Program-made: the position numbers and the translations under genes
Notes under the pieces: model-generated
Told to the model about the DNA's origin: nothing
The model's input: only the letters and a program-made list of their open reading frames with translations
The model's database searches: none
Shown: positions 1 to 32,595 of the stretch, piece by piece
Position numbering within the stretch: position 1 is the stretch's first letter
Layout of the letters: every line of letters starts with the position of its first letter
IMG/VR virus record: IMGVR_UViG_3300035670_000841
Coordinates: 1 to 32,595 of that record
Origin: a virus
Reading direction: 5' to 3' (one strand)
DNA length: 32,595 bases

Positions 1-264
1 ATCGAAAGGTATTCTTTTTTTACGAAGCCATTTAGTTATTATGTTAAAATCCCCCCAGTGGCGAGATGTGTAGATAACAATCCTATCCCCAAGCAAAGCT
101 CGCTTTTTTAAAAATTTTACCAACTCTATATTTTTAAAAACGCCGTAAACAGAAGGGCAAATTTTTGTTCGGTATTCCTTTTTCCATTGATTAGGTGGAT
201 AGATTGCAAGAGTCTGGTCAAAATCAACTGCTATACAGCGGGGATTTTTACTTTTTTCTTTCAT
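1..264 (-). CDS. HAD-superfamily hydrolase, N-terminal part (runs off the left edge)
   Basis: Starts at ATG 264 on the minus strand and stays open to base 1, so only the first 88 residues are visible. Near residues 13-18 it reads AVDFDQTLA, the DxDxT nucleophile motif of the HAD family (second Asp replaced by Gln: DFDQT). Near residue 66 it reads VIYTSRHWGDF, which fits HAD motif II (hydrophobic strand ending in T/S) followed by the usual helix. Phage members of this family are small phosphatases of nucleotides or polynucleotide ends; the substrate here is not readable. A GAGGAG ribosome site lies about 9 bases upstream, inside the preceding gene, and the two genes overlap by 17 bases, so they are probably translated together. 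The rest of the domain (Lys and the distal Asp pair) lies outside the window. Confidence 0.75.
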   Translation of the reverse strand, partial: MKEKSKNPRCIAVDFDQTLAIYPPNQWKKEYRTKICPSVYGVFKNIELVKFLKKRALLGDRIVIYTSRHWGDFNIITKWLRKKRIPFD

Positions 265-568
265 AGACTGGAATCTCCTCGGAATCAACGTCCCGTGAAC
301 TGAAGAAGTTCGTGTACTGGGTCTGCAGCTCACCGCTCCGTAATCTTTCCCTTACGCCCTCTGTATTGAGATTGAACTTCCATTTCTTAACGAAGGTGTC
401 GAACTGGTCTGAAAATATGAAGTTCTCAGCGTCCTTCTTTACTTTCTTATTCCGTCTGTGCTTGTATTTCTTTCCGTTACTGACCACCGTTGCTTCGTTA
501 TCAGGCAACATATAATCCTTGAATACCTGAATCAGCATCGCATATCTCAGTTTTTCATATCCATTCAT
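248..568 (-). CDS. Small phage protein of unknown function, 106 aa
   Basis: Lies 9 bases downstream of the DNA polymerase gene, with an AGGGGGAG ribosome site just before its ATG, and overlaps the following HAD gene by 17 bases. The protein is basic in its middle (a KKYKHRRNKKVKK stretch at residues 33-45) and acidic near its end, with no membrane segment or cysteine motif. The position suggests a role in replication or nucleotide metabolism, but I do not recognise a family. The basic stretch could contact nucleic acid; that is inference only. Confidence 0.75.
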   Translation of the reverse strand: MNGYEKLRYAMLIQVFKDYMLPDNEATVVSNGKKYKHRRNKKVKKDAENFIFSDQFDTFVKKWKFNLNTEGVRERLRSGELQTQYTNFFSSRDVDSEEIPVYERKK

Positions 569-577
569 AACTCCCCC

Positions 578-2239
578 TTATTCCCAGCGGTTTAAGGTTA
601 CGGAATCGACCTTTAGCGGCACATCAAGTTTCCAAGCGTTCTCCATTTCCCAGAGAATGTCCTCCTTTCTGACCTTTGAGTCGTTAGAGATTTCATAGAC
701 GAGTGAGTCGTGGACTGTAAGGACAGGAACAAGCCGATACTTCTCAAAGATATTGACGAGTGCTTTCTTCAGGATGCACTGGCTTGAGGATTGGATTGGA
801 AAGTTAACTGCCTGTCTCATTACAGATTCATATTCGGAGCGGTAGGGTGTGAACGGGTCGCCAACATACAAGGGAAGCTCGGCAATGTTCTTAGTCCAGC
901 CGTTCATCTTCTTAACATAATCCTGCTGATTACGAATCCAGATACCGACAGCGGGAAAGTTGAGGAAGTAATTGTCGATGGTCTTCTGTGCTTCTTCGAT
1001 GGATACGCCCCAATCTTGTGCGAATCCGAATGCGGTCTTTCCGTAGATGATTGAGAAGTTGATTATCTTTGCGGTGTGGCGGTCAATCCCCATCCTGTCT
1101 GCGGTTTCTTTATGCAGGTCTTTTCCGTCACGGAACGCACTCAGCAGAGTGGGGTCTTGGGAGAGATGGGCGAGAATCCTGAGTTCGACCTGACTATAAT
1201 CGGCCTGTAATAAGTAAAATCCTTGTTCTGCGATAAAGCATCTCTTAATTCTTTTTCCGTATTCCGTTTTCGACGGGATGTTCTGGAGGTTCGGGTTCTC
1301 CGACGAGAGCCTTTGAGTTTTCGTGAGGCATTGGTTGTAGCTCGAATGGAGTCTCGCTCCAGAATCCACTTTTTCAAGAATAGAGTCCACATAAGTAGAT
1401 TGTAATTTCTGTACCTCTCGATATTCGAGGAGCATCTTTGGGAAGGCGTGATGCTGAGCGAGCTTTCCGAGGGTTGCTTTGTCCGTGCTGTAGCCTTCCT
1501 TCGTTTTCTTCCCTTTCCTGAGCTTGAATTTTTCATAGAGAACCTTTTGCAGTTGTTTACTTGAGTTGAGGTTTAATTCCTTATCGCCAGCTAACGATTT
1601 TAATTTCCCTTCAAGGAGCTGAGTTTTTTTAAAGAAATACTCCTGAAGTTTCTTGAGGTTCTCGACATCAATCTTGACACCCTTCAACTCCGATGAAGCG
1701 AGGATGACCATTACCTTCTTTTCTACTTGGTCGTACCACTGTTCAAGCTGTTCTTTTCCTGCCATTTTATCCCGTAGGTAGGAATATAGCCTTGCAGTTG
1801 AACGTAGGTCGCTTTCGAGATATCCCGTGAGCGTCTTCGTTCCGACCTGATGCCACCATCCGTCTGGGAGAGATTTTCTGTCTTTATGGGCTGGGTTAAT
1901 TCTTCGGCAGGACTCATTGTAGACCTCCAATAGCTCTTTCATAGGTTGTTTTAGGAAACAGGTTGATAAGTATTTAAGACCTCTAGGATGGTTCGGGAAC
2001 AGCAGGTATGACATAATCATCGTATCTTCGTAGGTACAATCTTGAAAGGAAACCCCTGCTCGTCGTAAGACAGTAAGGTCATATTTCAGGTTATGGCCTA
2101 TGACTGTCTTTCCCTGTATCTTTAGGGGGAGGGTTTCAGAGATACTTACTGTGCCGTTCAGTAAGCCGACAAGCAGGGGTGTTGCTTGGTGCGGATTGGC
2201 TGACGTTGTTTCTACGTCAAGAATGACCTCTTCAGGCAT
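578..2239 (-). CDS. DNA polymerase, family A, with 3'-5' exonuclease domain
   Basis: Phage replicative DNA polymerase of the Pol I type without the 5' nuclease domain (553 aa from ATG 2239). The exonuclease domain shows all three motifs: D8-x-E10 (LDVETT), N50-x3-D54 (NLKYD) and Y140-x3-D144 (YLESD). The polymerase domain shows motif A at 347 (DYSQVELRILAH), motif B with R387, K391, F395 and Y399 (equivalents of E. coli R754, K758, F762, Y766), and motif C at 510-512 (HDS). The catalytic Asp 511 is kept, but the usual HDE glutamate is Ser. An upstream TTG at 2290 would add 17 residues. I prefer ATG 2239 because it overlaps the stop of the upstream 49-aa gene (ATGCCTGA), as expected for coupled translation, and it places the exonuclease motif close to the N-terminus. 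Confidence 0.95.
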   Translation of the reverse strand: MPEEVILDVETTSANPHQATPLLVGLLNGTVSISETLPLKIQGKTVIGHNLKYDLTVLRRAGVSFQDCTYEDTMIMSYLLFPNHPRGLKYLSTCFLKQPMKELLEVYNESCRRINPAHKDRKSLPDGWWHQVGTKTLTGYLESDLRSTARLYSYLRDKMAGKEQLEQWYDQVEKKVMVILASSELKGVKIDVENLKKLQEYFFKKTQLLEGKLKSLAGDKELNLNSSKQLQKVLYEKFKLRKGKKTKEGYSTDKATLGKLAQHHAFPKMLLEYREVQKLQSTYVDSILEKVDSGARLHSSYNQCLTKTQRLSSENPNLQNIPSKTEYGKRIKRCFIAEQGFYLLQADYSQVELRILAHLSQDPTLLSAFRDGKDLHKETADRMGIDRHTAKIINFSIIYGKTAFGFAQDWGVSIEEAQKTIDNYFLNFPAVGIWIRNQQDYVKKMNGWTKNIAELPLYVGDPFTPYRSEYESVMRQAVNFPIQSSSQCILKKALVNIFEKYRLVPVLTVHDSLVYEISNDSKVRKEDILWEMENAWKLDVPLKVDSVTLNRWE

Positions 2240-2381
2240 CGTAGGAATCCATCTTTTTTGAGAAGATTTCAAAGATGTGATGGAGTTCAACTTCAGCGTC
2301 CTGAAGCTCTAAGATGTTCGCTTTTTTATACGCCTTGTTCCACTTGTTAAGCACCTCGATAACTTTAAACAGGAGTGCCAT
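2232..2381 (-). CDS. Tiny phage protein of unknown function, 49 aa
   Basis: A short gene just upstream of the polymerase. Its ATG at 2381 follows a strong GGGAGGTG ribosome site at good spacing, and its stop overlaps the polymerase ATG. Its start overlaps the end of the 56-aa gene by 17 bases, giving a chain of overlapping cistrons. The product looks alpha-helical and amphipathic with many Lys, Glu and Leu (for example KVIEVLNKWNKAYKKANI), so a small coiled-coil or polymerase partner is possible. No family recognised. Confidence 0.65.
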   Translation of the reverse strand: MALLFKVIEVLNKWNKAYKKANILELQDAEVELHHIFEIFSKKMDSYDA

Positions 2382-2535
2382 CTTTCACCTCCCAGATGTG
2401 TTTGTGTTCTCTCATAATCTCCTGACCATCCTGCTTATCCAGCATCTCGTCAGCGAGTCTGAGAGCTTCTGCTTCGTCGTTCGCTGATACTGAAACTGCA
2501 TAAAGCACCTGTGTTCTGACGATAAAGTCCTTCAT
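2365..2535 (-). CDS. Tiny phage protein of unknown function, 56 aa
   Basis: Starts at ATG 2535 after a near-perfect GAGGAGGG ribosome site and overlaps the next small gene by 17 bases. The protein begins with a short beta strand (VRTQVLYAVSVSA) followed by an acidic helix with the pattern NDEAEALRLADEML. This beta-then-DEAEAL layout is seen in many tiny phage and bacterial proteins of unknown role. It sits between the resolvase-like gene and the polymerase in the same leftward transcript. Confidence 0.65.
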   Translation of the reverse strand: MKDFIVRTQVLYAVSVSANDEAEALRLADEMLDKQDGQEIMREHKHIWEVKDGTPV

Positions 2536-2578
2536 CGGTAAACCCTCCTCGACTTGTCAATTAAAGACGATAACGAAG

Positions 2579-2860
2579 TCATTCGTTCCCCCTTTCGAGG
2601 TATTCACGCTCAACTTTCACGGAATCGGGCAGTTTGACAGCAAAAAAGGCTCGGCGTTCTTTGGTAGTTTTTGATTTGGTGTTCTTGCACTGGATAAGGG
2701 TGAGTACCTTCTCTGAGAGTAGGACAACATCAACTTTAAGACCAATGGTTGAATATGACTTACTCCCAGCCCCTCGCATACCGAACATTGCTTTTCCTGT
2801 GTTGAGTGCATCGTGGATTACCTCCCGCTCCATCCTTGAGCCTTTGTGATATTTCGCCAT
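2579..2860 (-). CDS. Hjc-like Holliday junction resolvase / PD-(D/E)xK nuclease, short form (93 aa)
   Basis: Resembles the archaeal-type Hjc resolvase fold. It has an N-terminal KGSRMERE motif (residues 6-13, containing the first acidic catalytic position), a Gly-rich turn GAGSKS near 31-36, an Asp in KVDVVLL near 43-49, and a QCK core (LIQCKNT) near 57-62, matching the E/QxK of PD-(D/E)xK nucleases. These enzymes cut branched DNA during recombination or packaging. At 93 aa it is shorter than usual (about 120-150), mainly at the C-terminus, so it may be a minimal or altered enzyme. First gene of the leftward transcript from the 2917-2944 promoter. No strong ribosome site is seen upstream of the ATG (only AAGGG, far away). 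Confidence 0.65.
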   Translation of the reverse strand: MAKYHKGSRMEREVIHDALNTGKAMFGMRGAGSKSYSTIGLKVDVVLLSEKVLTLIQCKNTKSKTTKERRAFFAVKLPDSVKVEREYLERGNE

Positions 2861-2916
2861 ATTCTGTTATCGACCCTTATCTTAATTACTTGAGCTATAA
2901 TTCAGATTATGGAGGG

Positions 2917-2944
2917 ATTATAGCCCAATAAAGAACCAAGTCAA
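2917..2944 (-). promoter_or_regulatory. Leftward sigma70-type promoter for the replication block
   Basis: On the minus strand the -35 box TTGACT (2939-2944) and -10 box TATAAT (2917-2922) are separated by exactly 16 bases. It would start RNA near 2910, about 50 bases before the resolvase-like gene. Its -35 box lies in one arm of the inverted repeat 2940-2977. Confidence 0.7.
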
Positions 2945-2977
2945 ACAAAAAGTAAATAATCTGTAGTTTTGTTTGAC
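2940..2977. repeat. Perfect 11-bp inverted repeat spanning two divergent -35 boxes
   Basis: GTCAAACAAAA at 2940-2950 is repeated as its exact reverse complement at 2967-2977, with a 16-base AT-rich spacer. Each arm carries the GTCAA/TTGAC core of one promoter's -35 box, so a dimeric protein bound here would be expected to affect both divergent promoters. Confidence 0.75.
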
Positions 2978-3000
2978 CTCGGTACTGTAGATTATATAAT
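2973..3000 (+). promoter_or_regulatory. Rightward sigma70-type promoter for the Sm-like gene
   Basis: TTGACC (2973-2978) and a perfect TATAAT (2995-3000) are separated by 16 bases, the same geometry as the leftward promoter opposite. Transcription would begin near 3007, about 25 bases upstream of ATG 3032. Confidence 0.75.
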
Positions 3001-3031
3001 AACACAGACTTTTACACTTATAGGAGGGTTT

Positions 3032-3250
3032 ATGAAGCGGTACACGCAGGAGCTACACCCAGCTATGCTGGTGAAGAAGGATGTGGCCTTAGAACTAAGG
3101 AACGGTAAGAAAATCAGCGGTTATGTTCGGCAGACCTACGCTGATACGCTGGTACTAGAAGGGGAGTTTGACGGGGGTCATACCGCATGCTTAGTTAGCG
3201 TAGAAGACTGTATTTTAGTGCAATTTACCCCCAAAAAGAGGCTAAAATAG
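3032..3250 (+). CDS. Small Sm/Hfq-like beta-barrel protein (tentative), 72 aa
   Basis: Start chosen at ATG 3032, 3-4 bases after an AGGAGG ribosome site (3022-3028) and just downstream of a strong promoter; a longer frame from 2969 would begin inside the promoter. Residues 13-56 read like an Sm fold: VALELRNGKKISGYV (strand, Asn-Gly turn, strand as in Sm1), then ADTLVLEG, then a short loop and ACLVSVEDCILVQF. Sm/Hfq proteins form rings that bind RNA. The similarity is by pattern only and could be another small barrel. It is the only rightward gene in the left 5.8 kb, it is monocistronic, and it is followed by a GC-rich hairpin and a terminator, which suggests a highly expressed early gene. 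Confidence 0.55.
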   Translation: MKRYTQELHPAMLVKKDVALELRNGKKISGYVRQTYADTLVLEGEFDGGHTACLVSVEDCILVQFTPKKRLK

Positions 3251-3304
3251 GGCTTCCTATATAGTATTACTGTAATCCATATAAGATTACTATTAGTATA
3301 TATA

Positions 3305-3334
3305 CTCCCCCCTATGTAGAAGGCTAGGGGGGAG
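3305..3334 (+). terminator. GC-rich hairpin after the Sm-like gene
   Basis: A perfect 10-bp stem: CTCCCCCCTA (3305-3314) pairs with TAGGGGGGAG (3325-3334) around a 10-base loop. No T-run follows, so it may stabilise the RNA end or pause polymerase rather than act as a classical terminator. Confidence 0.45.
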
Positions 3335-3403
3335 GAAGTCTTATAAACAGACAAACCGACCTTGGGAGGTTTGGCTGGTAATGTTTCTTTATTGGTAAGT
3401 ATT

Positions 3404-3443
3404 AAAAACCTTTAATCTTTAGTATATAATTATTAAGGTTTTT
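3404..3443. terminator. Bidirectional rho-independent terminator between convergent genes
   Basis: AAAAACCTT (3404-3412) pairs with AAGGTTTTT (3435-3443) around an AT-rich loop, and the rightward copy ends in a run of T. It separates the rightward Sm-like gene from the leftward small-gene cluster and overlaps the last codons of the 97-aa gene. Confidence 0.55.
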
Positions 3444-3726
3444 TAATCTTCTTAGCTGTCGGGCGATATAGTCCAGTATCGCCAACAGAGGGCGTTGGCA
3501 TACTGTCCTTCTTCCAGAGTCCAGTATCGCCCTCCAGTATAAGATAATAATACTTTTTGGTAGGTTTAGATTGCAGGTAAAAGTTATATCTAATCTGTAT
3601 CGCCAGCAGGGGAGCTAAAACGGCAGGGGATAGCTCCCCATACTGGCGTATTATATCATCCAGTGATTCTTTTACACAGTGGGTGAGTAACTTTCCTGTT
3701 CTAGATTGACTGTCCCATCTGTACAT
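3433..3726 (-). CDS. Small protein of unknown function, 97 aa
   Basis: Last gene of the leftward small-gene cluster, with a GTGGAG ribosome site 6 bases before its ATG, overlapping the upstream 58-aa gene. The N-terminal half is helical (LDDIIRQYGELSPAVLAPLLAIQIRYN). The C-terminal half holds two GDTGL boxes (near 66 and 82) and ends in a basic tail (AKKIKKP). The repeated box could be a small duplicated motif. No family recognised. Its end coincides with the bidirectional terminator. Confidence 0.6.
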   Translation of the reverse strand: MYRWDSQSRTGKLLTHCVKESLDDIIRQYGELSPAVLAPLLAIQIRYNFYLQSKPTKKYYYLILEGDTGLWKKDSMPTPSVGDTGLYRPTAKKIKKP

Positions 3727-3848
3727 ATATGCTCCACAGATGAACTTTCAATGTTATCAGTTAAAAAGTAATCTAAGGTTGTTAAAAAGTCAATACCGAA
3801 CAGTTCGATACACTTTTCCAGCTTACGGGTCAAATTCTTGTCTAACAT
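3672..3848 (-). CDS. Small protein of unknown function, 58 aa
   Basis: ATG 3848 follows an AAGGAG ribosome site. It overlaps the start of the 97-aa gene in another frame, consistent with coupled translation. The product begins with a helical segment (LTRKLEKCIELFGIDFLTTLDYFL) and has an acidic, Ser-rich end. It has no recognisable domain. The position in the dense leftward cluster suggests an early or host-takeover protein, which is inference only. Confidence 0.55.
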   Translation of the reverse strand: MLDKNLTRKLEKCIELFGIDFLTTLDYFLTDNIESSSVEHICTDGTVNLEQESYSPTV

Positions 3849-3872
3849 AAGTTATCTCTCCTTATTGGGGGG

Positions 3873-3992
3873 TTAGACAGTCTTATTGTCTGACTCACGG
3901 ATAAACTTCTTACACATCCAGCACCAGAAACAGAACACGCCATCAAGATAGCCTCTGATAGACCTCCTGACAGCGTGTTTACATTCAGACAT
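3873..3992 (-). CDS. Tiny cysteine-rich protein, 39 aa
   Basis: Starts at ATG 3992 with an AAAGGA ribosome site. It carries a CKH near its N-terminus and a CFWCWMC cluster near residues 21-27. Together these give four Cys and one His that could bind zinc, although the spacing C-x2-C-x2-C is unusual. The rest is basic. It is too short to assign. It lies between two other tiny genes of the same leftward transcript. Confidence 0.5.
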   Translation of the reverse strand: MSECKHAVRRSIRGYLDGVFCFWCWMCKKFIRESDNKTV

Positions 3993-4007
3993 AAGATACG
4001 TCCTTTC

Positions 4008-4023
4008 TAGGTCTTTCGACCTA
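4008..4023 (-). other. Leader hairpin with GAAA tetraloop
   Basis: On the leftward RNA, TAGGTC pairs with GACCTA around a GAAA (GNRA-type) tetraloop, directly upstream of the AAAGGA ribosome site of the 39-aa gene. It could influence translation or RNA cleavage. Confidence 0.45.
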
Positions 4024-4042
4024 TAATGTATCTAAGTTTAGG

Positions 4043-4273
4043 TCACTTCTTATTGCTAACATAGCCAATCTCTTTTAACGCCTGCTCCTGCTCTTTTTTA
4101 CAGCGTTCTTTAGTGGTAACGATAAACTTGGAACGAACCGCTTGCATTAGGAATCTAGCCATTACCTTGTTGCCTAGCGGCTCTGACTTATATTCCCTCT
4201 GTAAGTCCTCTAATGCCTGATAAATCACCAACTCCAAGAAACGCTCATATTCAGTTGCAAGTTTTAACATCAT
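4043..4273 (-). CDS. Small helical protein of unknown function, 76 aa
   Basis: Starts at ATG 4273 (a second ATG follows immediately) after an AAGGAC ribosome site. The protein is predicted to be almost entirely helical and rich in Glu, Lys and Leu (LELVIYQALEDLQREYKSE in the middle, KERCKKEQEQALKEI near the end). No catalytic motif or membrane segment is seen. Part of the leftward small-gene cluster. Confidence 0.6.
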   Translation of the reverse strand: MMLKLATEYERFLELVIYQALEDLQREYKSEPLGNKVMARFLMQAVRSKFIVTTKERCKKEQEQALKEIGYVSNKK

Positions 4274-4287
4274 CGGTTTTTATCGTC

Positions 4288-4309
4288 CTTGCCTATTAAC
4301 TACGGCAAG
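4288..4309 (-). other. Intercistronic hairpin
   Basis: A 6-bp perfect stem (CTTGCC with GGCAAG) around a 10-base loop, just upstream of the ribosome site of the 76-aa gene. Confidence 0.35.
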
Positions 4310-4361
4310 TATCCTCCTTTTCTTTAGTTTTAATTTTTATAGGTTTCTTCGGCACGCTCTT

Positions 4362-4571
4362 TTACAGTCTTATGTTATACCTGACCGATATTTCGTCAAG
4401 GATATTCTGGTACTCTTTTTTACCGATACCCCTCCTTACTAGCTCATTCCCTGTATCAAACAGAGAGGAGAACGACTTGCTATTTACATCAGGTACTAGG
4501 TGTTGTGTTTCCTTATTGACCGAATAGTGTTCAAAGACCAGTGCATAATCATCCAGTCTATTCAAGCTCAT
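4362..4571 (-). CDS. Small protein of unknown function, 69 aa
   Basis: The frame is open from 4658, but I choose ATG 4571: it lies within the end of the upstream secreted-peptide gene (14-base overlap) and follows a GGAGG-containing ribosome site, while the longer start has none and would duplicate coding of the neighbour. The product (MSLNRLDDYALVFEHY at its start) has a C-terminal helical region with RRGIGKKEYQNILDEI. No family recognised. Confidence 0.55.
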   Translation of the reverse strand: MSLNRLDDYALVFEHYSVNKETQHLVPDVNSKSFSSLFDTGNELVRRGIGKKEYQNILDEISVRYNIRL

Positions 4572-4752
4572 AAGCTCGCCCCCCTCCGTTATTCCACCAA
4601 TGCCCGCCCCCATCAGTCGTGTACGGCTTGCCTTGAATCCAGACCTCCTGCGTGTCATCGGCTAGGATAGGGCGTATTTGCACAAAAAGCCCTATTACAG
4701 CCCCGATAATTAAGAGGTAAAGATATCTACCTTCTTTCCTTTGAGTTCCCAT
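4558..4752 (-). CDS. Small secreted or membrane-anchored protein, 64 aa
   Basis: Good GAGGAGG ribosome site 7 bases before ATG 4752. The N-terminus has a basic n-region (RKEGR) and a hydrophobic core (LYLLIIGAVIGLFVQI, residues 11-26), followed by a possible signal-peptidase site after ILA near residue 31. The remaining 33 residues are polar and Gly-rich (TTDGGGHWWNNGGG). This looks like an exported or membrane-anchored peptide, perhaps acting on the host envelope (for example superinfection exclusion), but nothing shows a specific role. It overlaps its neighbours on both sides. Confidence 0.65.
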   Translation of the reverse strand: MGTQRKEGRYLYLLIIGAVIGLFVQIRPILADDTQEVWIQGKPYTTDGGGHWWNNGGGRAYELE

Positions 4753-4892
4753 TTTTCTGCCTCCTCTGTTGAAATTATGTGAAATTTACCGCACTTCTCC
4801 GCTTTAATTACACCCTTTTTTACAAGCTGGTCTATCCGTTGTCTTGAATAGTTAAGTCGCCTTGCAAGCTCCGCTATAGTAATGTATCCCAT
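4710..4892 (-). CDS. Helix-turn-helix DNA-binding protein (MerR/excisionase-like), 60 aa
   Basis: ATG 4892 follows an AAAGGTG ribosome site; an upstream in-frame ATG at 4919 would start inside a palindrome and lacks one. Residues 3-35 match the winged helix-turn-helix of excisionases and MerR N-termini: YITIAELARRLNYSRQRID, then QLVKKGVIKAEKCGKFHII, then a C-terminal helix. Such proteins bind DNA as repressors, activators or excision factors. No integrase is present in the window, so a transcription regulator of the phage is the simplest reading. A natural target could be the inverted repeat 2940-2977 or the GGGTCT repeats near 5650-5696, but that is untested. Confidence 0.75.
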   Translation of the reverse strand: MGYITIAELARRLNYSRQRIDQLVKKGVIKAEKCGKFHIISTEEAEKWELKGKKVDIFTS

Positions 4893-4912
4893 TACCGCAC
4901 CTTTCTGCCTCT

Positions 4913-4947
4913 TTCCCAAATGGGAAGACTTGCCTTGCGGACAAGTC
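4913..4947 (-). other. Two abutting palindromes upstream of the helix-turn-helix gene
   Basis: TTCCCA/TGGGAA (4913-4926) and GACTTG/CAAGTC (4927-4947) sit directly side by side. On the leftward RNA the second has an inner CC-GCAA-GG stem with a GNRA loop. They fill the gap between the 58-aa gene stop and the helix-turn-helix gene. They could be an autoregulatory operator or RNA hairpins. Confidence 0.45.
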
Positions 4948-4948
4948 G

Positions 4949-5125
4949 CTAGGAGGCTTTTAAAAACTCCATTAGCGAAAACTCCATATCCTCAACAAAC
5001 TCCTTTAACTGCTCCTTAGGGTGGTTTTCAAACGGCTCCCAAGGTGTTCCGTGATTGTCTGCATAAAACTGACCACGGCAAAAACTATGAATATCCTTTT
5101 TTGTGATATTGGCTCTAAGCTTCAT
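4949..5125 (-). CDS. Small acidic protein of unknown function, 58 aa
   Basis: ATG 5125 follows a very strong AAGGAGGG ribosome site. The protein begins with a basic segment (MKLRANITKKDIHSF) and continues into an acidic helical end rich in Glu, Phe and Leu (KEQLKEFVEDMEFSLMEFL). No domain recognised. It is too short for most automated gene finders, but the ribosome site and the fit between neighbours support it. Confidence 0.6.
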   Translation of the reverse strand: MKLRANITKKDIHSFCRGQFYADNHGTPWEPFENHPKEQLKEFVEDMEFSLMEFLKAS

Positions 5126-5138
5126 AATCCCTCCTTCT

Positions 5139-5155
5139 CTCCCTTGTGTGGGGAG
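5139..5155 (-). other. Short intercistronic hairpin
   Basis: A 5-bp GC-rich stem (CTCCC with GGGAG, 7-base loop) immediately upstream of the ribosome site of the 58-aa gene. It is one of several such hairpins in the leftward cluster. Confidence 0.3.
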
Positions 5156-5189
5156 TGGTTTAGTTAATCTCGCAAAGTTCTTCTAACTC

Positions 5190-5429
5190 TTAGGTGCTAG
5201 TTCCCACTTGGTAACAACTGAACGACCCTTGAGGGCTATTACAATATGTCGATGTTCCGACCCTGTAACAGTTAACCCCCGCCCAAGCCGTACCAGAGCC
5301 ATATTGAAACGGCAGGCGGTACTCTTTTTGTGTCGGCATACCAAAATCAATCGTTATAACGGCAGAGAAATAGCTATTGCCGTTTACCTTGTCGAACCAT
5401 TCCTTTGCGTTAATGTCTATTGTCTTCAT
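5190..5429 (-). CDS. Conserved-looking small phage protein, 79 aa
   Basis: Start set at ATG 5429, 8 bases after a GAGGAGAG ribosome site; the longer frame from 5534 has none. The protein starts MKTIDINAKEWFDKVNGNSY and continues as beta strands with LPFQYGSG near residue 40. This layout (EWFDKVNGNSYFSA) recurs in small phage proteins of unknown function, as far as I recall. The C-terminus contains a short tandem duplication (CYRVGTST followed by CYQVGTST). It is probably the first or second gene of the leftward cluster. Confidence 0.65.
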   Translation of the reverse strand: MKTIDINAKEWFDKVNGNSYFSAVITIDFGMPTQKEYRLPFQYGSGTAWAGVNCYRVGTSTYCNSPQGSFSCYQVGTST

Positions 5430-5469
5430 TGTCTTTCTCTCCTCTCGTTCCGCTTGTGGGCTGGTGTGG

Positions 5470-5488
5470 TTTATTGTTTTGCAATAAA
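5470..5488 (-). other. AT-rich hairpin in the leader of the 79-aa gene
   Basis: A 7-bp perfect stem (TTTATTG with CAATAAA, 5-base loop) that includes the stop codon of the start-less open frame and lies about 40 bases upstream of ATG 5429. Confidence 0.35.
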
Positions 5489-5599
5489 ATCGTAGTAGTG
5501 AACGCCCTCTTTTTTGCATCCCTTGACACCGCAAATACCTCTACTTATGTGAATCCGTTTGTCTTTTCCTACTGAGTATCGTCCACTTCTAGCATTAAG
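5471..5599 (-). other. Open frame without a usual start codon (possible gene remnant or ATT-start gene), 42 codons
   Basis: The frame reads like a real small protein with a CGVKGCKKEGVHYY motif typical of small zinc-binding ends, but no ATG, GTG or TTG lies in frame. A proposed -35/-10 pair (5575-5603) overlaps its beginning. It may be a decayed gene, use a rare start, or be chance. Confidence 0.25.
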
Positions 5600-5630
5600 T
5601 CAACTATTTTCAATATAGTCTATTATAGCA
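5575..5630 (-). promoter_or_regulatory. Leftward promoter region of the small-gene cluster
   Basis: Two candidates on the minus strand: TTGACT (5598-5603) with 17 bases to GATACT (5575-5580), and an extended -10 element TGCTATAAT (5622-5630) without a clear -35. Either would transcribe the leftward cluster from 5429 down to the terminator near 3440. Confidence 0.5.
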
Positions 5631-5812
5631 TTAACTAGCAATATTTTCGGGGTCTATTTGCCCCTAGGATTAAAGATATTGGGTCTGATAGGGTCTACAT
5701 ATGGCTTTTTGAGATATCGCCTCATATCGCAAATATGGAGCAATATGACCTATTTTATATTTATTTTAACTATAATTCAATTTGGGGGTGTATTGCCTAT
5801 TGTAAGGGGAGA
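5604..5812. promoter_or_regulatory. Non-coding divergence region with GGGTCT repeats
   Basis: No credible gene in this AT-rich stretch between the leftward small-gene cluster and the rightward structural genes. It holds three GGGTCT copies (5650, 5681, 5691) with spacings of 31 and 10 bases, near whole helical turns. It also has a small GGGG/CCCC hairpin (5649-5664), a TATAAT box on the plus strand (5771-5776) without a convincing -35, and two ATATCGC copies near 5713-5730. It probably contains the divergent control region and possibly an origin; both are inferences. Confidence 0.5.
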
Positions 5813-5842
5813 ATGAGTATTATTTATATAAATTATGACTGA
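5813..5842 (+). CDS. Possible 9-codon leader peptide before the small terminase gene
   Basis: ATG 5813 follows an ideal AAGGGGAGA ribosome site and encodes MSIIYINYD before a TGA at 5840. The terminase ATG (5835) lies inside it in another frame and has no ribosome site of its own. Ribosomes ending the leader could restart at the terminase gene, so this looks like translational coupling. Confidence 0.4.
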   Translation: MSIIYINYD

Positions 5843-6395
5843 TGATAAACCACTGAGACAGCAGACTATTAAAAGGCGTGGCTTTGTCAGGGATATATTG
5901 AAAGGCAAGACAATCAAAAAAGCCTATAAAGACAATATCGCTAGGGGAGCTGTTACGGAAAAAACCTCTGAGGTGAACGGTTCTAGGGAACTAAGAAATG
6001 CAGAGACGCAAGCTGAGCTTAGGAGGCAGGTTGAAGGCCTTGGAAGGGATTGGGTTCAGGCCAAGTTGCGTGACCTTGCCGAAGACAAAAAGATAAATCC
6101 TAACGCTAGAGTTAGAGCAATAGAGCTAATCGGACGTACATTTGCAGACGTATTCCAGCAAGAGGTAGCACAGACTAACATCCTTAACGCCATCAACCTT
6201 GACCAGATTAGGGGTGCATTGGCAAAGCAAGGCGATGTTAACAAGTTATCCACACCAAGCCCAGACGTAATAGCTCAAGATATAGCATTAGATAGCACCC
6301 ATAGTGGGGGTACGGCCGATAATTCTTTATTATCGGACGCTACCGAGGGGGAGGGGGCTACCCCCGTTCAACCCCCCATGCCCCCCTCTAATTAA
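5835..6395 (+). CDS. Terminase small subunit-like protein, 186 aa
   Basis: The first substantial gene of the rightward operon, two genes before the large terminase. The N-terminal 40 residues are basic with a helix-turn-helix flavour (RRGFVRDILKGKTIKKAYKD), the middle is helical, and residues 90-115 (RVRAIELIGRTFADVFQQEV) match the pattern seen in many small terminase subunits after the DNA-binding part. The C-terminus is low-complexity and proline-rich. Small terminases recognise the packaging site and regulate the large subunit. The assignment rests on context plus this motif and is likely but not certain. It lacks its own ribosome site (see the leader peptide). Confidence 0.65.
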   Translation: MTDDKPLRQQTIKRRGFVRDILKGKTIKKAYKDNIARGAVTEKTSEVNGSRELRNAETQAELRRQVEGLGRDWVQAKLRDLAEDKKINPNARVRAIELIGRTFADVFQQEVAQTNILNAINLDQIRGALAKQGDVNKLSTPSPDVIAQDIALDSTHSGGTADNSLLSDATEGEGATPVQPPMPPSN

Positions 6396-6405
6396 ATTTA
6401 ATACC

Positions 6406-6431
6406 CTCACGGAAAATCGTGAGTAATTTTT
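6406..6431 (+). terminator. Hairpin with T-run after the small terminase gene
   Basis: CTCACG (6406-6411) pairs with CGTGAG (6418-6423), followed by TAATTTTT. A weak rho-independent terminator or attenuator. A second small palindrome, AGTGA/TCACT (6434-6445), follows directly. Confidence 0.5.
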
Positions 6432-6464
6432 AAAGTGAGTTCACTCTAATGGAGGGGACAACTG

Positions 6465-6680
6465 ATGAATTGTGAATGCTGTAGAGCATCAGAGGCAATA
6501 GTTAAGGATTACAGGCCCAGAACTGACTTATACGAGAGCAAATTCAAGTTCGACTACAAGACCCCTCTTAGTTGTTACGAGGCGTATCTGGTATGTAATG
6601 AGTGTTTTCACGCATCGGATAAGGAATTCTTCAGAAATCTCGCAAAGAACAAAAAGAAGGATGCTTTAAACACAGCGTAA
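6465..6680 (+). CDS. Small zinc-ribbon-like protein, 71 aa
   Basis: ATG 6465 follows a GGAGGGG ribosome site. It has two cysteine pairs, CECC at residues 3-6 and CNEC near 44-47, with a further Cys near 37, consistent with a small zinc-binding fold. The C-terminus is basic (RNLAKNKKKDA). Such proteins next to terminase genes are sometimes HNH-nuclease relatives, but no HNH motif is present. Function unknown. Confidence 0.65.
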   Translation: MNCECCRASEAIVKDYRPRTDLYESKFKFDYKTPLSCYEAYLVCNECFHASDKEFFRNLAKNKKKDALNTA

Positions 6681-6781
6681 GATGTTTATTTTCAGTATGT
6701 TACAGCATAAATGATACCCCTTTTGTAAATAGTGGTAGATAAATGAGTTACAGAAATTGAGTTAAAAGTGGCTATGTTGGT

Positions 6782-6868
6782 ATGGCTAGACAAAAAGAGG
6801 GGCTTAAATCGCATTTAATGCGGCATTTACTGCATGCCCATTATGCACACGGAGTTCGTGTTACATAA
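6782..6868 (+). CDS. Possible 28-aa His-rich peptide gene
   Basis: A short open frame with five His in its last 17 residues (HLMRHLLHAHYAH). It ends in TAAATG, sharing the last base of its stop region with the next small frame. No strong ribosome site. It lies in the 276-base gap before the large terminase gene, which otherwise holds only small inverted repeats. Confidence 0.25.
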   Translation: MARQKEGLKSHLMRHLLHAHYAHGVRVT

Positions 6869-6970
6869 ATGCAAGTTCTTACAGAAGACCAAGAGTTCTT
6901 GGACATATTGAGACTTTTCAGGGTAACTGAGTTACACGGGTGGTACAGGTGGGTAATTGAGTCTATCTGA
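6869..6970 (+). CDS. Possible 33-aa peptide gene overlapping the large terminase start
   Basis: Starts at the ATG right after the previous frame's stop and runs 14 bases into the large terminase gene. The sequence looks protein-like (LTEDQEFLDILRLFRV, then GWYRWVIESI), but the only GGAG is about 13 bases away. It may be a real small gene coupled to the terminase, or part of a longer ancestral gene. Confidence 0.35.
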   Translation: MQVLTEDQEFLDILRLFRVTELHGWYRWVIESI

Positions 6971-8390
6971 AGAGCAGGTATTGTTGACGAAGTACATGGC
7001 AAAGTCGATGAGTGATATTGTCTTCTTTGCTAAAGAGTTCTTACCGCATATGTTGACTTATGAGATTCCAGAGTTTCATAAGGAGATGTACGGGTTATTG
7101 ACTACGGAGCAGCGGTTAGTGATGGCAGCTCCTAGAGGATTTGCCAAAAGCACGATAAGTTCTGTTATTTACCCGATATTCTTGGCTTGTAGTGGTATTC
7201 GTAAGAAGGATGTATGTATTGTTTCAGCCTCAGAGACATTAGCGGTAGAGATGTTACGGAGGGTGAAGCGGGAGCTTGAGAGTAATCAGAAGATACTTCA
7301 GTTATTTGGTAATTTAAAGACAGAGAAGTGGTCAGAAACTCATTTTATTACTAAGACTGGTGTTCAGTTCAGGGCTAGGGGTGCTGGTGGTCAGATTCGT
7401 GGATTTCGGCCTGACTGTCTCATTCTTGACGATATAGAGACAGACGAACTCGTAGAGTCTGAGGAGCAGAGAAAGAAGCTAAAAGAATGGTTATTCAAGG
7501 CTTGTCTTAATACTCTGCTCCCAGAGGGCCAATTTATCTTGATTGGTAGCATCATTCACCCCTTGTCCCTGCTTAGTGACCTGCTTTTGGTTGATAATGG
7601 GTGGACTAAGCGGAAGTATCAGGCTTACAAAGAGGCGAAGCAGGAATCTGGGTACGAGTTGTGGCCAGCGATGTGGCCTCACGATAAGTTACAGGTGAGG
7701 AAGAAGGAGATTGGTAGTTGGGCTTTCAGTTCCGAGTATTTAAATGACCCGATTTCGGATGAGACTGCACCGATTAAGCCGCATCAGATACGGTACTGGA
7801 AGGAACTACCCCAGCAATTAAGTTGTGTGATATCGGTTGACCCAGCTTACTCAGAGGATGAGAAAGCAGACTTCAAGGTTGCAAGTTTGATTGGGATTGA
7901 CCAGCAGTTGAACAGGTATTTAGTGAGTTACGTCCGTACTCACGCCAGTACGGGTGAATTTATTGACTCGGTTCTGAATCTTTGGATGCAGAACAGGGGA
8001 AAAGTCACAAGCATCGGAGTTCCCAGCTCTGGTGTCGAGAAACAATTCTTCAAATCCTTCGTGGACAGGGCGAATTCTAGGAAGTTATACCCCCCAGTAG
8101 CGGAACTGAAGAACAGTTTTATTACTTCCACTGGTAATTCAGTGAGAAGTAAGAAGGCGAGGATTACCGCTGCCTTACAGCCTCTCTTTGAATCAGGGAA
8201 ATATTACATTCACGACACGCATTTAGAGGCTTTAGATGAGCTTCTGACAATCGGTTCCTCTAGGTGGGATGATTTAGTGGACACGATGTGTTATGCGGAA
8301 CAACTCTTAACCCCAGTCTTTGTTGATTCTCCAGAAGAATTAAACAGCGGATACTTGAAAGTGGAAGTGAAACCTAACTATGGCTACTAA
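6957..8390 (+). CDS. Terminase large subunit (packaging ATPase and nuclease)
   Basis: 477 aa. The packaging ATPase domain has a Walker A variant APRGFAKST (58-66) and Walker B LILDDIE (155-161), followed by a coupling-like LIGS near 195-198. The C-terminal RNase H-fold nuclease has VISVDPAYS (catalytic Asp 295) and a late DDLVDTMCYA near 440, matching the conserved distal Asp. This motor cuts concatemeric DNA and pumps it into the prohead through the portal. The start is a TTG at 6957 preceded by AGGTGG at 4-base spacing; the next ATG (6996) lacks a ribosome site. The last 11 bases overlap the portal gene, so the two are coupled. Confidence 0.95.
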   Translation: MSLSEEQVLLTKYMAKSMSDIVFFAKEFLPHMLTYEIPEFHKEMYGLLTTEQRLVMAAPRGFAKSTISSVIYPIFLACSGIRKKDVCIVSASETLAVEMLRRVKRELESNQKILQLFGNLKTEKWSETHFITKTGVQFRARGAGGQIRGFRPDCLILDDIETDELVESEEQRKKLKEWLFKACLNTLLPEGQFILIGSIIHPLSLLSDLLLVDNGWTKRKYQAYKEAKQESGYELWPAMWPHDKLQVRKKEIGSWAFSSEYLNDPISDETAPIKPHQIRYWKELPQQLSCVISVDPAYSEDEKADFKVASLIGIDQQLNRYLVSYVRTHASTGEFIDSVLNLWMQNRGKVTSIGVPSSGVEKQFFKSFVDRANSRKLYPPVAELKNSFITSTGNSVRSKKARITAALQPLFESGKYYIHDTHLEALDELLTIGSSRWDDLVDTMCYAEQLLTPVFVDSPEELNSGYLKVEVKPNYGY

Positions 8391-10578
8391 GAAAAAACAA
8401 AAAGCACAAGTAGTTGACGAGCTGTTCTCAGCGGTCAACTCAAAAATCCAAGACTCGATTCAGGATACGTCTACATGGTCACAGAACCAAGACAAATGGC
8501 ACAAGCTCCGTATGCGAATCAAGAAGGAGAAAACGTTTCCTTTCGTGGGCTCGTCGAATCTTCGGATGCCGACTGGGGAGACAAAGTTAAGGAAGCTGAA
8601 AGCATCCCTAGTGAATGTGCTTTTTGGTATTCGTCCCGTAGTTCAGGTTGTTCCTTCTCCTAGCGGGAGCATTGAAGTTGCTCATAAGATTGAGAAGTTC
8701 CTAGACCATTTGGTGATGGAGAAAATCGGGCTAAAGAAGACCGCTACGATTGCGATAGACCAGATGTTAGAGAAGGGGTTCTACCTCCTTAAACCATACT
8801 GGAAGAATGAGGAGATGACCCGACTTGAGGAGTTCGGGTTAGAGGATATGGACGAGAATGAGACTATTGCGTTCTTCTCCCCCGAAACCCCAGAAGAGAT
8901 GTTGATGCAACATTTGGTAGAGAAGTTAGAGGTTGACACTAACGAGCGTGTTGTTAATGACAATTTGAAAGAGTTGCAGAAAGCAATTACTTCGTTAAAG
9001 GGCGGGAAAGAGAAAGTTACGATTAAGTTACGGGATGTTCTTTGTGATTACCCCGATGTTGCTCTTTGTTCGCCAGAGCGTGTGTATGTTCCAGCGGATA
9101 GTGGGTACAATCCCCAAGACTGCTCCTTCATTGTCCACGAGTTCTACCTTCCTCTCAGAAGGCTGAAAGATAATACCGAAGGTAAGGGCTGGGATATGGA
9201 GGCGGTGGACGAGATTGAGTCCTATAAAGACGCTGATATCACGAAGATGACGGATATCTCCAAGGATAAGCGTGAGGGAATTAGCAGACTTAATAATCCA
9301 TCAGAGCTTGTGAAGGTGTGGGAGTTCTACGGTTGGCAGGACATCAATAACGATGGGGTGGAAGAGAAAGCGTTAATCACTATTGCTCCTGAGTTTTCTA
9401 AGGTGCTGCGTAAGATTACGCTTCCTTACGATAGCGGGAAGTTCCCGTTCATTAAGTTGTTCTATGAGTTGACGGATGATAGGTGGTTCTCCCACAGAGG
9501 AATCATTGAAATCATCGAGGATATCATCAAGGAAATTGATATCCAGCATATGCAGAAACTTGACCAGCAGACGATTCGGAACGCTCCGATGTTCGTCTAC
9601 AGGGCGGGTATGGTGAATCCCAATCTAGTGCAGTTTATCCCGAATCAGGGGGTTCCAATTCACGGGATGAACCCACTGAACGACACTCTCCAAATCCTGA
9701 ACAACAATAATCCCAATGTTGAATTCAGTTATGACAAGGAAGAACAGATTTTAGAAGGAAAGATTCAGGAGCTTGTCGGGCAGATTGATTTTACGCTTCA
9801 GTCCCAAATCAATAAACGGCAACCAAGAACATTGGGTGAGGTTGAGTTACAGGCACAGTCCCAACAGACCGTGTTCAGTCTTGATTCTGAGATGGTCAGG
9901 GATTCGATGTCTGAACTCTTTAACTGGATTTGGGATTTATGGTGTCAGTTCGGGTCAGATGAGTACGAGTTCTCGTACTTCGGAAAAGAGGGGTGGGAGC
10001 AAATCCGTCTGAGCCGAGAAGAAATCCAAGGGAAGTGGAACATCACGATTCGTGGGAATGATAACAACACGAACCCCCAAGTACGGGTTCAGAAAGCACA
10101 GACCATCATTCAGATGTCTGCGAACCCTATTGCAATCCAGATGGGGGTGGTCGGCCCGATGCAAATTATGGAAGCCTACAAACGGGCGTATCAGGAGATG
10201 GATATTCCTGATTACCAGAAACTCATTATGGAGCAACCCCAGCCGATTCCTCCTCCACAAGAACAGCAGAAACCGCAGGAACCGTTAATCGTTCCCAAGT
10301 TCGCTGACCTCGAAGAAGGGGAACAGGCACAGGTACTTCAGTCACTTGGAATCCAGCCTGATATTGAGAGTATGAGGCTGAAGAAGATGCAGGAATTAGC
10401 GGAACTTCAGCACACTGTCAAGTTAGGTGAGAACCAGACTGACCTAGAGAAAGTTCGCCTCTCATTTGAGGCGGCGAAAACCCAACGAGAGTTTCAACTA
10501 AAGGAGGCAGAACTCAATGCCCGCTCACAAGAACGACGCAGTAAACAAACGGAAAGACGAGCTAATAACAAAGATTGA
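8380..10578 (+). CDS. Portal protein
   Basis: 732 aa, directly after the large terminase and overlapping it, which is the standard portal position. The N-terminal part has the helical and Trp/Phe-rich pattern of podovirus-type portals (TFPFVGSSNLRMPTGETKLR near 45-65). The central wing and stem carry a Gln-rich helical segment (EGKIQELVGQIDFTLQSQ), and the C-terminus is a long Gln/Glu-rich coiled coil that could form a barrel inside the capsid. It forms the dodecameric DNA channel and the binding site for the terminase. Assignment rests on position, size and composition. The next gene starts inside its 3' end. Confidence 0.88.
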   Translation: MATKKKQKAQVVDELFSAVNSKIQDSIQDTSTWSQNQDKWHKLRMRIKKEKTFPFVGSSNLRMPTGETKLRKLKASLVNVLFGIRPVVQVVPSPSGSIEVAHKIEKFLDHLVMEKIGLKKTATIAIDQMLEKGFYLLKPYWKNEEMTRLEEFGLEDMDENETIAFFSPETPEEMLMQHLVEKLEVDTNERVVNDNLKELQKAITSLKGGKEKVTIKLRDVLCDYPDVALCSPERVYVPADSGYNPQDCSFIVHEFYLPLRRLKDNTEGKGWDMEAVDEIESYKDADITKMTDISKDKREGISRLNNPSELVKVWEFYGWQDINNDGVEEKALITIAPEFSKVLRKITLPYDSGKFPFIKLFYELTDDRWFSHRGIIEIIEDIIKEIDIQHMQKLDQQTIRNAPMFVYRAGMVNPNLVQFIPNQGVPIHGMNPLNDTLQILNNNNPNVEFSYDKEEQILEGKIQELVGQIDFTLQSQINKRQPRTLGEVELQAQSQQTVFSLDSEMVRDSMSELFNWIWDLWCQFGSDEYEFSYFGKEGWEQIRLSREEIQGKWNITIRGNDNNTNPQVRVQKAQTIIQMSANPIAIQMGVVGPMQIMEAYKRAYQEMDIPDYQKLIMEQPQPIPPPQEQQKPQEPLIVPKFADLEEGEQAQVLQSLGIQPDIESMRLKKMQELAELQHTVKLGENQTDLEKVRLSFEAAKTQREFQLKEAELNARSQERRSKQTERRANNKD

Positions 10579-10864
10579 CGAGTGTACGAGAGTTGTCAGG
10601 GAAGTAGAGAACTCTGACGGCTGGAAAATCATTCTTCGGGATTTCGAGCGACAGCAGAAGATGATTGATGATAACTGGCAGAGCATCTTTGATAAAGAGA
10701 AGCTCGACCAGCTTCGGGTAACTAAGTTCGCTACGAAGACACTCCTCGACCTGATTGAAACGTATAAGCATGACTTGGAAGTGGCTAAAGAAGAACTGCA
10801 TAAGATTAACAATCCTAACACTATTCTTAACAAATACTACGATGGCGAATCCAACTACGAATGA
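10517..10864 (+). CDS. Small coiled-coil protein between portal and lysin, 115 aa
   Basis: Starts inside the portal gene (62-base overlap) after an AGGAGG ribosome site at 8-base spacing. The sequence is strongly helical with heptad-like spacing of Leu/Ile and many charged residues (ELITKIDECTRVVREVEN, then LLDLIETYKHDLEVAKEEL). It may be a minor virion or assembly protein. Its end overlaps the wall hydrolase reading frame. No family recognised. Confidence 0.75.
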   Translation: MPAHKNDAVNKRKDELITKIDECTRVVREVENSDGWKIILRDFERQQKMIDDNWQSIFDKEKLDQLRVTKFATKTLLDLIETYKHDLEVAKEELHKINNPNTILNKYYDGESNYE

Positions 10865-11273
10865 CATTATGAAACTTGCTTCCTTGATTTACGGGGAAGG
10901 GGCATCCACAGACGCAGACACAATGCGTATGATTGGGTCAACGGTCTTGAACCGTGTTGACGCTAAACGGGCCAAAGAGTTCGGCAGTACGTTGGATGAG
11001 GTCATTGGCAAGGGTTATTACGCAGCGAAAGATAATTCCCCGATGTATCAGCAAGCAGTCTCGCAGAAGTTCAATGATGAGCCAAGCAAGCTGGCGTGGA
11101 AGAGAGCGTATCAGGTCGCCTCTGGGCTTATGACTGGGACTCTCGATAGAGTGGCGGGGCATTTCTACTTCAAGCCAGAGGAAATCACGAAGTTAAAGAA
11201 GAATAAGGGTTTCAACTTCAAGGTTGTTAAGAACACTGGGGAGTATGGCCCTTACAAGGTCTACGGATACTAA
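10842..11273 (+). CDS. SleB-type cell wall hydrolase (endolysin or virion lysin)
   Basis: 143 aa from ATG 10842. It matches the Hydrolase_2/SleB family: LASLIYGEGAS with the catalytic Glu near residue 20, TMRMIGSTVLNRVD, later SPMYQQAVSQKF, and a C-terminal HFYFKP. These enzymes cleave the peptidoglycan glycan chain. An alternative ATG at 10770 would add a 24-residue N-terminus that looks exactly like a Sec signal peptide (basic start, hydrophobic TILTLFL, then TNTTMA), overlapping the previous gene. Neither start has a clear ribosome site. The longer form would allow export without a holin. The gene may serve host lysis or DNA entry. Confidence 0.85.
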   Translation: MANPTTNDIMKLASLIYGEGASTDADTMRMIGSTVLNRVDAKRAKEFGSTLDEVIGKGYYAAKDNSPMYQQAVSQKFNDEPSKLAWKRAYQVASGLMTGTLDRVAGHFYFKPEEITKLKKNKGFNFKVVKNTGEYGPYKVYGY

Positions 11274-11464
11274 TGCGTAGAGAATTTCGCTGTAAGAAAT
11301 GCAGAAAGTTGCAATTTATCGCCACGAGCGAAGCACAGGTATCGGGCATTGAAATCAAGTGTACCCGATGTAAGAACATAAATTCTTACACTTCGCAAGA
11401 CGGGGCGTTATCCGTCAATAAACCCAAAGAGGACACAAAATGGAAGAACAATCCAAGGATGTAG
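11273..11464 (+). CDS. Com-like zinc-ribbon protein, 63 aa
   Basis: Overlaps the hydrolase stop (TAATG) and runs into the scaffold gene. The first 40 residues carry two zinc knuckles, CKKC (7-10) and CTRC (30-33), with the pattern FRCKKCRKLQFIA then EIKCTRCKNINSY. This matches the Com family, named for the phage Mu zinc protein that activates translation of the mom DNA-modification gene by binding its mRNA. No mom gene is visible here, so it more likely binds a phage RNA, such as the downstream scaffold or capsid message. That role is inference. Confidence 0.75.
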   Translation: MRREFRCKKCRKLQFIATSEAQVSGIEIKCTRCKNINSYTSQDGALSVNKPKEDTKWKNNPRM

Positions 11465-12300
11465 CAGCGGAATCATCCCCCGCACCAGAAGTAGAAACAC
11501 AAGAAGCCGTTACACCTGAGACTACGGCTACTCAGGAAACCAATGTCCCTGCTGACGAGGGTAAAACTCAGACTGAAGCAGTAGAACCCGTTGACGAGCA
11601 TGGAGTTCCTTGGAAGAACCGAGCGTTTGAGTGGCAACGTAAAACGCAGGAACTTTCAGAGAAACTGCCTGAAATCATTCAAGGGGAGCTTCAGAAGTTC
11701 AAGACGGACTTTCAGCAACCGCAGCAGAGGAAGTACACGATTGCGGAACTGGAAGCCTTCGCCTTGCAGTCACCTGAATACAAACCGTGGGTCGAGGAAC
11801 AAAAAGCGAAACTCCTTCAGGAGCAGATGATGACTGCCATTGAAGAGAAGTTCAAGACGAGGGAAGTTGAAACAAAGAAGATGACGACTCGGCAACAAGC
11901 CGAAGCAACAGTCTTCAAGACCTTTCCCAATATGTTCACGAAAGACCAGTTCGGGAATGTTACATGGAACAACCAAGACCCCATGACACAGAGGGTCGCA
12001 CAGTACATGAACGACCCAGAACTTCGGGATAATCCTCGTGGCTTGGAAGTCGCTGCGAAGATGGCGTATGCCGACCTCAGTATGAGCGGTATTCCCATCC
12101 AACGTCAGAAAGAACAAGCCATGAAAACACAGATGAAATCATTAGAGAAAAAGGTGATGACTGAAGGTGGAGGCAAGCCAGTCGTGCAGTCGGCTTCTCC
12201 AATGCGTAAGAGTTTAGAGCGTTTAGCCCAAACAGGCTCTACCAAAGACGCACAGCAAGCGGTCGCTGAATACTTTAAAAACATAGGGCGACTACAGTAA
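11440..12300 (+). CDS. Capsid scaffold/assembly protein
   Basis: 286 aa directly upstream of the major capsid gene. The N-terminal 50 residues are acidic and rich in Thr, Glu and Pro (SSPAPEVETQEAVTPETT). The middle and C-terminus are helical with abundant Gln, Lys and Glu and no Cys. This composition and position are typical of scaffolds that guide prohead assembly and are then removed. Start at ATG 11440 after AGAGGA, within the Com-like gene (25-base overlap). Confidence 0.8.
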   Translation: MEEQSKDVAAESSPAPEVETQEAVTPETTATQETNVPADEGKTQTEAVEPVDEHGVPWKNRAFEWQRKTQELSEKLPEIIQGELQKFKTDFQQPQQRKYTIAELEAFALQSPEYKPWVEEQKAKLLQEQMMTAIEEKFKTREVETKKMTTRQQAEATVFKTFPNMFTKDQFGNVTWNNQDPMTQRVAQYMNDPELRDNPRGLEVAAKMAYADLSMSGIPIQRQKEQAMKTQMKSLEKKVMTEGGGKPVVQSASPMRKSLERLAQTGSTKDAQQAVAEYFKNIGRLQ

Positions 12301-12315
12301 TAAAAGGAGTTAGTT

Positions 12316-13215
12316 ATGGCATTTGCATCAGGTGATGGTGCGTATCAGTACGACGATAAGGCAGTGCGGGAGGATTTGTTATCCGTTCTGACGAACCTGT
12401 CGCCGACGGAAACCCAGCTCGTTAGCGGGCTTGGGACTGGTTCGGCATCCAGCGTTCTTCACGAATGGTTGACGGACACTCTTGGCTCTGTCAAGACCAA
12501 CGCTGCGGCTGAAGGTGCGGATTTTACTTATCCGACGCTCACCAGCCCGACGAGGCTCTTTAACTACACGCAAATCTTCTCGCAACCTTATCAGGTTTCG
12601 GGGACGGAGCGTGCGGTTAATACGGCTGCGTTCAATGACCGCTTCAGCTATGAAGCGACCAAAGCTATGAAGATGATTAAAAACGACATGGAATATGCGG
12701 TTCTCCGTGGTTCTCTGTCGTGCGGCACGGGTAGTGCTGCTCGTCGTCTTCAGGGCATCAAGAATTTCCTCTCTCTCGTGACGAGCCAGTCTGGTACGTC
12801 CTTGACCGACTCAATTCTGAACGACCTTCTCCAGCTTCAGTGGGATAACGGGTCGGAAACTAACGCTATCTATGGTGGTATGTACATCAAGCGTAAGATT
12901 TCTGGCTTCACCGCTGGTGCGACGAAGAACGTCGAAGCGACTGACCGTCGGTTGGTCAATTCCGTTGACGTTTATGAAGCGGATGCTGCGAAGCTCGTTA
13001 AGCTCTTCGCTCATCGCTACATGACGGTTTCGGGTGACACGAACTACGACGTTATGGGTCTTGATGAAGATAAGTTCCGTATTGCTTATCTCAGGAAACC
13101 CACGACTGTCGACCTCGCCAAAACTGGCGACAGCGACAAGGGAGCTATCCTCACGGAAATGACCGTTGAGTGCTTGCACCCCCACGCTGGGTTCCTCTGC
13201 ACACAGATGCTCTAA
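12316..13215 (+). CDS. Major capsid protein (DUF5309/SU10-like, HK97 fold)
   Basis: 299 aa, strong AAAAGGAGT ribosome site. The opening DLLSVLTNLSPTETQLVSGL, then ASSVLHEWLTDTL and a following AEGADF, match the N-terminal region of the DUF5309 capsid family (the phage SU10 capsid type), where a conserved HEWxxDxL motif follows the first helix. HK97-fold capsid proteins form the icosahedral or prolate shell. Codon use differs from neighbours (more CTC, CGT, GCG and AAG), consistent with high expression. A strong hairpin follows the gene. Confidence 0.9.
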   Translation: MAFASGDGAYQYDDKAVREDLLSVLTNLSPTETQLVSGLGTGSASSVLHEWLTDTLGSVKTNAAAEGADFTYPTLTSPTRLFNYTQIFSQPYQVSGTERAVNTAAFNDRFSYEATKAMKMIKNDMEYAVLRGSLSCGTGSAARRLQGIKNFLSLVTSQSGTSLTDSILNDLLQLQWDNGSETNAIYGGMYIKRKISGFTAGATKNVEATDRRLVNSVDVYEADAAKLVKLFAHRYMTVSGDTNYDVMGLDEDKFRIAYLRKPTTVDLAKTGDSDKGAILTEMTVECLHPHAGFLCTQML

Positions 13216-13229
13216 GAAGCTACGGGATA

Positions 13230-13254
13230 GGGTGGGGGGGTAAAACCCCCACCC
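13230..13254 (+). terminator. GC-rich hairpin downstream of the capsid gene
   Basis: GGGTGGGGG (13230-13238) pairs with CCCCCACCC (13246-13254) around a GGTAAAA loop, giving a 9-bp GC stem without a T-run. It could stabilise the 3' end of the abundant capsid RNA or reduce read-through into the glycan cassette. Confidence 0.55.
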
Positions 13255-13271
13255 AAACCCACTGAGGTTAA

Positions 13272-13658
13272 ATGTTAATTAAAACGAATAACAAATGGGA
13301 CGCTGTTAGGGCAATGATAAACACATTGCTCAAGGACAGAACGGTTTACTGTAACGAGTGCGGTCAGGACTACAACGAGAACGCCCGTTGCTGTAAGGCT
13401 CCTCATATCGGACGACACGCTGATTTCGTCCAAGACATCATTCATCAGAACAAAGACGTTATGGCAACACGCCTTAACGAGACTGGTTCTACGAAAGACA
13501 AGGCTCTTAGATGGGGCTTGAGTTTACCCCCACGGTTTCTAATGGAGTTAGAGACTGCGTTTAAGAGTATGTATAACGAAAAGCTGTTCAAGGACGCACA
13601 CGAGATGCGTCGCTTTATGAAAGAGTTCCCCGCATTTGCAACCTGCTCAAAAGTATAG
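13272..13658 (+). CDS. Protein of unknown function after the capsid gene, 128 aa
   Basis: ATG 13272 follows TGAGG. Residues 27-42 contain CNECGQDYNENARCC, a C-x2-C...CC pattern that may bind zinc. The C-terminal half has a helical region (RFLMELETAFKSMY, then EMRRFMKEFPAFATC). Position suggests a capsid-associated or head-completion protein, but no family is recognised. Confidence 0.7.
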   Translation: MLIKTNNKWDAVRAMINTLLKDRTVYCNECGQDYNENARCCKAPHIGRHADFVQDIIHQNKDVMATRLNETGSTKDKALRWGLSLPPRFLMELETAFKSMYNEKLFKDAHEMRRFMKEFPAFATCSKV

Positions 13659-13667
13659 GAGAGCCTG

Positions 13668-15947
13668 ATGCTTAAAAAGCACACCCTTGGTCTTGGAATT
13701 ATCTGTAAGGATGAAGTCGAGTTAGTTGAGAACATTCTGAAGAAGTATTCATCGTACTTCGACAAAGTTCATATCACGATTACACATCCGTCAAGACGGG
13801 AAGGGCTTGAGAAGATTATCAAACGGTACGGGGCTGAGAGTTCGTACTTTGACTGGATTGATGATTTCGCAGCGGCTCGGAACTTTAATAAAGCACAGCT
13901 TGATACGACTCATATCTTCCGTATGGACACGGACGATGAGATTGAACACCCAGAACAGATAGAGAAAGCATTCGAGAGAGCGGTAGCACAGGACTTGAAT
14001 ATCGTCTACTGCTACTACGTTTACTCGAAGGATGACCACGGGGTCTGCAATGCTGCTCACTGGCGTGAGACTATCTTCAAGAACAACGACAACCTGTTCT
14101 GGAACAAGAAAATCCACGAGAACATATTAGTCAAGAACACGGCTGGTCATAAGATTGAACTCTGTGACAAGTTCAGGATTATCCACAACGTAGACGATAA
14201 TCACGCCCTTCAGTCAGCTTTACGAAACATCAAGTATTTGTTGAAGGAATACAATGCTGATGGGGACAAGACCGACTCAAGAACACTCGCATATCTTGGG
14301 CGTATGTTCATGGGGGTCGGTGACTTTGACAGAGCGGTAATCTTCCTCAAGAAGCACATTGAGACAAGCGGTTGGGACGAGGACAGATACTACTCGTGGT
14401 GTTGCTTGGCTGAGATTTGTAAGCAGAGGGGCGAGTACGATGTTGCCATAGGCTCTGCGATGGAAGCGTTGATGGAGCGTCCTGATTACCCAGATGCTTA
14501 CCTCAAGCTCCACGACATTTACTTTGATATGAAGGACTGGAAGAAGGCGTTAGTGTGGGGGAAGCGTGGTCTTGAAATCCCCCTCCCTAAGACGTTCCTT
14601 CTGCTTGACCCCAGTTCGTACACTTGGAGGCCGACGATATCCTTGGCCTTCACTTACTTCCAGTTATCGGACTTCGAGACTGCATATAAGTTACTGATGG
14701 TTGCAAAGAAGGAAGTTCCGCAACTTGACTGGATTAAAGAGAATGAATACCTGTTCACTGAAGCGTTAGACAACAAACACTTCGTTGAACATTTTATGTG
14801 GCTCTTTAATTATCTGAGTGAGAAGAAGCACCCGAAGTTACCGAGTCTCTTTGATGTGATTCCAGACGGACTGAAAGAGTGCGACACGCTGTTCGCTCTG
14901 AAGAACAGATACAGAACCCCGAAGGTGTGGGGTGAGGACGAGCTAGTGATATTCTGTGGAATGTCAGCGGAGCCGTGGTCGCCCAAGTCAGCCGACGAGG
15001 GAATCGGGGGTAGCGAGGAAGCCGTGATTCATATGGCGAACTCACTCTCTAAACTAGGTTGGAAGGTAACGGTGTTCTGCAACTGTATCGGCCTCGAAGG
15101 GAAATACGGAGAGGTGGAGTACAAGCACTACACTGAGTTTAACCCCAAGGATGAGCATAACGTACTCATCAGTTGGAGGAACAATATCTTCCCCTTCGGG
15201 ATGAAGGCAAAGAAGAAGATTGTTTGGTTGCACGACCTTCCAACGAACATTGATTTAAGTAAAGAGGGCGTTGAGAGCTTTGACAGGATTATAGTTCTGA
15301 GCGAGTACCACAAGAAGACGTTAGAAGGACTTGTCCCAGACGAGAAGATAATCGTAAGCACGAATGGGATTAACGCTGATGATTTCAAAGACCTGAAGAC
15401 TAATAAGAAACCTCACAGGATGATTTATGCCTCTAGTTACAACAGGGGCTTAGAGACAATCCTGAAGCTGTGGCCTGAGATTAGACAGGCAATCCCCGAT
15501 GCGGAGCTTCACTGTTACTACGGGTGGCAGGTCTACGATGAGTTCGTAAGACAGGGGCTTATCAAAGAGGATGGTTGGAAGAACAAGATGCTTCAGTTGA
15601 TGAACCAAGATGGTGTGAAGGAACACGGAAGAGTGGGTCACAAAGAGCTTCTCAACGAATACTGTAAAGCTGCTGTCTTCGCTTACCCGTGTACTTACGC
15701 TGGTGAAATCAACTGTATTGCATTCACTAAAGCGGTTGCCTGTGGGTGTTACCCAGTCACCAATGATTATGCGGTGATGGAAGAGCGGAACACTATGGGG
15801 ACTGTAGCTAGGGATGAGGAAGAGTTCAAGAAAGCACTCATTGAGGCACTCAGTAAGTCCTACAACAACCCAGTTGACCTTGCGTATGTTGACGCTAACT
15901 CTTGGGACACCGTTGCAAAGGACTGGAACAAGCGGGTGCTGAAATGA
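13668..15947 (+). CDS. Bifunctional glycosyltransferase: GT2 domain, TPR repeats, GT4-like domain
   Basis: 759 aa with three parts. Residues 1-180 look like a GT2 (GT-A fold) enzyme: LGLGIICKDEVELVENIL, then a FRMDTDDEIEHP segment with the DxD-type metal site and later WNKKIHENI, as in SunS-like transferases with TPRs. Residues 200-320 hold TPR-like repeats (RTLAYLGRMFMGVGDFDRA, then LAEICKQRGEYDVAIGSAM). Residues 420-755 look like a GT4/GT-B enzyme, with GIGGSEEAVIHMANSLSKLG near the N-terminus of that domain, VSTNGINADDF, and a C-terminal AYPCTYAGEINCIAFTKAVA with the donor-binding Glu. First gene of the glycan cassette, with AGGAGA before the ATG. Confidence 0.85.
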   Translation: MLKKHTLGLGIICKDEVELVENILKKYSSYFDKVHITITHPSRREGLEKIIKRYGAESSYFDWIDDFAAARNFNKAQLDTTHIFRMDTDDEIEHPEQIEKAFERAVAQDLNIVYCYYVYSKDDHGVCNAAHWRETIFKNNDNLFWNKKIHENILVKNTAGHKIELCDKFRIIHNVDDNHALQSALRNIKYLLKEYNADGDKTDSRTLAYLGRMFMGVGDFDRAVIFLKKHIETSGWDEDRYYSWCCLAEICKQRGEYDVAIGSAMEALMERPDYPDAYLKLHDIYFDMKDWKKALVWGKRGLEIPLPKTFLLLDPSSYTWRPTISLAFTYFQLSDFETAYKLLMVAKKEVPQLDWIKENEYLFTEALDNKHFVEHFMWLFNYLSEKKHPKLPSLFDVIPDGLKECDTLFALKNRYRTPKVWGEDELVIFCGMSAEPWSPKSADEGIGGSEEAVIHMANSLSKLGWKVTVFCNCIGLEGKYGEVEYKHYTEFNPKDEHNVLISWRNNIFPFGMKAKKKIVWLHDLPTNIDLSKEGVESFDRIIVLSEYHKKTLEGLVPDEKIIVSTNGINADDFKDLKTNKKPHRMIYASSYNRGLETILKLWPEIRQAIPDAELHCYYGWQVYDEFVRQGLIKEDGWKNKMLQLMNQDGVKEHGRVGHKELLNEYCKAAVFAYPCTYAGEINCIAFTKAVACGCYPVTNDYAVMEERNTMGTVARDEEEFKKALIEALSKSYNNPVDLAYVDANSWDTVAKDWNKRVLK

Positions 15948-16477
15948 GAGTCCATCTCTGCTGCGGAGACAGATATTTAGACGGGTATATGAACGTAGAC
16001 AGGGTGGGTACTTCAGCAAGACCGCCCAAGGTCAAGGTCACACTTGACAACTACTACGACCACCCACTCCACGAGAATCAGGAAGTTATATACGATATCT
16101 ATATGGACCTGGAGAAGAGTTGGTCATTCGAGCCTGAGACTGTGGATGAGTTCGTGATGATTAGTGCGTTTGAGCATTTCAATAGGGAATCGGCTGAGAG
16201 GATTCTTGAGAACGTATACACCGCTCTGAAATACGATGGTAAGTTCAGGTTTGATTTCCCTGATATTGAGGAAACGGTCAGACAGTACAAGGATAGGCCA
16301 GATTACATGATGCGGCTGATATACGGCTCACAGAAGAACGATGGGGCGTACCACCGCTGGGGGTACACCCAAGTCTCAATCGCAGAGAAGCTGATGAAGC
16401 AGAACTGGAAATCAGTCGAGTTCGGGGACATCGTGAAGCACGACTATCCGATGATTGGAGTTACGGCGACCAAATGA
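15944..16477 (+). CDS. SAM-dependent methyltransferase, class I (COG4627-like)
   Basis: 177 aa from ATG 15944, chosen because it overlaps the previous stop (ATGA). Starts MRVHLCCGDRYLDGYMNVD, a Gly-containing motif I for SAM, with Asp as the end of motif II; a following EHF (SAFEHFNRESAERILEN) and KFRFDFPDIEE are typical of the sugar-cluster methyltransferases of this type. It likely methylates a sugar hydroxyl or phosphate of the glycan made by the cassette. Also overlaps the next gene (ATGA). Confidence 0.8.
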   Translation: MRVHLCCGDRYLDGYMNVDRVGTSARPPKVKVTLDNYYDHPLHENQEVIYDIYMDLEKSWSFEPETVDEFVMISAFEHFNRESAERILENVYTALKYDGKFRFDFPDIEETVRQYKDRPDYMMRLIYGSQKNDGAYHRWGYTQVSIAEKLMKQNWKSVEFGDIVKHDYPMIGVTATK

Positions 16478-16683
16478 TTGACCAAGTGCTTGGGTGGGTA
16501 GCGACCATTCTCTTTACGTCGATTTATTTCCCCGTGATTGGGAAGCATTACAAAAGGATGCTAGTAGTTGGGCTTGTCGGTAACATCATCGCACTCGCAT
16601 ATGCGGTGCTGATATCGCAACCCCCATTACAGTTTAAATATCTGATAGCAATAGCTTGTATCTTGGGGTTCATTAAACGATGA
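16474..16683 (+). CDS. Small three-helix membrane protein (SemiSWEET/PQ-loop-like), 69 aa
   Basis: Three hydrophobic segments at about 3-21, 28-46 and 52-67. The first reads LGWVATILFTSIYFPVIGKH, which resembles the first helix of SemiSWEET-type sugar transporters (LGW...ILF...PQ) with the Pro kept but the Gln replaced by Val. SemiSWEETs are dimers of three-helix units that move sugars across the membrane. In a sugar cassette it may move a precursor or anchor the enzymes. The similarity is short; a plain membrane peptide is the alternative. Confidence 0.6.
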   Translation: MIDQVLGWVATILFTSIYFPVIGKHYKRMLVVGLVGNIIALAYAVLISQPPLQFKYLIAIACILGFIKR

Positions 16684-17522
16684 AAGTATGTTTCATTTAC
16701 GACCCGTGGCCTAACCACAAGACATTAGATATTTACAGGAAGATGACCCCTAACTGCTCTGGGGTATGGAAAGACTTGGTAGCGGTAGAAGACCAGAACG
16801 AGGCTGACTGGTGTGTTGTAGTAGATGATACACAAAGATGTATGAATCCAGACAGGACGTTATATGTGTCGGCACATCCTTATATCGCTGGGTACGAGGG
16901 TTATAGAGACTTATCGAGACACAAACACAAGCTCGATTTAAAACATACGTTTGGATTCGGGGAGTGGTGGCTACGTTACGACTGGGATTATCTAAACCAG
17001 TTAGAACCCCCGACCAAAGACAAGAACTGCTGTTTCATAGTCTCTAATTCAGTGGGTGGGTTCGGCAGGGAACGAAGGAAGCAGTTAGCTAAAGAACTGA
17101 ACGGACTGGTTGACATTTACGGACGAATCAGTGGTGTTGGGGCTGGGACGTTAGGTAGCCCAAATAACGATGGTGGCGACCACCAGTGGGGAAAAGAGGA
17201 TGTCTTACGAAGATACCGTTACTCTGTCGAGGTGGATGTCGGCCCAACTAGAAACTATTTCTCAGAACGAGTATTCGACTCTTTACTTATGTGGTGTATG
17301 CCACTTATCTGGGGAAGCACCAATGTTGAGGACTATCTTCCTAAAGAGTCCTTCAGGTACATTGACATTTACGGGTCGGGGAAGGACATTCTTGAGATTT
17401 GTAAGACGGACGTTAGGGAAAGAAATCTGGACGCTATTAAGACAGCGAGAAACCTCCTGCTGAATAAATATCACATATTTGCAAGGGCGTATGACTATAT
17501 CAGTAATTGTTCCCTTCGTTAA
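16680..17522 (+). CDS. GT10 (alpha-1,3-fucosyltransferase-like) glycosyltransferase
   Basis: 280 aa, start overlapping the previous stop (ATGA). The C-terminal half carries the family hallmark: RYRYSVEVDVGPTRNYFSER, then VFDSLLMWCMPLIWGSTNVE and DYLPKESFRYID, matching the fucosyltransferase consensus (Y-SEK, P-I-Y-W-G, and the D-Y-P/L-P turn). A CCFIVSNSVGGFGRERR segment near 115-130 matches the donor-domain start. GT10 enzymes transfer fucose or a related deoxy-sugar from a GDP donor. A GDP-mannose 4,6-dehydratase lies downstream, but no GDP-fucose synthase is seen, so another GDP-6-deoxy-sugar is possible. Confidence 0.8.
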   Translation: MKVCFIYDPWPNHKTLDIYRKMTPNCSGVWKDLVAVEDQNEADWCVVVDDTQRCMNPDRTLYVSAHPYIAGYEGYRDLSRHKHKLDLKHTFGFGEWWLRYDWDYLNQLEPPTKDKNCCFIVSNSVGGFGRERRKQLAKELNGLVDIYGRISGVGAGTLGSPNNDGGDHQWGKEDVLRRYRYSVEVDVGPTRNYFSERVFDSLLMWCMPLIWGSTNVEDYLPKESFRYIDIYGSGKDILEICKTDVRERNLDAIKTARNLLLNKYHIFARAYDYISNCSLR

Positions 17523-18240
17523 GGGGGATAAAGAGCGAATAGAAGGGCTTCACATCATGTGGGGCTGCATTAAGAGGCAGACCTACCGTGATTTCGAGTT
17601 GATTCTGGCAGAGATGACTCAGGACGGGACTACAGTTTATTTACCCTACAAACCAGATAAACACATAGTAAAGAAATATGCTGGAATCTTTAATAAGAGT
17701 TGGATGTGTAATGTTGCGGTTAGGGAAGCAAGCTATGAAAACCTGATATTTCTTGATGCTGACACACAGTTCGATGATGGATATTTCCAGAGGATTATTG
17801 ATTATCACCAAGAGAAGAAACACAAGTTCTTCGTATGTTGGAGAAAGTGCGTGATGCTTGCTGGAAGAGATGAGCCGACCCCACGGGTAATTGACTCAAC
17901 TCACATGAAAGCAGCGGCACATTGTTGGTTCGTAGAGAAACCGTTCTACTGGAAGACGGGTGGTATGCACGAGAAGTATTTCGGGTATGGTGCGGAAGAC
18001 CAAGACTTTTGGGAGCGTTCTAGGTTCTTCATCGGTGACATTCAGAATATGCCCGATGAGATCAAACACACCTACCATCACTTTCATCCGAAAGATAGTG
18101 CGTTTCCTCTGAACCCAAGAAGGGTTCAGTTAAAAGAGGAAACAATGCGAGAGATGGACTTAGAGATAAAGAAGCTGGTAACAAGGCAGGACAAGCTCGG
18201 AAGGGACGTTCCCTATGGAAACTGCAACGACACGCTATAA
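17491..18240 (+). CDS. GT2-family glycosyltransferase, galactosyltransferase-type
   Basis: 249 aa from ATG 17491 (AAGGG ribosome site, 32-base overlap with the previous gene). Starts MTISVIVPFVKGDKERIEGL, a GT-A N-terminal strand and nucleotide site; FLDADTQF near residue 90 is the metal-binding DxD; and MHEKYFGYGAEDQDFWERS near 155 matches the gly-rich, ED-x-D motif of the GT7/GT27 C-terminal domain. Probably adds a hexose or hexosamine from a UDP or GDP donor. Acceptor unknown. Confidence 0.82.
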   Translation: MTISVIVPFVKGDKERIEGLHIMWGCIKRQTYRDFELILAEMTQDGTTVYLPYKPDKHIVKKYAGIFNKSWMCNVAVREASYENLIFLDADTQFDDGYFQRIIDYHQEKKHKFFVCWRKCVMLAGRDEPTPRVIDSTHMKAAAHCWFVEKPFYWKTGGMHEKYFGYGAEDQDFWERSRFFIGDIQNMPDEIKHTYHHFHPKDSAFPLNPRRVQLKEETMREMDLEIKKLVTRQDKLGRDVPYGNCNDTL

Positions 18241-18631
18241 GGTTGTTTACACAACTGGTGTATTTGACTTACTGCACCACGGGCATATCAATCTTCTGAA
18301 TAAGGCGAAGAAGTTAGGGAACTGGTTGATAGTGGGGTTAGTGGATGATGATGCTGTGAGGCAGCAGAAGGGTGAGGGAAGACCCGTTCTGAGCTATGCA
18401 CAGAGAAGGGATTTATTACTCAGTCTGAAGTGCGTAAGTGAGGTTGTTCAGCAGAAATCGTTTGACCCGACCACGAACCTACGGGGACGACAGATTGATG
18501 TGATAGTCAAGGGGGAAGACCAAGACCACATCAGCGAGGAATACGCCAAGGAACACGAGATACCGATAGTTCGTTTCGAGAGAACCAAGGGAGTTTCAAC
18601 AACGGAGATGATAAATGCTGGTGGTAAGTAA
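18215..18631 (+). CDS. TagD-like cytidylyltransferase (glycerol-3-phosphate type)
   Basis: 138 aa, overlapping the previous gene. VVYTTGVFDLLHHGH (residues 10-24) holds the HxGH nucleotidyl-transfer motif, and RTKGVSTT near 121-128 closely matches the RTEGISTT signature of glycerol-3-phosphate cytidylyltransferase. The enzyme would make a CDP-linked polyol such as CDP-glycerol or CDP-ribitol (or CDP-ethanolamine) from CTP and the phosphorylated alcohol. Length agrees with TagD (about 130 aa). The neighbouring LicD-like gene is a natural user of the product. RfaE-like heptose enzymes are the main alternative. Confidence 0.85.
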   Translation: METATTRYKVVYTTGVFDLLHHGHINLLNKAKKLGNWLIVGLVDDDAVRQQKGEGRPVLSYAQRRDLLLSLKCVSEVVQQKSFDPTTNLRGRQIDVIVKGEDQDHISEEYAKEHEIPIVRFERTKGVSTTEMINAGGK

Positions 18632-19154
18632 TCACATTCTTGACGAGATAACGCTGAAGAAACCGACTGTTGTACGGGTAAATGTTGCGTGGGTAAAGAC
18701 CTTGAAACTTCTTCGCAAGACGCTGAGTAATCTAGCGGCTTATGATGTTTTTCTTGATTATCCAGAGGGAAGGACTAAACCCCCAAAGCCTACCATCAGT
18801 CTGAAGAAAGCAGTTAGTCTAATAAAAGACTACGACAATATCAAGTATTTTGCAATATCAAATGCTGAAGATATCGGACGCATCAAGGCACTGCGACAGA
18901 TGGTTCCTAGCAACGTCACCATAGTTCCTAAGATTGAGAGTCCATTCGGAGTGATGCGAATGATTCCAATTATGGGGGCGGCAAAGACGAAGGTTGCGAT
19001 GCTCGATAAAGAGGACATTTACACGGCTGTAGGTGGTGACCAGTACAGATATCAGAAGTTAGTGACAGTAGCTAGGAACAGAGCCAAGAAAGCCAAGAAA
19101 ACACTGATTGAACTAGAAGGTGTAGTGTTCAGAGAGCATAAGGAGGCCAAGTGA
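18615..19154 (+). CDS. TIM-barrel protein resembling HpcH/HpaI aldolases or pyruvate kinase core, 179 aa
   Basis: Contains KYFAISNAEDIGRIKALRQM, then VTIVPKIESPFGVMRMIPIM and AKTKVAMLDKEDIYTAVGG. The IVPKIES..G segment and the following acidic D position match the metal-binding Glu and Asp of HpcH/HpaI (and the KIE core of pyruvate kinase). Both use or make pyruvate or PEP. At 179 aa it lacks the first strands of a full barrel (about 250 aa), so it may be a divergent or partial enzyme. Its tight packing between the cytidylyltransferase and LicD genes (GGAG ribosome site) suggests it makes a precursor or modifies the glycan, but the reaction is unknown. Confidence 0.6.
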   Translation: MLVVSNHILDEITLKKPTVVRVNVAWVKTLKLLRKTLSNLAAYDVFLDYPEGRTKPPKPTISLKKAVSLIKDYDNIKYFAISNAEDIGRIKALRQMVPSNVTIVPKIESPFGVMRMIPIMGAAKTKVAMLDKEDIYTAVGGDQYRYQKLVTVARNRAKKAKKTLIELEGVVFREHKEAK

Positions 19155-19729
19155 GAGCGATTTGGGAACGGGGGCAGGAAGGCGGGATTACCAGACCAAT
19201 AGACCGTGAGATATTGTACGACAACACTCTGGAGGTTTACCGAACATTATGTGAGTTCGGGGTCAAATGTTGGTTAAGCCACGGTACTATGCTGGGGGTT
19301 TACAGGGACGGAGATTTCATTCCTTGGGATGATGATTCAGATATCGGAGCGGATATAAGAACATCCCAGAACAGGGACAAGGCAGAAGAGCGGTTAAGGG
19401 AGCTTGGGTTCTTTGTCCCACCGATAGGGAACAGAAATCGTGGGGTTAGTCCCATTGATAATATGCCTTACCACGACACCGTAGCCATCAGGGATGGGGA
19501 AAAGGTTGAGGTATGGTGGTACGAGAAGGTAGGGGACAAATATGTGTATGACGTTGACCGTCCTCCTGCCTGTCTCCACCACGACGAGAAATATTACGAC
19601 ACTCTAGGGGAGATTGAGTTCAAGGGTAATAAATTCGCAATCCCAGCCCATATTGATGAGTGGATAGTGATGATGTATGGCTCGGACTGGAACAAGCCCC
19701 AGAAGGGCAGAAAGTATAACAACTCGTGA
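19151..19729 (+). CDS. LicD-family phosphotransferase
   Basis: 192 aa with GTG start at 19151, after an excellent AAGGAGG ribosome site and overlapping the previous stop (GTGA). Residues 41-65 read SHGTMLGVYRDGDF then IPWDDDSDIG, the diagnostic LicD nucleotidyltransferase-fold motifs (GT-L-G and the catalytic DDD). LicD and the related fukutin-type enzymes transfer phosphocholine, ribitol-phosphate or glycerol-phosphate from CDP donors onto sugars. The CDP-polyol synthase two genes upstream fits as donor supplier. Confidence 0.88.
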   Translation: MRAIWERGQEGGITRPIDREILYDNTLEVYRTLCEFGVKCWLSHGTMLGVYRDGDFIPWDDDSDIGADIRTSQNRDKAEERLRELGFFVPPIGNRNRGVSPIDNMPYHDTVAIRDGEKVEVWWYEKVGDKYVYDVDRPPACLHHDEKYYDTLGEIEFKGNKFAIPAHIDEWIVMMYGSDWNKPQKGRKYNNS

Positions 19730-20688
19730 AGAAAGCTCTCATAACTGGACTTACTGGCCAAGACGGAAGTTATTTAGCGGAGTTGTTACTAGAGAAGGGC
19801 TACGAGGTTCACGGGGTTATGAGGCGTACCTCGTGGCCTAACACGGGTAGGATTGACCATATCTTCAACCCAGAGAGTAAGAAGTTCGTTCACTACGGGG
19901 ATTTGGAAGAAGGTCTTGAGGGGCTAATCCACAAGATTCAGCCAGATGAGATTTACAACTTGGCTGCAATGAGCCATGTGAAGATAAGTTTCGACATCCC
20001 GATTTACACTGGGATGGTCAATGCGATTGGCGTAACCAAGTTACTGGAGGCCGTGAGGCAAATTAAACCTGACACGAAGGTTTATCAAGCGTCATCGAGT
20101 GAGATGTTCGGTGACACACCGCCTCCACAAAATGAAGAGACTAAGATGAATCCAGTCTCGCCTTACGGAGCGGCGAAGTTGTACGCATACAATATGATTC
20201 GCTGCTACAGGAACGGTTACGGGTTGTACGCATCCAACGGGATTCTATTCAACCACGAGAGTGAGCGGAGAGGAGTCAACTTCGTTACTCGGAAGATTAC
20301 TCTCGGTGCGGCTAGGATTCGCCTCGGACTCCAAGACAAGCTGTACTTGGGGAACCTCGATGCTTTGAGGGACTGGGGGCATAGCAAGGATTATATGAGG
20401 GCGATACACCTGATTATGCAACAGCCGAAGGCTGACGATTGGGTGGTTGCGACTGGGGAGTATCACACGGTCAGAGAGTTCGTTGAGCGAGTTTTCGACT
20501 ACCTGAACCTGTCATTAAAGAAACATCTGATTATAGATGACAGTTACAGGAGGCCCAATGAAGTACCTGCCCTACTTGGCGATGCTACAAAGATTAGGTC
20601 AATCGGCTGGAAACCAGAGGTCACATTTGAAGACCTCGTTAAGAAGATGTGCGATGCTGACATTAAACTCATTACACAAAGACAGTAG
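19726..20688 (+). CDS. gmd: GDP-mannose 4,6-dehydratase
   Basis: 320 aa SDR-fold enzyme, GTG start overlapping the previous stop (GTGA). GLTGQDGSYLAELLL (8-22) is the NADP-binding GxxGxxG motif; SSSEMFGDTPPP holds the catalytic Ser/Thr region; YGAAKLYAYN holds the YxxxK catalytic pair; and the NHESERRGVNFVTRKIT region is characteristic of this family. It converts GDP-mannose to GDP-4-keto-6-deoxymannose, the branch point to GDP-fucose, GDP-rhamnose and GDP-perosamine. It is slightly shorter than the usual 345-370 aa. An aminotransferase two genes downstream suggests the perosamine branch. Confidence 0.93.
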   Translation: MKKALITGLTGQDGSYLAELLLEKGYEVHGVMRRTSWPNTGRIDHIFNPESKKFVHYGDLEEGLEGLIHKIQPDEIYNLAAMSHVKISFDIPIYTGMVNAIGVTKLLEAVRQIKPDTKVYQASSSEMFGDTPPPQNEETKMNPVSPYGAAKLYAYNMIRCYRNGYGLYASNGILFNHESERRGVNFVTRKITLGAARIRLGLQDKLYLGNLDALRDWGHSKDYMRAIHLIMQQPKADDWVVATGEYHTVREFVERVFDYLNLSLKKHLIIDDSYRRPNEVPALLGDATKIRSIGWKPEVTFEDLVKKMCDADIKLITQRQ

Positions 20689-21022
20689 GGGAACCATCAG
20701 CCTTATCAAAGGCGACGAGCTGGAGTACCCAGGGGTCACAGTATTTTACACTGGGGATGGTAAGGCTAGAGGCGGTTGCCTACACGAACTGAATGACGAG
20801 TACACCTGTGTAATCAGTGGGCTTGTGGAATATGTAATTGGCAACAACAAGTACATCCTGAAGGATGGGGATTCGATGATTATCCCCAGAGGAACCCCGC
20901 ATTATTTCAAGTCACTGACAGACTCAGTGGTTCTCGAATGGGGGGCTACCGAGGAAGAGAAGAAGTTCAAACACGCACCCACGAGAGCGATAGTTGATGA
21001 AATCAATGATTCATCAGATTGA
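20654..21022 (+). CDS. Cupin-domain protein, 122 aa
   Basis: Start set at ATG 20654, overlapping the dehydratase end by 35 bases; the longer frame from 20537 has no ribosome site and would copy the neighbour. Motif 1 GGCLHELNDEYTCVISG (45-61) and motif 2 GDSMIIPRGTPHYF (72-85) give a cupin barrel with His, Glu and His as likely metal ligands. Cupins in sugar clusters act as epimerases, isomerases or dioxygenases. The specific reaction is not readable. Ribosome site weak (AAGAAG). Confidence 0.75.
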   Translation: MLTLNSLHKDSRGTISLIKGDELEYPGVTVFYTGDGKARGGCLHELNDEYTCVISGLVEYVIGNNKYILKDGDSMIIPRGTPHYFKSLTDSVVLEWGATEEEKKFKHAPTRAIVDEINDSSD

Positions 21023-22076
21023 GCCAGTATACGGGCTAGAAGAAGCGAATGCGGTAAGAGATTACATTCTGAGTGGTGGCTGGGGAACTGACCACAACTA
21101 CACAAGGCAGTTCGAGGACAGGTTAGCTCAGTTTCTAGGGGTCAAGTATTGCTGTGTAACAACAAGCGGAACAATGGCTCTGATGCTGGCACTTATGGCG
21201 GTAGGGGTCAAACAGGGAGATGAGGTTATATGTCCTTCGCTAACAATGATGGCAAGCCCAAACGCCGTAAGAATGTTAGGGGCAAGGCCCATATTCGTAG
21301 ACGTAAACAATCGTGGAGTTATGGAGTGGCGGGAGATTCAAGCGTCTATCAGTTCTCGCACGAAAGCAGTTTTGTATGTAAGCCTGAACGGAAGGGCGAC
21401 GGATGTACACAATATACTCGACAACCTGATTGACCGTGGGATTCCATTAGTTGAAGACGCTTGCCAATCACTTGGCTCAAAACACAACGGGCAGTACCTT
21501 GGTACTATTGGAGATATCGGCTGTTTTTCCCTTTCTCCGCATAAGATTATATCAACAGGACAGGGTGGGTTCGTGGTATCAAACTCATCCGAAACCATCT
21601 CGAAATTCAGGAAACTTAGGGACTTCGGGAGATTAAAGGGTGGGTCAGATATCCATCCAGAGTTCGGGATTAACGGCAAGTTCACTGATTTCCAGTCAAT
21701 CATAGGGCTGGAACAGCTAAAGAGACTTGTAGATAGGCTGGAGAACAAGAAGAGGATTTATAATTTATATCATAATCTTCTTGCAGATAAGTTAAACTTT
21801 ATAAAGTTAGAGGCGGGAGAGGTTCCGTGGTTTATAGATGTTTACGCTCCTAATCCTGACGCATTAAAGAAGTTCTTAGAGTTTGAGGATGTTGGGTCGA
21901 GAAGGATGTATCCCCCTTGTCATACACAAGATTGCTATAAGGAAGATAAGGTTCTTCCCATTACTACGGTTTTATCCAATATGGGGTTATGGCTTCCATC
22001 GAGTCCACATCTAACGAATGAGCAGATTGACAGAATATGCCAAAAAATAAAGAGGTTTATGGGGAATAAACAATGA
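20997..22076 (+). CDS. DegT/DnrJ/EryC1 aminotransferase, perosamine-synthase-like
   Basis: 359 aa from ATG 20997 (also a TTG at 20994 and an ATG at 21006). The PLP-lysine motif SLSPHKIISTGQGGFVV is near 180, with VEDACQSLGSKHNG upstream and TTSGTMALMLAL near 58, all standard for the family. The best-known members acting on GDP-4-keto-6-deoxymannose are perosamine synthases (Per/RfbE). With the dehydratase two genes upstream this gives a route GDP-mannose to GDP-perosamine. A UDP- or dTDP-linked substrate cannot be excluded from sequence alone. It is the last gene of the cassette and overlaps the connector gene. Confidence 0.85.
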   Translation: MKSMIHQIEPVYGLEEANAVRDYILSGGWGTDHNYTRQFEDRLAQFLGVKYCCVTTSGTMALMLALMAVGVKQGDEVICPSLTMMASPNAVRMLGARPIFVDVNNRGVMEWREIQASISSRTKAVLYVSLNGRATDVHNILDNLIDRGIPLVEDACQSLGSKHNGQYLGTIGDIGCFSLSPHKIISTGQGGFVVSNSSETISKFRKLRDFGRLKGGSDIHPEFGINGKFTDFQSIIGLEQLKRLVDRLENKKRIYNLYHNLLADKLNFIKLEAGEVPWFIDVYAPNPDALKKFLEFEDVGSRRMYPPCHTQDCYKEDKVLPITTVLSNMGLWLPSSPHLTNEQIDRICQKIKRFMGNKQ

Positions 22077-22987
22077 ATAAAACATTCACATCAATGAAGA
22101 CTGCGGTAGGGAATAACGTACAGGACACTTCCTCTCCGATGCTGTCACTCATTGGTGGATATCTTAACGACAGACTCAATGAGGTCAGACAGAGACTAAA
22201 GCACTCCATCATACAGACTGGAAGATTCGATTATTCTGTATCTGTATCAACTGAGGATATTGTGCTTCCTGATGACGTTCAGGACATCGTATCGGTGCTT
22301 GATAAGACGAATCTACGGCCTATTGAGGAGACTACCCCACAGGCTTGGGTGGAACAGAATTATTCTTCCATTGATACCTCTGGAACGGTAAATAGTTACT
22401 TTATCTATGATTCTGTGGTTAGGACACAGCCGACCTCTGCTGGGGCTATTACAGTGGTGTCTGACTCCGCTGCAGATACGACCCAGACCGTTTATGTGAA
22501 CGGGATTAACTCAAGTGGTAGGCAGGTTGATGAGACTATTACTCTTACAGGAACTTCTTCTGCGAGTGGGAGTGTGAGCTTCGCCCGTATCTTGGGGATA
22601 TCGAAGAGTGCGGCTACTACAGGGACAGTTACGGTCACGACTGGTTCAGATACCCTTGCTTACTTCTCCCCCGACCAGACCACTCATTATGTTCGTCTGA
22701 TGCGGTTTGTTAAGGCTCCGTCTAGTGCGTTCACCTGTGAAATCATCTACACACAGAAGATGCTTCCTATGGTGAACGACTACGATTATCCCAACTTCGA
22801 CTGCTGTGACGTACTTGAGGCTGGGGCAACGGCTGATGCGTGGAGATATAAGAGGCAGAATGCCAAAGCATCTGACTGGGAACAGATTTACGAGAAGCGA
22901 TTGGCGAACATTGCTTTTGATATGGAATCAAGACCTAACAGAACAAATCTATTTAACCCGATTACTTACCCAAGGAACATTGTGTAA
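22073..22987 (+). CDS. Head-tail connector/adaptor protein with Ig-like insertion, 304 aa
   Basis: The first structural gene after the glycan cassette, start overlapping the previous stop (AATGAATAA). The helical ends (MLSLIGGYLNDRLNEVRQRL and LEAGATADAWRYKRQNAKAS) fit a tail tubular protein A or adaptor type. The middle (residues 120-200) is Thr/Ser/Val-rich beta sequence (TVYVNGINSSGRQVDETITL) like an Ig-like insertion. Connectors join the portal to the tail nozzle. Confidence 0.7.
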   Translation: MNKTFTSMKTAVGNNVQDTSSPMLSLIGGYLNDRLNEVRQRLKHSIIQTGRFDYSVSVSTEDIVLPDDVQDIVSVLDKTNLRPIEETTPQAWVEQNYSSIDTSGTVNSYFIYDSVVRTQPTSAGAITVVSDSAADTTQTVYVNGINSSGRQVDETITLTGTSSASGSVSFARILGISKSAATTGTVTVTTGSDTLAYFSPDQTTHYVRLMRFVKAPSSAFTCEIIYTQKMLPMVNDYDYPNFDCCDVLEAGATADAWRYKRQNAKASDWEQIYEKRLANIAFDMESRPNRTNLFNPITYPRNIV

Positions 22988-24558
22988 TGGCTAGGCTAAA
23001 ACGGTTCGGAGGTTACACATCCTCTGGAGATGACTCATATCTCTTTGTTGTAAGGAGAGATATGTCTGGTGGGCAGAACAACAGGCAACATCCGTCAATC
23101 ATTGGCGAGAATCAGGCAGATACGCTTACTAACGTAGATATCTCGGTGGGTGGTGAACGAAGACGCAGACAAGGAACGACTCTTCTTGAGGACTTGGGGG
23201 CTACCGCAATCACTGGGTTAGCGACCTATGACCCGCAGGGGTTCTCCCCAAACCTAATGGCAACCACGGCTGCAGCCCTTAAACGATGGCCTAATAGCAG
23301 TACGTTCCAAGATGTTTCAATCACGATGTCTTCTGGCCTTCCGACAACGATGTTCAAGGCGTACAAGACTGGGGTTGGAGATTGTCTGATGATTGGAAAT
23401 GGTACTGATAATTGGCAGGAGATGGCCCCTGACTACTCAGTAACGGATTTAGGGAGTACCGCTGGGACTGCCTCTGATTCACCCCCAGCGTCAACTGTTG
23501 GGACATTCTACAGAAGCAGGATGTGGGTTCTTAAGAACGACTTACTCTACTTCTCTGATGCTGCTCCTAGTGACTACTCAACTGCGTTTAATACAACGAC
23601 TAATTACTACAGACTCCCAGTAGGTTCTGAAAGAGCAATCCTTGGTACTCGTGATTATGGGCTTATCGTTATGGGGAAAGAGCAGATTTGGGGATTGAAT
23701 CCATCAACTACTCCCGCTGCGACAGATAAACCAGAGAAGTTGCTTGGGATTGGGTGTGCGGCAGGAAACACGGCTGTTCAGGTTGGAGATGATTATCTCT
23801 TTATGGCCTTTGACGGAGTTAGGGGGCTGAAGAGAACCTTACAGGACAACCTCCAATTAGGGCAGTCTTACCCACTCAGTTATCCGCTGAAGGAGGAATT
23901 TGACGAGATTAACTGGGCGTACATTCATAACGCCTGTGCCTGTTACTTTGATAATAAATACTTTATCGCTCTCCCGACTGCTGGAGCCGCATATAACAAC
24001 AAGGTGTGGGTGTATTACCCCGCATCTCAGGCGTGGACAGTGATTACTGGATGGAATGTTGGTGCGTGGGCGGTACACAAGGTCAACGGAGAAGAACGCC
24101 TCTATTATGGTGAGGCGAGTGCTGATGGGAAGATTTACAGAGCTTGGTACGGGGCATCAGATAATGGAACTGCAATCAACTTTACGGAGATTGGACGGTC
24201 AGAGGATTTAGGGCAGCCCATTAAGAAGAAGGTTGGCGGTGAGTTCAAGGTTCTTATGAAACCTGCTGGTAACTACAATGTTACGGTGCAGGGTTCATTC
24301 GACAACGGCTCGTTCAGTACGCTTGGGACTATGAACATCTCAAGTAATCTTGTTACTTTCCCTGTTACGTTCCCAGTGACCTTCTACCCAGACCAGACGG
24401 TGTATAAGAAGTTCCACTTGGACTCTTATGGCCCTTGGTATCAGTTCAAACATAAGGTTTTACATAACGCAGTCACAAGTAACGCTGATGACGTAACTAT
24501 CTACGAAACATCACTAACCTCGCATCTTGAGGAATATATCGCAGAAGAGGAAGCATAA
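22987..24558 (+). CDS. Tail nozzle / beta-propeller tail protein, 523 aa
   Basis: Position after the connector and repeated beta-rich blades (YFSDAAPSDYSTAF, then GTRDYGLIVMGKEQIWGLNP, then DDYLFMAFDGVRGLKRTLQD) fit a propeller-type nozzle such as tail tubular protein B of T7-like phages. Near the C-terminus the sequence VTFPVTFPVTF is a short tandem repeat. It would form the exit channel for DNA at the tip of the short tail. Starts at ATG 22987, overlapping the previous stop (TAATG). Confidence 0.75.
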   Translation: MARLKRFGGYTSSGDDSYLFVVRRDMSGGQNNRQHPSIIGENQADTLTNVDISVGGERRRRQGTTLLEDLGATAITGLATYDPQGFSPNLMATTAAALKRWPNSSTFQDVSITMSSGLPTTMFKAYKTGVGDCLMIGNGTDNWQEMAPDYSVTDLGSTAGTASDSPPASTVGTFYRSRMWVLKNDLLYFSDAAPSDYSTAFNTTTNYYRLPVGSERAILGTRDYGLIVMGKEQIWGLNPSTTPAATDKPEKLLGIGCAAGNTAVQVGDDYLFMAFDGVRGLKRTLQDNLQLGQSYPLSYPLKEEFDEINWAYIHNACACYFDNKYFIALPTAGAAYNNKVWVYYPASQAWTVITGWNVGAWAVHKVNGEERLYYGEASADGKIYRAWYGASDNGTAINFTEIGRSEDLGQPIKKKVGGEFKVLMKPAGNYNVTVQGSFDNGSFSTLGTMNISSNLVTFPVTFPVTFYPDQTVYKKFHLDSYGPWYQFKHKVLHNAVTSNADDVTIYETSLTSHLEEYIAEEEA

Positions 24559-24560
24559 CT

Positions 24561-25169
24561 ATGGCTACAATTACTATCACTCGTGGAACTACGTTACCCG
24601 ACTCATCGGCAAAAGCTGACTTTCATAACTTGGTGGATAATGCGTCTGCTGGTATTACGAACATCGTTAATGCTGATATCGACTCCGCTGCCGCCATTGC
24701 GGCCACAAAGTTGGCAACCATCGCCACAGCGGGGAAGGTGAGCGGAGCAGCTCTTACGCTCCTCCCAAACATCCCCAGTGCTGCTGGAGTGATTCCCAAC
24801 ATCAACACGGTGGGCGGGGCGTTACAGGTTGTCTTCGACAACTCAGGGACGGAGATTGAGGATGGAACCCATGTCGAGGTTTTGGTTCCGAAAGCCATCA
24901 CCATTACTGGGGCGTACGCTTTTGCGGACGTATCTGGCTCCATTGAGATTGATGTGTGGAAGGACACCATCGCCAACTATCCGCCGACCGTAGCGGATAC
25001 GATTGTTGCCGCTGCCCCCATCACTATCAGCACGGCTACTAATAGCTCAGATACAACCCTTACTGGTTGGACTACTTCGGTGACGGCTTTAGATGTGCTG
25101 AAGTTCTATGTGAATAGCTGTACCACCATTACGAAATGCACCGTTGTCTTAACATTCAATAGGGCTTAA
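24561..25169 (+). CDS. Tail-fibre-like virion protein, 202 aa
   Basis: ATG 24561 with GAGGAAG upstream. The N-terminal half has NADIDSAAAIAATKLATI, a helical motif common in tail-fibre proteins. The C-terminal half is Thr/Ile/Val-rich beta sequence that could form a small trimeric or decoration domain. Probably a fibre base or decoration protein. Confidence 0.6.
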   Translation: MATITITRGTTLPDSSAKADFHNLVDNASAGITNIVNADIDSAAAIAATKLATIATAGKVSGAALTLLPNIPSAAGVIPNINTVGGALQVVFDNSGTEIEDGTHVEVLVPKAITITGAYAFADVSGSIEIDVWKDTIANYPPTVADTIVAAAPITISTATNSSDTTLTGWTTSVTALDVLKFYVNSCTTITKCTVVLTFNRA

Positions 25170-25173
25170 CGAT

Positions 25174-27162
25174 ATGGCTTGGACATTCAATAAACCCGTC
25201 TTCAGACCCGACTCCATCCCGACGAACTTGGTGGCGTATTGGAAGTTTAATAACGATGCTACGGATAGTTCTGGGAAAGGGTATACCTTAACAGCAGGAG
25301 CGGATGCCGCCGCCCCAACATTTGTTGCAACAGATTATTGGAAGTCGGGTGAATATTCAACGGAGTTTACTGCTTCGGACAATGAATACTACACCTTAAC
25401 ACGAAACGCAGATGTTGACTGCCTTAATGCCTTCTCCATCGTTGGATGGATTTATGCGGATGATATTACTTCCGTTGCAATCGTAGATAAGGATAGTGCA
25501 GGAAATGGTTACGGCGTTCAGTTAGATGGCTCAAGCAAACTTGTTCTGAATATGAACAACGGGGCAAGAGCCACTTCTGGAACGGCTGTAGCCGCTGGAA
25601 GATGGACACACTTCGCTTGCGTGTATGACCAAGCCACGGCAAGAGTTTATCTTGATGGTAACTTAGAAAACTCTGCGGCGTATACGACTGATTGTGCCGA
25701 TGAAGCTGTTGATTTCAGGCTCGGTTCTCTCGCTGACGGCTCTCTTGACTATGACGGGAAGCTGAAGGACTTGGCTGTGTGGTCAGCCGCCCTCACCCCC
25801 CTCCAAATCAAATCCCTCGCCCTCGGCGTAGATTTATCGAAGTATGCGTATAGGCCGAATCATGTCAGCACTCAGCCTACGCATTGGTGGCGGCTTAACG
25901 AAGTGAGTGGTGATAGAGCTGACTCTGTTGCAACCAATCCCCTGACCCTGACCGACAACGGTGGGACTCTTGCTTCTGTGGGGTATACGGAAGGCGTTGG
26001 GATGCTTGGTGCGACCGCTGATTATCTCACGCACGCTGGGGACGATGATTTCGCTTTCGGGACTGGTGATTTTTCGATAAGTCTCTGGATGAAAACATCA
26101 ACTTCTGCATCCTTCCGAATGATTGATATTGGAGGGGATACTGACGGTCATAATTATGCTCTGTTTCCAACGACAAGTACTGGAGCATTTATACTTTATA
26201 CAGGGGCAACAAATTTAAAATCCTTCGCAACTCCTTTTAGGAATAATGGGGCTTTCTATCACTTTGCAATGAAAAGAGCGTCTGGAACCATTGGTCTTTA
26301 TATAGACGGAATTCTTTGTGATACCGTTGATGATAGCACAAATATTTCCGATAACAACTTCTGGTTCAACGCATGGCAAAGCGTAACAAATGCTGGTCTT
26401 GTTGGAAACTTTCAAGATTTAGCCATCTGGAAAGGCTACGCCCTCACCGATGCAGAGATAAAGAGTTTAGCCTGTGCCTTACCCATCCAGAGGCAGGGGA
26501 TTGTTCTGTACTCGAAGATGGATACGGCTTCTGGAAATGAGACAACTGCTATTGGTTCTTATACTTTAGTCGATAGCGGTGGGACTGGAACTGGAACTGG
26601 GCAAGTAAACGGAGCAAGGGATTTCAACAAGGCGACTCCAGATTCTCTTACGGTTGCGTTGGCAAGCCAAGGGGATTTGAATATAACAACAGATATGACA
26701 GCCTTTTGTTGGATTAAACCAGAAACATCAACCGCAACTGGAACAATCATAGATAACGATATTGCTGATTGTTATTCTTTAACTCTTGCCTCTTCAAATG
26801 TCATTACTGCGACTATAGACAGTACCTCTGACGTATCAACAGCAACTATAGCTGATTCTGCATTTGGTCATGCGGCTATGGTGTGGGACGGTGCGAAAGT
26901 CTATGCGATCGTGAATGGCGTTTGGACTGCTGGAACCGCAAAGACAACCATAGTCACTTCTGATGCTGACTTTGTTATAGGTGCGAGGTCAGATGGTAGC
27001 ACTACTCCTTTTGATGGACTTATAGACGAGGTTGTTGTTGCCAAACGCTACTTCCGTCCCGAAGAAATCAAGGCGGCGTATCTCAAGGGGTTGAACGCTA
27101 AAGAGGTTACTACTGTCGAACGACCAATCGGAAACAACTCACAAGTGATCTGGTTTGATTAG
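25174..27162 (+). CDS. Tail protein with three LamG (concanavalin A-like lectin) domains, 662 aa
   Basis: Three repeats of the laminin-G/lectin fold at about 17-220, 230-435 and 440-640. Each starts with a Trp- or Lys-rich strand (VAYWKFNNDATDSS; HWWRLNEVSGDRAD; IVLYSKMDTASGNE), has a central W/Y-strand and GxxxxxYxDG loop, and ends with a Leu/Asp/Val-Trp block such as KLKDLAVWSAALTPLQIKSL. LamG domains bind sugars, so this may be a receptor-binding spike or adhesin. Domain two and three sequences are distinct, consistent with old duplications. Confidence 0.85.
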   Translation: MAWTFNKPVFRPDSIPTNLVAYWKFNNDATDSSGKGYTLTAGADAAAPTFVATDYWKSGEYSTEFTASDNEYYTLTRNADVDCLNAFSIVGWIYADDITSVAIVDKDSAGNGYGVQLDGSSKLVLNMNNGARATSGTAVAAGRWTHFACVYDQATARVYLDGNLENSAAYTTDCADEAVDFRLGSLADGSLDYDGKLKDLAVWSAALTPLQIKSLALGVDLSKYAYRPNHVSTQPTHWWRLNEVSGDRADSVATNPLTLTDNGGTLASVGYTEGVGMLGATADYLTHAGDDDFAFGTGDFSISLWMKTSTSASFRMIDIGGDTDGHNYALFPTTSTGAFILYTGATNLKSFATPFRNNGAFYHFAMKRASGTIGLYIDGILCDTVDDSTNISDNNFWFNAWQSVTNAGLVGNFQDLAIWKGYALTDAEIKSLACALPIQRQGIVLYSKMDTASGNETTAIGSYTLVDSGGTGTGTGQVNGARDFNKATPDSLTVALASQGDLNITTDMTAFCWIKPETSTATGTIIDNDIADCYSLTLASSNVITATIDSTSDVSTATIADSAFGHAAMVWDGAKVYAIVNGVWTAGTAKTTIVTSDADFVIGARSDGSTTPFDGLIDEVVVAKRYFRPEEIKAAYLKGLNAKEVTTVERPIGNNSQVIWFD

Positions 27163-27170
27163 GAGACGAT

Positions 27171-27347
27171 ATGTTAAGTCAAGAAACGAAGGATATGATT
27201 AAGGGGAAGATTGAAGAATTAAAGATGGAGAAAGCTTCAATCAGTAAAGAGATTGGGATGCTTCTGACTCGGAGGGATGAGTTAAGCATCAAGAAGGATG
27301 CAATTCAGAACAAGATTGATAAATTTCAAGCGGATTTGAATGGTTAG
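27171..27347 (+). CDS. Small coiled-coil protein, 58 aa
   Basis: ATG 27171 after AGGAG at 5-base spacing. The whole protein is a heptad-like helix rich in Lys, Glu, Ile and Leu (KGKIEELKMEKASISKEIGM, and later KKDAIQNKIDKFQ). Overlaps the GNAT gene by 8 bases. It may be a small fibre or assembly partner. Confidence 0.65.
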   Translation: MLSQETKDMIKGKIEELKMEKASISKEIGMLLTRRDELSIKKDAIQNKIDKFQADLNG

Positions 27348-27780
27348 AAGATTCGTAAAAGAAGATTTTCCGAAGATATTTGAGATTGGTCGTGAGATGC
27401 ACCAAGAGTCCAGCTTCAGGGACTTGAGTTATTCCTTTCAGAGAGTCGCTTCCTTAGTAGCCCGCTGCATCACGGACGATAGCTTCCTTGGTTTAATTGA
27501 TGAGGACAAGGATGGAACTGTTGGGATTTTTATAGGACACATTGTTCCGTTCTTCTTTTCTGATGAGCTGATTTCGGATGATATGGTTCTTTATGTTAAG
27601 AAAGAGAAAAGGGGCGGTAGTACGGCGTTTAAGTTCATTCGTGAGTATGAGAAGTGGGCGAAGGAACGAGGAGCTTCCCAAATCCAAATAGGAACCTCCA
27701 CTGGTATTGATGAGGACAGGACCGTTAAATTCTTTGAGCGATTAGGTTATAAAAAGTCTGGCGTTTTACTTAAAAAATAA
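27340..27780 (+). CDS. GNAT-family acetyltransferase, 146 aa
   Basis: ATG 27340, overlapping the coiled-coil gene. The acetyl-CoA motif KKEKRGGSTAFKFIREYEKW near 88-107 fits the Q/R-x-x-G-x-G/A loop, and the C-terminal FFERLGYKKSGVLL matches motif B and the last strand. GNAT genes occur in the tail modules of many podoviruses, but their substrates are unknown. Possible acetylation of a glycan or of a tail protein. Confidence 0.8.
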   Translation: MVRRFVKEDFPKIFEIGREMHQESSFRDLSYSFQRVASLVARCITDDSFLGLIDEDKDGTVGIFIGHIVPFFFSDELISDDMVLYVKKEKRGGSTAFKFIREYEKWAKERGASQIQIGTSTGIDEDRTVKFFERLGYKKSGVLLKK

Positions 27781-27793
27781 AGGAGATTAGATT

Positions 27794-28516
27794 ATGTGTG
27801 GAGGGGGAGGAAGTTCAACACCGCAACCAGCGGTAAATGTTCCGCAACCACCGAGTTATGGGCAACAGTTATCGGATTACATCAAGAATTATCCGAAATT
27901 GTTTCAGCTTGAGAAAGAGTATGGCCCGCAAGAGGCGGCTCTTACTCTTGATATTCTGAAGCAGTATGGCCCTGAGTATAACCAGTTCCTTAAACAGCAA
28001 CAGGAGCAGTTAAGTCCCGAGACAGCTCAGATTCAGGAAGGACTAGCTGGGCTTGTCAATCAGAACGCTGGTTATGGGGATAATGTTAATGGGGTTCCAA
28101 GAGCATTACAGAGTCAGTATCTTGACACTCTTAGGGCAGAGCTTGGCCCTAACGCTGGGTCTGGGATTGGAGCAGATTATGTAAGCCGTGGACTCGCACA
28201 GCTCGGAGAACAGTACAAGCAGAACTATCAGAACTTGGGGTTGAGTCTATTACAGAGACAGCCCGTTCAACAGGCAATGAGTAGCGTTCCTTACCAGAAT
28301 CCTAGTGCTGGTCTTGGTGGAGCATTGAGTTATGGGGCCAACACTTATGGGTCGTATACCAACGCACTCACACAGGTTCCGTATTACACCCAGTCATCAT
28401 CAAGTAGTCCTTGGGGTTCAATCATCGGTGGTGGTCTTGGGGCTATCGGCGGCTCATTCGTAGGACAGCCGATGTTAGGAGCTGGAATAGGTGCTGGAAT
28501 AGGGGGGATGTTCTAA
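27794..28516 (+). CDS. Internal virion/ejection protein, small type (gp14-like), 240 aa
   Basis: AAAGGAGA ribosome site. It starts MCGGGGSS, a common opening of gp14-like ejection proteins, is Gln-rich in the middle (QFLKQQQEQLSPETAQIQ), and ends in a Gly-rich glycine-zipper-like segment (GGGLGAIGG...GAGIGAGIGG) that could form a membrane channel during DNA entry. Position after the tail genes supports this. Confidence 0.75.
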   Translation: MCGGGGSSTPQPAVNVPQPPSYGQQLSDYIKNYPKLFQLEKEYGPQEAALTLDILKQYGPEYNQFLKQQQEQLSPETAQIQEGLAGLVNQNAGYGDNVNGVPRALQSQYLDTLRAELGPNAGSGIGADYVSRGLAQLGEQYKQNYQNLGLSLLQRQPVQQAMSSVPYQNPSAGLGGALSYGANTYGSYTNALTQVPYYTQSSSSSPWGSIIGGGLGAIGGSFVGQPMLGAGIGAGIGGMF

Positions 28517-29292
28517 TGGCTATTTATGAATTAGGGGAGGAGAGGCGAAGAACAAACGCCGCTAATCTTGGGAATATTTTAACATTCGCATCCCAGATGG
28601 CTGCCTTGAATAAAGATAAACAAAAAGAACAACTCGCTCAACAGCAGTTTGAGCAGTTCTTGAATACTGCACAAGGAAGTCAGGCTGGACAGGCTCCTGC
28701 TGGAATGATTCCGAAGCCGACTATGACTTATGGGCCAAATGGGCCGTCATACAGCATGACCTATATTCCTGACCCTATCGCTCGGACTCAGCAGAAGGCT
28801 GACTTGATTATGGCTAGGCAAAAGGAGATGGCTGATTACAACCAGAAATTGAGAGGGCAAGCTCCTTTGACTGCTGATGCTGCTGGTCGGTATGGACTTT
28901 CTAGGGAGACTATTAAGTTAATTCCGAAGGCAAAGTCTTTGCTTTTTCCAGATGGAACAACCAAGTCTTTTAACAGGAAGTTAGCTGCCTCTTTTATGTT
29001 GCCGAAGGTTCCTAACAATAAGGAAACTCAGGAGCTAAAGAGGGTCATTACTAAGGCCGCAACCGCAAGAGGTCTTATTCAGAGCGGTACTGTCGTAAAG
29101 GACAATGAGTGGTCTAGGATTATCAATGATATGTTCGGTGTGGATGTGTTCTCAAATCCTGAAGCTCTTATGGGAGTTTTGAATGAGGAAGAGAGCTTCC
29201 ACAAAGATTTTATGAAGCTTATCCGTCCTGAGTTTGAAGAGAATAAAACTACTGCTACACAAGATGAAGACCTCGCAAGTCTTTGGGAGTAA
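28516..29292 (+). CDS. Internal virion/ejection protein, middle type, 258 aa
   Basis: Start at ATG 28516, overlapping the previous stop (TAATG); the longer frame from 28411 overlaps the 240-aa gene. The protein is helical and Gln/Lys-rich, with a central proline-rich section (PAGMIPKPTMTYGPNGPSY), and sits between two other ejection-type genes. Likely a gp15-like partner. Domain not recognised from sequence alone. Confidence 0.65.
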   Translation: MAIYELGEERRRTNAANLGNILTFASQMAALNKDKQKEQLAQQQFEQFLNTAQGSQAGQAPAGMIPKPTMTYGPNGPSYSMTYIPDPIARTQQKADLIMARQKEMADYNQKLRGQAPLTADAAGRYGLSRETIKLIPKAKSLLFPDGTTKSFNRKLAASFMLPKVPNNKETQELKRVITKAATARGLIQSGTVVKDNEWSRIINDMFGVDVFSNPEALMGVLNEEESFHKDFMKLIRPEFEENKTTATQDEDLASLWE

Positions 29293-29294
29293 CT

Positions 29295-30821
29295 ATGGCT
29301 AAACCTTGGAAGGAAGTAGAGGCTTCGGCTAAGTATAAGGCTCTTACTCCAGAGAAACAGGCTCAAGCAAAACAGATGTATTTTGAGACTGTTGTTATGA
29401 AGAAGCCTGAGTTTGGTCAGTTAGCTCCTGAACGACAGGAGAAGGCTAGAGCTATGTTCTTAGGAGAGCCTAAGAAGGTTGAGGCTCCTGTTATGGAAGA
29501 ACCACAGCCATCTATGCCATTCACTCAAACTGGTGATATGCGTATAAGTGATTTAGTAACAAGCAGACTCGGCTCTCGTTTGCTTGGAACTCCAGAAGGA
29601 ATGTCGGCTGGCGAGCAGTTTAAGCAAATGTATGACAGAAGCCAAGATACAAATATGCCTTATCCAGCTAGGTTCGCCAACTCATTCGCTACTGGTGTAG
29701 CTGGTGATGTTGCTGATATGGCTCTAAATCCAATGACTTATGCGGCAGCCCCAGCAATAAAACTTGGTGCAAAAGCTATTGGTGCTACTGGAAAGTTAAT
29801 TGGCAAAGGTATAAGTAAAGTAAATCCATTCTACACAAAGGCTGAAAAAGTCGCTCTATCAAATATTGAATCTCAAAGCGGTGTTGTTCAGAAGTCAATT
29901 AAGTTTATAGGAGATAAAACTGCACAACTTAAATCGCAACTATCTGCCCTGAAAGATGTATATAAGCAGAAGGTTGCTGATATGTCTTATAAGGGTGCTA
30001 AGAATATTGAGGATGGAATAGAGAAGAGCTTTGATGCTGCAAAGCAGAACTACGGGCGTGTAATCAATAATCTAAAAGGTGAAAAAGTTCCACTTTCAGA
30101 AGCGAAAAACATAATTGATGAAGTAATCAATGTAAAGGGCATAAAGAACAAAACGATTCTTTCGGATGCAGAGAAACAACTTCTTGAACTCCAAGCGAAG
30201 ATTGATAAGAAGTTTACACAAACCGTTCAACTTCCAGAGGGTGCTACAGGAACAGCAGATGTAAATCCTCTTCTTTCTTTAGACGAGGTAAAGAACTTTA
30301 AGAACATTGTCCGTAGCGGAGTAAATGGAGAACCACACCTAGAAGCAACATTCTATAAGAATTACGGCGAGATGCTTCAGAGGAATGGACTCAAAGAACT
30401 TGATGACGCAACAAATCTTTATAGGGAAGCCTATAAGAATGTTGACGAGGCAAGACTACTCAAGAGGGCGAGGATAAAGAATGTAGCAGAGGGAAAGATT
30501 CGCAAAGGAACTGCTGAGTTTAAGGATTTAGCTGATGCGGAGTCTAAATATGGTTTAAGGTCAACTATGGATGCGGCAGATGCTTTTGAACAATTTCAGC
30601 AACAAAAAAATCAGATTACCCGTGGTGTAGAAGGTCTTCGTGGACAGAAATTAAATATGGAAGATATGATTGCACAAGCTCAATTACAACGGAAAGCAAT
30701 TGAAGCAGCAAGAGCTGGAAGGATGAAGAACTTCAACATAGCTGCCGCTACAGCTTCTGGATTGGGTCTTGGAACTGGCGGGATTGCCTCAATTATTCGT
30801 GCGTTGAAAGGTAGACAATAG
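29295..30821 (+). CDS. Large helical ejection/virion protein, 508 aa
   Basis: GGGAG before ATG 29295. The first 60 residues contain two repeated helical units (SAKYKALTPEKQAQAKQMYF; FGQLAPERQEKARAMFLGE), a pattern of some phage ejection proteins. Residues 150-180 are Ala/Gly-rich hydrophobic segments that could cross membranes (IKLGAKAIGATGKLIGKGIS), followed by long coiled-coil helices. It ends with GLGTGGIASIIRAL. Likely a gp16-like ejection protein without its lytic domain. Confidence 0.65.
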   Translation: MAKPWKEVEASAKYKALTPEKQAQAKQMYFETVVMKKPEFGQLAPERQEKARAMFLGEPKKVEAPVMEEPQPSMPFTQTGDMRISDLVTSRLGSRLLGTPEGMSAGEQFKQMYDRSQDTNMPYPARFANSFATGVAGDVADMALNPMTYAAAPAIKLGAKAIGATGKLIGKGISKVNPFYTKAEKVALSNIESQSGVVQKSIKFIGDKTAQLKSQLSALKDVYKQKVADMSYKGAKNIEDGIEKSFDAAKQNYGRVINNLKGEKVPLSEAKNIIDEVINVKGIKNKTILSDAEKQLLELQAKIDKKFTQTVQLPEGATGTADVNPLLSLDEVKNFKNIVRSGVNGEPHLEATFYKNYGEMLQRNGLKELDDATNLYREAYKNVDEARLLKRARIKNVAEGKIRKGTAEFKDLADAESKYGLRSTMDAADAFEQFQQQKNQITRGVEGLRGQKLNMEDMIAQAQLQRKAIEAARAGRMKNFNIAAATASGLGLGTGGIASIIRALKGRQ

Positions 30822-30867
30822 CCATAAAGCATATTACTGCAAGTAGAAACATATTCAATATATCCAT
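30793..30867 (-). CDS. Possible antisense 24-aa membrane peptide (leaderless)
   Basis: ATG 30867 on the minus strand encodes MDILNMFLLAVICFMAIVYL followed by STHE: one hydrophobic helix with a short tail. It is antisense to the end of the 508-aa gene and the gap after it. There is no ribosome site, but the promoter at 30874-30901 would start RNA exactly at its ATG. Confidence 0.3.
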   Translation of the reverse strand: MDILNMFLLAVICFMAIVYLSTHE

Positions 30868-30873
30868 GACTAA

Positions 30874-30901
30874 ATTATACCACAAAGGAGCAATAAATCA
30901 A
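30874..30901 (-). promoter_or_regulatory. Antisense sigma70-type promoter candidate
   Basis: TTGATT (30896-30901) and a perfect TATAAT (30874-30879) with 16-base spacing on the minus strand, inside the 79-base gap between two structural genes. Its -10 is followed by six bases and then ATG 30867. The -35 overlaps the start codon of the 123-aa rightward gene. Confidence 0.45.
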
Positions 30902-31272
30902 TGTCAGGAATAGCCAAGAGCGCATCAGTTGACGGTAAGCCTTATGTTGTTCCAGCTCCTGTTCATAAAGAGCCAACATCAATAAGCACAACGATTTACG
31001 ACAATATTCCAGTTGATGTTTATCGCTTCTTTGGGGCGCAGCTTGGGGAACTATCTGATAAAGACATGGATAAATTATCACTTATAAGTGATTACGCATT
31101 TAAGGATTCCGAGACAGTCGGGGATGGTTTACTGAAGCTCCGCAACTTAGAGATGAAGCTCGGATCACCCTCACTCGGCGAGAAGCGATACGACAGGTTA
31201 TTCAACTGGATAAAGATGCAAAAGCAGATTGATGATATGAAGAAACGGCAGGAGGCATTGAGGAGACTCTAA
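30901..31272 (+). CDS. Structural-module protein of unknown function, 123 aa
   Basis: AAAGGAG ribosome site about 11 bases before ATG 30901. The N-terminus is proline-rich (VVPAPVHKEPTS) and the C-terminus helical and charged (MQKQIDDMKKRQEALRR). It overlaps the next gene by one base (TAATG). It may be a fibre-assembly or tail-associated protein. No domain recognised. Confidence 0.65.
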   Translation: MSGIAKSASVDGKPYVVPAPVHKEPTSISTTIYDNIPVDVYRFFGAQLGELSDKDMDKLSLISDYAFKDSETVGDGLLKLRNLEMKLGSPSLGEKRYDRLFNWIKMQKQIDDMKKRQEALRRL

Positions 31273-31565
31273 TGACTAGCTTTCAGGGAGCTGTAAAACC
31301 AGATGCGATTCTCGTAGACAGCTACGAGGGGGATATCTACGCCCAGCGTATCGTTGAAGTACCGTCCAATATGCAGTTCAGAGCTGACTACGACGGGCAG
31401 ACTGACGGGCTACCCTTATACACGGGGTACGGGGCCAAAGGACTGGCAGAGGGGACGGACGGCTGGCTCCTAAAGAAATTTACATACGACGCTAACAGGC
31501 AATGCACAAAGATACAGATTGCTTATGGCAACTGGACTAACCGTGCCTCGGAGACTTATAGCTAA
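31272..31565 (+). CDS. Small conserved phage structural protein, 97 aa
   Basis: Overlaps neighbours on both sides (TAATG). The sequence is beta-rich with YTGYGAKGLAEGTDGWLLKK near 50-69 followed by FTYDANRQCTKIQIAYG and NRASETY. I recall this G-WLL-KFTYD...-NRA-Y pattern from small proteins near phage fibre genes. Possible role: fibre or baseplate hub contact. Confidence 0.65.
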   Translation: MTSFQGAVKPDAILVDSYEGDIYAQRIVEVPSNMQFRADYDGQTDGLPLYTGYGAKGLAEGTDGWLLKKFTYDANRQCTKIQIAYGNWTNRASETYS

Positions 31566-32595
31566 TGGCTGTAACATTTAATCCATTTACATCCAACTTT
31601 GATTTCAACGGGAACAGCCTCACTACGCTCGACGCCCGCTACCTGAAGCTCGACCAGACCACTCCGCAGACCGTGAGCGGTGGGAGTCCTATCTTTAGTG
31701 ATGGTCTTACGACTGGGACGATTACGAGTAAGACAACAACGGATACTACTCAGATTATTGTGAGCGGGGCTGGAACAACAGCCGCAAACGGAACCTATAC
31801 TTTCTATAGTGACAATGCCACCAAAACGACTTGGATAAAAGGAGGTGGGTATGAACTATATTATGTTAAGACTCCGTTTGCTTATGCTTACATAACAGAC
31901 AACTACGGGAGTAATGCTTTATATGCGGCAAATTCCATAACCGACACTTGGAGTGTAGCTATGAGTGGAGCGGAACCAGCTCCTACTGTGGCTTACGCTT
32001 CGTCTACTTCCCTCAAACTCGCCTCCCTCACCACCGATGGTTTCTTAAAGACCTCTGGCGGGGACGGGACGCTCTCGGTTGATGCGACCTCTTACCAGAC
32101 TCTTGACGCTGATTTAACCGCTATCGCCGCCCTCGGCTTCACAGCAACGGCGTTCCTGAAGAAGACAGCGGCGAACACTTGGGCGTTGGACACGAACACC
32201 TACCTGACAACTGGAACCGCCGCCTCGACGTATGTTCCTTACACGGGGGCAACGGGGTCTGTGGACTTGGGGGCGTACAACCTTGATGCCGCTGACCTGA
32301 CGGCAGATGAACTTATCACGGGCGGGTATGCAACTTCCACAACCCTAGCCGCTACTACAAACGAAAGTGCGACGGCAGTTGATGTTGGTTATGGTAGTTA
32401 TGGTGGCTCTGGCGGCTCAACTGGAACTTTCAATTATAAGATATTCGCTTATAAGAATATCAATGGTGCAAAGATATATTCAAGTGAAGTGATCGCTACA
32501 TACACCGACCCAATTCCTAGTGAGTCTCCACCAAGCGTTAGTGGGTATCAGGTCAGCGGGAGCGGATACAACGCCTACGGATATTACAGCGGCTT
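31565..32595 (+). CDS. Tail fibre protein, N-terminal part (runs off the right edge)
   Basis: Starts at ATG 31565, overlapping the previous stop (TAATG), and stays open to the last base (343 full codons). The N-terminus has LTTLDARYLKLDQTTPQTVSG, a typical fibre-shaft motif; further on come LKTSGGDGTLSVDATSYQTL and AAPL-like shaft sequence (DADLTAIAALGFTATAFLKK), then a Gly/Ser-rich linker and a fibronectin-type-like strand (KIFAYKNINGAKIYSSEV). A trimeric fibre for host binding. The receptor domain lies outside the window. Confidence 0.85.
   Translation, partial: MAVTFNPFTSNFDFNGNSLTTLDARYLKLDQTTPQTVSGGSPIFSDGLTTGTITSKTTTDTTQIIVSGAGTTAANGTYTFYSDNATKTTWIKGGGYELYYVKTPFAYAYITDNYGSNALYAANSITDTWSVAMSGAEPAPTVAYASSTSLKLASLTTDGFLKTSGGDGTLSVDATSYQTLDADLTAIAALGFTATAFLKKTAANTWALDTNTYLTTGTAASTYVPYTGATGSVDLGAYNLDAADLTADELITGGYATSTTLAATTNESATAVDVGYGSYGGSGGSTGTFNYKIFAYKNINGAKIYSSEVIATYTDPIPSESPPSVSGYQVSGSGYNAYGYYSG

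Follow-up and report, generated by a model that had tools for sequence, protein, structure and literature searches.

A mirror-image pair of sigma70-type promoter sequences between divergent early genes of a phage contig

Genes and signals flanking the divergent gap

The DNA analyzed here (the window) is a stretch of 32,595 nucleotides from the IMG/VR virus record IMGVR_UViG_3300035670_000841. Within its early region, an AT-rich gap of 171 bp (31% GC) separates two divergent genes, one starting leftward at position 2860 and the other rightward at position 3032. The leftward series of genes on the same strand begins with a gene encoding a 93-aa protein (2579-2860, minus strand) that resembles the archaeal Holliday junction resolvase family Hjc (PF01870, E = 0.0017), with a sub-threshold score of 18.7 bits compared to a cutoff of 21.1. 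This Hjc-like gene is followed by two small ORFs and by the gene of a 570-aa family A DNA polymerase (578-2290, minus strand; PF00476, E = 2.7e-103). To the right of the gap, a gene on the plus strand encodes a protein of 72 aa (3032-3250), with AGGAGG preceding its ATG. A preliminary description of this DNA had assigned divergent promoters in the gap to a replication block on the left and to a small gene on the right, and the matches to DNA_pol_A and to the Hjc-like family support this assignment well. The label "Sm-like", which had been given to the 72-aa gene, was not confirmed. We found no Pfam match for its product at E 0.1 and only weak PHROG matches; the single-sequence structural model is all-beta and of low confidence (five strands, pLDDT 67), and the best structural match was not significant (E = 1.4).

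Downstream of the 72-aa gene, the hairpin CTCCCCCCTA / TAGGGGGGAG (3305-3334, plus strand; -21.7 kcal/mol) may represent the end or a processing point of the rightward unit. This hairpin is very stable, consists of G/C and has no T run on either strand. A second, AT-rich stem followed by a T run (3404-3443, plus strand; -7.9 kcal/mol, z = -1.8) is a weak candidate terminator and falls between the 72-aa gene and a facing leftward gene (3433-3726). Since the hairpin and the AT-rich stem precede the facing gene, the rightward unit would comprise one short gene within an otherwise leftward early region. Scans for Rfam families and tRNAs gave no hits.

The promoter pair and its inverted repeat

Two sigma70-type promoter sequences are arranged back to back in the gap. 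The leftward one (2917-2944, minus strand) consists of the -35 box TTGACT (2944-2939), a spacer of 16 bp and the -10 box TATAAT (2922-2917), which read on the plus strand as ATTATA (2917-2922), 16 bp and AGTCAA (2939-2944). The rightward one (2973-3000, plus strand) combines the -35 box TTGACC (2973-2978) with the same spacer length and the -10 box TATAAT (2995-3000). Both sequences match the consensus in 11 of 12 positions; they lie on opposite strands with their near-consensus -35 boxes facing each other, and their TTGAC cores are separated by 28 bp. The consensus applied is that of sigma70, the use of which by this phage is assumed. Both -35 boxes are overlapped by the arms of a perfect inverted repeat, GTCAAACAAAA on the left (2940-2950) and TTTTGTTTGAC on the right (2967-2977), which pair in all 11 positions around a spacer of 16 bp. 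Direct reading of the sequence thus located the mirror-image TTGACT-16-TATAAT / TTGACC-16-TATAAT arrangement and the perfect 11-bp repeat exactly where the preliminary description had placed them.

In order to estimate the chance level, we used 300 second-order Markov surrogates of the contig. Only these two sites in the 32.6-kb contig reach at least 11/12 consensus positions with a spacing of 16-18 bp, compared to a surrogate mean of 0.70 such sites, and a back-to-back pair within 60 bp occurred in none of the 300 surrogates. The sequence is therefore best read as a real divergent promoter pair, beyond chance, made up of strong-looking bacterial-type promoters. If both predicted promoters are active, transcription would start at about 2910 in the leftward and at about 3007 in the rightward direction. 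The repeat by itself is not clearly beyond chance: the window contains two perfect repeats that have arms of 11 bp or more and a spacer of up to 40 bp (centres near 122 and 2958), and the surrogates contain 0.29 on average. That such repeats can arise randomly, and that a general scan of positions 1-7000 revealed no excess of weaker promoter-like sites, would be compatible with a coincidental arrangement in which one or both promoter matches are unused. We consider this very unlikely, given that the pair is missing from every surrogate and is placed exactly in the divergent intergenic gap.

Because both promoters contain TTGAC, five of the 11 positions in each arm match automatically and are accounted for by the -35 consensus. 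The remaining six base pairs match with a probability of about 0.004, based on the base composition upstream of the -35 boxes in comparable pairs. We accordingly regard the pair of promoters as solid and the length of the arms as mildly unusual. The extended arms leave room for a functional dyad. The coincidence that the spacer of the repeat and those of both promoters all measure 16 bp has no evident meaning. When folded as a single strand, the dyad yields -8.3 kcal/mol (z = -4.8). An AT-rich intergenic dyad near polA with such a fold might be regarded as a replication origin or as a cruciform or hairpin element next to the DNA polymerase gene, which the promoters would prime or melt. This explanation appears hardly credible to us, as the fold score simply reflects the perfect repeat, the GC skew shows no clear change at the site and no iterons were found around it. 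A second inverted repeat, imperfect with 12/15 matching positions (2953-2967 / 2984-2998), has its centre at the rightward -35 box, and the motif AGATTAT/ATAATCT is present three times around the promoters.

Mirror-image pairs in other viral contigs

We searched viral contigs for outward-facing TTGAC/TATAAT combinations on both sides, with spacers of 16 bp and 14-44 bp between the TTGAC cores. This mirror-image layout was found in at least 120 stretches, a set that includes related phages. A control query in which TTGAC was replaced by TCTGA, with the same -10 boxes and spacing, gave no matches; being a single scramble, it demonstrates a large enrichment, the size of which is not finely measured. 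After removal of near-identical cores, 69 distinct pairs were left among the matches listed, namely that of the window and 68 others, and an ORF of at least 100 aa was absent over 64 of these 69 cores. Since at least 120 stretches carry the layout compared to none for the scrambled control, we conclude that near-consensus, exactly mirrored divergent promoters are a common phage design, of which the pair in the window is an ordinary instance. The preliminary description had called the equal spacing of the elements unlikely to be due to chance. This holds true, with no matches for the scrambled control, but the spacing loses its special nature in view of how common the layout is in viral contigs. 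A corresponding pattern with 17-bp spacers gave one match in 285 bacterial genomes of one phylum, which is too few for statistics.

A T-rich stretch directly upstream of the -35 box is the rule in such pairs. Arms that extend six or more bases inward are occasional and were present in three of the 68 other distinct pairs listed (L137, L142 and L143). The inner arms of these three each have their own sequence, unlike the ACAAAA of the window, and the long arms thus share no common operator word. The exact repeat of the window, with a spacer of 10-22 bp, was detected in three other viral contigs. We discarded the first of these matches as unrelated, lying inside a coding sequence, and the second as an unrelated terminator-like hairpin. 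The third (L011:5125-5163) belongs to an unrelated phage. It contains TTTTGTTTGAC, the same arm word, as an inverted repeat within a divergent promoter region that has a small leftward gene on one side and the gene of an XRE-type regulator on the other.

Relatives of the phage were identified through the terminase in six contigs (best identity 78%) and through the major capsid protein at 55 loci, partly on the same contigs. The search of their DNA for all early ORFs covered the complete contigs of four of the closest relatives and, for the longer contigs among the others, at most 10 kb on either side of the match. In the DNA searched of these relatives sharing terminase or capsid genes, the early block (1-5800) was not found; matches of early ORFs were restricted to the family A polymerase, which had a distant counterpart in a single relative, and to the two ORFs that lie closest to the structural genes (5835-6395 and 6465-6680). 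Comparison of region 2300-3700 with the DNA of the relatives by blastn gave nothing except a 33-base hit (E = 0.09). The 72-aa protein had a single match in 44 records of relatives; this marginal match, from a distant record, covered 41 residues at 27% identity (E = 0.002), and we did not count it as an ortholog. Scans of viral contigs revealed no close relatives of the polymerase, the Hjc-like protein or the 72-aa protein, and scans of bacterial genomes none of the polymerase. Judging from these comparisons, the early block and the structural genes seem to have had separate histories. In the close relative IMGVR_UViG_3300035670_000388, structural proteins are up to 89% identical, and a counterpart of the early block 1-5800 was not detected. 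Two genes with counterparts in this relative lie among the structural genes of the window: one (13668-15947) encodes a protein matching two glycosyltransferase families (78% identity), the other (19726-20688) a nucleotide-sugar epimerase (88% identity).

Separate promoters, shared operator or coupled unit

Taken together, we assign a probability of roughly three in four to the reading that the gap contains two strong phage promoters of the host type (sigma70) that are separate, arranged back to back and without a dedicated operator. The left promoter would drive transcription of the block with the Hjc-like and DNA polymerase A genes, while the right one would start a short transcript of the 72-aa gene that probably ends at the hairpin. 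The inverted repeat would then derive largely from the shared -35 box preceded by a T-rich stretch, and probably no specific regulator acts on it. As the expected RNA starts are separated by about 97 bp, two polymerases would share only the upstream, alpha-subunit contact zone, as follows from polymerase footprints. Both promoters could probably be used in the same cell and would be coupled at most via supercoiling. For this phage, the pair marks the likely start points of replication-gene transcription.

According to the preliminary description, one dimeric regulator could control both promoters. More generally, a dimeric or tetrameric regulator of phage or host origin might bind both arms and switch the 72-aa gene in concert with the replication block. 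Such an operator would fit the perfect dyad over both -35 boxes, the arm extension that is improbable from composition, and the three other pairs with arms reaching six or more bases inward. The genome also encodes a small protein of 60 aa of the HTH_17 type (4710-4892, minus strand; PF12728, E = 1.5e-05, 25.6 bits compared to a cutoff of 27), which had been put forward as the regulator, but we found no evidence that links it to the site. Phage operators are usually present in more than one copy, whereas the arm word is missing from the rest of this genome with up to 1 mismatch and is as frequent as expected by chance with 2. Moreover, the arm sequences differ in other phages, no recognised regulator gene adjoins the site, and the arm centres are 27 bp apart, a distance that exceeds that of most single-dimer operators. 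An additional argument against a dimer based on helical phase was dropped, because equivalent points in the 11-bp arms range from 17 to 37 bp apart and some helical register therefore always fits. Overall, the proposal of a single dimeric regulator gained no positive support, and we regard a shared operator as unlikely.

The arrangement of two separate promoters agrees with known back-to-back divergent promoters of bacteria and phages, in which one gap houses two complete sigma70-type promoters pointing in opposite directions. Compared to ordinary pairs of this kind, the arms in the window run 6 bp past the -35 boxes, which is matched or exceeded in the three listed pairs mentioned above. The pseudo-symmetrical bidirectional promoters of E. 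coli have starts most often 18 bp apart, also 10 or 23, and consist of one shared symmetric element that accommodates only one polymerase at a time (Warman et al. 2026, PMC12825309). They have in common with the window that divergent transcription, predicted in our case, originates from symmetric DNA. However, promoters as separate as those described here are not classed as bidirectional in that work (PMC12825309). The Pc/Pr switch of plasmid pLS20 has overlapping divergent promoters that are flanked by several motifs for RcoLS20, its proven regulator (PMC4207663). The window resembles this switch in having divergent promoters in one gap with repeats nearby. It differs in its non-overlapping core boxes, with one perfect dyad and no regulator known to act on them. 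Contigs of HMO-2011-type marine phages (e.g. L079, upstream of the gene of the terminase small subunit) contain the same mirror-image TTGAC-16-TATAAT arrangement with T-rich sequence before each -35 box. They differ in their flanking genes, and similarity to the early genes of the window is restricted to a weak one to the family A polymerase in some contigs.

We further observed that the gaps between the -35 boxes are unevenly spread in the mirror-image viral set (L078-L197; e.g. L079:11913-11998). In one homologous group of 30 contigs, only gaps of 20, 30-31 and 38-41 bp occurred, and the gap differences between homologous pairs showed peaks at 0-1, 8-10 and 20 and troughs at 3-6 and 14-17. 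Neighbouring gap classes differ by about one helical turn, which would fit selection on helical phase. When each of the 34 groups of related contigs contributed one value, the periodicity was weak (p ~0.03-0.06 at 10.5-11 bp, with several periods tried without correction). Mirror-image phage promoters might accordingly be imagined as a coupled unit, in which a -35 gap near whole turns (about 20, 30 or 40 bp) brings the two polymerases, or their alpha subunits, together on one face of the DNA; the 28-bp pair of the window would be one example, with the dyad equalising the strength of both sides. We give this idea only a small chance. The discrete gaps in marine phages make the question of polymerase-polymerase geometry testable. 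The gap of the window, at 28 bp, is just outside the 29-31 class. The terminase small subunit encoded by L079 has relatives in Pelagibacter phage HTVC033P and Puniceispirillum phage HMO-2011.
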